Below, in pieces: positions 1 to 48,459 of a stretch of DNA of 48,459 nucleotides. The stretch is from Piscirickettsia litoralis (GTDB taxonomy: Bacteria; Pseudomonadota; Gammaproteobacteria; Piscirickettsiales; Piscirickettsiaceae). The stretch lies in contig NZ_MDTU01000006.1 of the NCBI RefSeq assembly GCF_001720395.1, positions 1 through 48,459 on the forward strand, written 5' to 3'. The notes below the pieces were generated by a model. The model saw only the letters and a program-made list of their open reading frames with translations. It did not search any database and was not told where the DNA came from. The position numbers and the translations under genes were made by a program. The stretch's first letter is position 1, and each line of letters begins with the position of its first letter.

Positions 1-49
1 ATCCAAGCTACGCTATGTTATACCTAAATTAACTATAGTTTAGTCATCC

Positions 50-272
50 ATGTCCGCCTAAAATCTTCTGAAAGCCGCATAAATACTCACTTTCTTCAAA
101 AAAAGCTCGTACACCCAGGCCATGTCCGCCTAAAATCGGCTACAGGCCGCATGAATCCTAGGTTTTTGTAAAAAAAGCTCGTACGCTTAAATTGGAGAAA
201 TGTCCGCTGTTTCACGGTAAATTTTTAGGTTTTATGCGTGTTCCACGATTTGAAAAGCGGACATGCGGACAT
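50..272. repeat. Direct and inverted repeats built on ATGTCCGC
   Basis: The 8-mer ATGTCCGC occurs at 50, 122 and 200, and its inverse GCGGACAT occurs twice back to back at 257-264 and 265-272. The first two copies head a longer diverged repeat of about 65 bases that also shares TAAAATC, GCCGCAT and an A-run followed by GCTCGTAC. The spacing of 72 and 78 bases is too loose for a classical iteron array. The copies could be regulator sites, a remnant of a duplicated promoter region, or part of an incompatibility or packaging locus. No ORF with a credible ribosome site covers them. Confidence 0.6.
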
Positions 273-619
273 CAACTTTTGAAAAAAATCACAGACTCAA
301 ATCACGCGGTGTTCCCCACCGCATAGCCACCACATGATAGTACGGACCCTAAATTTCTACAGTACATGATGTTTTTGACATCGGTAGAGCTTTAGCGGAT
401 AATCCCTCCGCCAAATAATATTAACAGTTGCAAGTTGTTGATTGGCCGCTATGGTGGTGCCAAACTTACCATAGCGTTAACTCCATCTAACCACCCCCAA
501 GACCACTCAGCTCTCAATAATCTCAGGGTTGCCTTCACTCAAAGTAAGCATATAGGCCCTGCTAGAGCCATTGTTGTTATGAAGAAAACAGTCTTTCATC
601 AAATCCATAATAATAATTT
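273..619. other. ORF-free stretch with two small hairpins
   Basis: I see no supportable gene here. A 6-bp-stem hairpin (GCGGTG/CACCGC) lies at 306-322, and a weaker GCGGA/TCCGC hairpin lies near 394-410. The one open frame on the plus strand (435-623) has no ribosome site and no recognisable protein character. Confidence 0.5.
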
Positions 620-1558
620 TTAGACAAACTTAGGAGCATCAACATCAATCTTTATATCTACTTTTTTAGCTTCCACATAACCTCTATCTACTGTCGGCTG
701 ATCTTGTGAATATCTATTATTAGATTTTTCCTTAACCTTCTCTAGATGCTCTTGATCTGCGATATGGACTTTAATTTCACCACTCCAAAGTTCATCATCG
801 CTAAAGGTTAAATCAATTAATAATGTGATTTGGTTATCCTCTAGCGCTTCACTCTTCACTGTGACACTATCAAAGCGTTTAATAAAGTTTAGTGGGGGCG
901 ATTTCTGTTGGCGACCTGCAATAATGCGGGACAGTCGAATATATTCAAGTTTAATCAATTTTGAAAGTAGAGCTAAGTCGTGTTTATAATCCCAATAATA
1001 TTGGGAAACAAGTGACCCTATGGACGAGTCCAAGAAATACTCGCCTTTGACCAACCCCAGCGCGATTGACAGCTGTTGAAGAGCTAAGTCTTTGCCAGAA
1101 ACTGTCTTCAATTTACCATTCTCAATTGATAGATCACCATTTTCAAAAGACAAAGAAAAGCCGATTTTATTTACATCTTCAATCTTAGTATTTGGAAGTA
1201 GATCGAGAACTAATTCTTTTGTTGAACAAATGAACTCTAAATCATTTAGAGTTCTGGCGTCCGACTCCGACTCAATAATAATAAAATTTTCATCAGGAGA
1301 TAATGTTTTATAATCTTTGCAAAAATCTTTCAATCCATCAAAGTCACCTTTAATAAAATCAGCAACGATAAGTGTAAGTTTCGAAGATTTTATGGATGTT
1401 AGATAACCCTTAAAAATTAAGTCAAAACCGAACTGAACAAGAGTAGCTGTCTGATCTGTTACCTTTTCTATTGTACCGGCGGTCACATAGATAGTAACAT
1501 CTCCATTAATATTAGGGCCGACCCCACTATGAGTTTGGTTTATTGTTTTTTCATCCAT
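620..1558 (-). CDS. GapS6b-like protein, second gene of a putative anti-phage pair
   Basis: This 312-residue soluble protein begins MDEKTINQTHSGVGPNINGD. That opening carries the short HSGxGxNxxGD motif found at the ends of several conflict-system proteins. The same motif ends the upstream gene (HYGIGNNINGD), so the two proteins probably interact through it. The start codon lies inside the last codons of the upstream gene (8-base overlap, ATGGATGA), which indicates translational coupling. The pairing of a roughly 110-residue protein with a roughly 310-residue protein, both carrying this motif, matches my memory of the GapS6a/GapS6b defence pair from gamma-mobile-trio islands. That assignment is from memory and not searched. 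No catalytic residues can be named with confidence. Confidence 0.55.
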   Translation of the reverse strand: MDEKTINQTHSGVGPNINGDVTIYVTAGTIEKVTDQTATLVQFGFDLIFKGYLTSIKSSKLTLIVADFIKGDFDGLKDFCKDYKTLSPDENFIIIESESDARTLNDLEFICSTKELVLDLLPNTKIEDVNKIGFSLSFENGDLSIENGKLKTVSGKDLALQQLSIALGLVKGEYFLDSSIGSLVSQYYWDYKHDLALLSKLIKLEYIRLSRIIAGRQQKSPPLNFIKRFDSVTVKSEALEDNQITLLIDLTFSDDELWSGEIKVHIADQEHLEKVKEKSNNRYSQDQPTVDRGYVEAKKVDIKIDVDAPKFV

Positions 1559-1880
1559 GGCTTATATTTATATCCCCGTTAATATTATTACCAATACCAT
1601 AATGAGCCTGGTTTACTGTGTGCGTCACATTCTGTCTTGGTATACTCGACAGCATGTTTATAATATCTTGTGATGATTTAAGCTTTTTATCAATAGCTAA
1701 TTCACTCATATCAGAGTTCAAGTCTAGTTTATTAAGCTCATTTGAAAGCTGTGTTGCAATTTCATCAGTTAATACGTATTCCTTTAATGATTGCTTGAGT
1801 TTTTCTTTTCCAATTTCCAAGCTCTTTTTAAACAGATCATATATGCAACCAGAAAGTATTGTTGTTGTTACGAAGTCCAT
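1551..1880 (-). CDS. GapS6a-like protein, first gene of a putative anti-phage pair
   Basis: I chose the ATG at 1880 (MDFVTTTILSGCIYDLFKKS, 109 residues), because the N-terminal helix then starts as in the family as I recall it; an upstream ATG at 1922 would add 14 residues. A hydrophobic start (TTTILSGCIYDLF) is followed by a charged helical region. The C-terminus, HYGIGNNINGDINISHG, mirrors the N-terminus of the next protein. The gene lies downstream of the KAP NTPase on the same strand, about 140 bases away and behind a possible terminator, so it may have its own promoter. The GapS6a label is a family guess; the pairing and shared motif are directly visible. Confidence 0.55.
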   Translation of the reverse strand: MDFVTTTILSGCIYDLFKKSLEIGKEKLKQSLKEYVLTDEIATQLSNELNKLDLNSDMSELAIDKKLKSSQDIINMLSSIPRQNVTHTVNQAHYGIGNNINGDINISHG

Positions 1881-1941
1881 AACCAATATCCACTTAAATT
1901 TAAATAAGTGTGATTCTAACATGCATCAAACAAAACCATGA

Positions 1942-1973
1942 AAAACAAAAAATCAGCGCCGCGAAACCCGCGG
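1942..1973 (-). terminator. Possible rho-independent terminator after the KAP gene
   Basis: Read on the minus strand, a CCGCG-GGTTT-CGCGG hairpin is followed after five bases by a T-rich tract (ATTTTTTGTTTTT). It sits between the KAP NTPase stop and the GapS6a-like start. The stem is only 5 bp, so it may be leaky. Confidence 0.4.
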
Positions 1974-2021
1974 TGTGTGGCACCGTACAACGCCCACCCC
2001 CTAAGGAGTACCTTCCTAAGC

Positions 2022-3326
2022 TTAGCCTATAAGCATCAAGGTTTTAATTGGCTGCTGAACTATTCCTTTTAAGTCATCTATGCCATACACAGAAGTGGAC
2101 ACAAAACATTTCATAACTTCATCAGACCATTTATCACTATGGAACTCCACCTTCTTTTCAAAAGGCTTATCTTCAAGTGCGAAAATATAGCATCCTGCTA
2201 AAATATGAAGAATCTTATCTCTATGAGTATCTGTATCCTCTATGTGCTTGTATTCCATGCCCAGTATTTCATAAAGCTCATCAACAGTTGCATTTCCATC
2301 TAATATTTTTTGTGAAAATGAAGAGTAAAAGCAATGTATGTAAATAGAAAATATAAATATCAGGCTAAAGTAGTAAGGATACTTAAAAGGTTTACCTGAT
2401 AGATGACAATAAATCTTTAAATATCTAAATAAATCTTCAGATTCTCTTAGTGAAAGTTGACGGGTTTTAATAAGTTTACTTAATAAAAAGATATACCCCT
2501 CTTTCGAAAGTTCTTCAAGGTTCTTATCATTTTCTAACAAACTCTGTATGTGTACTTCTACAGCATGAAGATTGTTTTTCGTTTGTGAAGGTAATTTAAA
2601 CGTAAACTTAATAAACTTATCAATGTAACGTCCAGCTTCAGACAGTGAGCTACCATATGAGTGTTGGATAGATGTTATAAGCTGTTCTGAATTAGCGATT
2701 AAAATAAACTTGACGTTAGCTATATCAAATACATGTTTTATCTTCTCAAGCATAGCAACAGCAAAATCGGGCCTACACCTATCTAACTCATCAATAATAA
2801 TTATTAACTCCTGCCCTTCTGTTGCCTTTAACAGCCCTTCTTTTAAAGCAGCAATATTACTTTCTTCTTCTCGATGTCCATCAATGATAGATTTTACAGT
2901 CTGATCGAGACCTTCAGTAATGGCGTTTTGAAACTCTTTTGCAATTTCATCACAGTCTGCTCTTAATAAATAAGAAACTCCGGCTTTTGCTGCTATTCTT
3001 AAAGAGTGCTTCACTGCTGGTATCGCTGCCTTAACAAGTGTATCGCCTTTTTTCTTCTCGATGCTTTCTGCTATGCGCCCTACTAAAACCCCCAAAGGAT
3101 CACGGCTATGATCAAATCTAAAAGCATCTATGTAAACATATTTAGATTTACTAGAGTCTAGATTCCTTTTTATTAATTCAGCCAGTGTTGTTTTTCCTGT
3201 CCCCCAAAACCCATCTACTAATAGCGGTGATAAATCTATATTCGACCGTATAAGATTTATAAGTTTATCTGCTAAATCTGCTCTTTCTAAAGTATCTTTT
3301 GCTTCAAGCTCTTGTTGGACTTCCAT
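2022..3326 (-). CDS. KAP-family P-loop NTPase
   Basis: The 434-residue protein has a Walker A motif, GFWGTGKTT (39-47), and a Walker B with the KAP signature, LIIIIDELDRCRP (174-186). A sensor-like segment FILIANSEQL follows near 207-216. A hydrophobic stretch near 319-338 (YYFSLIFIFSIYIHCF) could be a membrane segment, as in many KAP ATPases. KAP NTPases occur in phage-exclusion and other defence systems (for example the QatA and PifA types) and act at or near the membrane. Its position beside the GapS6-like pair and away from the virion genes fits a defence role, although the substrate is unknown. The motif evidence for the fold is strong; the biological role is inferred. Confidence 0.8.
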   Translation of the reverse strand: MEVQQELEAKDTLERADLADKLINLIRSNIDLSPLLVDGFWGTGKTTLAELIKRNLDSSKSKYVYIDAFRFDHSRDPLGVLVGRIAESIEKKKGDTLVKAAIPAVKHSLRIAAKAGVSYLLRADCDEIAKEFQNAITEGLDQTVKSIIDGHREEESNIAALKEGLLKATEGQELIIIIDELDRCRPDFAVAMLEKIKHVFDIANVKFILIANSEQLITSIQHSYGSSLSEAGRYIDKFIKFTFKLPSQTKNNLHAVEVHIQSLLENDKNLEELSKEGYIFLLSKLIKTRQLSLRESEDLFRYLKIYCHLSGKPFKYPYYFSLIFIFSIYIHCFYSSFSQKILDGNATVDELYEILGMEYKHIEDTDTHRDKILHILAGCYIFALEDKPFEKKVEFHSDKWSDEVMKCFVSTSVYGIDDLKGIVQQPIKTLMLIG

Positions 3327-3456
3327 GGTAATAACTCACCTTAAAAGAGTATTTTAACTCATCAAACATTAGGCAACCAATGTTTATAATACTGCTCACC
3401 CCCGCTTATGCAGTTATGGTTAGAATAGCGCAGCTTGCGGCTCTTTGCCCTTTAAA

Positions 3457-3495
3457 AGCATATGTTACACTTTCGCCTTAAACGTAACATATGCT
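3457..3495. repeat. 12-bp perfect inverted repeat upstream of the KAP gene
   Basis: AGCATATGTTAC at 3457-3468 is mirrored by GTAACATATGCT at 3484-3495 with a 15-base gap. It lies in the 258-base non-coding interval between the HTH gene and the KAP gene, so it could be an operator or an RNA hairpin in the KAP leader. A second hairpin (TGGGGT-TACG-ACCCCA) lies near 3551-3566. No T-run follows either one. Confidence 0.5.
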
Positions 3496-3584
3496 CGTGT
3501 ACCTTTAAACTATTGGTTGGTCGGATATTTTCTTTATCTCAACAGTGAACGTGGGGTTACGACCCCATCTACCCATTTCATCGT

Positions 3585-3848
3585 TTAATCGCTGCTTTTT
3601 ATCAAACCGCTAACATTTATCCTTATTTTTGATAAAAAACTATCCCACTTCCCTGATCTGCGTAACAAAGTTTCTATTGCTAATTCAGTTTGCTTTTGAA
3701 TTTGTCTAACCCCTGTTTCAAGATTAGACACTTGTTTAGCTGACCATCCTAGCTCCCTAGCTAATTGCCCTTGAGAAAAACCTAGTATCTGACGAGCTTG
3801 CCGTAAAGCAACGGCTTTATCTATCCCCGCTTGAGAAAAGCCCAGCAT
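3585..3848 (-). CDS. Xre-type helix-turn-helix protein, small
   Basis: The 87-residue protein has a helix-turn-helix, ARQILGFSQGQLARELGWSA followed by KQVSNLETG, close to the Xre/NadS consensus. The only in-frame ATG (3848) lies inside a perfect palindrome and has no good ribosome site, so translation may depend on coupling to the gene ending 20 bases upstream. The frame stays open upstream of the ATG, and the stretch VIALRKAQHMLGFSQAG repeats the later AVALRQARQILGFSQGQ, so helix 1 appears duplicated. Its place behind 3869-4150 suggests that it represses the shared promoter at 4200-4228. The DNA-binding role is supported by the fold; the target is inferred. Confidence 0.6.
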   Translation of the reverse strand: MLGFSQAGIDKAVALRQARQILGFSQGQLARELGWSAKQVSNLETGVRQIQKQTELAIETLLRRSGKWDSFLSKIRINVSGLIKSSD

Positions 3849-3861
3849 ATGCTGGGCTTTT
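3836..3861. terminator. 26-bp perfect palindrome at the HTH start (terminator or attenuator)
   Basis: The arms AAAAGCCCAGCAT (3836-3848) and ATGCTGGGCTTTT (3849-3861) mirror each other exactly. As RNA on either strand this folds into a GC-rich hairpin with a U-run, so it can terminate in both directions. On the minus strand it lies between two co-oriented genes and covers the start codon of the second. Confidence 0.65.
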
Positions 3862-3868
3862 CGCAGGG

Positions 3869-4150
3869 CTATGACTTTTTTATACGCATTGCTTCAGCCA
3901 TTGCCTTACTGTGATCAAATTTTGCACCCGCTTCACTTAAAAGCTCTAAGTGAGCCTCAAGGTTATGTTCATCTATTCCGTACCCTGCTTCGTCAGCAGC
4001 ATCGTAAGCGTATTGTCCTGCTAATTCATCTCCTGTATTGGCACAATCTACCCCACCATGATATGGGATTGACTCATCGTTATTTGCTGCATTAATCATA
4101 TCGACGACTTGTTGGAATGTTTGAGCTTGTTGAAGTGCCTGTGAAATCAT
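3869..4150 (-). CDS. Small acidic protein of unknown function, first gene of an HTH operon
   Basis: The protein has 93 residues, beginning MISQALQQAQTFQQVVDMIN and ending EAMRIKKS. It is acidic and probably helical, with no signal peptide or membrane segment. The start is well supported by AGGAG eight bases upstream and by a good promoter further upstream. I do not recognise the family. The arrangement (small acidic protein, 20-base gap, Xre protein, palindromic promoter) resembles an autoregulated pair or a toxin-antitoxin-like locus, but no toxin motif is visible. Confidence 0.6.
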   Translation of the reverse strand: MISQALQQAQTFQQVVDMINAANNDESIPYHGGVDCANTGDELAGQYAYDAADEAGYGIDEHNLEAHLELLSEAGAKFDHSKAMAEAMRIKKS

Positions 4151-4170
4151 GATCTATCTCCTTTGTTTAA

Positions 4171-4240
4171 AGTTAAGGTTTTCCTTAACTCTTGTACTTA
4201 CTATAGAACATAGTTACATATAAATCAAGAACTTTGTTCT
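4171..4240 (-). promoter_or_regulatory. Sigma-70 promoter with two palindromic operators
   Basis: On the minus strand, TTGATT (4228-4223) and TATAGT (4205-4200) are separated by 17 bases. AGAAC-TTT-GTTCT (4228-4240) overlaps the edge of the -35 box, and a related half site (GAACATAGTT) lies in the spacer. A second palindrome, AGTTAAGG-TTTT-CCTTAACT (4171-4190), lies downstream of the -10 box, ahead of the ribosome site. The layout is that of a repressor-controlled promoter for 4150-3585. Confidence 0.65.
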
Positions 4241-4463
4241 ATTTTTACAAAAGAAATTCTTCCACATACCCCGTATGAAGGTCGGCAACGATTCTGAACA
4301 AATCCACCCCCACAGCCCAACATTCAATTTAAAATCAAATGTTATTCTATTTTTTAAATACTTATCCCGGAAGGAAATCGCACTATTTAAAAATATATGA
4401 AATAAAGCTCATTTAATATTCAAAAAATAAAATCATATATACCAATTACATTCACATTTGATG

Positions 4464-5285
4464 TTAAATTTCTTTATATAAATTTACGATGAAGTCATTT
4501 AGCCTAACTTCCCAATCAAAGCCTAAATGTAGCTCTTGAATCGTTTCACAGACCTTAATAACCTTATAAAGATCATCTTGCGTATAATTATTATCTTGTA
4601 GAAAAAAATCACTTACTATCTCTTTAAATAGTTTGCGGTGTTCTAAGTCTAAAAGTGCATCGTTTATATTAAAAAATTTGTCACTCATAGAACTATGAAG
4701 TTCCACCATCTTTTCTAAGCGAATTTGAAGAGCACAAGTCTTTTTGAATATATCTGGATCATTTATATATTTTTTACCTACTTTTTTACTAAAAGCTCCT
4801 ACCTCTTGCAGATTCCGTGAACACCTTTTACCTTTTTCAGTAATTTCTAGCAATAAATCGTTGACAAGATTACCGACTTTCAAGTGCTTGTATCTTAGTA
4901 AGAGTGGATCTGCACCCATATTACGAAGCACTTCGTTAAGATCGTATATAGAATTTGTGTAAATAGCTTCTCTTTTTAATGGATCAAAATATTTGCTCAA
5001 AATATCTGTTAATTCATTTATTTCTTTTTTCCTTTGCTCACGATTATCTTTTCCTCTATTTGATATAAACAATATTAAAGGAATAGAGATAGTGGCAACC
5101 GCACTAATCCATCCGCTAACAGGACCTAGTACTTGTCCCAAATTAATTTCGCCCTCAAACAAGCCAATCGACAATAGCGCTCCAACTAGCAATCCAGGTA
5201 CCGCACCAGCAATGACATAGTTATGATAGCTATTGAAGTTAAAGTTTTCCCCTACCTTGAACCATGTTTTTAATGCCGTTTTCAT
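4464..5285 (-). CDS. Membrane-anchored protein of unknown function
   Basis: The 273-residue protein has two hydrophobic segments near the N-terminus (about 26-46 and 56-78: VIAGAVPGLLVGALLSIGLF and VSGWISAVATISIPLILFIS). A long charged, mostly helical domain follows and would face the cytoplasm. No catalytic motif is recognised. It is the last of three overlapping or abutting genes (5614-4464) located between the defence block and the methyltransferase. That position and the membrane anchor would fit superinfection exclusion or lysogenic conversion, but this is inference only. Its start overlaps the preceding small ORF by 47 bases in another frame. Confidence 0.6.
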   Translation of the reverse strand: MKTALKTWFKVGENFNFNSYHNYVIAGAVPGLLVGALLSIGLFEGEINLGQVLGPVSGWISAVATISIPLILFISNRGKDNREQRKKEINELTDILSKYFDPLKREAIYTNSIYDLNEVLRNMGADPLLLRYKHLKVGNLVNDLLLEITEKGKRCSRNLQEVGAFSKKVGKKYINDPDIFKKTCALQIRLEKMVELHSSMSDKFFNINDALLDLEHRKLFKEIVSDFFLQDNNYTQDDLYKVIKVCETIQELHLGFDWEVRLNDFIVNLYKEI

Positions 5286-5397
5286 TTCTGCGTTTGCCTT
5301 TGCTAAAACTGAGCATTATAAAAGCAAGACAAAATAATACAAACAATAATGCTACAAAAGGGCCTGACAGAGTAAAAGGCATGCACTGATCAAACAT
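5239..5397 (-). CDS. Small single-pass membrane protein
   Basis: This 52-residue ORF begins MFDQCMPFTLSGPFVALLFV. One strongly hydrophobic segment runs from about 12 to 30, followed by a positive tail (KGKRRNENG). Its ATG begins one base after the stop codon of the upstream gene (TAA-t-ATG), a typical reinitiation layout, and it overlaps the start of the next gene. That spacing is the main reason to believe it. The function is unknown. Confidence 0.5.
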   Translation of the reverse strand: MFDQCMPFTLSGPFVALLFVLFCLAFIMLSFSKGKRRNENGIKNMVQGRGKL

Positions 5398-5398
5398 A

Positions 5399-5614
5399 TT
5401 AATGCACCACTTTGCCTTGAATGTTAGTTCGATTGCTTTTTTTAGTTAGTAGCGTTCTGCTTTTCGCATAAACATTATTTAAACTATCTCTCAGCGTTTC
5501 TAATTGTCGTTTCGAGCCTTGCCCATACATGTCAATTAATTGCAGGCATGTGTGTAAATCATCGAATGAGCGAGTCAGTAACTTTAAAGTATCTTTCTCT
5601 AATTGTTTTTCCAT
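5399..5614 (-). CDS. Small soluble protein of unknown function
   Basis: The 71-residue protein starts MEKQLEKDTLKLLTRSFDDL, with AGGAAA upstream of the ATG. It is predicted to be helical, charged and without membrane segments, and it ends NRTNIQGKVVH. Its stop is followed after a single base by the ATG of the small membrane protein, so the three genes 5614-4464 look like one translationally coupled unit. I do not recognise the family. Confidence 0.55.
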   Translation of the reverse strand: MEKQLEKDTLKLLTRSFDDLHTCLQLIDMYGQGSKRQLETLRDSLNNVYAKSRTLLTKKSNRTNIQGKVVH

Positions 5615-5646
5615 GAAAATTTCCTTTTAAAAACAAAAGATAATAA

Positions 5647-5663
5647 GCGCCATTTTCAGGCGC
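5647..5663 (-). terminator. Weak hairpin after the methyltransferase gene
   Basis: GCGCC and GGCGC arms with a 7-base loop are followed on the minus strand by TTATTATCTTTTG. The T-run is broken, so this is a weak terminator candidate separating the methyltransferase from the 5614-4464 unit. Confidence 0.35.
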
Positions 5664-5691
5664 ATCAATTTATAGGTATAGCATTGCATGA

Positions 5692-6705
5692 CTAGAGTGT
5701 AGATCGTGTCTCTAGCGCTATTGTGTGAGGTTGTTTTTTGCGTGTTTTGTTAAAAATGGCTGATTTGTCATCTAAATTATTGATTTTTTGTTTACATCGA
5801 TTGAAATATTCTTGATCAATCTCAATACCTAAAAAATTACGCTTTAATTCTTTAGCCAAAACTCCAGAGTTCCCTGAGCCTAAAAACGGATCAAGTATTG
5901 TATCGCCTTCCCGTGAGCTTGCTTTAATTATTTGTGCGTATAATTGCAATGGTTTTTCGCATGGGTGCCGGCCTTTGTAGCTCACAACCGTTTTAAACTC
6001 CCACAGGTCCGTATTAAAATCAACTTCATCCGCTGAAAAAGGCCGACGTGCTTGTTTACGCCGCACCATGTATTCATGCTGTAAATCACTATATGAACGC
6101 GGATAAATGTTTTTATCTTTTGCTCTTGCATAGCTTCTTAGCTGCTCATACCTTTCTTTAGAAGGTAATGACCATTGTGAAGCGTTGAAATAATGCCGTG
6201 CTGACGAACCAACAACCTGCTCAGCTTCTTTTTTGGTGAGTCCTGCCCGTGTCCACTCATTCATGTAGTAGCGTAACGGCTCTAGCATTTCTTTTTGCGC
6301 GACTGGTGCATTTTTTGACTCAGCAAAAAGCACATGCTCCGTCTGGGGAAAGTATTTGCGTTGGCTTGATCGTTGCACCATTAAATGGCGACCATTTGGT
6401 TTATTCCAAACGATATGACTCAACACTTCTAAATACTTTGATAGTGCAACGGAGATTTTCGCCGACATATGGTTATAACAAAATAAGTACAAACTGCCCG
6501 TTGGCTTAAGAATACGGGCAAATTCAGCAAAGACCTTTTCAAGCCATTCGATAAATTCAGTTTCTGTACGCCACTGCCGATCCCACTTTTCGCTTACAAC
6601 ATTAAAGTAAGGTGGATCGGCAATGATTAAATCAATTGATTCGTTTTCTATTCTCTCCATGCAGTGTAGTGCGTCCTCATTATACAGCGTTGAGGTTGGA
6701 ATCAT
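5692..6705 (-). CDS. Beta-class DNA methyltransferase (orphan)
   Basis: The 337-residue protein has the catalytic motif IV, DPPY, at 30-33. The S-adenosylmethionine-binding motif I, DPFLGSGNSG (272-281), lies near the C-terminus, followed by FLGIEID. Motif IV before motif I defines the beta class (N6-adenine or N4-cytosine). The middle of the protein (about 100-240) is long and would hold target recognition. Start: GGAG five bases before ATG, just past the lysis-operon terminator. No restriction endonuclease gene is adjacent, so this is most likely a solitary phage methylase protecting phage DNA or modulating expression. The recognition sequence cannot be read from the gene. Confidence 0.88.
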   Translation of the reverse strand: MIPTSTLYNEDALHCMERIENESIDLIIADPPYFNVVSEKWDRQWRTETEFIEWLEKVFAEFARILKPTGSLYLFCYNHMSAKISVALSKYLEVLSHIVWNKPNGRHLMVQRSSQRKYFPQTEHVLFAESKNAPVAQKEMLEPLRYYMNEWTRAGLTKKEAEQVVGSSARHYFNASQWSLPSKERYEQLRSYARAKDKNIYPRSYSDLQHEYMVRRKQARRPFSADEVDFNTDLWEFKTVVSYKGRHPCEKPLQLYAQIIKASSREGDTILDPFLGSGNSGVLAKELKRNFLGIEIDQEYFNRCKQKINNLDDKSAIFNKTRKKQPHTIALETRSTL

Positions 6706-6720
6706 TTTTGCTCCGGCAAT

Positions 6721-6743
6721 AAAAAAAGCGCCGTTAAGCGCTT
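6721..6743 (-). terminator. Rho-independent terminator of the lysis operon
   Basis: On the minus strand, AAGCGC-TTAACG-GCGCTT is followed by a run of T residues. It comes 35 bases after the o-spanin stop and just before the methyltransferase start. Confidence 0.7.
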
Positions 6744-6777
6744 AATAGGTAGAAATACATATCATTTTCAGTATGGA

Positions 6778-6975
6778 TTAAGTGTATCCGTTTTCAAGTT
6801 GCATGATGTAACTGCCAAGTTTCACGCTATCTTCTCGATCAAAGCACACCCCACCATCAGTTCTTGCTATCGTCTGCAATGTTGGTTTTGGTGGTTTTGT
6901 CGGCATTTGCTGAGCGCACCCGACGCTTAAAATGCTTACTAAACCAATTAGAAGGTTTCTCTTGAAGCTCATCAT
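6778..6975 (-). CDS. Outer-membrane spanin lipoprotein (Rz1-like)
   Basis: The 65-residue protein has a lipoprotein signal with lipobox LSVGC, placing the acylated cysteine at residue 20. A proline-rich stretch (MPTKPPKPTL) follows, then a C-terminal helix (LGSYIMQLE). Proline content, small size and lipobox are the hallmarks of Rz1-type o-spanins, which join the i-spanin to fuse the two membranes at lysis. Its first half lies inside the end of the preceding gene in another reading frame, the usual nested Rz/Rz1 arrangement. The family match is structural rather than by sequence identity. Confidence 0.75.
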   Translation of the reverse strand: MMSFKRNLLIGLVSILSVGCAQQMPTKPPKPTLQTIARTDGGVCFDREDSVKLGSYIMQLENGYT

Positions 6976-7066
6976 ACTCTTGCTGCTGTTTTTCTGATTG
7001 CTCAGTACGCTGCCAACGCATCACGAGCGAAAGCAGCGTATTGAGAATACTAAATAGTGCGTTCAT
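6857..7066 (-). CDS. Inner-membrane spanin-like protein (Rz-like)
   Basis: The 69-residue protein has a short hydrophobic N-terminus (ALFSILNTLLSLVM) followed by a charged helical region (RTEQSEKQQQEYDELQ) and a polar tail. The o-spanin lipoprotein gene is embedded in its 3' part in a different frame, with 119 bases shared. That overlap, and its place directly after the two lysis membrane genes, is the main evidence for an i-spanin. It is shorter than lambda Rz, and the membrane segment is only marginally long. Confidence 0.6.
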   Translation of the reverse strand: MNALFSILNTLLSLVMRWQRTEQSEKQQQEYDELQEKPSNWFSKHFKRRVRSANADKTTKTNIADDSKN

Positions 7067-7073
7067 TTCCTAA

Positions 7074-7439
7074 TTAAGCTGCGGCGGCGGGTGGGTCAGT
7101 CTTACTTGCTGACTTATCCGGTACTGGCTTAACCCCTTGATCAAACTGCTCAACCGCTTTTAACAACTTAAATAAGTCATCTGTTGAGCCAGTCCAATTG
7201 TGCGTTTTGATATCCTGCCTGATCTTGCTGACAAGATCCGAAACAGCATCACCTGACTGCTTTGCTTTTGAAGAATTTAAAGCAAGCGCCTCAATGATTT
7301 TGTAAATTAATGAAATAAACCCCTTGGATTTTGGCGTATTAATGGTCGCACAGAGTGCGCTGGCGATCATTACTAAAAGACTAGCAATACCCACAATCGA
7401 ATGGGGAAAGGCTTGGGTTAATGAGTTAATAACTGTCAC
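7074..7439 (-). CDS. Lysis-cassette membrane protein (possible holin partner or second holin)
   Basis: The 121-residue protein has one clear hydrophobic segment, SIVGIASLLVMIASALCATI (about 14-33). A mixed helical region and a Pro/Ala-rich tail (PDKSASKTDPPAAAA) follow. It lies between the holin candidate and the spanins, 7 bases before the latter. That context suggests a lysis role, either as an antiholin or as a second pore-former. The sequence alone does not decide. Confidence 0.55.
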   Translation of the reverse strand: MTVINSLTQAFPHSIVGIASLLVMIASALCATINTPKSKGFISLIYKIIEALALNSSKAKQSGDAVSDLVSKIRQDIKTHNWTGSTDDLFKLLKAVEQFDQGVKPVPDKSASKTDPPAAAA

Positions 7440-7465
7440 ATAGGTTCTCCTTACATTGGGCCGAT

Positions 7466-7765
7466 TTAAAGTTTATTTTGGCTCTTTACAATATTCATGA
7501 GTCTTTGTATCGCCTCCACACCTGCATATCCAGATAAACCGACCATTGCCGCCGTCATTGGTCCAGAAAAACCGGCCTCAATACACAAATAATTGGTAAT
7601 GATGCCAGCAAAGGCTGAACACAATAATCGTGCAAACAGGTCTAACCATGAAAATTTCTCTTCTGTCTGACTTAGGTAATTTGCATAACGAGATGCAGCA
7701 CCTAGCCAACAGAGCAAAATTAACATGAACCATTTTAGGGAGCCGGATTGGTCGGGTTCTATCAT
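7466..7765 (-). CDS. Holin (LydA / holin family 3-like)
   Basis: I chose the ATG at 7765 (MIEPDQSGSLKW), giving 99 residues; a TTG at 7780 would add five. The protein has three hydrophobic segments: WFMLILLCWLGAASRY, LFARLLCSAFAGIITNYLCI, and a C-terminal one ending GLSGYAGVEAIQRLM. Three segments with the conserved GxxGYxGxE-type end match the LydA-like holin family as I recall it. It would make the inner-membrane holes that release or activate the endolysin. A strong bidirectional hairpin stands just 18 bases before the start, so expression probably depends on read-through or antitermination. Confidence 0.65.
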   Translation of the reverse strand: MIEPDQSGSLKWFMLILLCWLGAASRYANYLSQTEEKFSWLDLFARLLCSAFAGIITNYLCIEAGFSGPMTAAMVGLSGYAGVEAIQRLMNIVKSQNKL

Positions 7766-7778
7766 AAATTTCAGGCAC

Positions 7779-7810
7779 AAAAAAACCAGCGCTTGGCTGG
7801 TTTATTTTTT
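7779..7810. terminator. Bidirectional rho-independent terminator ahead of the holin
   Basis: AAACCAGC (7783-7790) pairs with GCTGGTTT (7796-7803) around a 5-base loop. The minus-strand product ends in seven T residues and the plus-strand product also has a T-run. It stands between the early genes and the lysis genes, which are co-oriented, as a Q-controlled late terminator would. Confidence 0.7.
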
Positions 7811-7850
7811 ACGGGCGTTAAATCCCAGAATATTAATTTACCATCCAAAT

Positions 7851-8306
7851 TTAACCTAAAAGCCGCCCCCCTGCAAGCACTTTTTTCACTTTTTTTAAAA
7901 TATTTTTTCTTACACTATAGCAACGATCAATAATAGATGGATTTTTACTATTGTTTTTAATGTTGTCATCATAAACCTTTTTTGTGGTCATTGTTGAAAT
8001 TTTTCGTATTTCCCACTTCAGCGTGAACTTTAAACCGCATTCACGACAAATATAATTATCTCCCTCTGACTCAAAACATGCCCCAGGAAAGTATCGATAT
8101 TCACAATGGGGGCAAACGATGTTACGTTTTGAACCTTGCAGCGCTTCGTCTACTGCATGTGCATGTTGGGTTAAAATATCCGCCATTTCTTGAGTCCCTG
8201 CGAATCGCTTTAAAACTTCAGCAATAAATGGCTCGGCTTGATTGCAAATGACAAGTAAATTAGCCGCTTGCTGAAAATTAAGTTGAACGGCTTCTTTTGG
8301 CTCCAT
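7851..8306 (-). CDS. Zinc-ribbon protein of the early operon
   Basis: The 151-residue protein has a central zinc ribbon: CPHC (about 65-68) and CREC (about 87-90) flank an aromatic YRYFPGACF strand. An acidic helical N-terminal region precedes it and a lysine-rich C-terminus follows (RKNILKKVKKVLAGG). It could bind nucleic acid or another phage protein. Its ATG directly follows the stop of the upstream gene (TAA then ATG), so it is co-translated. I do not recognise a named family. Confidence 0.6.
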   Translation of the reverse strand: MEPKEAVQLNFQQAANLLVICNQAEPFIAEVLKRFAGTQEMADILTQHAHAVDEALQGSKRNIVCPHCEYRYFPGACFESEGDNYICRECGLKFTLKWEIRKISTMTTKKVYDDNIKNNSKNPSIIDRCYSVRKNILKKVKKVLAGGRLLG

Positions 8307-8834
8307 TTAGTTTCCCAAGCATTCTACTTTATTAAGATTCTCTACTTGAAAGGTGGGCCTTTCTAGCTCTTTGCATTTTTCAAGTGGCAGAATATTCATA
8401 TCTTTAAAACAATCCGCATGTTGCTCTATGTGTACTTGATGAAACACTCTTACCCAATACAGATCAGGAGAAGTTCCAATCACTGTACGAGCAAAAAATA
8501 AATCATTGCCATCCCACTTATCTTTTATATAAGCAACATACTGGCGTTCATTGCTTTTAGTGTTGGGATATAAGTCTTTATTATCTACATGCTGTTCGTC
8601 AACTCTATAAGTTAGCAATCTATCAACATCATCTGTTTTAATAAAAAACTCTTTATACTTACTGCTTCCCTTGTACTGTTCCCTAGGGACTCCATCATCT
8701 ATTTCACTTTGTGCTTCTTTGCGAGTGTAAACATGAGCTTTATTTAAGTTAGTTGTGTAGCCCTTAGCATCTTTAGCCCAAAATAAAATGCTTGTACCTA
8801 CTGTGCCGTTTGTTTTGTAAAATGTGTCGGTCAT
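8307..8834 (-). CDS. Phage protein of unknown function
   Basis: The 175-residue soluble protein starts MTDTFYKTNGTVGTSILFWA. It is rich in charged and aromatic residues, with no membrane segment and no recognised motif. It is followed without a gap by the zinc-ribbon gene and lies in the tail of the early operon, downstream of the Q-like gene. Confidence 0.6.
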   Translation of the reverse strand: MTDTFYKTNGTVGTSILFWAKDAKGYTTNLNKAHVYTRKEAQSEIDDGVPREQYKGSSKYKEFFIKTDDVDRLLTYRVDEQHVDNKDLYPNTKSNERQYVAYIKDKWDGNDLFFARTVIGTSPDLYWVRVFHQVHIEQHADCFKDMNILPLEKCKELERPTFQVENLNKVECLGN

Positions 8835-8871
8835 TTTTATTTACCTATAACAAATCTCTTGCTGTTAATCT

Positions 8872-9480
8872 CTATGCCGCTTGCTGTTGTGCTTTATAAG
8901 CATCGTATTGAGATATGCCCCATACAGTGGCTCTTAGGCAAAAAATATAGCGCCATGTAAATGGTTTCCAAGAGCGCCAGCTTTCAAAGAAATCATAAAA
9001 ATCAAAATATTCATCATACTGTGAATCAAAATTTCGCACGTAGGCGATCGCCTCATGCTCATCTTCACATATAAGTATTTCGTTTTTGATTTCCTCTCTC
9101 ATTTTTTCTTTATTTTCGAGGCAATCAAACTCACAGTCATCAAAATACTCTAAAAGTGCGGCTTTAAAAGAATCAATACAAAACTCTCTACAATCATCAT
9201 TAACACCAACAGCATCTAGCTTCTCAGACCAATAATCGGGGTTTATTTGGTGGACTTTCGGTTCACGAAAAAAATTAAACATATCCCGCTTTCGCCAAAA
9301 CACATAAGTCCCCATGTCTCCACTAATGCATAAATGATTTTCCCACGTTGTTAGCTGAAATGAGTAGTCACTCGCTCCTGACCGGCTAAAGCTAATGTGA
9401 CGATTAAGCCCATTATCATTACCAACTATCATTTCATGCTTTGCTGCAATTTTCATAAACTCTTCATGTGTACAACTCAT
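8872..9480 (-). CDS. Conserved phage protein with SGDMGTYVFWR motif
   Basis: The 202-residue acidic protein contains WENHLCISGDMGTYVFWRKRDMFNFFR (about 46-72). I recall a very similar motif in phage hypothetical proteins of many proteobacterial prophages. The rest is rich in Asp, Glu, Phe and Tyr. The function is unknown. The ATG overlaps the stop of the small zinc-motif gene (ATGA), and a strong GGAGG lies upstream, so the two are coupled. Confidence 0.65.
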   Translation of the reverse strand: MSCTHEEFMKIAAKHEMIVGNDNGLNRHISFSRSGASDYSFQLTTWENHLCISGDMGTYVFWRKRDMFNFFREPKVHQINPDYWSEKLDAVGVNDDCREFCIDSFKAALLEYFDDCEFDCLENKEKMREEIKNEILICEDEHEAIAYVRNFDSQYDEYFDFYDFFESWRSWKPFTWRYIFCLRATVWGISQYDAYKAQQQAA

Positions 9481-9623
9481 TGCGCCACCTCCTTTCTTTC
9501 AGTGGGTTTTTCTGGTAGCACTTTGCCAGTTTTGCACTTTGTGCACACAACAGTTGCTACCAATTTCAAGTCGTCAGTAATGCCAATGCCTTCCTTCCAA
9601 ACGTGTTTGCATGCTTTCTTCAT
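9477..9623 (-). CDS. Small zinc-finger-like protein
   Basis: This 48-residue ORF starts MKKACKHVWKEGIGITDDLK and contains a CxxH pair (C5, H7-W9) and a later CTKC, enough for one zinc site. The ATG at 9623 has GGAG six bases upstream. In-frame ATGs at 9629 and 9635 are alternatives, the latter only 9 bases after the Q-like stop. Its stop overlaps the next start as ATGA. The tight packing between two genes supports it as real. Confidence 0.55.
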   Translation of the reverse strand: MKKACKHVWKEGIGITDDLKLVATVVCTKCKTGKVLPEKPTERKEVAQ

Positions 9624-9644
9624 GGCCATCTCCATATTTCCAGA

Positions 9645-10634
9645 TTAATTAACGTTAATTTTGTCTAGTTGATCTCTCAGTAGGGTATAAATATAGTTGT
9701 ATCTATTTTTGTGCTTTGCAGAATAAGATTTTGAGGTAATCCCGATAAACTCAGCTCGTTCTTTTTCTAACATGACCCCCTTGCCACTCCCATTGCACTT
9801 GGGGCAAGTTTTATCGAGGCTCTCAGGAATAACCCTTTCATCGGTAGATTTAGGTTTAAGATCATTATCCCACTCATGGCGGCGCTTTGATATTTCTAAA
9901 GGGCTAACACTATACATTTCAGCAAGGAGTTTTACGTTTGACGTGTATTTATAATGCTGCTCAATAGATTCTTTATAAGCTTTGCGCTCCTTTAAGAGTG
10001 GGTCGTTTTCCCATTCAGGTAGGCTGTCATTGTCCATGAATTTTTTTTGTAGCCCGCCAACGTGAAGCTGACTTACTACTTCACTGGCTGGTTTTTTAAC
10101 TTGCTCTTTTAGAGCAACCCAGTCGTGGTACTCTTTTTTGATCACATACCACAACACTTTTTCTTCTGGCAGATTGCTTTTCTTCACAAGAGTAGCAACG
10201 CTAGTTATACCTTCAGCGTAAAATTTTTCTAGCCGCTCCCATGAACGAGTTTCTTCATTTACAGACACTCGAATACGTCCACGTTTTCGGCCACTCACTT
10301 CGTGCTTACGAGAAACAACACGCCGCCCTTCGCATACTTTACAATTGCGGTGTAAGCAATTTTCATAAATCGCCAAGTCTACATAACTCTCTGCCGATTC
10401 GGTCTGAGGATATTTTTTATAAACCTCTTCAAGGAGCAACGCTTTTAAGGGTGGAATATAGCGCTGGTCATCAAATATTTTCACTTGAAATGCCGCCGAT
10501 GCAATACGCCCAGCAAAGGCTAATTCTGCACCCACCTCGGGGCGAGTAATTCCACCAGCCGACCGATGAAATGGCATACCATCATATTTCATGCCTTTAG
10601 GTGTAAAAGATGAGGCTATCGTTTCTAGCTTCAC
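9645..10634 (-). CDS. Q-like late antitermination protein (putative)
   Basis: The 329-residue protein has two cysteine clusters, CHRNCKVCEGRR (about 93-104) and CPKCNGSGKG (about 284-293). The CxxCxGxG form is typical of the zinc-binding part of the lambdoid Q family (phage 82 type). A GTG start with GGGAG seven bases upstream is convincing. It is the last large gene of the replication operon and is followed downstream by the terminator before the holin, which is where a Q protein would act on late transcription. The motif fit is moderate; an alternative is a DnaJ-zinc-finger-like DNA-binding protein of other function. Confidence 0.5.
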   Translation of the reverse strand: MKLETIASSFTPKGMKYDGMPFHRSAGGITRPEVGAELAFAGRIASAAFQVKIFDDQRYIPPLKALLLEEVYKKYPQTESAESYVDLAIYENCLHRNCKVCEGRRVVSRKHEVSGRKRGRIRVSVNEETRSWERLEKFYAEGITSVATLVKKSNLPEEKVLWYVIKKEYHDWVALKEQVKKPASEVVSQLHVGGLQKKFMDNDSLPEWENDPLLKERKAYKESIEQHYKYTSNVKLLAEMYSVSPLEISKRRHEWDNDLKPKSTDERVIPESLDKTCPKCNGSGKGVMLEKERAEFIGITSKSYSAKHKNRYNYIYTLLRDQLDKINVN

Positions 10635-10708
10635 TGGTTGTCTCCCTTGTTCTTTGATATGATTGAATTTATCGGCTGCTACGGCTGATCATGACTGTTT
10701 GCTTATTT

Positions 10709-10727
10709 AGAGCGTCAATGACGCTCT
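10709..10727. repeat. 19-bp palindrome over a gene stop
   Basis: AGAGCGTCA and TGACGCTCT mirror each other around one base. On the minus strand the palindrome covers the stop codon of the small gene 10912-10715. Neither side has a solid T-run, so it is either a weak terminator or a protein-binding or RNA-processing site. Confidence 0.45.
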
Positions 10728-10912
10728 TCTTTGTACAATTTCAACGAATAATAATTTTTTGATAAATCGACACCATGCAGGCGTGCCAAAGAATTTGCTG
10801 TTTTTCGCACATCATCGCTGTGGCTGTTCGAGCTAAAATAAATTTCCCTGGTTTTCCCCATCGATGTGCCACGTTCAAAAAAAATCAATTGATATCGTTG
10901 AATATCCATCAT
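10715..10912 (-). CDS. Small phage protein of unknown function
   Basis: The protein has 65 residues, starting MMDIQRYQLIFFERG, with GGGAG just upstream of two consecutive ATG codons. The second, at 10909, has the better spacing. It is basic and soluble; the pattern TREIYFSSNSHSDDVRKTAN suggests a compact mixed fold. It is not recognised. It lies between the zinc-motif gene and the Q-like gene in the early operon. Confidence 0.5.
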   Translation of the reverse strand: MMDIQRYQLIFFERGTSMGKTREIYFSSNSHSDDVRKTANSLARLHGVDLSKNYYSLKLYKEERH

Positions 10913-10926
10913 GATCTCCCAAATTA

Positions 10927-11193
10927 TTATTTAGCGATTTTTGTCATTTTTCCGCAATGCTGACACTTGCAACGATTTTTCAATGCAGCCTTTTCAGATT
11001 GGGCATTCAAGCTATCAAGCCTCAATGAATACCTGGACTCTTGCTTTGCAATATTATGGAGCGCCCACATAGGATTTATTTTTTCACCACAAATACCACA
11101 CTCAACATAAGCCATTCTATGATCGACACGGAACCTACCGTGCTGGCATCTTGTACGGAAAGGCTGAATTGCCTCAATTACGGTATCAGACAT
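10927..11193 (-). CDS. Small zinc-binding phage protein
   Basis: I start at the ATG at 11193 (MSDTVIEAIQPF), which has an excellent GGAGGTGAGG upstream, giving 88 residues. Cysteine/histidine pairs RCQHGRF, ECGICGEK and, at the end, CKCQHCGK could form one or two zinc sites. The middle is a helix (LHNIAKQESRYSLRLDSLNAQ). Proteins of this type are common in early regions of temperate phages, usually with unknown function. Confidence 0.6.
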   Translation of the reverse strand: MSDTVIEAIQPFRTRCQHGRFRVDHRMAYVECGICGEKINPMWALHNIAKQESRYSLRLDSLNAQSEKAALKNRCKCQHCGKMTKIAK

Positions 11194-11212
11194 CCTCACC
11201 TCCAACTTGACC

Positions 11213-11449
11213 TTAATGTAAGGGCTTGCACACACTTAAACATTTTTGTTTCTGTCGATCTGCCAAGCATTTACATTGACAATGGTATAATGCCTCTAAA
11301 CTACACTTAGAGCCTCGGCGCTTCGCTTCTTCTTTATGCTCAGCAAGAAAATTATCCGAAAACTGTAATTTCCCAGTCCCCATTTGTGCCGCTATAGCTG
11401 CATTTTTAATGGCACCGGATGACCTAATTCTGCGCTTACTGTTGTACAT
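11213..11449 (-). CDS. Small cysteine-rich protein after ssb
   Basis: The 78-residue basic protein starts [20 protein letters not shown] and ends with a cysteine cluster (C-x-C-x-C within [18 protein letters not shown]). GGAG lies upstream of the ATG, inside the end of ssb, and the two genes overlap by 14 bases in different frames. The cysteines may bind zinc. The function is unknown. Confidence 0.55.
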
Positions 11450-11924
11450 TATTATCTCCTTGCAATGGTTTAACGCCTTGATAGCCTATCGGTGGCGGCT
11501 GATGTGATAGCCCACTTGATTCCTTGCCATATTGGTTTAATCCTGGCTGCTGCACAGGTTGTGAATGGTTTTGCGTTTGACTTGGGTTTTTACCGCCCAA
11601 AAACTGCATATTGTCAGCAACAATTTCGGTGATGTAGCGCTCTTGCCCGCTTTGATCTTGCCATTTTCGTGTTTTTAGTTTGCCTTCGATATAGACCTGT
11701 GAACCTTTACGTAAATATTCACCTGCAAGCTCACCTAAGCGACGAAACAATACAATGCGATGCCACTCCGTATTCTCTTGTTGCTGCCCCGTGTTGCGAT
11801 CTTTCCAACTTTCGGAGGTGGCAACCGTGATATTGGCAATCGCATCACCTGACTGGGTGTAGCGAATTTCAGGATCGCGCCCTAAATTACCCACAATGAT
11901 TACTTTATTGACTCCTCTCATCAT
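11436..11924 (-). CDS. ssb: Single-stranded DNA-binding protein
   Basis: The 162-residue protein has the bacterial SSB OB-fold: [19 protein letters not shown], then [51 protein letters not shown] Gln/Pro-rich linker follows, as usual. The C-terminus, however, is LQGDNNVQQ and lacks the acidic DDDIPF tip that recruits partner proteins. It coats single-stranded DNA during phage replication. It lies in the early operon between a DUF551-like gene and a cysteine-rich gene. The start is MM at 11924 or 11921. Confidence 0.93.
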
Positions 11925-11927
11925 TAC

Positions 11928-12227
11928 TCACCTATCTACAATAATGCTTAATTCATCTTCAGGTATGTTTCTTTCTTTCGGCTCATCACTATATTTATCC
12001 CTATGAAACCAATCTGGACAGTTATATTTTCTCCATGCAATAACACCTTGTAGCTCAATACCGCCATCAGTATTTTCATGAAAAGCTATAAATCTTTTAT
12101 CAAAATATTTTCCTCCAACAACACATCCTGAAACTTCACCTCTGTATTTATCAAAAAACGTAACAGGTTCACTTGTGGCAGATTTAACTTCTGGCTCTCT
12201 ATCATTTATATCAATCCACTTGCTCAT
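11928..12227 (-). CDS. DUF551-like phage protein
   Basis: The 99-residue protein starts MSKWIDINDREPEV, and a good AGGAG precedes the ATG. The opening W-I-x-x-x-D-R-x-P and later VIAWRKYNCPDWF recall the DUF551 family of small phage proteins, although the match is loose. It ends four bases before the ssb start, so the two are co-transcribed. The biochemical role is unknown. Confidence 0.5.
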   Translation of the reverse strand: MSKWIDINDREPEVKSATSEPVTFFDKYRGEVSGCVVGGKYFDKRFIAFHENTDGGIELQGVIAWRKYNCPDWFHRDKYSDEPKERNIPEDELSIIVDR

Positions 12228-12238
12228 TTTCTCTTCTC

Positions 12239-12559
12239 CTAATGAAGCGTAACTTTGCCAACAATGGGCAAACTAATTAATGTGCGCGTATACTTTGACG
12301 GTTTAATCTGCTTACGCCTGACACCACTTCCTAACTGCTCTCTTTTTGAATAAATGCACTGGTTCTCTTCTAAAAAATCCCGAGCTGTGGCGCTTGATAC
12401 TTTCCACTCTTTAGCGATTTCACGCAGCGTTAATTTACGTCCACATTTACGCATAAATCGTAAACGTTCATTTTTTTGCTCTTCTAACGGAGTTAGCTTT
12501 TTTGGTTCTCTACAGCGTTGATAAACTGCTAAATCATCCTGTAAATAAAAGTCTTTCAT
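12239..12559 (-). CDS. Helix-turn-helix-like early protein
   Basis: The 106-residue basic protein has a probable helix-turn-helix, KLTLREIAKEWKVSSATARDFLEENQC (about 43-69). A lysine/arginine-rich tail follows. A GAGAGGGAA ribosome site precedes the ATG. It could be a small regulator of the early operon. The next gene upstream has a similar short pattern (LKELAEQWKLGQYGVFAFL), hinting at an old duplication. Confidence 0.55.
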   Translation of the reverse strand: MKDFYLQDDLAVYQRCREPKKLTPLEEQKNERLRFMRKCGRKLTLREIAKEWKVSSATARDFLEENQCIYSKREQLGSGVRRKQIKPSKYTRTLISLPIVGKVTLH

Positions 12560-12571
12560 CTTAATTCCCTC

Positions 12572-12793
12572 TCAAATCAATCTTAATGTCGCAGCTTGTT
12601 TGCTTGGCTTCGCAATTATTTTTTGATTTCTTATGTATGGCAGAAAAGGCAAGTCGTATGCACATAAAAAGGCAAAGACACCGTACTGGCCAAGCTTCCA
12701 TTGCTCTGCCAATTCTTTTAAACACAGAGAGGCATGATGCAATCTAACATAACTAACACGCTCCTCTATGAGCCGTTCAGACCAACCAAACAT
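12572..12793 (-). CDS. Small HTH-like early protein
   Basis: The 73-residue protein starts MFGWSERLIEERVSYVRLHH. The segment CLKELAEQWKLGQYGVFAFLCAYDLP (about 29-54) resembles a helix-turn-helix and matches the same region of the downstream neighbour (LREIAKEWKVSSATARDFL) in spacing. AGAGG precedes the ATG. The function is unknown; a DNA-binding role is only a suggestion. Confidence 0.5.
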   Translation of the reverse strand: MFGWSERLIEERVSYVRLHHASLCLKELAEQWKLGQYGVFAFLCAYDLPFLPYIRNQKIIAKPSKQAATLRLI

Positions 12794-12802
12794 AACAAAC
12801 CT

Positions 12803-13177
12803 CTAGTGATAATTTTTAACTGAGGACAACTCACCAATAACACCTTCTTGATGATTGCGAATTGAAGTTAACAAGCAATAATACAAAAACTCCTCACTCA
12901 AGCGGATTCTGCTTTGCTCGCTGCCATCACAACCTCGATACTGATCAAAGTGTGCGTGACACTCGCTACACAAATCAGCACCACAACAATCATGGCATTT
13001 AACCGCCATTCCCTTCCCTAAGCTGTGCTGTCTTATTCCGGTGTAATGGGCATAGACGGTAGTGCCATCCAATTTTTTGCAACGCACACAAGCGCGACCG
13101 TTTGAGGCTTTCAAGACTTTTGGCAATCTCACGTGCCTTTCTTTTAAAATGGGAGCATTTATTGGATTCAGTCGCAT
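12803..13177 (-). CDS. DUF1364-type phage nuclease-domain protein
   Basis: The 124-residue protein has conserved Cys and His: CVRCKK (about 30-35), AHYTGIRQHSLGKG (about 43-56), CHDCCGADLCSECHAHFDQY (about 61-80). The order CxxC, HYxGxRQHxxGKG, LCxxCHxxFD is that of the DUF1364 family found beside replication genes in lambdoid phages and related to HNH nucleases. It may act in recombination or Holliday-junction-type processing. The ATG overlaps the stop of the upstream gene (TAATG). Confidence 0.75.
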   Translation of the reverse strand: MRLNPINAPILKERHVRLPKVLKASNGRACVRCKKLDGTTVYAHYTGIRQHSLGKGMAVKCHDCCGADLCSECHAHFDQYRGCDGSEQSRIRLSEEFLYYCLLTSIRNHQEGVIGELSSVKNYH

Positions 13178-13401
13178 TAGTTCACTCCGTACAATACAAC
13201 GCCATGACGGCTAATCTCTGTGCATCGCTCTAAACCTAAAGCCCGGGTTAAATCATGATGATCTTCGATATTAATTGCTAATTGGCGCAGCTTTTTATTT
13301 GTCGCCAACTCATAGCCTGATAAAAATTTATCGATAGCCTTTACAATTTGTTTGCAGCGATTACTTAAGCCCTCTATTGATTTGATTTCTGCTGCTGACA
13401 T
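13177..13401 (-). CDS. Small early protein of unknown function
   Basis: The 74-residue protein starts MSAAEIKSIEGLSNRCKQIV and has GAGGG upstream. It is helical and soluble with no motif that I recognise. It is translationally coupled to the DUF1364 gene and follows the P-like gene by 17 bases, so it is part of the replication operon. Confidence 0.55.
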   Translation of the reverse strand: MSAAEIKSIEGLSNRCKQIVKAIDKFLSGYELATNKKLRQLAINIEDHHDLTRALGLERCTEISRHGVVLYGVN

Positions 13402-13418
13402 TTTGTTTTCCCTCTTTT

Positions 13419-14087
13419 TTAATGAAGTCGTAGTTTTTCTCTCATCATTGCCAATTCAGAAAGAGCAACCCTACTTGTTCTTGGCCCCTTGTGTGGCAGC
13501 GATTTGCAAACGTTGGGTGCTGCCTCAAATTTTTCTCCCCATAGGTGCCGCTTGATATTTGCCCTGTAGCTTCCCAGAAATAATTGGTAGCTACTTGCTC
13601 CATCAGTACCACCCCAGGGTGTTTGCTTTGCAGTCGCATACAACACAGGATTCGGCCATGCATTTAACTTGCTTTTCTCAGGCATGATCATCAACTCATA
13701 GGCGATGCGATATGCCACACTTTCAGGGTGCAACCCTAAATCCTCCGGCTGTAAGTCCTGACATAACTCATAAAACTGCTTCATCGATGGCGGCCAGTGA
13801 AAATGTTTCTTGCATTTTCCTAGTGCAATTTCCACTTCTTTGCGTGTGAACTCAGTCAAAACTTCTTCCCACTCCGCTTTTAAAGCATTTGTCTTTAAGT
13901 CGCTTGCAGACTGATCACCAGCCACCGTCACTTGTTTGCTGAACGTCGAGTACAGACTGGTCAGCCTCGCAAAAACCAGATCGGCTCTTTTCGTTGGGGA
14001 TGACTTTTGCTGGTTGTGCTGCGGCAGTGGCATAGAGGTTTCGTTCGTAAAGGTCAGCCGTTGACAAATTTCTGGTGCTGTTTGCAT
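13419..14087 (-). CDS. Lambda P-like replication protein (helicase loader)
   Basis: I start at the ATG at 14087 (MQTAPEICQRLTF), which has GGGAG seven bases upstream, giving 222 residues; the open frame reaches 14186. The core, LVFARLTSLYSTF, then LKAEWEEVLTEFTRKEVEIALGKCKKHFHWPPSMKQFYELC, matches the usual replication protein P pattern ending in WPPS..QF..LC. These proteins bring the host DnaB helicase to the phage origin. The gene overlaps the O-like initiator by 173 bases in a different frame, longer than usual. It lies directly downstream of the initiator, as in lambda. Confidence 0.75.
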   Translation of the reverse strand: MQTAPEICQRLTFTNETSMPLPQHNQQKSSPTKRADLVFARLTSLYSTFSKQVTVAGDQSASDLKTNALKAEWEEVLTEFTRKEVEIALGKCKKHFHWPPSMKQFYELCQDLQPEDLGLHPESVAYRIAYELMIMPEKSKLNAWPNPVLYATAKQTPWGGTDGASSYQLFLGSYRANIKRHLWGEKFEAAPNVCKSLPHKGPRTSRVALSELAMMREKLRLH

Positions 14088-14946
14088 TTTCTTGCTCCCT
14101 TGAAATGATTTCATCGTTCCAACATTCGCCATTAAGGTACGTGCTTGGGTGAGGAATTTTTGATTTAGGACGATACTGCCAATCACTCAGGCGTGTTTGT
14201 TTAACATGCTCGATGATTTGGTCTTTTATTTTGTAAAGCTTGTTTTGCGTCCAAACCTTTAAAGCTCGCTTCCTATTTTTGCCAAGTCTGTATGCTTTCC
14301 AAAATTCATCAAAGCCATCTTCAAGATTATTTTTTTGCACATCAACTTGCACACACTCTTGTGCAGATGTGCACATATTAATAATCTCTTTTGAAGTCTC
14401 TTTTGTATTCTCTTTTATGTCACACATATCTGTAACGGGCTTTACACATATGCGTGCGTCTTTTTGCACATATGTGTGTGTGCTTTTACGTATATCTGTA
14501 TTTTGCTCGACAGATATCTGTTCACTTGCACACAATTCAAATGAGCTGATCTCTAAAACTTTCTCAACGATGGGCATTATACGCGCTGCACCAAAATAGG
14601 TGTTGCCATCATCAGTAGTGATATTTTCTTTTTTATATTTTATGATGCCTTGTTTCTTGAGTCGTCTCAGCGCTTCATCAACTTGGCGAGAAGTGAGGCC
14701 AAACTTATTTGAAAAATAACCGGGTCTAAACCACTTGGACAACCCCTTAAAGCGCTTATGATAAGTCACAGGACCATCATCATTATGTACTGCACGTGGC
14801 CTATACCAGTAGACAATATCCGATAAAATTGTGATAGCCACAATGTCGGCCATTCCAGCACTCGTTCTAAGGTTCTTGTACCAGATATGAGGGACCAGGT
14901 TTCCCTCAAATTTTTGCGTGATTAAGCCTTCAATTTCCCCATTCAT
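13915..14946 (-). CDS. O-like replication initiator with internal iteron origin
   Basis: The 343-residue protein has an N-terminal winged-helix region: WYKNLRTSAGMADIVAITILSDIVYWYRP, then FGLTSRQVDEALRRLKKQGIIKYKK. A C-terminal domain, FDEFWKAYRLGKNRKRALKVW ... PHPSTYLNGECWNDEI, is typical of phage replication proteins. The Thr/Lys-rich middle (about 145-190) is encoded by a repeat array (see 14385-14527), so the gene carries its own origin as lambda O does. GGGAG precedes the ATG. The last 57 residues overlap the P-like gene. It would bind the iterons and recruit the P-like loader. Confidence 0.72.
   Translation of the reverse strand: MNGEIEGLITQKFEGNLVPHIWYKNLRTSAGMADIVAITILSDIVYWYRPRAVHNDDGPVTYHKRFKGLSKWFRPGYFSNKFGLTSRQVDEALRRLKKQGIIKYKKENITTDDGNTYFGAARIMPIVEKVLEISSFELCASEQISVEQNTDIRKSTHTYVQKDARICVKPVTDMCDIKENTKETSKEIINMCTSAQECVQVDVQKNNLEDGFDEFWKAYRLGKNRKRALKVWTQNKLYKIKDQIIEHVKQTRLSDWQYRPKSKIPHPSTYLNGECWNDEIISREQENANSTRNLSTADLYERNLYATAAAQPAKVIPNEKSRSGFCEADQSVLDVQQTSDGGW
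14385..14527. other. Predicted replication origin: three 12-mers plus five 22-bp iterons
   Basis: TCTCTTTT recurs at 14385, 14397 and 14409, an exact 12-base period in an A+T-rich stretch. Immediately after it, five repeats centred on ATAT at 14426, 14448, 14470, 14492 and 14514 have an exact 22-base period, with a consensus close to TTTTACACATATCTGT. A sixth, isolated GCACATAT lies at 14371. A 22-base period is not a multiple of three, so the array is not explained by protein repeats. A+T-rich short repeats beside iterons inside an initiator gene is the classic layout of an iteron origin. Confidence 0.75.
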
Positions 14947-15218
14947 TAATGGTTGCTCCCTTTTATTTTTAAATAAAATTATTAGCTCACAAGCAGTTAC
15001 TCTTACTGTTTATGACAATTAAAGCCAAAAAGTTAACAAAGGACCTAAAATCAGGGCCAAGAAGTCTGTTAAACTTTTCTCTGGTTTAAATCAAAAACAT
15101 ATTTAGAGACAAAAAAAATACTGCTTAACAAGTACGCTTCGATCGTTGTGATGATGTGCTTAAGTGTGGTATGTCCGTAAAGTCTGTAGAAATCAGCATC
15201 TCTGCTCTCCATTCATTC

Positions 15219-15307
15219 ATTATCATTTTACCGCTACCAACACGAAGTGTTGATAATGGCTACTAAATCACATAGAATGGAATTGTTTCGTTCGTTCCAT
15301 TTCTATG
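15219..15307. promoter_or_regulatory. Divergent control region with palindromic operator candidates
   Basis: The 472-base gap between the leftward initiator and the rightward repressor has no gene. It contains CAACAC-GAA-GTGTTG (15238-15252), an outer ATTATCA/TGATAAT pair (15219-15225 and 15251-15257), and CATAGAATGGAA (15271-15282) facing TTCCATTTCTATG (15295-15307). These are the best candidates for repressor and Cro-like binding sites controlling both directions. I could not fix promoters with confidence. Confidence 0.5.
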
Positions 15308-15418
15308 GATAATTTTGGGGGAGTCCTGCAAGACTCTTCCAAAAACCTTCCCTTAAACTACCTCAGGGTAGGCAATGTAAAAGTTAACATAAAATTTTAT
15401 GCATGGGAAGAGTGTGTT

Positions 15419-16084
15419 GTGACTATCGATAGAAATTTATTAATGGAACGGCTTTTAGAAGCCATAGAATTAAAAAAACGGCGAGATGGGGAGTATAATC
15501 CTTCACAATTGGCTCGTGATACTGGCATCCCATCTAAGATGATCTATTCATTAGTTCATCCAGTTCAAGAGAAAAGAAATACTAACCCAAAAATAGAATT
15601 GCTATCAAAAATTGTAAATTTTTTCCAAAGCGACGGGTTCCAAATAAGCTTAGATTATTTATTAGTAAGTAAGACCAATGAAGTCTTCATTGACCAGTCC
15701 ACCCCCACCCCATTATTAAAGAAAATTGATGTTCCTATCTATAACATGGAAAGGTCAAATGACTTGTTAGGGCGGGCAGATATAAAAGTTAATGCCAAAA
15801 ATGGTGATCTTGTTGGCTTTTTATCTGAAGAGCATATAGAGCCTTGTTTTCCAGCAGGATCAATTTTTATTATTGATAAAAATGGAGAAGTAGAGGAAGG
15901 CTCATTGGTTGCTTATCAAACAACCTCTAGTTCAGTAGAACTTCTTATAGGAAAGGTAGTTGCAAATTTAGAGAAAAAAATTCAAATTCAGTGCTTTAAC
16001 CAATCTCAAATAACTAGGCCACCAGTATCAATTAATGACTGTAAAATAATTGGTCCTGTAGTACAATCCAACACCAAGTCATAA
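15419..16084 (+). CDS. CI-like repressor with HTH and S24/LexA-type C-terminal domain
   Basis: I prefer the GTG at 15419 (GGAAGAG six bases upstream), giving 221 residues. The frame opens at an ATG at 15305, whose extra 38 residues look untypical. An N-terminal helix-turn-helix (YNPSQLARDTGIPSKMIYSLVHP) is followed by a C-terminal S24-like fold: FPAGSIFIIDKNGEVEEGSLVAYQ, then IGKVV and KIIGPVVQ. In the usual G-x-S-M-x-P motif this protein has EEHIEP, so the catalytic serine appears to be histidine, which would prevent RecA-driven self-cleavage. It faces the replication operon across the operator region and should hold lysogeny. Confidence 0.75.
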   Translation: MTIDRNLLMERLLEAIELKKRRDGEYNPSQLARDTGIPSKMIYSLVHPVQEKRNTNPKIELLSKIVNFFQSDGFQISLDYLLVSKTNEVFIDQSTPTPLLKKIDVPIYNMERSNDLLGRADIKVNAKNGDLVGFLSEEHIEPCFPAGSIFIIDKNGEVEEGSLVAYQTTSSSVELLIGKVVANLEKKIQIQCFNQSQITRPPVSINDCKIIGPVVQSNTKS

Positions 16085-16102
16085 ACATAAAAGGTATTTT
16101 AT

Positions 16103-16423
16103 ATGGTTAAGTCCATTTTGATATCATGGATAGATAAAGCTGCATCTACTATCCTTGGTGAAGAATTTTCTAAAAATCAAACAGTTAAGTTGATATCGCT
16201 GGTAACTTCTTCTAAAGGATATGAAGTAAAATTTACAGAAAGCTTTAGCAGAACCGTCATGGTAGAGGATTACGAAAGCTTTATTTCAAACGAAGCAAAT
16301 AAGCTTGAAGAATATGAAAAATTACAACTTGGACAAACTGTAGGCCATTCAGTAGCAAAAAACCTTCACGTATCATTCGATAATATTGAATTAAAAAAAA
16401 TGGAGAATATTAATGAAAATTAA
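16103..16423 (+). CDS. Orphan protein between repressor and queuosine transporter
   Basis: The 106-residue soluble protein starts MVKSILISWIDKAASTILGE; AAAGGT lies upstream of the ATG. It has no membrane segment despite the mildly hydrophobic start, and no recognised motif. It begins 18 bases after the repressor stop and overlaps the transporter start by 11 bases, so it is probably expressed with the repressor in the lysogen. The function is unknown. Confidence 0.55.
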   Translation: MVKSILISWIDKAASTILGEEFSKNQTVKLISLVTSSKGYEVKFTESFSRTVMVEDYESFISNEANKLEEYEKLQLGQTVGHSVAKNLHVSFDNIELKKMENINEN

Positions 16424-17171
16424 GCCGTTAGCAATTGAAAATTTTCAAATGAATCAAACTAACTCAACATGTATGTGGTTACTTTTTATAAGCTATTCAA
16501 TGGTGTTAGTTTTAGCAAATTGGTTTGATGTAAGGATAATCAGTTTTCTTAATTTAAACACTGATGCAGGGACATTGATTTTTCCATTTACATTTTTACT
16601 ATCAAATGCAATCACAGAAGTTTATGGCTACAAAAATGCACGTATGGCAATTTGGCTCGGCTTCGCATTTAATATATTATTTATAGTTTATGGGCAAATT
16701 GTCATACATATGCCAAGCCCAGATTTTCAGACTAATAATATAGCTTTTGACAATTTATTTGATAGCAGTGTAAGAGTTATTTTGGCTTCAACAGCTAGTT
16801 ATTTTTTTGCTGAGCCATTAAATAGCTTAGTGATGTCTAAATTAAAAATGAAATTTAATGGAAAACATAAAGCTTTTAGATTTTTAGCTTCTACTGTTGT
16901 AGCTTCTTTTGCTGATTCATTCATTTTTGGTTTCGTTGCTTTTTATGGCATTTGGAATGATGAAAATTTGATAAATTTTTGCTTAACAATGTGGTTAATA
17001 AAGGTATTTATTGAGTTTTGTGGCCTCCCATTCTCAGTTAGGCTTACTTCCTATCTAAAGAAAAAAGACCAGGTTGATATTTATGATATTAATACTAAAT
17101 ACACATTTTTCAGTTTAGAAAGAAATTATAATAAAGAGAATAATAAATATCGAGATGAAAATGATGGTTAA
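16413..17171 (+). CDS. yhhQ: Queuosine-precursor transporter (YhhQ/VUT family)
   Basis: The 252-residue membrane protein has about six hydrophobic segments. It contains the family hallmark TDAGTLIFPFTFLLSNAITEVYGYKNARMAIWLGF (about 51-85) and a later FADSFIFGFVAFYG. YhhQ proteins import preQ0/preQ1 for queuosine synthesis in tRNA; some phages use related 7-deazaguanines in DNA. No other queuosine or deazaguanine gene is visible in the window, so import probably serves the host tRNA pathway. The gene is in the repressor transcript, overlaps both neighbours, and looks like lysogenic cargo. Family assignment is confident; benefit to the phage is inferred. Confidence 0.85.
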   Translation: MKIKPLAIENFQMNQTNSTCMWLLFISYSMVLVLANWFDVRIISFLNLNTDAGTLIFPFTFLLSNAITEVYGYKNARMAIWLGFAFNILFIVYGQIVIHMPSPDFQTNNIAFDNLFDSSVRVILASTASYFFAEPLNSLVMSKLKMKFNGKHKAFRFLASTVVASFADSFIFGFVAFYGIWNDENLINFCLTMWLIKVFIEFCGLPFSVRLTSYLKKKDQVDIYDINTKYTFFSLERNYNKENNKYRDENDG

Positions 17172-17607
17172 GGTATCAACAAATAAAAATAAGCTCGATA
17201 TAGAGCTTATTCATAAAATTTTATCGAAATGCTGTTATTGGGCAAAAGATGTACCTTTAGAGATTGTGCAAAAATCAATAGACAATTCGTACTGTTTTGG
17301 TGCATACAGTGCAAACGATCAGCTTATTGGCTTCGTCCGAGTGATAACAGATTACTGCACTTATGGTTATATAACTGATGCTTTTGTCCTTCCTGAACAC
17401 CAAGGAAATGGCATATTCAGGTATTTAATGGATTGCGTTTTAGGTGATGAGCAGCTACAAAACTTTAAAACTTGGTCTCTTGTATCAACTCCCCAATCAA
17501 AAGCTCTTTATAAAGAATTGGGGTTTTCAGAGTTAAAGGAAAATGGTGACCACCTAGAAATCAATGATCTCGAAATATATTCACGACAACATGTTGTCGC
17601 CTATTAA
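17155..17607 (+). CDS. GNAT-family N-acetyltransferase
   Basis: The 150-residue protein has the GNAT acetyl-CoA-binding motif as VLPEHQGNGIFRYLMDCVL (about 81-99). It is preceded by the usual beta-strand ITDYCTYGYITDAF and followed by a C-terminal strand with LYKELGFSELKENG. It overlaps the end of the transporter by 17 bases in another frame and is probably co-translated. The substrate cannot be read from sequence. A short ORF-free gap separates it from the next HTH gene. Confidence 0.82.
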   Translation: MKMMVKVSTNKNKLDIELIHKILSKCCYWAKDVPLEIVQKSIDNSYCFGAYSANDQLIGFVRVITDYCTYGYITDAFVLPEHQGNGIFRYLMDCVLGDEQLQNFKTWSLVSTPQSKALYKELGFSELKENGDHLEINDLEIYSRQHVVAY

Positions 17608-17654
17608 CATAATTATTATTTGTTATTATTAAACGAGTAATAAGCAATGAACAC

Positions 17655-18197
17655 ATGTCAACTGTTTACTTTGGCCAACGAGTAAAAGAGCTACGCATAG
17701 AATATAAAATGACTCAAACAGAGTTAGGCAAAAAAGTAGGAGTTGTTAGGAGTGCTGTATCTAGCTGGGAAAGAGGAACAGCAAAAACCGTCACCCCAGA
17801 GCATCTTTTCTCACTAGCAAAAGCATTATTCGTCTCTCCAGAATGGCTTGCTCTTGGGGAAGGTCCAAAATTTCCTCAAAAAATAGACGTTAATGAGCAA
17901 GTTATGGAGTACACTATTGCAATAGCTGGCTCATACAAGCAGCCCGTTGGAAAAGTAGTAAATTTCTCAATGCTAGTCGGGCTAAATCAATTCTACTCCT
18001 ACAACTACCATGAATGTTGTGACATATCAACTAAGAATCTCGAACGGGCGATAAAAATCCTAAAAGACAATGAAGACTTATCCTCCTCTCTTGACCAATG
18101 CATTAAAGAAAATAAGATCAGTAAAGAAAAAGCCATTGAAGAATTTATGAGGCTAGGAGCAATCGCTTGGAAACAGAATAAGGAAAATGATAGTTAA
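17655..18197 (+). CDS. Xre-family HTH regulator
   Basis: The 180-residue protein has a clear HTH_3 domain at the N-terminus: FGQRVKELRIEYKMTQTELGKKVGVVRSAVSSWERG (about 6-41), then FSLAKALFVSPEWLALGEG. The C-terminal half has no S24 motif and is helical. It may be a second repressor or a regulator of the cargo genes or plasmid replicase. It is the last rightward gene before the leftward replicase. Confidence 0.75.
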   Translation: MSTVYFGQRVKELRIEYKMTQTELGKKVGVVRSAVSSWERGTAKTVTPEHLFSLAKALFVSPEWLALGEGPKFPQKIDVNEQVMEYTIAIAGSYKQPVGKVVNFSMLVGLNQFYSYNYHECCDISTKNLERAIKILKDNEDLSSSLDQCIKENKISKEKAIEEFMRLGAIAWKQNKENDS

Positions 18198-18265
18198 AAA
18201 GCTAAACTTTCTTTCAGTCTACTTATAACTCAAGAATCAGGTAACTTTGAAAAACCAATTCCCTT

Positions 18266-19438
18266 TTACCTTTCCACCAGCCCCAGCTCAAAATCGGACC
18301 AATCAGCCTCATCCAAAGGCACATTCTGAGGTCTACGATCCAAGATCAGCCTAACCACCTCACCCACAAACAAAGCCATAGCTTCCAAACCCCCAGCGCT
18401 TATATCTGATATACCCCTAATGACACCTTTAAAAATATAATCTAAAACCGCAACCCAGCAACGCTTTACGGTGCTGAGTGACATACCAGAGCGCTGGGCA
18501 ATATCGGCTTGATTTAGGTTAAGCTTTAAATCAATGCCAAGCTTCGCACCTCTGGCTGCGCGTTTGAGCTTATCAAAGGTTTTGCCTCGCTTTATCTCTG
18601 CACTGTATAGTGCGCCTGCCTGCATCTTCTCTGTAGCAGTAAGCTGTGTTTTGTTTAAGCACATTACACCTCTATTCTTGGTATTGGTCCCTGCCCCTTT
18701 ATAATGCTTCCAGGTCCACTTTGTGATGCTCTTTACTGTCGCTTCAATTTCACTGGTTGGTAAGTAACCAGTAGCGCTGTTATAGCCTTGGCCGTTAATC
18801 CCTTTACCTTTGGCTAAGCAGGCTGAATGAAACGACTCATAAGAGTTGTGATTTTTCTTTTCTGCATAGGACCAGAACCTTAGCTTATCGAAAAGCTCAT
18901 TATTCCGTCCCTCATTTTCACGAATCTGTCTAGTTAATGGTATAAAGTCTCGTTTTAGTTCGACATGTTCAGCAAGTTCGCCCAATGAATATTTATGATC
19001 AGTTGGGTAAATAGTAAACCATTCGTCAGATAAAGGGTTTTTAGCAATTAAGCCTGTATAGCCTTTATCTGCGTCTAATTTCTCAACATAGGCTCTCTCA
19101 ATGGCTTTTAAATACTCTTGAGGCGCAGTATGGGCGTTTTTGCTCGTATAAACTTCGTGAATATTGTAGAAATAATGAACGTGGCGATTATCTCGATTAA
19201 TGCTTATGATGTTTGGCGCAGGCAAACCCAGCTTTTCATATAAGAAAGTTGAATCTGGCTGATCTATATCAATAATTAACCAGCTTTTGCTTGTGGGTGG
19301 GTTCGCCTGAATATAGTTTGTTTTTAATGCGCCTTCTTTTGGCCATATCTTTACCCCCTCTTTTAAATCGAAAGAGCAGTATGGCTTTTCAGGCAAAGCA
19401 TTAACAAAAGTTTGTAGTACCCTCTCTTTTAATTGCAT
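18266..19438 (-). CDS. Plasmid-type replication protein (replicase/primase, ColE2 Rep-like)
   Basis: The 390-residue protein has a replicase domain: KSWLIIDIDQPD (about 51-62), NRDNRHVHYFYNIHEVY (about 81-97), then NPLSDEWFTIYPTDHKYSLGELAEHVEL (about 133-160). A primase-C-terminal-like region (EGRNNELFDKLRFWSYAE) and a C-terminal helix-turn-helix (NLNQADIAQRSGMSLSTVKRCW) follow. The order fits the ColE2-type Rep/PriCT family, which primes and starts plasmid replication at a specific origin. A phage with lambda-type O/P would not need it, so it argues for a plasmid prophage. A 30-codon leader ORF sits 21 bases upstream. Confidence 0.75.
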   Translation of the reverse strand: MQLKERVLQTFVNALPEKPYCSFDLKEGVKIWPKEGALKTNYIQANPPTSKSWLIIDIDQPDSTFLYEKLGLPAPNIISINRDNRHVHYFYNIHEVYTSKNAHTAPQEYLKAIERAYVEKLDADKGYTGLIAKNPLSDEWFTIYPTDHKYSLGELAEHVELKRDFIPLTRQIRENEGRNNELFDKLRFWSYAEKKNHNSYESFHSACLAKGKGINGQGYNSATGYLPTSEIEATVKSITKWTWKHYKGAGTNTKNRGVMCLNKTQLTATEKMQAGALYSAEIKRGKTFDKLKRAARGAKLGIDLKLNLNQADIAQRSGMSLSTVKRCWVAVLDYIFKGVIRGISDISAGGLEAMALFVGEVVRLILDRRPQNVPLDEADWSDFELGLVER

Positions 19439-19459
19439 GGCACAACCTAGAAGAGAGGA

Positions 19460-19552
19460 TTACTTTCTTAATGCCGATAAATAACTCGTTTTAAGCCCAT
19501 GTTTGGGTGTTTTGGTCCAATAATCAGGGGGATTCGTTGCCGTTTTATTCAT
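19460..19552 (-). CDS. Leader ORF upstream of the plasmid replicase
   Basis: A 30-residue ORF (MNKTATNPPDYWTKTPKHGL...) has an excellent GGAG eight bases before its ATG and stops 21 bases before the replicase start, which itself has no strong ribosome site. This resembles leader peptides that couple translation to Rep and so set plasmid copy number (the Tap/RepA type). No family is recognised. Confidence 0.45.
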   Translation of the reverse strand: MNKTATNPPDYWTKTPKHGLKTSYLSALRK

Positions 19553-20024
19553 TTTATTATCTCCAATGTGGCCACGGCTCGTATCGAATTTTTATCAGTC
19601 ACATTTTTATGTAACTGTAATACAACATGTTCAAGAGTCGTTGCCCTAGCAGGAGATGGAGAAAGCTCAGGAGAAAAATTTGCTTTTACTGGTCAGTTTC
19701 TTATTGACAATAAAAACCCTTACTTATACACTTCAAGTATAAGTTTTGTGATCCTGATGCCCTCACCTCTTAATCAATCTTGCCGGAAAGTCTAAGAGTT
19801 GGGGGTTTTCTCTATCTGCTCACTAATTCATTTGTTACCAATTTATTTCAAACACTTATATATACTGACTTAAATTTAGCAGCAAATCTAGTTAATTTCA
19901 ATTAATTATGAAAGTGTTCAGCGCCAAGCGTTGCGGCGATTAGATATGGCATTTACCCATACCATAAACATATAGTTAGGCTTAACCTATTCGCACATCA
20001 AAAACTGTATTTTGGTTCTTTATA
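19553..20024. other. Non-coding region upstream of the replicase
   Basis: There is no supportable gene. An 8-bp inverted repeat, ACTTATAC/GTATAAGT, lies at 19722-19744. A short imperfect hairpin (GTCACAT/ATGTAAC) lies near 19598-19615 in what would be the replicase leader RNA. A control RNA or the replicase origin could be here. Confidence 0.4.
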
Positions 20025-20491
20025 GGGGGTATGTCAGAATACGTGTTACCAGTTTCATATGCCTACTTAAATCCTAAGTTTTTCGTACAAATACTTGTCT
20101 ATAAATCAAATGAGAGTGTATAGAAAACCTCCGTTTTATAGACTGCAAATTTAATACCTGAGCATTAGTAAAAATCAGGGGAAATAAGTGTATAAAAAAC
20201 CGTCTTCTTTTCAAAGTATCATAACTATAAGTTTTTAATGAGTTTATATACAATTTCATTAGGATGAAAAACTGATGAAGGATTAAAATTGCTCCTTACT
20301 TATAATATTTTATATCTATGTTATCCATATGAGTTTTTAGATGGCTATTTCATAATCTATCCAACCTTTTACAAGGTAAATACCATATAATATTGCGATT
20401 ACCTATTATGATAAAAAGACGAGTTTATATACAAAAACTAACGATTTAGCCTGTTTTGTGAAACTTGTAACACGTATTCTGACATAACCCC
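20025..20491. mobile_element. Miniature inverted-repeat element with Tn3-like ends
   Basis: The left end GGGGGTATGTCAGAATACG (from 20025) is repeated inverted at the right end as GGGGTTATGTCAGAATACG (from 20491 inward). The match continues as TGTTAC-x-AGTTTCA and, more loosely, as TAAATC...AGTTTTT for about 70-90 bases. GGGG followed by TCAGAA-x-ACG is typical of Tn3-family termini. The interior (about 400 bases) has no transposase, so this looks like a non-autonomous MITE/TIME. The flanking five bases (TTATA and TAAAA) are not identical, so a clean target duplication is not visible. Confidence 0.6.
20116..20434. repeat. Four copies of a TATACA-type motif inside the element
   Basis: GTGTATAGAAAACC (20116), GTGTATAAAAAACC (20188), GAGTTTATATACAA (20240) and GAGTTTATATACAA (20421) are related, two in each orientation. 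They could be transposase-binding subterminal repeats of the element or replicase-binding sites. The outer copies may simply be part of the long imperfect inverted repeat. Confidence 0.4.
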
Positions 20492-20618
20492 TAAAAATGT
20501 TAACCGCGTATTCTTTGCCATCTTTCTCAACTTGATAGCTCAGCTTAAGCTCTTCACATAGCAGATCTATTTTGCGTAAATACCCGCCGAGTGTTTTATT
20601 CCCAACTTCTTTTTGCAT
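20406..20618 (-). pseudogene. Small gene whose 3' end is rewritten by the inserted element
   Basis: The ORF starts at ATG 20618 (MQKEVGNKTLGGYLRKIDLL) and reads soundly to VNIF, where it enters the right terminal repeat; the last roughly 28 residues (RGYVRIRVTSFTKQAKS...) are encoded by the element. If the element and five bases are removed, the frame would continue as KNQNTVFDVRIG and stop. This suggests an original product of about 58 residues, interrupted near its end. It lies downstream of the toxin-antitoxin genes in the same direction. The function is unknown. Confidence 0.5.
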
Positions 20619-20644
20619 CAAAAACCCACATTCTAACTGTTCAA

Positions 20645-21079
20645 CTAAAAAGGTCTAATCGTGCACGGGTCGACCTCAATTTCAAGTGATGCATAACGCT
20701 CAACACTTTTGAAAAATGTTTCTTGTAATTGATCATAGCTGAGATTAAAGGGAGCAAATAACTCATTAAAAATTTCATTACGACCTGGTCCAGCATCTCC
20801 GCAATCAATAAGAGGCATATAGTCTTCGCAATGGTAATTTTTAGTGTCCGGAGATTCTAGGTTAATCGCACCAAAATGCTCTACTAACAAATCTCTCCAG
20901 TATAAAGGAAATTTACAGTACTCTTTTTCTCGGTCGCTATAACTGCAACCCTGCTTGCTAATTAAGATATCCACCGTGAATGCCAAGCACATCATCGCCT
21001 CATCATTCAGATTATGCTTTACATAAACTGCTGGGAGGTAATTACTGTAGCTGCCATACTCTAGCTTTATTGTTTTCAT
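20645..21079 (-). CDS. Unknown protein co-transcribed with the RelE-type toxin
   Basis: The 144-residue acidic protein starts MKTIKLEYGSYSNYLPAVYV. It begins 8 bases after the toxin stop, so it is probably the third gene of the toxin-antitoxin operon. It has five cysteines and no membrane segment, and I do not recognise it. It could be an accessory cargo gene, or merely downstream. Confidence 0.55.
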   Translation of the reverse strand: MKTIKLEYGSYSNYLPAVYVKHNLNDEAMMCLAFTVDILISKQGCSYSDREKEYCKFPLYWRDLLVEHFGAINLESPDTKNYHCEDYMPLIDCGDAGPGRNEIFNELFAPFNLSYDQLQETFFKSVERYASLEIEVDPCTIRPF

Positions 21080-21086
21080 TGTTTAC

Positions 21087-21386
21087 TCAACTAACTTTCA
21101 TTTGTTTCAATAGTTTATAGACTTCGCTACGATGGGCAACCAAAATCACTTCAATAATACAGAGGCATTCATCCTCAAGGGTGTAAACAACCCGATAATT
21201 ATCCATGCTCACACGGTATAGATTATCATATCCTTTTAGCTTCTTGCAGTTTTCTGGCTTGGGGTTATCACTTAAAGAATCAATTTGCTCTTTAAGTGAT
21301 CGACGTTTAGATTTAGGTAGGCTTTTTGTGATCTTGGCAAGGTCTTTAACAGCACTTTTTTTAAAGCGTAATTCATAGGTTGGCAT
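21087..21386 (-). CDS. RelE/ParE-family toxin
   Basis: The 99-residue basic protein has the RelE/ParE signature: YELRFKKSAVKDLAKITKSLPK, then LKGYDNLYRVSMDNYRVVYTLED, ending with IEVILVAHRSEVYK. RelE toxins cleave mRNA at the ribosome; ParE toxins attack gyrase. The RVxxDNYRVVY pattern and C-terminal AHRxxVY favour RelE. It starts directly after the antitoxin stop. As plasmid cargo it would kill cells that lose the element. Confidence 0.88.
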   Translation of the reverse strand: MPTYELRFKKSAVKDLAKITKSLPKSKRRSLKEQIDSLSDNPKPENCKKLKGYDNLYRVSMDNYRVVYTLEDECLCIIEVILVAHRSEVYKLLKQMKVS

Positions 21387-21641
21387 TTAAAGACCTAGCT
21401 CTTTCCAAGCATCTTCTGCAGACACACTTTCTTCAGCTTTACGGTTTTCATAGGCTTGTGCAGACAAATCATCCTCGTATTTCTCAAGTAGCATTTCAAA
21501 AAGCTCAAGTTCTTCAGCAGAAATTAATGCGACAACAGGCTTATTATAATGTGTGAACATGCAGCGCTCACCCCGGTGCTGTACTTTTTGCGCAATTTCA
21601 CTAAGTTGTTCTCTTGCTCTTGCCATAGATACTTTTAACAT
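21387..21641 (-). CDS. Phd/YefM-family antitoxin
   Basis: The 84-residue protein has the Phd/YefM N-terminal DNA-binding fold: VSMARAREQLSEIAQKVQHRGERCMFTHYNKPVVALISAEELELFEML. An acidic C-terminus neutralises the toxin. Antitoxin precedes toxin, with the stop and start abutting. A promoter with a 12-bp inverted repeat lies just upstream (21673-21733), fitting autorepression. Confidence 0.88.
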   Translation of the reverse strand: MLKVSMARAREQLSEIAQKVQHRGERCMFTHYNKPVVALISAEELELFEMLLEKYEDDLSAQAYENRKAEESVSAEDAWKELGL

Positions 21642-21672
21642 ATCACCTACCTCTCATCGTCTACTTTCTAAC

Positions 21673-21733
21673 AGTATAGCAAAATATTTAAAACTTTTAC
21701 AACTTTATAGACAATTGCAACTTGTAAAAGTTT
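21673..21733 (-). promoter_or_regulatory. Promoter and operator of the RelE-type module
   Basis: On the minus strand, TTGTAA (21702-21697) and TATACT (21678-21673) are 18 bases apart. A perfect 12-bp inverted repeat, AAACTTTTACAA (21691-21702) and TTGTAAAAGTTT (21722-21733), overlaps the -35 box. This is a likely antitoxin operator. Confidence 0.65.
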
Positions 21734-21794
21734 ATGAGAAGCTAGAAAATTGGATAGTACGATCCAAGTCAAATTGTTATAAATAGGTCAAAGG

Positions 21795-22103
21795 CTAAGC
21801 AGCTAAAAACTTAATACCGTAACGATCTACCAAGCTAAGTAACTTCAAAGCAAATTTACTTGGTTTCTTTTGTCCCTGCTCCCACTTTTGAACAGTCGAT
21901 GGCACTGTATTCAAGTATGCAGCGAAAACAGCCTGACTTATTTTGTTTTTGCGACGGAGCTGCTTAATTTGATTAGGCGTATACTCTTTTATTTCAGGCA
22001 AACACATCGCATCAAACTCACGCATGGTTTGCTCGCTCATCACACCAGCATCATAAAAATCCTGTGCAGTTTCATGTAACGCTTCTGTTAAGCTCTTAGC
22101 CAT
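21795..22103 (-). CDS. HigA/NadS-type HTH antitoxin
   Basis: The 102-residue protein has a C-terminal HTH_3 domain: YTPNQIKQLRRKNKISQAVFAAYLNTVPSTVQKWEQGQKKPS (about 41-82). The N-terminus (LHETAQDFYDAGVMSEQTMREFD) is typical of antitoxins that follow their toxin gene. Its start overlaps the toxin stop by 8 bases, so it is coupled. It should repress the module through the palindrome at 22504-22518. Confidence 0.85.
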   Translation of the reverse strand: MAKSLTEALHETAQDFYDAGVMSEQTMREFDAMCLPEIKEYTPNQIKQLRRKNKISQAVFAAYLNTVPSTVQKWEQGQKKPSKFALKLLSLVDRYGIKFLAA

Positions 22104-22470
22104 AATATTTCACCTCTATCAATGCACCCGCTTTCAACAATTTTTTCAATTCACTCTCCGTACTACCTAGCATTTCACTAGCCAGCTTTTTGGCTATTTT
22201 TAATTCATCACTGCTTATATTCGCCTTCACGCTTTTTGCATAACCAAAAAGAAAAAACGCTTTGTTTTCTACCTTGTAAGCTAAGACAGTACGTGCCCCA
22301 CCACGTTTCCCTTTTCCTTGTATGGACACTCTCTTTTTATAAACATCACCGCCTAAATTTGCATCAATCAACCCTTGCTCTATCTCCACGACCGCAGCAC
22401 TTAAGTCTTTATCTGTGAGTGCTTCTTTCTTGGCCCATTTTGAAAAGAATTTAGTTTTGAAAATACGCAT
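22096..22470 (-). CDS. RelE-superfamily toxin (HigB-like order)
   Basis: I start at the ATG at 22470 (MRIFKTKFFSKWAKKEALTD), with AAGGTG upstream, giving 124 residues. The core, GGDVYKKRVSIQGKGKRGGARTVLAYKVENKAFFLFGYAKSVKANIS, matches the RelE-like PF06296 group, whose members are usually followed by a NadS/HigA antitoxin. Toxin-first order agrees. The likely activity is ribosome-dependent mRNA cleavage. Confidence 0.85.
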   Translation of the reverse strand: MRIFKTKFFSKWAKKEALTDKDLSAAVVEIEQGLIDANLGGDVYKKRVSIQGKGKRGGARTVLAYKVENKAFFLFGYAKSVKANISSDELKIAKKLASEMLGSTESELKKLLKAGALIEVKYYG

Positions 22471-22499
22471 TCTGGCACCTTGCTTTCTGTATAAGTACA

Positions 22500-22529
22500 A
22501 TTATAGCACCTGGTGCTACAATTTATCAA
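22500..22529 (-). promoter_or_regulatory. Promoter with palindromic operator for the HigB/A-like module
   Basis: On the minus strand, TTGATA (22529-22524) and TATAAT (22505-22500) are 18 bases apart. A perfect 15-bp palindrome, TAGCACC-T-GGTGCTA (22504-22518), overlaps the -10 box. A bound antitoxin there would block RNA polymerase. Confidence 0.7.
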
Positions 22530-22703
22530 TAGTGCAGTTTTATGTTTTTGAAAGAAAAATTGTATCGTACGACACAAAACCAACTTGTTATAAATGGACC
22601 AATTTATAACAACTTCAAGTAAATCAACGCATACAGCCTGGCACCGAGTTCTCACTTGTTATATTATTGTCATATAAATCATTAATATAATGAGTTTTAA
22701 CCC

Positions 22704-23294
22704 ATGAGTTTACGAAAACAGGCCCGCATTCTTTCCGAGCGACAAGAGCGCATTGTCTACCACTACATCAAAAGCACAACCGCACCCGAGCGCAACCTCG
22801 TTTTGTTTTTGTTGTCGATTAAGGCTGGACTTCGTGCCAAAGAGATCGCCCATATCTGCTGGAAAAATGTTTTTGACTCAGACTGCCACATCGGTGGCCA
22901 AATAAAGCTCACCAACGACATCAGCAAAGGCGAAACGGGTGGTCGCATTATCCCCCTCAACCAGCAACTCAAACTGGCTCTAATTGCATTACATAATCAC
23001 GATCAACCAAACCATGAGAATGTTCCTATTATTATTTCGCAACGCAAGGCCGCTTTTAGCCCGCAAACTATCGTTAACTGGTTTGCTCGCCTGTACAAAG
23101 AACTCGAATTTAGCGGCCATTCCAGCCACTCAGGACGTAGAACCTTTGTCACCCGAGCGGCAAAAAACATCATCAAAGCCGGTGGCAGTCTAAGAGACGT
23201 ACAGCAGCTCGCAGGCCACTCAAAGCTACAAACCACCCAGCACTACATTGAAGGCGACAGCGAAGCGAAAAAGAAAGTTGTTGATCTTATTTAA
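22704..23294 (+). CDS. Minimal tyrosine recombinase
   Basis: The 196-residue protein consists almost only of the catalytic domain. Catalytic residues are visible in GLRAKEIAH (Arg), GHSSHSGRRTF (His and Arg) and LAGHSKLQTTQHYIEGD (His, Tyr). The N-terminal core-binding and arm-binding domains of phage integrases are absent, as in FimB/FimE-like and plasmid-resolution enzymes. It more likely resolves multimers of a plasmid prophage than integrates it. A dif-like inverted repeat follows 73 bases after its stop. Confidence 0.82.
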   Translation: MSLRKQARILSERQERIVYHYIKSTTAPERNLVLFLLSIKAGLRAKEIAHICWKNVFDSDCHIGGQIKLTNDISKGETGGRIIPLNQQLKLALIALHNHDQPNHENVPIIISQRKAAFSPQTIVNWFARLYKELEFSGHSSHSGRRTFVTRAAKNIIKAGGSLRDVQQLAGHSKLQTTQHYIEGDSEAKKKVVDLI

Positions 23295-23367
23295 ATCCCA
23301 AAATTGCAATTTAGGTATCTGAATATAAACTTCAAATGTGAGGCAATCCCCTAGACTGACTCACACT

Positions 23368-23409
23368 GAAAGCGCTTAAGAAGCTTGCACACGCTTCTTA
23401 GGAGCTTTC
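23368..23409. other. Dif-like inverted repeat, candidate recombination site
   Basis: TAAGAAGC (23377-23384) and GCTTCTTA (23393-23400) flank an 8-base centre, TTGCACAC. Outer 6-bp arms, GAAAGC/GCTTTC, extend the symmetry. Two inverted arms around a 6-8 base centre is the layout of core sites for tyrosine recombinases, and the recombinase gene is adjacent. No T-run follows, which argues against a terminator. Confidence 0.55.
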
Positions 23410-23460
23410 ACCTGAACAAAATTAAAACCAATATTCATGTTTTTGAGCTATATTATATAA

Positions 23461-23538
23461 AGGGTGTTTACTAGCATTGACGCCCTAGACTATGTCGGCC
23501 TCCACAATTCGTTCTTTCGTGGGGGCTTTTCTTTTTTC
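23461..23538 (+). ncRNA. Candidate small RNA ending in a terminator
   Basis: A -10-like TATTAT lies at 23451-23456. A transcript starting near 23462 would fold into a 5' hairpin (AGGGTG with CGCCCT, 23461-23486) and a strong 3' terminator (GCCTCCAC with GTGGGGGC, then a T-rich tail, 23498-23538). No -35 box is obvious. There is no ORF with a ribosome site. It may be a regulatory RNA of the plasmid module. Confidence 0.4.
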
Positions 23539-23561
23539 TTAAACACAGGCAATATGAAAAG

Positions 23562-23597
23562 ACAATCTCCACCCTCCATACTGGATGATTGTTTTTT
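23562..23597 (+). terminator. Terminator-like hairpin (second of a series)
   Basis: ACAATC-TCCA pairs with TGGA-T-GATTGT (one bulged base), followed by TTTTT. Confidence 0.5.
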
Positions 23598-23608
23598 CGA
23601 GCACTGCC

Positions 23609-23640
23609 GCCCCGGTTATCCTTACGGGGCTTTATTTTTT
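23609..23640 (+). terminator. Terminator-like hairpin (third of a series)
   Basis: GCCCCG and CGGGGC arms with a 10-base loop are followed by TTTATTTTTT. This is the strongest of the series. Confidence 0.7.
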
Positions 23641-23694
23641 ATGGCACATACCCTGCATTAAATTAATTGCACTTTGTTAGACAACTCAATTAAT

Positions 23695-23727
23695 GCCTCA
23701 CCTCTCCCAGTGGTAAGGCTTTTTTTA
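23695..23727 (+). terminator. Terminator-like hairpin (fourth of a series)
   Basis: GCCTCACC and GGTAAGGC pair with one mismatch and are followed by eight T residues. Confidence 0.6.
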
Positions 23728-23775
23728 TTCTCTGTGCTATCAATTAATTGAGAGTTTCCTCCTTTCCTCTCAACT

Positions 23776-23817
23776 GAAAAGCCCTCATCTTGTTTAACTT
23801 AGCTCCGAGGGCTTTTC
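23776..23817. terminator. Bidirectional terminator-like hairpin (fifth of a series)
   Basis: GAAAAGCCCTC and GAGGGCTTTTC mirror each other exactly around a 20-base loop. The pair can terminate on both strands. It is the last hairpin before the partition operon. Confidence 0.6.
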
Positions 23818-23920
23818 TTCACAGCTACAACTTAATCATATTATTTTATTGCTAAATGTTGTAATATTAATTCAATTAGTATATTAATTATAGTGAAGTT
23901 GTTTTATTAAAGGGGGAGAC

Positions 23921-24142
23921 ATGGACGAGAAAATAAAAACAAAACATGCAATAAACAATGCTCATATAATAATGATTAAGGCGATACATAATTTAACTAC
24001 TGCTGATATTGCAGAGTTAACGGGGAAAAAACCTACTACAGTTAATACTTGGTTTACAAACCCCACTTCCTCTGGTTATCGACGCGCTCCTGACGATGCG
24101 GCAAGAATATTAATGGGCAAATATTCTTTAGAAATATATTAA
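23921..24142 (+). CDS. Small HTH protein heading the partition operon
   Basis: The 73-residue protein has a helix-turn-helix-like region, LTTADIAELTGKKPTTVNTWFTNPTSSGYRRAPDDAARILM. An excellent AGGGGGAGAC ribosome site precedes the ATG. It lies 29 bases before parA and is probably a transcriptional regulator of the operon, a job that ParA does itself in other types. The A+T-rich region upstream holds TTGTAA and TATATT boxes, but with a 15-base gap. Confidence 0.65.
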   Translation: MDEKIKTKHAINNAHIIMIKAIHNLTTADIAELTGKKPTTVNTWFTNPTSSGYRRAPDDAARILMGKYSLEIY

Positions 24143-24171
24143 CAGTACATTATTTAACAAGGTATATATCA

Positions 24172-25005
24172 ATGGATACACAAATATTTGCAATCTGCAA
24201 TCAGAAAGGTGGCGTAGGTAAGACGACTACATCTATAGGTTTAGCTCGCGCTCTAGCAGAAGATGCTCCTACACTATTTCTAGATTTAGACACTCAATGT
24301 AACTCAACATATACACTAATGGGCATTAATGAAGATGAATATGACGGCCCAACAGTAAAAGAGGCTTTGTTAGAGGACAAGGTTGAGCTAATTAATTTAG
24401 AAAATAATTTATTCCTATTACCTGGAAGCGATGATTTAGAAGACCATGTATTATTTACAACAGTGCCTCCTCATCGTATTTTACGACAGCTTCAAAAATT
24501 ATTATCAAAAATTCAAGAAAACACTCAAAATAAATTTAGTTATATCGTTTTAGATTGTCCACCAAGCAAAGGAATTGTGCTTCAAAATGCATTAGTTGCA
24601 GCTACCTATGCCTTAATTGTTCTAAAATTAGACACTTATTCTTCTAAAGGAATAAAAAAACTTATTAATACTATCGATAACCTCATTGAAGAAGGTGATT
24701 CAAAAATCAAAATAGCTGGCATGCTTATTAATGACTTTGACAAGTCAACAGAAATGGATAGAAATAACTTCGTAAAAATACAAGAAATGTATTCTTCTTA
24801 TATATTCGACACAATGATTAATCATAATCAGTACGTTAGAAAATTAGTTAACCCAACTCAAAAACCAAGAAAAAATATAACCCATATGTATAAAGAATTT
24901 AAACTTGAATTACTCAGCCGCATAAGTAATGTTTCACCACAAAAATGGGGAGTAGCAAAAGCTAACTCTAATAAAGAAAAAAAAATTGCTGGAGAAAATA
25001 AATGA
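24172..25005 (+). CDS. parA: ParA partition ATPase
   Basis: The 277-residue protein has the deviant Walker A motif KGGVGKTT (12-19), then LFLDLDTQCNSTY (about 35-47) and YIVLDCPPSKG. The N-terminal DNA-binding domain of P1-type ParA is absent, so it is closer to the short chromosomal/Ib type. It moves ParB-bound DNA along the nucleoid so that each daughter cell inherits the element. Its last four bases overlap the parB start (ATGA). Confidence 0.93.
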   Translation: MDTQIFAICNQKGGVGKTTTSIGLARALAEDAPTLFLDLDTQCNSTYTLMGINEDEYDGPTVKEALLEDKVELINLENNLFLLPGSDDLEDHVLFTTVPPHRILRQLQKLLSKIQENTQNKFSYIVLDCPPSKGIVLQNALVAATYALIVLKLDTYSSKGIKKLINTIDNLIEEGDSKIKIAGMLINDFDKSTEMDRNNFVKIQEMYSSYIFDTMINHNQYVRKLVNPTQKPRKNITHMYKEFKLELLSRISNVSPQKWGVAKANSNKEKKIAGENK

Positions 25006-25946
25006 TTATAAAAGAAAAACCTAGAACCACAGTAAAAGCAATTAAAGGCACGCAGCTACCAGAGCTTGAAAAGGCGGACCTGTCAGTTATTGAAGGACTG
25101 CATAGTCAAATTAACGTTAAAAACATAAAAACAAATCACATTGTAAGGTACGAATTCAAAAACCGTAACCCAGAAGAATTTGGCGATATGGATGCGTTAA
25201 AATCAAGCATTAAAGAAGTGGGAATATTAAAGCCCATTATCGTTTTTGATACCGAGGATGGTTATATATTAATAGCTGGCGAAAGACGATGGACTGCTTC
25301 TAAAGAATTAAACCTAAAGACAGTTCAAGCAAAAGTATATCCTGAAGAAATGTTTAGTGATGCTTTTGCGTTAAGGCTTCAAGAAATTGAAAATGAAGAA
25401 AGTGAAGGAATGACAGATTATGGTAAGTTTAAACACTATAGAAATTTATTAGAAAATGATATTTATGCCAGCAGAGGAGATTTGATTGACAAATTAAATA
25501 TAAAAGGCGGTCGGCAAGAACTAAGTAGAATGTTTAGCTTTGAAGCTTTAGAAGCATACGACAACCTAATTAATTGCTTCAATATTTCCAGCAGAAGAGC
25601 TGATGACATTAAAAAGAAAATCTTTAACAAACTGGGATCAAAATTAGATAAATTTGTCAAAGATAATTACTTGGGTATTCAAGGCGAGCTATCAATTTTT
25701 AAGCTAGAAGAAGTTGCAAAAAAATATATCGGCCAGAATTCAAAAAAGCAAAAAAAACAATCTTTCCATTACGACATTAAAACAAAGTCAGGCTCTAAAG
25801 CTATATCTTCATCACTAAACAACCAAAACATCAGCTTGAAATTATCTGAAAGTATAAAAAACAGCTACCTATTGACAGAAAACGATCTAAAGGAAATTAG
25901 CAATTTAGCCTGGAAATACATTTCCAAAAAAATCCCTAATGATTGA
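25002..25946 (+). CDS. parB: ParB partition protein
   Basis: The 314-residue protein has the ParB/Srx CTP-binding core: VGILKPIIVFDTEDGYILIAGERRWTASKEL (about 80-110), with the GERRW motif. A central DNA-binding region and a lysine-rich linker (QNSKKQKKQ) precede a C-terminal helical part. It should bind the two palindromes found just downstream (25959-25980 and 26076-26103) and recruit ParA. Gene order (HTH, parA, parB, parS) is that of a plasmid partition operon. Confidence 0.9.
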   Translation: MIIKEKPRTTVKAIKGTQLPELEKADLSVIEGLHSQINVKNIKTNHIVRYEFKNRNPEEFGDMDALKSSIKEVGILKPIIVFDTEDGYILIAGERRWTASKELNLKTVQAKVYPEEMFSDAFALRLQEIENEESEGMTDYGKFKHYRNLLENDIYASRGDLIDKLNIKGGRQELSRMFSFEALEAYDNLINCFNISSRRADDIKKKIFNKLGSKLDKFVKDNYLGIQGELSIFKLEEVAKKYIGQNSKKQKKQSFHYDIKTKSGSKAISSSLNNQNISLKLSESIKNSYLLTENDLKEISNLAWKYISKKIPND

Positions 25947-25958
25947 GCAAGTTTTCAA

Positions 25959-25980
25959 CTTGTCGCCAATTGGCGACAAG
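25959..25980. other. parS-like palindrome 1
   Basis: A perfect 22-bp palindrome has the core TTGTCGCCAATTGGCGACAA and lies 13 bases after the parB stop. A second inverted pair (CAAGTT-TTC-AACTTG) overlaps its left end. Position and sequence shared with the second site make it a probable ParB-binding centromere. Confidence 0.8.
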
Positions 25981-26075
25981 CTCAACACTATGCTTAACAA
26001 CGGTTTTGGTGATTTGTAATTTTACTTATCAAGAAGAGTGCTCATGAGTGTCTTGCAATAAATCTAAACAATTTT

Positions 26076-26103
26076 TAAGTTGTCGCCAATTGGCGACAAC
26101 TTA
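26076..26103. other. parS-like palindrome 2
   Basis: A perfect 28-bp palindrome contains the same 20-bp core as site 1, with centres 120 bases apart. It lies 13 bases before the convergent endolysin stop. Confidence 0.8.
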
Positions 26104-26116
26104 TAATTCAACCACA

Positions 26117-26527
26117 TCAGCAACCGAGCTTCATCCTGTTTGCCAACCTCACAGCGCGATTACCTACTTGATTGGCCCACTTAGAATTCAGCATTTCTGC
26201 AGCCGCTTTATCAAAGTTGTTTTCTTTAAGCGCTGCAGACATATTTTTAAATTTTTTAACTCCCGAAAGGCCAAGATTAAAAAGCATTTCAGCAATAACA
26301 GCTTTACGCTCGTCGTTCAAACTTAGCCAATAGGGCAGGGATGTGCATTGGTCTAACACTCGTTCAATATCATTATTGAGCAAGTAATTTGCTTCATCGT
26401 CACTAATACCTAAATCATCAAGATTACGGCCGACACCAATCGTTAACTTACCAACAGTATCACGATAAGGCTTGAAACGAACACCTTCCGACTCTTTGAG
26501 CGAATCAATTAATTCTTGCTTATTCAT
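26117..26527 (-). CDS. Endolysin, T4-type lysozyme (GH24)
   Basis: The 136-residue protein has the GH24 active-site pattern E-x(8)-D-x(5)-T as SEGVRFKPYRDTVGKLTIGVGRNL: Glu 14, Asp 23, Thr 29. It has no signal peptide or SAR segment, so it needs the holin to reach the peptidoglycan. It lies at the downstream end of the tail operon rather than with the holin and spanins. The ATG overlaps the preceding stop (ATGA). Confidence 0.88.
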   Translation of the reverse strand: MNKQELIDSLKESEGVRFKPYRDTVGKLTIGVGRNLDDLGISDDEANYLLNNDIERVLDQCTSLPYWLSLNDERKAVIAEMLFNLGLSGVKKFKNMSAALKENNFDKAAAEMLNSKWANQVGNRAVRLANRMKLGC

Positions 26528-27228
26528 GATACCAACTCCTCAAAACGATCTTGGACATTTAAAATCTGTCCCACGCTATTTTTAACTGTATTAGCAATAT
26601 CCTTAGACTGCATAGCACCACTATCGACTTTAGAGCGTATATCTTGAGAAGAAGAGTAAAGTTCACCGGCATCAGGGTTAATTTGAGAAGCGGCACTAAA
26701 GCAACAGCCATAACTATCCATAAAGTCGGTACCAATTTGAATATAAGAAAGCATTCCGCCAACGCTACTGATGACCTCATTGGATAGCTCAGTTAATTTG
26801 GTGCGAGTATCAAATGGTTTATTTCCTTCTTCGCCTATTTCTATAAGGGCTGATTCGAGTGAATTGATACACGCTTGAGATTGCTCTTGAGCGTTCGGAT
26901 CGTCAGGATCAATGGCATTTAAGCAATTCATCGCGGGTTCTAGCTTATCCCATATTGCGCCGCTCATTGCATTGTTAACACCATCACAAATGGATTTTGT
27001 GACTCCTGCCCAATCCCCATCAATCCAAGAGTTAGCCGCTGCATCGTATTGGGTTGTTTGGATTATACTGTTGGAATAATCGGTAAGCTTGCCACCTATA
27101 TCTCCATGCAAGCCTGCCATCGTATCCGAGTATTTTTGAAGGTCAATTCCAGCGGGATACAATTTAGTTTGTAAATCAGTAAGTGTACTGGAATATTTTA
27201 AATAGCCAGTATCAAAGCCGGTAGCCAT
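26524..27228 (-). CDS. Unknown protein between tail genes and endolysin
   Basis: I start at the ATG at 27228 (MATGFDTGYLKYSSTLTDLQ), with GGAG nine bases upstream, giving 234 residues. It is acidic, largely helical and free of membrane segments, with several cysteines in its middle and C-terminal part (ICDG, NCLN, ACIN, GCCFS). It is coupled to the endolysin by a 4-base overlap. It could be a virion or lysis-associated protein; I do not recognise it. Confidence 0.55.
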   Translation of the reverse strand: MATGFDTGYLKYSSTLTDLQTKLYPAGIDLQKYSDTMAGLHGDIGGKLTDYSNSIIQTTQYDAAANSWIDGDWAGVTKSICDGVNNAMSGAIWDKLEPAMNCLNAIDPDDPNAQEQSQACINSLESALIEIGEEGNKPFDTRTKLTELSNEVISSVGGMLSYIQIGTDFMDSYGCCFSAASQINPDAGELYSSSQDIRSKVDSGAMQSKDIANTVKNSVGQILNVQDRFEELVS

Positions 27229-27284
27229 ATAGACGAACTCCATTAACACAGTTAAAGTGTGGTTATTATTTGAAGGGTAAAATT

Positions 27285-27608
27285 ATGAATAAATTATTTG
27301 CTGTAATTACTGCTTGTTCTTTTGCTATGGTGTTGGTGTTACCTTCATTTGCGAATAGGGCAACACTTTCAGAGCCAGAAAAACCACTTCATATTGATTT
27401 TTCTAAATGGAAAAAAATTAAATGTAGCACTATCGGCCTTAAAAAGGACGACTGCAAAATGTGCTTGCAAAGCATAAAATATAGTGGGTCAAAGTGGTGT
27501 GTTTCATATTCAGAAGCAGAGAAACAAGCTGCTGCAGACAAACATAAATTAAAAGGAATTCCATTAAGCGAAACATATAAACACAAACCCCAGCAGTTAT
27601 GGGATTAA
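27285..27608 (+). CDS. Secreted four-cysteine protein (moron)
   Basis: This 107-residue protein starts at ATG 27285, with AAGGG seven bases upstream. It has a clean signal peptide (MNKLFAVITACSFAMVLVLP, likely cleaved after SFA). The mature part of about 84 residues is lysine-rich with four cysteines (KIKCST, DDCKMC, KWCVSY) that could form two disulfides in the periplasm or outside. It is on the plus strand within leftward tail genes and converges with gene D, their stops overlapping by 4 bases. That is typical of a moron expressed from the prophage for host benefit or virulence. The function is unknown. Confidence 0.65.
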   Translation: MNKLFAVITACSFAMVLVLPSFANRATLSEPEKPLHIDFSKWKKIKCSTIGLKKDDCKMCLQSIKYSGSKWCVSYSEAEKQAAADKHKLKGIPLSETYKHKPQQLWD

Positions 27609-28624
27609 AGCTTTAGTTTTATATTTCCTTCTATCCTAGTTGTATAACCTCTACCCTCAATGTATTGATGAGTCGCTTGACTAACAACCCATTGTTCATC
27701 GATATTTTTTTTAACCCCTGTTAAATTAACGGGGAATTGCGCCATCAAAAAAGGATTGCCAACTAGATTTACACTGAATTGACCTTTGCATCGTTGAAGC
27801 CTATGAAGCTCAGCATGGGCCGACACTGATGCCTCTAATTCATTTGCTAGATAATTAGGCATCACATAGATTGGTTTTTTACCAGAACCAGCATCAATTT
27901 TACCAGCGAGGCCAGTGGCAAAATCATGATAATGCGCCCGCACTGTGTTGTATTGTAGACGACGATCATATGAGACTATGTAGTCTAAAACATTACCTGT
28001 TTGGACATCGATATTTATAGGGTCTAAATCCACCCCCGAAGCCCTTTTACCTGTCCCTGCGGTCACAAACACAATTCGATTATGCGTACATTTAAAAACA
28101 CAGCCCCGATCTCTAGCAAAGCGCGTTAAAAAGTTCATGCTGCTTTCATTGGTTTGTGCGATGTATTTTACCACTTGATCGGCGACATCGTGGCCGACGG
28201 TTACTTCATACATCTTTTCATTGGTATTTACGTTGCTGGTGGCAATTTCCTCAATAATTTCTTTGACGGTTTTATTGCTAAAGCTGCGGCTCATCACTTC
28301 TTTTAAGCCAACGTACATGTCCATTGAGGTGGCCGTTACAGTGAGTCGTCGAGGCCAACCGGAGTAGGTGGTTTGTGTGACAGTAAATTCGCCCATCGTC
28401 ACTAAAGGGCTGCCTTCATAACCGAGGTTAACGCGAATTGAGCTTTTAGTGTCCGGGGCAATTAATTTGCCATCTGCATCATCGAGTACAAAGGTCACAC
28501 TGTCGCTCGACATGCCAGAATAATCGTTCACGGTCATAGAGAGTAGACGGCCTTTAAACGCTTCGGTGCGATCATTAATGGTGCCGTCTGGCCCATAATT
28601 TACAATAGAGTAAGTCGGAGTCAT
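27605..28624 (-). CDS. D: P2 D-like late control / tail hub protein
   Basis: The 339-residue protein is of the phage late-control D family: FKGRLLSMTVNDYSGMSSDSVTFVLDD at the N-terminus, then YVGLKEVMSRSFSNKTVKEIIEEIA, then NESSMNFLTRFARDRGCVFK and a C-terminal VVSQATHQYIEGRGYTTRIEG. It forms the hub of contractile tails and works with V and X at the baseplate centre. AAGGAC precedes the ATG. Confidence 0.92.
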   Translation of the reverse strand: MTPTYSIVNYGPDGTINDRTEAFKGRLLSMTVNDYSGMSSDSVTFVLDDADGKLIAPDTKSSIRVNLGYEGSPLVTMGEFTVTQTTYSGWPRRLTVTATSMDMYVGLKEVMSRSFSNKTVKEIIEEIATSNVNTNEKMYEVTVGHDVADQVVKYIAQTNESSMNFLTRFARDRGCVFKCTHNRIVFVTAGTGKRASGVDLDPINIDVQTGNVLDYIVSYDRRLQYNTVRAHYHDFATGLAGKIDAGSGKKPIYVMPNYLANELEASVSAHAELHRLQRCKGQFSVNLVGNPFLMAQFPVNLTGVKKNIDEQWVVSQATHQYIEGRGYTTRIEGNIKLKL

Positions 28625-28632
28625 GATTGTCC

Positions 28633-28842
28633 TTAATTAAATAATTGTTGGGTTTCTTCGGTCTGTGCTTCGGGAAGGTCCGGTAAAATTAAAGTGAGTT
28701 CGGCGGGGAGGTGAGTGCCATAACTAGATAAAGTCGGATTTGATTTAAATACGGCATCTAAGGCATCACTGCGCTCACCATAAAACTGATAACAAATCTC
28801 ATCCACCACGTTATTGCTTTTGGTTTTGTATATCTGTGCCAT
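28633..28842 (-). CDS. X: P2 X-like tail protein
   Basis: The 69-residue LysM-like small protein (YKTKSNNVVDEICYQFYGERSDALDAVFKSNP...LPAELTLILPDLP) has the standard gpX pattern. It lies between U and D as in P2. It may bind peptidoglycan during infection or assemble in the baseplate. It overlaps the end of U by 32 bases. Confidence 0.9.
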   Translation of the reverse strand: MAQIYKTKSNNVVDEICYQFYGERSDALDAVFKSNPTLSSYGTHLPAELTLILPDLPEAQTEETQQLFN

Positions 28843-29200
28843 AGTAAAGTAGCCTTAAATTAAACTCGATTTTTTGAGGCGTTTGGCCAATGAATTTCGA
28901 TTGGGTTTCGGTGACCTCTTCAATGACCCAGTATTCATGGACCTTGCTATCATCAGCGAGTAAAAGCGGCTTACCCTCTTGGGCAATTTTCCTCATTGTA
29001 TCGACTTGATCTAAGCCGCCTTGATAGTAGGGAAAAATCACTCCATCCAAGCTAATACTGTCTTCGCCCTGGCCTAAAAACTGCAAACTCTGACCACCTC
29101 CAAATGGTTCGTTTTTTGCCCAGCGCATTGAGGTTTTGCGTTGTAGTTTATTGTAGCTGGCAGTCTTCACCGAAAAGTGAAAACTGCCGAGCTTCATCAT
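28811..29200 (-). CDS. U: P2 U-like tail protein
   Basis: The protein has about 129 residues from the ATG at 29200, just after the tape-measure stop. MKLGSFHFSVKTASYNKLQRKTSMRWAKNEPFGGGQSLQFLGQGEDSISLDGVIFP is the classic gpU opening. It is a tail completion or baseplate-connector protein. Position T-U-X-D is as in P2. Confidence 0.9.
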   Translation of the reverse strand: MMKLGSFHFSVKTASYNKLQRKTSMRWAKNEPFGGGQSLQFLGQGEDSISLDGVIFPYYQGGLDQVDTMRKIAQEGKPLLLADDSKVHEYWVIEEVTETQSKFIGQTPQKIEFNLRLLYYGTDIQNQKQ

Positions 29201-29202
29201 TT

Positions 29203-31866
29203 TCAAGGTTGACCTCCCAGCGCAATCGCATCATACATCGGGTTAATATCATAGATTCGTTGCTTGAGCTCGTTGGCACTGTGCTTAGCAATATCTTGTG
29301 CTGATTGTCCCTGACTGCTGTTGATGCTTTGGTTAATGTGATTGTTTATTGTGATTTCATTTTGCTGTTGGCTATTGTGATTATTAACTTGGCTTGTAGC
29401 CATCTGTTTGACGTGCTCTTTCGGATCAACCAAATCAACAATTTTTTGACCGGCTTTATTTCCAAACCAGCTGCCAATTAAAGAGCCTGCCACGCCACCA
29501 ATCCAAGTGCCGACCACGGGAATCACCGAGCCAATCGCAGCCCCTGCAATCGCCCCAATGGCGCCACCAGACAAGCCACCCACATCACCGCCAATACGTT
29601 TTGCTTTTTGGTGGCCAGTCAATGCCTCATTTGTGGAGGTGCTTAAAATATCCATGCCCGTGCCGAGTAGAGCGAGCGGTCCTAACACTTTGCCAAACTT
29701 ACCTAGTACGCCACCGATACGCCCTAAACGACCGAGCTTTTTCGCCTCTTTCAGTGGGCCTTTTTTCTCAATATTGCCAAGCGTTGAGCCCAAGCTACCA
29801 CCTAAATCTCCCATATTCGTCACATAAACCGGTGTAGCAGTAGCCGCACTGATAAGACCTCCGGCCTTACCTAAACCGCCCAAGGCTTTACCCCCCATTT
29901 TACCGAGCTTGCTTTTACCCACTTTATCGAGCCACTTGGGTTTGAGCCGTGAGAGCCAACTGCTACCTTCTTTGACAGCACCACCGCCTGCACCTAAATA
30001 AGAGCCGCCCAGTCGGGCATAATTGCCGACTTGTCCAAGCAAAGCACTTCCATAACCAAAGGCAAACTTCCCGACCTTAAACACGGCTAACGCGCTTAAC
30101 GCACTAAATAAAACGCGGGTAAAATTTGGGAAAGCTTGGGAGGCTTCACTGACTCCAACGACTAGGGAGGTGAGTGGGGTGATAATGCCGTTGACCACAT
30201 CCAGCATCGGGCCGCCAATCGTCATTGAAAGCACATCTAAATTTGAGGTGAGTTTTTTCCATTTAAATGACGTGTGTTTGGCCATCTCGGCATATTTGCG
30301 ATTGACAATCCCCGGTGCATTTTTCATAAGGTCGGTGTAGTCTTTGGTAGCCTCTTTCATCGCATTTAAAGTTTGAGCAATGGGGCTGGCCATCTCACTG
30401 CCAAAAATGCCGGTGAGCTGCTTGATTTGTTCGTCTTTATCGGTCGATAAGTTCTCCTTTAAATTTTTCAGTGTGGCGAGCAATTCCATATTGCCTTGAG
30501 TGTCGCGGACAATATATTGACTGGCATTTCCTTTAGCAGAAAGCTGGGTCAATATGGCACGAAGGGCGGTCCCTTGGGTACTGGCGGCAACACGCCCGTT
30601 GGCCATCATCCCCAGCACAGTGAGCCCTTGCCCTAAATCCACACCTTGCTGCTGCATAGAACCGGCGGCATATTTTAAAGCCTCATTGATGGCACTAAAG
30701 TCCTGATAGTGGAACTTCATTTGTGCCGCCGTGAATAAATCCGTCACCTCCGTATTGGCTTTTTTGACCGCATTCGGGTCATTCATGTTGATTTTATCTT
30801 TGTAGAAGTTGTTAATCGCACCGGCCACATCATTGGCAAGCGTTGCATTATCCACCTTCATTAAACGCGCCGCTTTTGCCACCGGTACCACCGCTTCACG
30901 TCCAGAGGTATTCCCTAAGCCTGCCGAATTAAAGGCGTATTGAATTTCATTGGCACCGGCAAAGGTTGTTACACCCATGCGTGCAGCGTTGAGCGACGCA
31001 TTTTTAGCTAAACGTGCAACTTTCGGATCCACTTTGCCTAACGATAAAACGGTATTGAGATAATCGCTCGATTCTTGCGCTTTTGCTGCATTCACAATCG
31101 GAAAAGCAGCCGCTGCGGTGGTGGCCACCGTTTCCATCAGGCCCCCGCGCAAATCAGCACGATGATCACGGTTTTGCTGAATGCGATTGAGTGAAGCATT
31201 TAAACGATCGGCACGGCTCGTTACCGCCTTCATTGAGTTTTCTAAGCGCTTATTTTCCTGGGTTAACTCCCGTGTATTAATCCCGGCTTGTGAGAGTGAT
31301 TGGCGTAAAGTGGTCGCTGAATTGCGCTCTTTATTAAACGCACTTTGAGCCTTATTCGCCGTTTTAACCAGGCCCGCTAATTTAGCTTGATGCTTGCTGG
31401 TAACGGTGGTTAATAATTTAACTTCTTCTTGGTAGTCCGCGCTGGCCATCTTTGCTTTTTTAAGCTTAATACCGAGCGCAGTGAGTTTTTCGGTTTGCTT
31501 TTGAGTTGCTTGACCTGAGCGATTAACTTTTTCCTGAAAACTTGAAAAGTTAATTTCTGCTTGGCGCACATTGCCGGCCAAGCGGTTTAATTTTACGAGT
31601 TGTTTGTTGGTGGGTGATTCTAATTCTTTTAGCGTTTTTTTGTAGTCGGCAATTTTATGAGAGGCCTCTCGCCAGGCTTTACCTGCTTGCTTGGTTTTAG
31701 CCTCCTGTTTTTGTAAAGCAGACACATTGCCCATCTGCTTTTTAAAATCTTTAACCGTTGAATTTAATCGTTTCAGGCGATTGTCGGCACCTTCAAACGT
31801 TTTTTTAAAGCTAGAGCCTAATTCAGCACCAATCCTAAGACTGATGCTTTTGTTGTCTGAATTCAT
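29203..31866 (-). CDS. T: Tail tape measure protein
   Basis: About 887 residues start at ATG 31866, with AGGCGG six bases upstream. The N-terminal 250 residues are coiled coil (LNSTVKDFKKQMGNVSALQKQ and similar). They are followed by the TP901-type tape-measure core (TTFAGANEIQYAFNSAGLGNT, LGMMANGRVAASTQGTALRAIL). Gly/Ala-rich membrane-active segments (VGGLSGGAIGAIAGAAIGSV) lie near the C-terminus. It sets tail length and is ejected into the host. The E/E' reading frame runs into its start. Confidence 0.93.
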   Translation of the reverse strand: MNSDNKSISLRIGAELGSSFKKTFEGADNRLKRLNSTVKDFKKQMGNVSALQKQEAKTKQAGKAWREASHKIADYKKTLKELESPTNKQLVKLNRLAGNVRQAEINFSSFQEKVNRSGQATQKQTEKLTALGIKLKKAKMASADYQEEVKLLTTVTSKHQAKLAGLVKTANKAQSAFNKERNSATTLRQSLSQAGINTRELTQENKRLENSMKAVTSRADRLNASLNRIQQNRDHRADLRGGLMETVATTAAAAFPIVNAAKAQESSDYLNTVLSLGKVDPKVARLAKNASLNAARMGVTTFAGANEIQYAFNSAGLGNTSGREAVVPVAKAARLMKVDNATLANDVAGAINNFYKDKINMNDPNAVKKANTEVTDLFTAAQMKFHYQDFSAINEALKYAAGSMQQQGVDLGQGLTVLGMMANGRVAASTQGTALRAILTQLSAKGNASQYIVRDTQGNMELLATLKNLKENLSTDKDEQIKQLTGIFGSEMASPIAQTLNAMKEATKDYTDLMKNAPGIVNRKYAEMAKHTSFKWKKLTSNLDVLSMTIGGPMLDVVNGIITPLTSLVVGVSEASQAFPNFTRVLFSALSALAVFKVGKFAFGYGSALLGQVGNYARLGGSYLGAGGGAVKEGSSWLSRLKPKWLDKVGKSKLGKMGGKALGGLGKAGGLISAATATPVYVTNMGDLGGSLGSTLGNIEKKGPLKEAKKLGRLGRIGGVLGKFGKVLGPLALLGTGMDILSTSTNEALTGHQKAKRIGGDVGGLSGGAIGAIAGAAIGSVIPVVGTWIGGVAGSLIGSWFGNKAGQKIVDLVDPKEHVKQMATSQVNNHNSQQQNEITINNHINQSINSSQGQSAQDIAKHSANELKQRIYDINPMYDAIALGGQP

Positions 31867-32029
31867 GATCAACCGCCTGCTTGACTAAATCTTGGTGTTC
31901 TTTTGCGGTGTCCATCCACTCAGACAATTCGATTTCAGAAAGTCCTAAAATAAAATCGATGCCTAAGCGGGAGGATTTGTTTAAACTGAAAACTGCCAGC
32001 CTAAGTTCTTTTAAGCTGGCAAATCGGTA
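31835..32029 (-). CDS. E' extension, -1 frameshift product of tail gene E
   Basis: In the -1 frame relative to E, the sequence is open from the E C-terminus and reads SLKELRLAVFSLNKSSRLGI and on to LSEIELSEWMDTAKEHQDLV, ending 31 bases inside the tape measure gene. P2 and relatives make such an E+E' product by -1 frameshift, and the fused length here (about 137 residues) is close to P2. A TTTTACC site at 32032-32026 could allow slippage, but it is weaker than the P2 T_TTT_TTG. The product is the tail-assembly chaperone. Confidence 0.6.
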   Translation of the reverse strand, partial: YRFASLKELRLAVFSLNKSSRLGIDFILGLSEIELSEWMDTAKEHQDLVKQAVDHEFRQQKHQS

Positions 32030-32247
32030 AAAGCATTAATAATATTAACCACCGCAAAGTAATCGCTATTATCCAACTGTAAAATGTCGTCTTGAGTATG
32101 GTCCGTTAAATTCGCGACCATCTGTATTTCATGCTCAAGTTCATTTTGAATGTCTTTTGTTCTAAAGCGATCACCGACGGTCATACGGCGAATGTTGAGT
32201 GTTTTAATGTTTTGAGTGGGATATTTTAATGTATATTCTGTCGTCAT
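32011..32247 (-). CDS. E: P2 E-like tail assembly chaperone
   Basis: The 78-residue protein (MTTEYTLKYPTQNIKTLNIRRMTVGDRF ... NSDYFAVVNIINAFTDLPA) has the conserved mid-protein RxMTxGD and C-terminal pattern of the P2 E family. It binds the tape measure during tail assembly, with its frameshifted form. AGGAAA precedes the ATG, and a good promoter lies upstream. Confidence 0.85.
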   Translation of the reverse strand: MTTEYTLKYPTQNIKTLNIRRMTVGDRFRTKDIQNELEHEIQMVANLTDHTQDDILQLDNSDYFAVVNIINAFTDLPA

Positions 32248-32282
32248 GAGATGTTTCCTGTTGATTTTAAAAATGTTTTTGT

Positions 32283-32310
32283 TCTATAGTGAGCCTCTTG
32301 CGTTAATCAA
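32283..32310 (-). promoter_or_regulatory. Promoter ahead of tail genes E to D
   Basis: On the minus strand, TTGATT (32310-32305) and TATAGA (32288-32283) are 16 bases apart. The -35 region is enclosed by a CTTGCG/CGCAAG inverted repeat, a possible activator or repressor site. It follows a terminator-like hairpin, so tail genes E-T-U-X-D may have separate control. Confidence 0.5.
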
Positions 32311-32333
32311 GTCCGCAAGAAGTACAGCAAAAC

Positions 32334-32349
32334 GCCCTCAGCAGAGGGC
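32334..32349. terminator. Terminator-like hairpin between tube and E genes
   Basis: GCCCTC-AGCA-GAGGGC is a strong 6-bp stem. On the minus strand it is followed by GTTTTG, and on the plus strand by TTCTTTTTT. It sits 8 bases after the tube gene stop. Confidence 0.55.
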
Positions 32350-32356
32350 TTCTTTT

Positions 32357-32860
32357 TTAAGAAATACCGGCTTTTGTTCGCACTGCGGCTAAACGATCTT
32401 GTCCACGCACTTTATAAATCCATCGTTCAATATCGATGTTATAAAGCTCTGTGCCCTCTTGTTCGAGGACATAAGAAGAAACTTGAACTGTGAATTTTTG
32501 TTTAAAAATAGATTCCGATGAAATGGGATCGGTTTGAACGCCGATAATCCGCCCTTGAATAGTGGCTTTTAAACCGACAACGCCCTTTTCATTTTCCAGC
32601 GCTGGGGTAAAAACAAAGGTCGCTGTTTTACCGGCCTCAAGCCCAAATAAGCTCAAGGTGTCAGCACTGGAATAATGCAGGGTAAACTCTAACTCCATTT
32701 TTTCTAGTCCCACCGGAATCCCCACCGAGGACATATAGCCTCCTTTAAATTCCTCAATGGTTTCTTTTACTTCGGGCAATTGAATATCAGTTACCGCTCC
32801 GGCCTGTCCTTGACCGGCAATCACTAAATTAAAAAGGCGTATGCCTTGTGCTAATGCCAT
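32357..32860 (-). CDS. FII: P2 FII-like tail tube protein
   Basis: The 167-residue protein starts MALAQGIRLFNLVIAGQGQAG. It contains the family motifs LPEVKETIEEFKGGYMSSVGIPVGLEKMELEFTLHY and FKQKFTVQVSSYVLEQEGTELYNIDIERWIYKVRGQD. It stacks as rings to form the inner tail tube. It lies directly after the sheath gene, the normal order. Confidence 0.93.
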   Translation of the reverse strand: MALAQGIRLFNLVIAGQGQAGAVTDIQLPEVKETIEEFKGGYMSSVGIPVGLEKMELEFTLHYSSADTLSLFGLEAGKTATFVFTPALENEKGVVGLKATIQGRIIGVQTDPISSESIFKQKFTVQVSSYVLEQEGTELYNIDIERWIYKVRGQDRLAAVRTKAGIS

Positions 32861-32877
32861 GCTCGTTTCCTTAATTT

Positions 32878-34080
32878 TTATGAATTACTGGAAGATGTGC
32901 TTTGCAATTGTTTTGTTAGCTTGCAATTAATGGTTTGAGCCGGAGAGGCGACACTAAAATCAATATCAAAATAAGATTGACCTTGGTCCAGTGCAGTTTC
33001 TGTATTTAAATCTTTGTTTGCTGTACAGGTGCCATTCACTGCGCTATCTGATTGCAAGGATAAATCCCGCATAAACCCATTAATCGATGCTGTCACATTA
33101 TTAAAATAAGAGGCGTTTGTGGGTAAATCGACCGCCCACATCAATGTTTCATCAAGTGTGTCGCTAATCATACTGGCAACACGTCGGGCAGGCTCAAAAG
33201 CGAATTGCGAATCTGTTTTAAACGCACAGGTGTAGTTTCCCCATGTCCTAAAACCACCGCCATAATTCACGATACAGGCGACGCCTGCTCCGTTCAGTAA
33301 GTTTGAGGTCGATGACGGGTTATTTGCATACTCAACCGGGTAGCTGGTTCCAATAACGCTATTGACCTTTTGATTCGATGACGAGCGCCATACTCCCTTT
33401 TCATTGTCTGTTTTGGCGCGAATCGCCGCCCATAATGCAGACGGTGGGATCATATCAGCCACTCCTGCGGCCTTAATCCAAGGATCGCAGAGCATGGCGT
33501 TGTTATAGCCGGTTAAAGGCGATGATTCTGCCGTTAATATTTTAATGGCATCGGAGGCCGAGCTGCCTGGACCATCCAAATAACAAAAAGCATCCATCTC
33601 ATCAGTTAATGTGCATAAGGCGCTGGCCACATCAACAATTTTTGAGAATGAAGGCACACACAATATTTTAGGGGTGAGTCCTAAAACGCTTTGCGCATCA
33701 ATCAATACCTGCATTCCTGTTCGGTGGCCGGAGCCATTGACCCCGCCAATGATATTTGTTTGTGTTGTTTTATCGTCGGCTCCCTCATCCACTCGAATAA
33801 CGACACAAGTAAGATTCGCTTGATCAAACATTAAATTGAGCGCATCCGGCAACGAACCTTGTGTAATCGGTGGATCCGTTTCCTTCGTGGGTTTATTGCT
33901 AATTAAGCCTGCGAGTTGCGTTACATCGTTGACTAAAACGGGCGTATTCACTGGGAATTTTGCAGGGTCCGCCCAGCCTGCGGTTCCAACAATACCGATG
34001 ACTGAGGTGGCCACCGCACTAATTGAGCGTGTCGAATTATCAGAGATAGACGAAACCACGCCATGCACAAAATCTGCCAT
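32878..34080 (-). CDS. FI: P2 FI-like tail sheath protein
   Basis: The 400-residue protein starts MADFVHGVVSSISDNSTRSISAVATSVIGIVGTA. It carries the contractile-sheath pattern, including PVLVNDVTQLAGLI and, near the C-terminus, FRTWGNYTCAFKTDSQFAFEPARRVASMISDTLDETLMWAVDLPTNASYFNNV. It forms the outer sheath that contracts during injection, showing this is a myovirus-type tail. Confidence 0.94.
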   Translation of the reverse strand: MADFVHGVVSSISDNSTRSISAVATSVIGIVGTAGWADPAKFPVNTPVLVNDVTQLAGLISNKPTKETDPPITQGSLPDALNLMFDQANLTCVVIRVDEGADDKTTQTNIIGGVNGSGHRTGMQVLIDAQSVLGLTPKILCVPSFSKIVDVASALCTLTDEMDAFCYLDGPGSSASDAIKILTAESSPLTGYNNAMLCDPWIKAAGVADMIPPSALWAAIRAKTDNEKGVWRSSSNQKVNSVIGTSYPVEYANNPSSTSNLLNGAGVACIVNYGGGFRTWGNYTCAFKTDSQFAFEPARRVASMISDTLDETLMWAVDLPTNASYFNNVTASINGFMRDLSLQSDSAVNGTCTANKDLNTETALDQGQSYFDIDFSVASPAQTINCKLTKQLQSTSSSNS

Positions 34081-34114
34081 AGTTTTTTCCTGTGTTGTGT
34101 TGAAAAGAAAGAGA

Positions 34115-36223
34115 TTAAAAAGGCACCATTGTCACGCTGAGTTTCCGGTTAGAGACGCCACGAGCTGCTCCCGGTGGGGCAGTAAATCGAGCTTTCCAAC
34201 CCGTTTGAGTGGTATGTTTACCTAGAAACACCGAATAAGTGGCAGAGCCGTGCCCGGCTGAGCCGCGTTGTTCATATTCCATGCTGTAAGAGTAATGCTC
34301 GACACGTACCACCCCGGAAGGGTCGATAATTTGTACCATCGCTCCCCGTGTACCGTTTGCACCTTTCGTTGCTGAGGCTTGAGCCATAATTAAGCAATTG
34401 CCTAAATTGCCAGATTGAGCGGTGAACTCAATATCATAGTCTTGATCAGGTTGGCCGTTCTCAATATCTAATACTTTTTGAAATTGACCAACGAGTGAAC
34501 CGTGTAGATTTTTAGCCGTTACAAATGTATCTGCATTGCCTGCATTCACTTCGGCTTGTGTTGCTACTTTAATATCAACCTGCAAAGAACCATCCGCATT
34601 TTGTGTACGGTTTAGCGTATTGCTTCTAATGGCATCCGGCGTATTATCATTGCGAATCCATAAACTATAAGGTTCTTCTGATGGGGTTTGATCGCTATTA
34701 ATATATTGGGCGCGTGAATAAACCCGACCTTGGTCATCCTGAATCAGTTGAAATGTCTTTTTATGGGCGTTGTCATCGACAAAACAAGTGAAGCCATTGT
34801 AAAAGACACGATTCGACGGGCTATTTTTACATTCCCAAGAATAGTGGAACTTTGTTTGGGTGTGGCCATTCCAGTCATTCGTGTTAAAACAAAACTGATT
34901 GGCATCAACAAGTAGGCTATCTATTCTCTGCCATTCAGACCAGGTTTTACCATCACGCGCTAAGATTCGGCTATATTTGCGATAGCCCGTTTTTGTAATA
35001 TCTTCAAACGAAACAAACTCTTGATAACATCCATCATTGTCCGCATAAGGATAAACAATCAGAAAACCGAGTGATTTAGGAGTATTTTTCCAGCCATTGC
35101 CGGTTCCTGCGTACACCCCGGCCTGATTATTAAACGTATTTGCATCGCTATTTGCTGCATTTAGACAGCGACCTGACGGTGCCACCATTCTCCAAGAGGC
35201 GGTTTTTTGCGAGCTTCCATCACCAAAGGTGATCGCATTATCAGGTGAAGCTAAATGAATGTCACCATCACCGACCCAAGCAATTCGTTTATTATTGTAA
35301 TAAAAATTAAGCACATTATTAGCAAAATCAATTTTACAGCCAGTCGAGTTGTAAATTTTATCCTGCGTATTGAGTTTCGCCCATGAGCTCCACCCCTCTT
35401 TTCCTTTTTGCGTTGTTCTAACACAAACACCCCGCCCTAAATTAGACCAGGGGATTGCAAATTGAGAAGCAGAGTCTTTGCCATTTCCCATCACAAGAAA
35501 ATTAAACCACTCACCACCAGGGTTCGTATCGCCGATGGGATTATTTTTGGGGACACCGCAATAAATACCAGAGGTAAATAAATCATTTAAATCAAAGTCA
35601 GGGGCTAAGTTTTTTGCGGTTCCGTTGGGATTGGTAAGGTTATATGAAACTGTTTTTTGAATATAGCCATCAGGAAACTTTAATCCCTGAATCGGTAAAA
35701 TATTGTTTGATAATTTGTTAGGCGTTACGATTTTACTGTCATTGCTTCCTGTCACCATATCGGCATCTGTTGCCGTATACGCAACTCCTTTCACCACTTC
35801 GGTCGCTTGCGGTAAATTAATTTGTCCCTGAACAAAATCAATATTATCGGTGTTAGAAAAGCCTAAATTATAATATTGCAATAAGGGCGTCGCACTGGCT
35901 TTTTGCAAAACGGGTTTATTCTGGTCATTGCTGGAATAAACAGCAAATAAAATACCATCCTCAGTAATTAAGCCAATTTCATAAGCAACATAAGCATCTG
36001 TCGTATCATCGATAAATTCCACTCGAACTTGCGCGGCGTCTAAATCTTGATAGCCGGTTTCATTAATGCGTTTAATTTGGTGCTTGAGCGCCGTTGCGGT
36101 TTTATCCGCTTGCCAAATCCCACTCCCCACAGCAAGGTGGCTAATCACCAGGTTTGTTCCTTTTGACTTTGCATTGGCCAGAGCTTCACGACCGACATCA
36201 GTCAGTATCGGTTTTATAATCAT
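34115..36223 (-). CDS. Tail fibre with collar domain and pyocin-knob repeats
   Basis: The 702-residue protein has an N-terminal tail-collar fibre domain (IIKPILTDVGREALANAKSKG ... VISHLAVGSG). The segments YCGVPKNNPIGDTNPGGEWFNFLVMG to EGWSSWAKL (about 218-283) and GVYAGTGNGWKNTPKSLGFLIVYP to KTWSEWQRI (about 367-437) are two pyocin-knob-like repeats. The C-terminus (GLSNRKLSV-type, RAMVQIIDPSG) is the likely receptor-binding part. AGGTGG precedes the ATG. It overlaps the upstream gene by 26 bases. Confidence 0.85.
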   Translation of the reverse strand: MIIKPILTDVGREALANAKSKGTNLVISHLAVGSGIWQADKTATALKHQIKRINETGYQDLDAAQVRVEFIDDTTDAYVAYEIGLITEDGILFAVYSSNDQNKPVLQKASATPLLQYYNLGFSNTDNIDFVQGQINLPQATEVVKGVAYTATDADMVTGSNDSKIVTPNKLSNNILPIQGLKFPDGYIQKTVSYNLTNPNGTAKNLAPDFDLNDLFTSGIYCGVPKNNPIGDTNPGGEWFNFLVMGNGKDSASQFAIPWSNLGRGVCVRTTQKGKEGWSSWAKLNTQDKIYNSTGCKIDFANNVLNFYYNNKRIAWVGDGDIHLASPDNAITFGDGSSQKTASWRMVAPSGRCLNAANSDANTFNNQAGVYAGTGNGWKNTPKSLGFLIVYPYADNDGCYQEFVSFEDITKTGYRKYSRILARDGKTWSEWQRIDSLLVDANQFCFNTNDWNGHTQTKFHYSWECKNSPSNRVFYNGFTCFVDDNAHKKTFQLIQDDQGRVYSRAQYINSDQTPSEEPYSLWIRNDNTPDAIRSNTLNRTQNADGSLQVDIKVATQAEVNAGNADTFVTAKNLHGSLVGQFQKVLDIENGQPDQDYDIEFTAQSGNLGNCLIMAQASATKGANGTRGAMVQIIDPSGVVRVEHYSYSMEYEQRGSAGHGSATYSVFLGKHTTQTGWKARFTAPPGAARGVSNRKLSVTMVPF

Positions 36224-36683
36224 TCACCACCTCATCGATTTGAGTTTTTGCTTGTGTCTCTGCGAAAATTGCAGACTGTTGATCTTTTGCAGCGCTCACT
36301 TGTTTTTTACCAAAAGCGCGATCACTTTCTATTTTTGCTAATGCAACTTGCTCAGCTTCATATTGAGTGATAACTTCCGTTGCAAACTGCTCAATATTTT
36401 CATCCAAACGCCCCGCTTCGATATAAAGAAAAGGGTAATCTTGATCGTTGGGGGTCGCTGTTTGGAGATAATTAACAGCCTCTTGATAACGCTGGCGTGA
36501 CACTTCAGGATCACTGCCATCATCAACAATATTGCTCCGTGCGGCAATGGAGGCTAAATCAATTTGATCACATAGCTTCACCTTCACTGCCGCCAAAATA
36601 ATCGGTTCAGGCACTTTCACAGGTGGGTTTTCTGTATCAAACGAAGGGTAATAGACACTGTTGCAGGTCAAAGAGACAATCAC
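36198..36683 (-). CDS. Tail-fibre-associated protein of unknown function
   Basis: The 161-residue protein starts MIVSLTCNSVYYPSFDTENP and is helical and charged in its second half (AKIESDRAFGKKQVSAAKDQ). It lies between the two collar fibres and overlaps the large fibre start, so it may be a fibre assembly factor or connector. It has no membrane segment and matches no family that I can name. Confidence 0.6.
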   Translation of the reverse strand: MIVSLTCNSVYYPSFDTENPPVKVPEPIILAAVKVKLCDQIDLASIAARSNIVDDGSDPEVSRQRYQEAVNYLQTATPNDQDYPFLYIEAGRLDENIEQFATEVITQYEAEQVALAKIESDRAFGKKQVSAAKDQQSAIFAETQAKTQIDEVVNDYKTDTD

Positions 36684-36685
36684 AC

Positions 36686-37945
36686 TTAAGCTCCTTGCGA
36701 CAAATCAATGTTGGATAAAATATTAAACGGCTGCTGAGACGAGCTTGCGTTTTTATTAAAAGCGCGCTCTGAAAAAATTGTTTTTCTAAGCAGAGTGCTA
36801 TCAATCGAGTTACCATTTAAATCCTGAAAACTGCTGGTAATATGAGCATAAACAGGATGGGCCGCTTCATTGATGATCACATTGGGGCGTTTACCGGTGG
36901 GGTTATATTTAATGGCACCGCCATACATCGCAATATTAATAATTCCGGGCCCGCTTGGAATCTGAATAAATGCGCTCTGACAGGTCACATTACATTGATA
37001 GGTTTTAACAGTTCCTGCTTGATCATCGTAGCGTGTTACCATGCCTGACCAATTCACCGAGTCGGGTAAATCTGCGGTGATAAAATCAATATTATAAAAA
37101 GAAAGCACGGAACCCCCTGTCGGTATAAAACCAGAGGCGCGATCGTTTGTAACTTGTTGATTGGCAATAACCGCCGCATTATCTCCCCAGCTTCTAAAAA
37201 CAATGTATTTATTTTCAACAGGCAGTTGTGTTTGTACGGTATGAGTTTGCGCGCCTTTGAGATAAACAAAATTGCGCTCGCTCATCGAGGAACATAACTT
37301 AACCGCTTGATCAATCGTGGTCACGGGGTGATCTTCGGAACCATCGGCGGCATCATCACCATCTTGGTTATCGACATAAAAAGTCTGAGGTTGGCGCAAA
37401 ATATTAATCACGTGATTTAAAGTTTCGGGAGTAATTGCATGCTCAGTGTTGCCCTTGTTTAATGCTTCTGTCTCTGTTGCAAGCTGAATCACCCCTTGCT
37501 TATCGGGGGTCGCCTGCGGATAAACAGATTGGCCCGTGCTAGTAATTGTAATTTGAGGTTGACCCGAGATTGCAATATTGTAAGGCACGGTCAATTGAGA
37601 AACGGGGGTTTTTTGAAGCAAGGGGTTGGCGGCATCATCCGTAGACCAAATCGCAAACAATACATTGTCTTTAGTCATAAAACCGACTTCGGTGACGCTA
37701 TAACGATCATTCGAAGAATCAACAATGGTTGAGCGAATTTCACCTAAGGCAATATCTTGCACCGACACAACGGGCGTGTCTTTAAAGGGTTTTAAAAGCT
37801 GTGTATCTAATTTGCTGGGCTGATGTAAGCCAGTCCCAAGTGAGACATGATCGATTACTAAGGCGATGCCTTTTTGTTGAGCATTAATTAAAGCGTTCAT
37901 CCCAACATCGGTAATGGTTGGAATAATTGTTTTTTGGTCTGTCAT
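36686..37945 (-). CDS. Second tail-collar fibre, likely beta-helix C-terminus
   Basis: I use the ATG at 37945 (MTDQKTIIPTITDVGMNALI), giving 419 residues. The N-terminus resembles that of the larger fibre (ITDVGMNALINAQQKGIALVIDHVSLGTG against LTDVGREALANAKSKGTNLVISHLAVGSG), so the two fibres share an attachment domain by duplication. The second half (FYVDNQDGDDAADGSEDHPVTTIDQAVKLCSSM) is typical of parallel beta-helix proteins. A shared base with different tips suggests a mixed or two-step receptor system. Confidence 0.82.
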   Translation of the reverse strand: MTDQKTIIPTITDVGMNALINAQQKGIALVIDHVSLGTGLHQPSKLDTQLLKPFKDTPVVSVQDIALGEIRSTIVDSSNDRYSVTEVGFMTKDNVLFAIWSTDDAANPLLQKTPVSQLTVPYNIAISGQPQITITSTGQSVYPQATPDKQGVIQLATETEALNKGNTEHAITPETLNHVINILRQPQTFYVDNQDGDDAADGSEDHPVTTIDQAVKLCSSMSERNFVYLKGAQTHTVQTQLPVENKYIVFRSWGDNAAVIANQQVTNDRASGFIPTGGSVLSFYNIDFITADLPDSVNWSGMVTRYDDQAGTVKTYQCNVTCQSAFIQIPSGPGIINIAMYGGAIKYNPTGKRPNVIINEAAHPVYAHITSSFQDLNGNSIDSTLLRKTIFSERAFNKNASSSQQPFNILSNIDLSQGA

Positions 37946-37955
37946 GGGTGTTCTC

Positions 37956-38573
37956 TTAGAGTTCAATGAAGGCGTCGATTTCTACAATGGCAAGCCCTTC
38001 ATAGGCATTGCCAACAAATAAAGGCTGGTCGTATTCAACAGGAATACAAAGCTCCACATTTACCTGGCGATATTCATAAACTTCAACGCTTGAGCCGATG
38101 TAAAGCTGATTTGAGGGTTGGGCGATTAAATTTAAAACAAAGCGATCACTCGCCCGTTTTGAGTTCACGACTGCGTTATAGGTGCGGTCGAGTAAATCCT
38201 GAGTGACATCGTTTTGCGTAACATAAGCTTGCACTTCAAAATTAAATGGCTTGGGCGTCTCTAGCTTCCACCACTCAAGTAAATTCGCCTTAATTCCCAC
38301 CGAAGTCAGGGCGGTTTTAATGCTGTAAGGCGTGCCTTTAAAACGATGGACAATCAAGCTATTGGCCACTACATCGCGCTTTCGTTGCTCGGGCCAACTC
38401 TCATCCCAATAATCGACTTTAACGAATTGAGCGAGCCAAGGCAGGAATTTAAGCGGACATGAATACGGGTGATACAGCACACTAAAATCAAAATCATTCA
38501 CGCATACTTTTTCTGCCGCCGCATCTAATGCAATTTGTATTGCTGTCGCATTTGGAGTGGTCAGTTTAGACAT
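37956..38573 (-). CDS. I: P2 I-like baseplate wedge protein
   Basis: The 205-residue protein contains the gpI pattern: CPLKFLPWLAQFVKVDYWDESWPEQRKRDVVANSLIVHRFKGTPYSIKTAL. It forms the baseplate wedge tip with J and carries the fibre attachment. It overlaps J by 8 bases. Confidence 0.92.
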   Translation of the reverse strand: MSKLTTPNATAIQIALDAAAEKVCVNDFDFSVLYHPYSCPLKFLPWLAQFVKVDYWDESWPEQRKRDVVANSLIVHRFKGTPYSIKTALTSVGIKANLLEWWKLETPKPFNFEVQAYVTQNDVTQDLLDRTYNAVVNSKRASDRFVLNLIAQPSNQLYIGSSVEVYEYRQVNVELCIPVEYDQPLFVGNAYEGLAIVEIDAFIEL

Positions 38574-39474
38574 TTTTCACCGTTAAATTAATTTGATCAT
38601 CCGCACAATAAGCCGCTTGAGTCGCTGTTGGGATAATTTTGTTTGCAGGTTCTTCGAGTTCAATATCAATGATCGGCGATTGTTCGCTGTCAGATTGCTT
38701 GGCAATGTAGGCATAAATCGCCCCACTCACAGCGCTCGGGGTGACTTCTCCGCCTAGTCGATAATTATTGCGAGCAAATAATTTTGATGCCGCATAGGCC
38801 GGTTCTAGAATGGTGGAGGCCGATGGTCCCGACGGAATAAAAATGGTCCCCTTAATCGAATAATTAAGCGCTGTTTCTTTAGAAACCACATTCACAACCA
38901 CTTGATCATTATTAGGTCGAACCTTCTCTTTGGATAGCGCAGTTAAAATGGTATTTTTTAAATCGGCATCGCTAACTGTGCTGGTTAATTTTTTAAGTGC
39001 TGTCACTGTGACCGTGCCTTCTTGTCCTTCCGGTGGCATTGTCGGCACATAGGCACTTTGCACATCTAACGGCGCCGCTTGTATCGTCAAGGCTTCATAG
39101 GCATCAATAGGACCGGCCACTGATAATAATGCCGGTGCGGCTAAAACACGCTGCCGAAAGGTTTCATCATCTTCACCGGCTTCGGGCGTTAAGCCATAAA
39201 AAGCCCCTAGATTATAGAGGTTGGTTTGATTGGCATAAGCAATTAAATTTTGTTCACCGGCGCGCTGAATGTCTTGACGACGAATGTACTCGCGATAACT
39301 GGCATTTTGAATTGAAATAATCGCAGGGTCAGAGTTCGTTAAAGTAACCGTCACCCCCTGTTCTTTGAGCTTTTCATAAAAAGTATCGAGACATTCTTGA
39401 TAAATCTCATCATAAGTTTTAATCACACCAAAATCTGGCGCAGGCACTTGGGCCAAATTTAAGGTATTACTCAT
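38566..39474 (-). CDS. J: P2 J-like baseplate wedge protein
   Basis: The 302-residue protein contains PDFGVIKTYDEIYQECLDTFYEKL at the start and NQTNLYNLGAFYGLTPEAGEDDETFRQRVL later, with GAIYAYIAKQSDSEQSP near the end. These are the gpJ baseplate motifs. It overlaps W by four bases and I by eight, in the usual W-J-I order. Confidence 0.93.
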   Translation of the reverse strand: MSNTLNLAQVPAPDFGVIKTYDEIYQECLDTFYEKLKEQGVTVTLTNSDPAIISIQNASYREYIRRQDIQRAGEQNLIAYANQTNLYNLGAFYGLTPEAGEDDETFRQRVLAAPALLSVAGPIDAYEALTIQAAPLDVQSAYVPTMPPEGQEGTVTVTALKKLTSTVSDADLKNTILTALSKEKVRPNNDQVVVNVVSKETALNYSIKGTIFIPSGPSASTILEPAYAASKLFARNNYRLGGEVTPSAVSGAIYAYIAKQSDSEQSPIIDIELEEPANKIIPTATQAAYCADDQINLTVKNV

Positions 39475-39848
39475 ATCGCCTCACTGTATTGATAGGATTG
39501 GCCATCGGGATAGGTCGCGAAACTAATCGATAGGCGTAATTTTCCATTGTCGAGCGCTTCAACTTGGGTTGAGCTCACTTTGAAATAAGGTAAGCCTTGA
39601 TCTTGAAGTTCTTTCGATAGATTTTTAAGTGCGCCATCACAGGCCATGACAATGTCAATTTTTATGCTGTCTGTGATCGGTGCGTCTAAAATTTCGCATA
39701 AAGTAGTGCCATACCACCGCCGCATCACACGGGTATTTTTAGGGGTCGTTAAGCAATCGCCAATCAATTGAAATAAATAATCAATCCCTTGGAGAGATTT
39801 ACCGGTTTGACTGCACATGCCTTGAAGTTGATCGAGCGTATTTTTCAT
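39471..39848 (-). CDS. W: P2 W / gp25-like baseplate protein
   Basis: The 125-residue protein contains GIDYLFQLIGDCLTTPKNTRVMRRWYGTTLCEILDAP, the gp25-like lysozyme-fold signature with MRRxYG. It joins the baseplate wedge and initiates sheath assembly. It has the expected length and position before J. Confidence 0.93.
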   Translation of the reverse strand: MKNTLDQLQGMCSQTGKSLQGIDYLFQLIGDCLTTPKNTRVMRRWYGTTLCEILDAPITDSIKIDIVMACDGALKNLSKELQDQGLPYFKVSSTQVEALDNGKLRLSISFATYPDGQSYQYSEAI

Positions 39849-39851
39849 GCA

Positions 39852-40139
39852 TTACCCTATATAAACCTTGGTCGCGCCACTTTGTGCCATTGAGCCACAA
39901 CTGAGTGGATCATTGGCTCTGACCACCCCTTTACCCTCAATCATGACCTTCATCGACCCGACACTCGACACGGCATCATGGGTGTTACTGCCACAGGTAT
40001 GGGGTGACCAACTATCACCAATGCGAACAGCGAGCTTACCCTCGATAAATACTTTTGAACACGCCGAGGTGGCCACTTGAGGAGGAAAGCAGCCGTGGCC
40101 GCTGGAAAAATCATTTAAACGCACTGCTAAATTAGCCAA
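39852..40139 (-). CDS. PAAR-domain spike tip protein
   Basis: The 95-residue protein has repeated PAAR-type blocks: HGCFPPQVATSACSKVFIEGKLAVRIGDSW, HTCGSNTHDAVSSVGSMKVMIEGKGVVRANDPL, CGSMAQSGATKVYIG. His and Cys residues in these blocks would bind the iron or zinc at the tip. It caps the V spike. It overlaps V by 8 bases. Confidence 0.9.
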   Translation of the reverse strand: MANLAVRLNDFSSGHGCFPPQVATSACSKVFIEGKLAVRIGDSWSPHTCGSNTHDAVSSVGSMKVMIEGKGVVRANDPLSCGSMAQSGATKVYIG

Positions 40140-40698
40140 TGTTGATTTGTTTCCCGTTCAGGTTTAAATTTTCAGTCGCGGTATTGCTAATGCTGCCAGT
40201 GGATTGAACCGACACATCGCCACTACTGGTTAAGCTGTAATTTTTGCAATTCAAGTTAATATCTCCTGTTGTTTTAATACTTAATTTGCTTTTTTCTGTG
40301 TCATATTGCAGTTGTGCACCATCTTCAAAGGCGATGGTAAAATGTTTTTCGCTGTTATCGGGCGGCACAAAACTTTGACTGTAAAAACTTCCTGAAATAT
40401 ACGCCTGAGACGGCTCACCAAAGGGGGCAATAACTTCGACTTGCTCGTCAATTTGTGGCGTCCACCAAATGGTATTTTTATTCGCTCTAAGCGGTTTCCA
40501 GCGCATCCACTCAGAAATTAAAACCGAATTATCCTGAATAAATTTAACTTTAGCTCGGGCGTTTTTTGCGTCTAGCTCAACAACGTTGCCAATACGGCAA
40601 AGCTGATAGAGTCGGCGGCGTAAGTCATTAATTTGATAACTCAGTTGTTTGAGTTGAATCTCTATTGGATTGTCCAAGGTCGTATTCCCGATAATCAT
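40132..40698 (-). CDS. V: P2 V-like baseplate spike protein
   Basis: I start at ATG 40698 (MIIGNTTLDNPIEIQLKQLS), giving 188 residues; the longer open frame merely overlaps the previous gene. LCRIGNVVELDAKNARAKVKFIQDNSVLISEWMRWKPL is the gpV N-terminal OB fold. FGEPSQAYISGSFYSQSFVPP follows, then a repetitive beta-helical end (KLSIKTTGDINLNCKNYSLTSSGDVSVQSTGSI). It pierces the outer membrane. The start has no clear ribosome site and overlaps the previous gene by 71 bases. Confidence 0.85.
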   Translation of the reverse strand: MIIGNTTLDNPIEIQLKQLSYQINDLRRRLYQLCRIGNVVELDAKNARAKVKFIQDNSVLISEWMRWKPLRANKNTIWWTPQIDEQVEVIAPFGEPSQAYISGSFYSQSFVPPDNSEKHFTIAFEDGAQLQYDTEKSKLSIKTTGDINLNCKNYSLTSSGDVSVQSTGSISNTATENLNLNGKQINIG

Positions 40699-41173
40699 CA
40701 ATGTGTTTAGGGCCAGTTTTAGGCGCAATTCCAACAAATGCCTTGTCAGGTTTAACGAAGTTAAAGCTCGACTCACCCCAAGTAAATTCAGCACTAAACT
40801 CAACCGTCCAGGCTTTAGCCCCTTCATAATCGGGGCTAAAATCATTACTCCGAATCGTGCGAATGTGTAGATTTTTAGCTTCGGCCTTATAGAATTCGGC
40901 ATGACTTAACTGGTAAGCGGATTCAAGCGCTAAATGCTGGGCATCAATATGGGCCGTATTGCTTTTATTGGCAACAATGCAATCTAATTGAAAATGAGCG
41001 GTACAGCCTAAAGAACCATCGCTTTTCTTTTTGGAGTGAAGTTCTGTCAATTCTAAATACAATGCCGGTGTTGCAAATTGACCTTTTTCTGTGCAGTAAT
41101 AATCCGCACTTTGAACGGGTTCAATTTTTTCAGACAGCGTATTAATAATAAAGTCATGTAATTTTTGAATCAT
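40628..41173 (-). CDS. Tail completion-like protein (Mu gp37-like, tentative)
   Basis: The 181-residue protein starts MIQKLHDFIINTLSEKIEPV; ALYLELTEL, HFQLDCIVANKS and WTVEFSAEFTWGES are beta strands. The size and place between the Z-like gene and V suggest a tail terminator or completion protein like Mu gp37 or P2 R. The similarity is weak, so this is mostly positional. Confidence 0.55.
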   Translation of the reverse strand: MIQKLHDFIINTLSEKIEPVQSADYYCTEKGQFATPALYLELTELHSKKKSDGSLGCTAHFQLDCIVANKSNTAHIDAQHLALESAYQLSHAEFYKAEAKNLHIRTIRSNDFSPDYEGAKAWTVEFSAEFTWGESSFNFVKPDKAFVGIAPKTGPKHIDDYREYDLGQSNRDSTQTTELSN

Positions 41174-41676
41174 CGCTGTGTGGTACTCCTCAACTTATCA
41201 TCTAAAATGTGGTAAAACTTTTTCTCCGCTAATACGCTGTATTTATCAAGTAAACCGTCAAAATCCAGCTCAACTGTGGGAGTCATAATGGGCATGCGAG
41301 ATCGACTTTTGCGCTGCCATATTTTCCCGTTGGCAATAAATGCCCCGGGGATTAATTTTTTAATACTGGGTAAATACACGCCTTGTTGCGTTTGAACGGC
41401 TCGACCAAAAATATTTGCATTCATGCCACGCACTCCAAGCCACAACCAACTCACGGCTTCATGATTAAATACTTTGGCACGACCAAATAATCGTCGCTTT
41501 ATCTCTTTGAGTTTTAAAGGGTATTTTTTCTTAACTTCTTTAATGACCTGAGACGTGAGCCAGCGATTTAAATCTTTTATCGTATAAAGTAATGCTTGAT
41601 TGTATTGTTGCTCTGTCGCGGCAAAATCATCTCTTAATTGCTCAAGCTGTCTAAGCTCAAGTGTAAGTTCGGCCAC
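41170..41676 (-). CDS. Minor tail protein Z-like
   Basis: I use the GTG at 41676 because AAGGAG lies six bases upstream, giving 168 residues that start with V-AELTLELRQLEQLRDDF. The pattern of a helical start, KKKYPLKLKEIKRRLF, WLGVRGMNANIFGRAVQTQQGVYLP and GAFIANGKIWQRKSRSRMPI fits the lambda Z minor tail family (tail-end completion). It overlaps its neighbours on both sides. Confidence 0.65.
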   Translation of the reverse strand: MAELTLELRQLEQLRDDFAATEQQYNQALLYTIKDLNRWLTSQVIKEVKKKYPLKLKEIKRRLFGRAKVFNHEAVSWLWLGVRGMNANIFGRAVQTQQGVYLPSIKKLIPGAFIANGKIWQRKSRSRMPIMTPTVELDFDGLLDKYSVLAEKKFYHILDDKLRSTTQR

Positions 41677-41980
41677 TGGATGCTCCTTTTTGAATGAGTA
41701 CAATATCAACACACACCGGATAAATAGGTTCGATATGATCAACGCGATAATTCATGTCTTTAATAATTAAAATATCACCGTCATTAATCTCTACGGCCTC
41801 CTTTGATAAAAGTCGCAAGGTGGATTGTGTCGTTTGTAAATCCACCGCATTCCCTAACGAAGGATCAATGTAGTGCTGGTCGAATAAACCAATGACTTCC
41901 GAGCCATCGGCTTTTGTGACGCGCTCACCAATGCGAGCGCAAGCCGCTTTAAAAGCGGCAATTGCGATATCATCAAACAT
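41657..41980 (-). CDS. Head-tail connector (lambda FII-like)
   Basis: The 107-residue protein starts MFDDIAIAAFKAACARIGERVTKADG. VIGLFDQHYID, then STLRLLSKEAVEINDGDILIIKDMNYRVDHIEP, match the lambda FII/attachment family pattern. It joins the head to the tail after packaging. It lies directly downstream of the capsid gene. Confidence 0.75.
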   Translation of the reverse strand: MFDDIAIAAFKAACARIGERVTKADGSEVIGLFDQHYIDPSLGNAVDLQTTQSTLRLLSKEAVEINDGDILIIKDMNYRVDHIEPIYPVCVDIVLIQKGASSGRTYT

Positions 41981-41985
41981 AAAAA

Positions 41986-43002
41986 TTAACTTTTTGCTTT
42001 GATGGTCAGTTTAACTAATGTGCTAGGACGCAAGCACATAAATAAAGGGTTTGATTGGGTATGAATATCAATACCGCGGTTATGTTTCTTTGGCTCTGCC
42101 GAGGCATAATAAGGTAAGCCGATGGTGTTCACCGCATTATTAAAGTTCGCAGGCGCGGCATAGTAACGGAAAGTTTGGCGTGTTCCGAGTGGAAAGCCAT
42201 ATCCTGTCGCAGTTTCAATAAACTCTTTGACAGTGCCCCCCGGCAAGGAAACCGAAGCATCATACTCTTCAAAAGTTAACCCTGCAAAGGTAAACCCTTT
42301 TGAGTTGTCATCCCGCAGCGCAGCCCCATTATTCCAACGCTCATAGGCTTCTTTAACCTGGGTGTTATTGGTGAGTTGATCCATAAATTCAGCATCGACC
42401 AACACATAGGGTTTATCCATAATATCGCCCAATAATCCATCTTTTATGTGACGAACCACTTTGCGACAAGCCGCTTTCACATCAAAGCTCTCATTGCTAA
42501 AGTCAAACTCAACTGTATATTGTTTAATACCAAACTCTTTAAACCAATCATAAATAAGTGTGCCGCCCCCATCATAGAGCTTGCCTTTAATGCACTGCAT
42601 CCGCATATACTCATGAGTAATATCATGATCGGCTTTCATTTCTTTTAGGCGTTCTGCCGTTGCACGTGGCATCGACTCTAAGGAGCTGGTTTGACCAAAC
42701 GCACGTACATCTTGAAAATCTGCTGCATCTAAAACACTGTCATGAGGAATATGGGGGACGCTGAAGCTACGGACAATACGCTTTTCATTCTCTTTTTGGT
42801 CGCCATCTTCACCCCATTTTTTGGTTTGAAGTAAAACGAGCTGACCTTTTTTTGATTCAATACTAACTGAGCGCGTATTGATTCCTTTAAAACTAAACAC
42901 ACCGAGCTGGTTAATGCGCCCATACGTGTTAGGAATGAGGTTCATCGCTTCGGTCAGTGTTGATGCTTTAAAGGCATCTTCATCGTTATAAAGATAATTC
43001 AT
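41986..43002 (-). CDS. Major capsid protein (lambda E-like)
   Basis: The 338-residue protein contains DEDAFKASTLTEAMNLIPNTYGRINQLGVFSFKGINTRSVSIE at the start and PRATAERLKEMKADHDITHEYMRM, with YVLVDAEFMDQLTNNTQVKEAY and a C-terminal RGIDIHTQSNPLFMCLRPSTLVKL. All are typical of the lambda E-type capsid family. It lies after the decoration protein, the lambda order. Confidence 0.93.
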   Translation of the reverse strand: MNYLYNDEDAFKASTLTEAMNLIPNTYGRINQLGVFSFKGINTRSVSIESKKGQLVLLQTKKWGEDGDQKENEKRIVRSFSVPHIPHDSVLDAADFQDVRAFGQTSSLESMPRATAERLKEMKADHDITHEYMRMQCIKGKLYDGGGTLIYDWFKEFGIKQYTVEFDFSNESFDVKAACRKVVRHIKDGLLGDIMDKPYVLVDAEFMDQLTNNTQVKEAYERWNNGAALRDDNSKGFTFAGLTFEEYDASVSLPGGTVKEFIETATGYGFPLGTRQTFRYYAAPANFNNAVNTIGLPYYASAEPKKHNRGIDIHTQSNPLFMCLRPSTLVKLTIKAKS

Positions 43003-43017
43003 AATAATAAGGCTCTC

Positions 43018-43389
43018 TTAGTTACGTGCTTGAATAAAGGTTTTTTCTAAATCAGCCAGTGCTTGGGCTTGCTGTTCGCTAGTGATTCCTTCAGGCCACT
43101 GTAGGTTCTTACCAAACACCGCCGCTGTGTTGGTTAGAACAATCACTTTTCCATCGGCGCTACTGGCATCTTCATTATCAATGGAGACCGCACACGCCGT
43201 TTGACTGCCATCGGTAGCGGTTGGGTCCAATGGAACGTATTTATTTTCTTCGGTGATTTTGCCGAGCACAGTGCCATACACTGCCTTGTTGCCCGTTTTT
43301 AATATCACCGTGCGGCGGCTTAATGAGTTATTCAGCTCGTAGAGTAAAACATCACTCAGTACCGCGCCTTGTACAGATACAATTGGCAT
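43018..43389 (-). CDS. Head decoration protein (lambda D-like)
   Basis: The 123-residue protein contains NSLSRRTVILKTGNKAVYGTVLGKITEENKYVPLDPTATDGSQTACAVSI, the head-decoration family fold. GVL-type strands and VLTNTAAVFGKNLQWP follow. It binds the capsid surface at threefold points and stabilises filled heads. It lies between protease and capsid genes as expected. Confidence 0.92.
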   Translation of the reverse strand: MPIVSVQGAVLSDVLLYELNNSLSRRTVILKTGNKAVYGTVLGKITEENKYVPLDPTATDGSQTACAVSIDNEDASSADGKVIVLTNTAAVFGKNLQWPEGITSEQQAQALADLEKTFIQARN

Positions 43390-43398
43390 AGTGTCTCC

Positions 43399-44340
43399 TT
43401 AACCTTCTTCACAAAATTTATTGAGTAATTCCCCGAAACTGCTTTTATTTTGAGTCGGCGTTTCAGGGGTGGTGGTGGTGTTGATATGCACCTCATCGCT
43501 TTGATTTTCAGCGTTCGCTGAAACAATGTTTTGCGCTTGCTCTAGCGTGAGTCCATTACTAATCAAGCTTTGCGCCATATGGTTTTGATTGGCTTGATTG
43601 CACAAATTGAGAATATTAGAAACACGCTCACGCTCCACCGCCACAGGGTCTGTATGGCTCTCAGTCACCGGTGGTTTCGTTGTCGTTTTATTTTCAATGG
43701 GTGGCGTGGACGTTGTTTTTTTCGTGGACATATTTTGTATCCTTTTTAGGTGGTTGGAAGACACTTTGTTTTGTGGGTTAAAAAAGTGATTAGTGACAGG
43801 TTCAGAATGTAAAATATTGTCGATAAAACCGAATGATTTAGCTTCGGCAGCATCTAAATAACTCACATCATCCATCAGTTCTGATAAGGCATCTTCACTC
43901 ATGCCCGTTTTAGCGGTGTAGGATTTAATGATGTTATTTTTGACTTTATCGAGGACTTCGGCGGCTTTTCTCATCTCATCGGCATCACCGCGAGCGACAG
44001 TGGCAGGGTTGTGAATCATGAATAACCCTAAGTGATTCATGCTGACCGAATCCCCCGCCATCGCAATCACTGAGGCAATCGATGCCGCCATGCCCTGAAT
44101 TTCAACTGAAACGTGTGCGTTGTGTGCTTTTAATAAGCTATAAATGGTAATGCCATCATCGACACTGCCACCGGGCGAGTTGATTAATACTTTAATTTCG
44201 TTGATTTCATTACCAAGCGCATTAAGCTCATTAGCGAACTCTTTGGAAGTAATGCCCCAATAGCCAATTTCATCATAAATTTCTATTTTTGCAGACGAAC
44301 TGCTCAAGGCTTTCATTGAAAACCATGAATTTGTTTTCAT
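43399..44340 (-). CDS. ClpP-like head maturation protease with scaffold-like tail
   Basis: The 313-residue protein has a ClpP fold: INSPGGSVDDG (54-63), the nucleophile Ser 87 in GMAASIASVIAM, and His 110 in FMIHNP. The C-terminal 110 residues after about 200 are Thr/Pro/Asn-rich, then helical (RERVSNILNLCNQANQNHMA), like the scaffold part of lambda C/Nu3-type proteins. It cleaves head proteins during maturation. It lies between portal and decoration genes. Confidence 0.92.
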   Translation of the reverse strand: MKTNSWFSMKALSSSSAKIEIYDEIGYWGITSKEFANELNALGNEINEIKVLINSPGGSVDDGITIYSLLKAHNAHVSVEIQGMAASIASVIAMAGDSVSMNHLGLFMIHNPATVARGDADEMRKAAEVLDKVKNNIIKSYTAKTGMSEDALSELMDDVSYLDAAEAKSFGFIDNILHSEPVTNHFFNPQNKVSSNHLKRIQNMSTKKTTSTPPIENKTTTKPPVTESHTDPVAVERERVSNILNLCNQANQNHMAQSLISNGLTLEQAQNIVSANAENQSDEVHINTTTTPETPTQNKSSFGELLNKFCEEG

Positions 44341-44391
44341 CGGTTGTTTTCCTATATATTTGAGATAAAGAAGCAGCTAAAGGAGTGAAAG

Positions 44392-44556
44392 ATGTATAAA
44401 CGTCTGGTGTTTTCTTTGTGCGCCGCCGCTTTAATCGGCCTTATTGTATTGCTGTACTCGTGGCTTCATCTATCGACTCATCACCACTCTGCAGCAAGCC
44501 ATTTGTCGCCGTCTGTCCAGGGTTCGAGTCAAACACAAGGCCTAGTTTCTGCATAA
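44392..44556 (+). CDS. Small antisense membrane protein (possible moron)
   Basis: This 54-residue ORF is on the plus strand, opposite the virion operon. AAAGGAG lies six bases before the ATG. It has a basic start (MYKR) and one strong membrane segment (LVFSLCAAALIGLIVLLYSW), then a His/Ser/Gln-rich tail (HLSTHHHSAASHL). Its last 116 bases overlap the portal gene end on the other strand. A promoter-like TTGTTT-16-TATATA lies just upstream. The ribosome site is the main evidence. Confidence 0.5.
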   Translation: MYKRLVFSLCAAALIGLIVLLYSWLHLSTHHHSAASHLSPSVQGSSQTQGLVSA

Positions 44557-45988
44557 GTGTCTGGTCTTTGGCAATCTCTTCGAGTAAATCTTCAGCATCA
44601 CGCCCTTGCATAGCCGCTTGTTCACTCAAACTAGTGAGTCCTAAGCGCAGCATCGTTTTAATTGTTGCTGCATCTTTATCGGGGTCGACCGACTGCCAAC
44701 GCTGGGCATGCCAACGAATATCAATGTAATCGTTGCGATATTCTGAATAGCTTGGAAGGTGGACTAAATTATACGTCGACAGCGTATCTAAAAAGCTCGC
44801 CACAATCGGTCGACAGAGTTGATGCACAATCAACTGTTGTTGCAGTGCTTCGCATTTGCGCCGAAACTCAATCAATGCTGCGCGTAAACTCGCTTTATTT
44901 GCATCTGAATAATCACCGCTGACATGTTGAGAAAGCACACCGGCACCAATGGCCACATTACGCAGCTCTTGCTGTATCCATGCCTCATAATTCGCTCCCA
45001 CATCCGCCGGTTGCGTCATTTCAATTTCTTCATTATCACCCAGTGATACGGTCGTGCCTGGATTTAGCCCCATAAAGTCGGCCGGAAAATCTTCGGGCGA
45101 GGAGCTGTTACTTTCTTCGCTGTTGGTTTTATAAAACGTTGCATCGTTCGGGTCGCCAACGCCCACCATGTTTTTAATCCAAAACACCACCATCGCCGCC
45201 GCTTGTTTACGTGTGAGTTCAGCAAACATATACTGATCAAGCATTCTTAACGTGGCAATAATCGCAGTTAACCAAGGCACCCCACGCACTTGCCCGGCAC
45301 GAATCGGCTTAAAAATATGGATGACCTTATCTGCCGTTAAGCGTTGGCGCTTATTGATGGAGGTCATATTGTTGTCTTGTGGGTGGTGAGTCCAAACATG
45401 ATAGGCCACCCGTTGACCTTTTGAATTAAATTCAATTCCCATGCGAATCTGATTGCCGTTGGCGTGAGTCTCACTGTAATTTAAGTCGACATAATCCGAC
45501 TCAATCACTTGAAACTGCAAAGGAACAGGAATTTTATTCAATCGGCGCGGCTTTTTAATTAAAAAGCATTCGCCGGACTCCATCACTTCACGGGTAACTA
45601 AGGTTTGTAAACCATATATGTCATTGTGACCATCATAATCACAATGACGACTAAACAAGCTCCAATAACGTTGTAACTCCTTTTTTAAAGTATCGTTTTG
45701 CTCATCACTCAGTGGAATATTTCTAGATTTAAAATTCCAATTGGGTCGAATCCCCGTACCAATCAAATTCGCTGTATAACTTTCAATAATCCCAGCCGCC
45801 CAGGCATTATTTCGTACTAAGGCGCGACTGCGATTGCGTAAAGTTTCTAACGAATCAATCATCACCGCATTAGGACCATCGCCGGTTGCAAACCAACGAG
45901 AGAGCTGACCTTTTCGTGAAGCACCATCATATTGATTCACGGCGGACCATGATTTTTTATTCCAATCAAAGCGCACTTTGTTTTTCAT
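44441..45988 (-). CDS. Portal protein (lambda B-like)
   Basis: The 515-residue protein has the lambda portal pattern: SLETLRNRSRALVRNNAWAAGIIESYTANLIGTGIRPNW (about 45-83), then HIFKPIRAGQVRGVPWLTAIIATLRMLDQYMFAELTRKQAAAM, QELRNVAIGAGVLSQHVSGDYSDANKASLRAALIEFRRKCEALQQ. It forms the DNA entry ring of the head. It overlaps the gpW-like gene by four bases. Confidence 0.95.
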   Translation of the reverse strand: MKNKVRFDWNKKSWSAVNQYDGASRKGQLSRWFATGDGPNAVMIDSLETLRNRSRALVRNNAWAAGIIESYTANLIGTGIRPNWNFKSRNIPLSDEQNDTLKKELQRYWSLFSRHCDYDGHNDIYGLQTLVTREVMESGECFLIKKPRRLNKIPVPLQFQVIESDYVDLNYSETHANGNQIRMGIEFNSKGQRVAYHVWTHHPQDNNMTSINKRQRLTADKVIHIFKPIRAGQVRGVPWLTAIIATLRMLDQYMFAELTRKQAAAMVVFWIKNMVGVGDPNDATFYKTNSEESNSSSPEDFPADFMGLNPGTTVSLGDNEEIEMTQPADVGANYEAWIQQELRNVAIGAGVLSQHVSGDYSDANKASLRAALIEFRRKCEALQQQLIVHQLCRPIVASFLDTLSTYNLVHLPSYSEYRNDYIDIRWHAQRWQSVDPDKDAATIKTMLRLGLTSLSEQAAMQGRDAEDLLEEIAKDQTLMQKLGLVFDSNPGQTATNGLLQSGDESIDEATSTAIQ

Positions 45989-46194
45989 AAGCCTTTACCA
46001 CCGACAATGGTTGAAATACGGCTTTTTTTGCTGACTTGTTGGCACATTTTGCTTAAAAGCAGCTCTAATTTAGGTAAATCCGCGGTCGCATAATTCACTG
46101 TTGTGCCATTAAACGAAACAGAGGTCGTGCGTTTACCTGTGGCCAAGTCAATAATCGCTTGGCGCACATCATCAATATTTTGTTGTGTATACAT
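45985..46194 (-). CDS. Head-tail joining protein (lambda W-like)
   Basis: The 69-residue protein MYTQQNIDDVRQAIIDLATGKRTTSVSFNGTTVNYATADLPKLELLLSKM is a clear gpW family member. It closes the portal after DNA packaging. It lies between terminase and portal genes exactly as in lambda. Confidence 0.92.
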   Translation of the reverse strand: MYTQQNIDDVRQAIIDLATGKRTTSVSFNGTTVNYATADLPKLELLLSKMCQQVSKKSRISTIVGGKGL

Positions 46195-47406
46195 TTATCG
46201 CCTTGAATAAGTGGTGCGTCGTCGTTTTTTCGGTGCCTGTTCGGCATCTTTAACAACAGGCTGCAGTTTGTGAATATTGAGGCTAAGAGCTGCGGTTAAA
46301 TTAAGCACCTCACAATCGAGGTAGTGGTTTTCACCTTCTTTTTTCCACTCAACCTTGCCTGTTTCTGAAATATGCCGCGATTCTGAGGCCAGTTGTTGGC
46401 AATAATCTTGAGGGCCATTTTCATCGGCTGAAAGATGAAAGGCTCCACGCTGGCCATTATCAAAATTAAAGCGCGCATAAAGCCAAGTTTTCATATAATC
46501 CGTATTGTATTTAATCAGCCGTAAATTTCGCGCATTGGCTGCCTTTGATTTTTTCTTTTCATCAAAGGTGGTAAATGAATAACTACGCACCATCGTTGGA
46601 TAGCCTTTAGCTGGAAAGACTAAACTCGGAAATAACCGGCAATATTCATAAATTTTATGAATCGATTGTTCCTTGCCTCGATGTGATTTATCCAGTGGAT
46701 TCCAGCCAGAATCGACTAAAATGCGATGAATCGGTAAACCATCAAAGTCACGCTGTAAAACAGTGGTGAGCTCATCCCAAACCTCTTGGTGCTGAGTCTC
46801 AGTTGAGCCACGACCTGCTCCGTACAAACAGCCACTTTCTAGTTGCCAAGATTCATAATGAGCGCCCCAACCGCGAATGCTGTAATAGAGGCGATCCCCT
46901 TGAACATCCACCCCGGCGGTAATGATCTGCACTTGTTCATGCAGTTGTCTGAAATCATAGGGCTCACGCTTTTCTAAAAGCACTTGATGATCAGGCGTTT
47001 CGCCGACTTCTGCATAAATCTCACCAAAATCTAAATTCACAACCCCCTGTATTTCTTTTGGATCGCCGCTATCAATCGCTTGAACATAGGCTTCTGCCCG
47101 CTCTCCCCAGCTTACAAACGGACTCATTAACCCTGAAATAAAATAACTGGCGGTCGTGCTTTGTGGCGGCTCGCCTGTGACCTTGCCTTTTTTATTGATG
47201 GTTTGACTGGGCGCAATAAAGCGGCCCTTTTTATTCATTTTGCTACGGTGACTCGCCTTATCAATAATGACCTCATCACAATGAGGGCAAACTAAGCCTG
47301 CATTATGCCTTGCCTCAAACGGTGTACAGTTTTTAGGAAAATAAAGGTGCTGTCGTTTGGGTGCAAAATATTCGCCACAAGGCAAAACAGGGGACGGCCC
47401 ACTCAT
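46195..47406 (-). CDS. terL: Terminase large subunit, C-terminal part (frameshifted)
   Basis: This frame carries the zinc CxxC (CPHC), the middle region and the nuclease part of lambda GpA: ASYFISGLMSPFVSWGERAEAY, LDFGEIYAEVGETP, IITAGVDVQGDRLYYSIRGWGA, RILVDSGWNP and, at the end, HYLDCEVLNLTAALSL. It begins in the frame opened after a TTTT run near 47384-47387. Joined to the upstream part with one base removed, the product would be about 640 residues, the size of lambda GpA. The listed ATG (47406) is a possible restart; a longer open frame reaches 47508. Confidence 0.72.
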   Translation of the reverse strand: MSGPSPVLPCGEYFAPKRQHLYFPKNCTPFEARHNAGLVCPHCDEVIIDKASHRSKMNKKGRFIAPSQTINKKGKVTGEPPQSTTASYFISGLMSPFVSWGERAEAYVQAIDSGDPKEIQGVVNLDFGEIYAEVGETPDHQVLLEKREPYDFRQLHEQVQIITAGVDVQGDRLYYSIRGWGAHYESWQLESGCLYGAGRGSTETQHQEVWDELTTVLQRDFDGLPIHRILVDSGWNPLDKSHRGKEQSIHKIYEYCRLFPSLVFPAKGYPTMVRSYSFTTFDEKKKSKAANARNLRLIKYNTDYMKTWLYARFNFDNGQRGAFHLSADENGPQDYCQQLASESRHISETGKVEWKKEGENHYLDCEVLNLTAALSLNIHKLQPVVKDAEQAPKKRRRTTYSRR

Positions 47407-48118
47407 AGCGTGTGCCTTGCAAAAATAAACGCCAAGTTGGGGATTGAATCTCTTTTTCACTTTCTTCATCCGGTATTTTCCAAAGCTCAAGCCCTGAATC
47501 CTGATCAATCTCTGTGTGCGCGTGGCCCCGTGTCGGCGTGCTAATCACAAATGTCATCCCATCGGGATAAGTTCGTGTTCGTGCCTTGGCCTGCTTTAGA
47601 ATATCGCCTTCTTCATTTGACGGTTTGCGATCATATTCATCAACAATCACCCGACCGGCGGGTGCGCTGGCCAAAGAAGAAGCAGAACCGGCCCAGCCCA
47701 TTCGTAAACTAGTCCCTGCTATTTTGTAGTGGGTTTTGTTATTTTTTTCGCTCGTGCTTTGTTTGGCATTTAATGAGTCGCATAATCGAAACATCTGCCG
47801 CACACGCGGTTCAAAATACTGCTCAATGTTATGTTTGGTTGGGCCCACATAAATAATCGGTACGGGATCATCATCAAGCGTGTACCCGATAAAGTTAAGT
47901 GTCATTTCGGTTTTGCTCATTTGGGCACCCATGCAAACGACAATCATTTTATATGCGGGATTAACTGATGCTTCTAAAATGTCAGTGACATAAGGGGTTA
48001 CGCCACAATCAAATTTACCAGGGATTGCGCTATCGGCAGGTAGTTCACGTTCTTGGTTCGCCCACTGTGCTGGGGTTCTGTTCGGCGCTGGCTTGATTGC
48101 CTCCATGACCCTCGTCAT
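47333..48118 (-). CDS. terL: Terminase large subunit, N-terminal part (frameshifted)
   Basis: This ORF has the ATPase half of GpA: PAQWANQERELPADSAIPGKFDCGVTPY, the Walker-A-like GAQMSKTE, Walker B GRVIVDEYDRKP, and the coupling segment TFVISTPTRG. It runs past the true junction (EWAVPC) into a nonsense tail (FALWRIFCTQTTAPLFS). The start is uncertain: ATG 48118 or 48106. It overlaps the small subunit end. The split looks like a single-base change, real or from sequencing. Confidence 0.72.
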   Translation of the reverse strand: MTRVMEAIKPAPNRTPAQWANQERELPADSAIPGKFDCGVTPYVTDILEASVNPAYKMIVVCMGAQMSKTEMTLNFIGYTLDDDPVPIIYVGPTKHNIEQYFEPRVRQMFRLCDSLNAKQSTSEKNNKTHYKIAGTSLRMGWAGSASSLASAPAGRVIVDEYDRKPSNEEGDILKQAKARTRTYPDGMTFVISTPTRGHAHTEIDQDSGLELWKIPDEESEKEIQSPTWRLFLQGTRYEWAVPCFALWRIFCTQTTAPLFS

Positions 48119-48459
48119 CAGGTAAATTTTCTTGTCTTGTGATGTACGTACTAAGTTCGTTTTGTGCATGTTCTAAACAGTTTTCTATATCTTTTTTAAG
48201 CATTTTCTTAATCACGCCTGGACTATCGATCGATGCGAATTTATGAGAACTGCGCCCCGATAAACTATTAAGAGCAGTGCGTATCCCAGCAAAAGCTGAA
48301 ACAATCACATCGGTTGCTTCATCAATTTTGACGACGTTATTTAATTGCTCTTGGTATTCAAGTTCGCGTAAGTCACTTTGAGAGTCCAGGTTACGAATGC
48401 GGGCAGTTTTTAAATCTAAACTCTCAGCATCTGAACCCGCTTCTTCATCTTTATTAATA
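48045..48459 (-). CDS. terS: Terminase small subunit (Nu1-like), partial
   Basis: The frame is open to the window edge, so the N-terminal DNA-binding domain lies outside. The visible 137 residues (DEEAGSDAESLDLKTARIRN..., then VVKIDEATDVIVSAFAGIRTALNSLSGRSSHKFASI) have the helical, charged middle and the xxLxxLPxR-like core of Nu1 proteins. It recognises the packaging site and directs the large subunit. Its 3' end overlaps terL. Confidence 0.72.
   Translation of the reverse strand, partial: INKDEEAGSDAESLDLKTARIRNLDSQSDLRELEYQEQLNNVVKIDEATDVIVSAFAGIRTALNSLSGRSSHKFASIDSPGVIKKMLKKDIENCLEHAQNELSTYITRQENLPDDEGHGGNQASAEQNPSTVGEPRT

Follow-up and report, generated by a model that had tools for sequence, protein, structure and literature searches.

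A predicted motif-coupled gene pair joining a GapS6a-family protein to a sheath-initiator-like protein in a prophage of Piscirickettsia litoralis

Organization of the locus

The sequence analysed here, referred to as the window, is a stretch of 48,459 nucleotides of Piscirickettsia litoralis (contig NZ_MDTU01000006.1 of assembly GCF_001720395.1), which carries a prophage with a contractile tail. The original prediction described a KAP NTPase gene next to an overlapping gene pair; all three ORFs were indeed found, on the minus strand, and the two genes of the pair, here named ORF-a and ORF-b, overlap by 8 nt (1551-1558). The features of the locus, in the order of transcription, are:

2022..3326, minus strand: KAP P-loop NTPase (Pfam KAP_NTPase, 9.2e-45; PADLOC PDC-S20, 9.3e-128), judged to lie outside the pair
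1959..1973, minus strand: terminator-like hairpin CCGCGGGTTTCGCGG followed by a T-rich tail, between the KAP gene and ORF-a (weak evidence)
1551..1880, minus strand: ORF-a, HetE-N (GapS6a/'BabyBass') effector-type protein of 109 aa (Pfam, NCBIfam, PDB 9h9v)
1563..1619, minus strand: C-terminal motif of ORF-a, TVNQAHYGIGNNINGDINI (score 73 against the ORF-b motif)
620..1558, minus strand: ORF-b, proposed sensor of 312 aa (relatives found by tblastn; no GapS6b match)
1490..1546, minus strand: N-terminal motif of ORF-b, TINQTHSGVGPNINGDVTI (motif score and covariation test)
1184..1447, minus strand: N-terminal half of the ORF-b body, residues ~38-125 (conserved with HNH-fused relatives; strand-rich in the AlphaFold model)
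749..1183, minus strand: predicted sheath-initiator (gp25/gpW)-like domain of ORF-b, residues ~126-270 (PHROG, PDB profile, VIA-align)

The longer annotated ORF of ORF-a runs from 1922 to 1551. Because comparison with homologues showed that these start with MDF or MEF, the start was moved to Met-15 at 1880, which is probably the true one. The genes had also been placed at the edge of the element; the first base of the window is base 1 of the 49,907-base contig, so that this edge is also the contig edge, and therefore an element boundary cannot be claimed there.

Several other features of the contig were recorded. Two 65-nt direct repeats, 80% identical and with ATGTCCGC boxes, are located at the contig start (48-112 and 120-184), possibly as a replication or end structure. 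The product of the gene at 4464-5285 has hydrophobic segments at its N-terminus and matches LeoBC weakly in PADLOC (8.6e-5); this is perhaps another accessory defence gene. Inside the contractile-tail prophage there are a Replicase-family (PF03090) gene (18266-19438) and a ParB-like gene (24172-25946), the latter with a 277-aa gene just upstream; the Replicase and ParB-like genes suggest a phage-plasmid-like stage. At its right end, however, the contig has a gene for a periplasmic binding protein besides an N gap and a terminase-like small subunit.

ORF-a is related to GapS6a and BabyBass

ORF-a passed the NCBIfam GapS6a model NF047935 (129 bits against a cut-off of 90; 7.4e-38) and matched Pfam HetE-N at 6.1e-27. 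Its sole close solved relative is PDB 9h9v, the 'BabyBass soluble domain', which is 36-38% identical to ORF-a and was recovered by profile (5.8e-26), by Foldseek (1.4e-5) and by structural alignment (Z 14.3); the two have the HetE-N domain and the fold in common. Judged from these profile matches, ORF-a is a GapS6a-family protein. The effector domain described by Kaur et al. 2021 (PMC8195603) is taken here to be HetE-N.

The predicted likeness of the pair to GapS6a/b thus stood for ORF-a and did not extend to its partner. The GapS6b profile NF047936, of 1,089 positions, gave no match to ORF-b at E<=1; for the third gene, KAP_NTPase matched the KAP protein. ORF-b as GapS6b, or as a degraded GapS6b remnant, was rejected, since it lacks a profile match and its body has a family of its own.

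Matching motifs at the facing ends of the pair

The same motif had been predicted at the facing ends of the two proteins, and HxGxGxNINGD is common to both. Between TVNQAHYGIGNNINGDINI at the C-terminus of ORF-a and TINQTHSGVGPNINGDVTI at the N-terminus of ORF-b, 12 of 19 residues are identical, and the local score of 73 lies well above that of 5,000 residue shuffles (mean 20.5, maximum 41). Different codons are used at 6 of the 12 identical residues. A recent duplication of the motif is unlikely with half of the identical residues differing in codon, and for the same reason the likeness is one kept at the protein level.

Comparison of cognate motif pairs over 23 loci gave a mean score of 59.4, versus 49.8 when the motifs were re-paired, and the cognate score was reached by none of 20,000 permutations (p<5e-5). 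For the pairs of the window, Vibrio and Pseudoalteromonas, the cognate partner came first whichever half was taken; most of the covariation signal comes from divergent pairs, and without these three p is 0.012. Such covariation is what homotypic contact predicts, and it supports the earlier suggestion that the two proteins pair physically.

In bacterial amyloid signalling pairs (BASS; Dyrka et al. 2020, reviewed in PMC7889193), a motif is found at the C-terminus of the effector and the N-terminus of its partner, and the genes are adjacent or overlapping. The window pair agrees in both the placement of the motif and the overlapping genes. It differs in that the BASS partner is an NLR NTPase, whereas no NTPase match was found in ORF-b by Pfam, PHROG and NCBIfam profile searches, and in that the effector of the pair is HetE-N and not a shown Bell domain. 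The contact between the motifs of ORF-a and ORF-b is probably amyloid-like.

Partners of the ORF-a relatives

Thirty-one further GapS6a loci were collected from plasmids, genomes and viral contigs. Most of them have a following gene whose product is about as long as GapS6b (850 to 1,140 aa), and of five such partners tested NF047936 matched four; GapS6b partners scored 843-1185 bits, and one diverged partner 270. A second type of partner, a protein of about 930 aa, was found in Buttiauxella, Citrobacter and a viral contig. It had no match in Pfam or PADLOC, and the Buttiauxella relative had none in NCBIfam either; apparently it represents an unnamed partner type. The motif-bearing ~930-aa partner follows a GapS6a-like gene at L013 (5001-8095), L045 (6001-9119) and L060 (787-3905).

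A third type occurs in Thiothrix, where an ABC-three-component set has a Lamassu-like LmuB ATPase and its CTD9 protein bears the motif. The order at this locus (L048, Thiothrix fructosivorans, 6001-9304) is the HetE-N effector, then ABC-3C CTD9 with the N-terminal motif, MC5 and LmuB. The Thiothrix CTD9 set is another sensor linked to a HetE-N effector by the motif.

Across the GapS6a loci the canonical form of the motif is QxHSGxGDNVxGxK, and nearly every partner carries at its N-terminus a motif like the C-terminal one of its HetE-N neighbour. Because the partner types differ between loci, HetE-N together with the motif is read as a plug-in effector. The window pair resembles GapS6 (NF047935/NF047936) in its GapS6a-family ORF-a, in the order of a then b and in the matching motifs at facing ends; the difference lies in the partner, which is about 1,100 aa long in GapS6b versus 312 aa in ORF-b, the two being unrelated by profile.

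The body of ORF-b is fused to HNH nucleases elsewhere

The body of ORF-b begins at about residue 38 and is 24-33% identical to its relatives by tblastn (E 4e-9 to 8e-36); the shared body is also supported by phrog_34329 (2.9e-19). Relatives were found in the Z region of P2-EC46, in Yersinia and other viral contigs, and on plasmids of Rhizobium, Bradyrhizobium, Aureispira and Pseudoalteromonas. Every intact body relative found (about 11 distinct ones) has an N-terminal HNH module, and a few further copies of the body are broken or truncated. In two relatives that were scanned, the HNH module was of PADLOC CBASS (SAVED-HNH)/Shedu type, with best matches of 1e-18 to 1e-26. Viral contigs also contain HNH modules of the P2-EC46 type joined to a NACHT ATPase (L031, 4959-7148; L032, 2252-6640).

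ORF-b has no N-terminal HNH module, and the motif stands at that place; thus P2-EC46 Z-region ORF2 (CAD54902) and Rhizobium WP_064647212 share the sensor body with ORF-b at 24-33% identity but have an HNH nuclease where ORF-b has the motif. Because the body is common to the relatives while the output module changes, it is read as the sensor. The best reading of this comparison is a swap of effectors: in the window, the fused HNH nuclease would have given way to an effector that acts in trans and is linked by the motif.

Further examples of the pair were sought in 369 genomes of the class, 398 genomes of the phylum, IMG/VR, and phage and plasmid collections, by single-protein scans (genomes, IMG/VR), a two-sequence alignment scan and HMM search (class and phylum samples). 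Each half has known kin, and among the collections searched a HetE-N effector of GapS6a/BabyBass type was found together with the motif and a gp25-like body once only, at this locus.

A sheath-initiator-like domain in ORF-b

The C-terminal part of the body matched components of the phage baseplate. ORF-b alone matched the baseplate wedge phrog_120 at 9.8e-6, and all seven members of the body family matched baseplate PHROGs (best 3.7e-9). When the family profile was compared with PDB, the best match was the phi812 wedge (5.1e-6), and nearly all of the nine chains obtained with E up to 10 were baseplate, tail-lysozyme or sheath-initiator proteins. The Pfam Sheath_initiator cut-off (PF10934) was missed by ORF-b, with 13.5 bits against 32.9 and an E of 0.08.

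The AlphaFold model of ORF-b has a mean pLDDT of 54, with values of 70-90 over much of residues 150-280, and the first 38 residues are unstructured. Plain Foldseek with this model returned nothing below 0.001. With VIA-align each of the top 15 was a baseplate or sheath-initiator chain (Z 5.3-9.8), among them 2ia7, a putative tail lysozyme (Z 9.8), and T4 gp25 (5iw9, Z 8.5). The gp25 signature G.......Q......L....GE.......G is largely retained in the family and in the window. As an independent, blind test, 577 ORFs taken from P2, T4, Mu and this prophage were ranked, and their four sheath initiators took places 2, 3, 5 and 6 (chance 3e-9), none of the four being significant individually. In a profile-profile comparison restricted to four sheath initiators, the alignment was collinear but its probability low.

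The assignment to the gp25 fold is based on the sequence profiles, with VIA-align as a second look. On these profile matches and the predicted model, the C-terminal body of ORF-b is related to the baseplate sheath initiator gp25/gpW, the fold of residues ~126-270 being alike. It differs from gp25/gpW in that the domain lies inside a longer protein and outside the tail operon, and the prophage has its own gp25-family sheath initiator gene, at 39471-39848 (phrog_43, 3.6e-20). An origin of ORF-b as a recent copy of that gene was rejected, since the pairwise score of 28 is within the shuffle range. Residues ~38-125 are conserved in the family and matched no known family.

Proposed mechanism and alternatives

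We favour, with slightly more confidence than doubt, a reading in which ORF-a and ORF-b together make up a sensor-effector system of two genes coupled by the motif, probably of the abortive-infection type, where a baseplate-mimic sensor replaces GapS6b. ORF-b would be the sensor, its gp25-like domain engaging, at a late stage of infection and during assembly, baseplate components of an invading phage with a contractile tail. ORF-a, a small helical HetE-N domain, would be the effector and inactive alone. Engaged ORF-b may then cluster, so that the NQxHxGxGxNINGD motif at its N-terminus serves to nucleate the C-terminal counterpart in ORF-a; this homotypic and probably amyloid-like step would gather HetE-N domains, which may be toxic when assembled, and the cell would be stopped or killed, with protection against the phage as the presumed outcome. 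As the prophage encodes its own sheath initiator, self-triggering in its own lytic cycle needs an explanation: the pair would have to ignore the prophage's own baseplate, act before that baseplate exists, or be shut off during the lytic cycle. The broader proposal, that a defence sensor derived from a sheath-initiator domain detects contractile-tail assembly and passes its signal to effectors that are interchangeable (a fused HNH nuclease, or HetE-N in trans via a prion-like motif), is put forward tentatively, as a possibility that we hold with more doubt than belief.

The motif-coupled sensor and effector could also be kept with the gp25-like domain as a borrowed binding scaffold, responding to a trigger other than the baseplate. 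This agrees with the remoteness of the gp25-like similarity (the phrog_120 match of 9.8e-6, and the Pfam E of 0.08, far under the cut-off), with the conservation of the strand-rich residues 38-125, which match nothing known, and with the presence of the sensor body on rhizobial and Aureispira plasmids, beyond contractile phages. The gp25 signature, however, is largely retained in the family and in the window, as if the surface were in use, and P2-like phages and a contractile-tail prophage are among the carriers; we consider the borrowed scaffold rather unlikely. If ORF-b were instead a decoy subunit, entering the baseplate of a superinfecting phage and blocking tail assembly with ORF-a as an accessory, its sheath-initiator fold and its location in a prophage with a contractile tail would be accounted for. 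The relatives that carry an HNH nuclease in one polypeptide, and the covarying motif that the window pair retains with its GapS6a effector, both point to signalling to an effector, which makes the decoy quite improbable.

The pair could alternatively be of toxin-antitoxin style, with ORF-a toxic alone and ORF-b a neutraliser that has no role in sensing phage. That both genes are small, overlap and lie on a mobile element would fit this, as would the description of HetE-N as an effector domain (Kaur et al. 2021, PMC8195603); yet the ORF-b body is fused to nuclease effectors elsewhere, which fits a sensor and not an antitoxin, and the two halves of the motif correspond to each other as they do in amyloid signalling pairs, so that we give this alternative hardly any weight. 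A three-gene system of KAP, GapS6a and ORF-b, which had been raised as an undescribed arrangement, was judged just as improbable. Its genes are on the same strand about 100 nt apart, with G+C of 0.34, 0.32 and 0.35 against 0.44 in the late genes, and KAP, through its match to the PADLOC candidate family PDC-S20, is a defence candidate. KAP relatives, however, were present in none of the 31 other GapS6a loci and in none of the loci with the ORF-b body, so the expected recurrent neighbourhood did not appear, and neither ORF-a nor ORF-b relatives adjoin the two closest KAP relatives. The terminator-like hairpin between KAP and ORF-a also stands against it, as weak evidence: the RNA fold energy of the gap is not unusual for its composition and no more stable than that of shuffles. 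In view of the missing co-occurrence the three-gene system was rejected; KAP matches the PDC-S20 profile, its membership in the ORF-a/ORF-b pair is without support, and it is judged to be a separate neighbour outside the pair.

Implications

If the motif-coupled reading with a baseplate-mimic sensor is right, it would name a testable phage trigger for this defence family, the baseplate sheath initiator or its binding partners, and would extend to the relatives with a fused HNH that P2-like prophages and rhizobial plasmids carry. It would also mean that immune sensors and effectors are swapped freely, with a short matching motif as the connector that replaces gene fusion. With only 109 and 312 aa, the pair offers a small system for asking whether prion-like templating carries an anti-phage alarm; if true, virion-part mimicry would be a new sensing principle, joined in a bacterial prophage to amyloid-type signalling.
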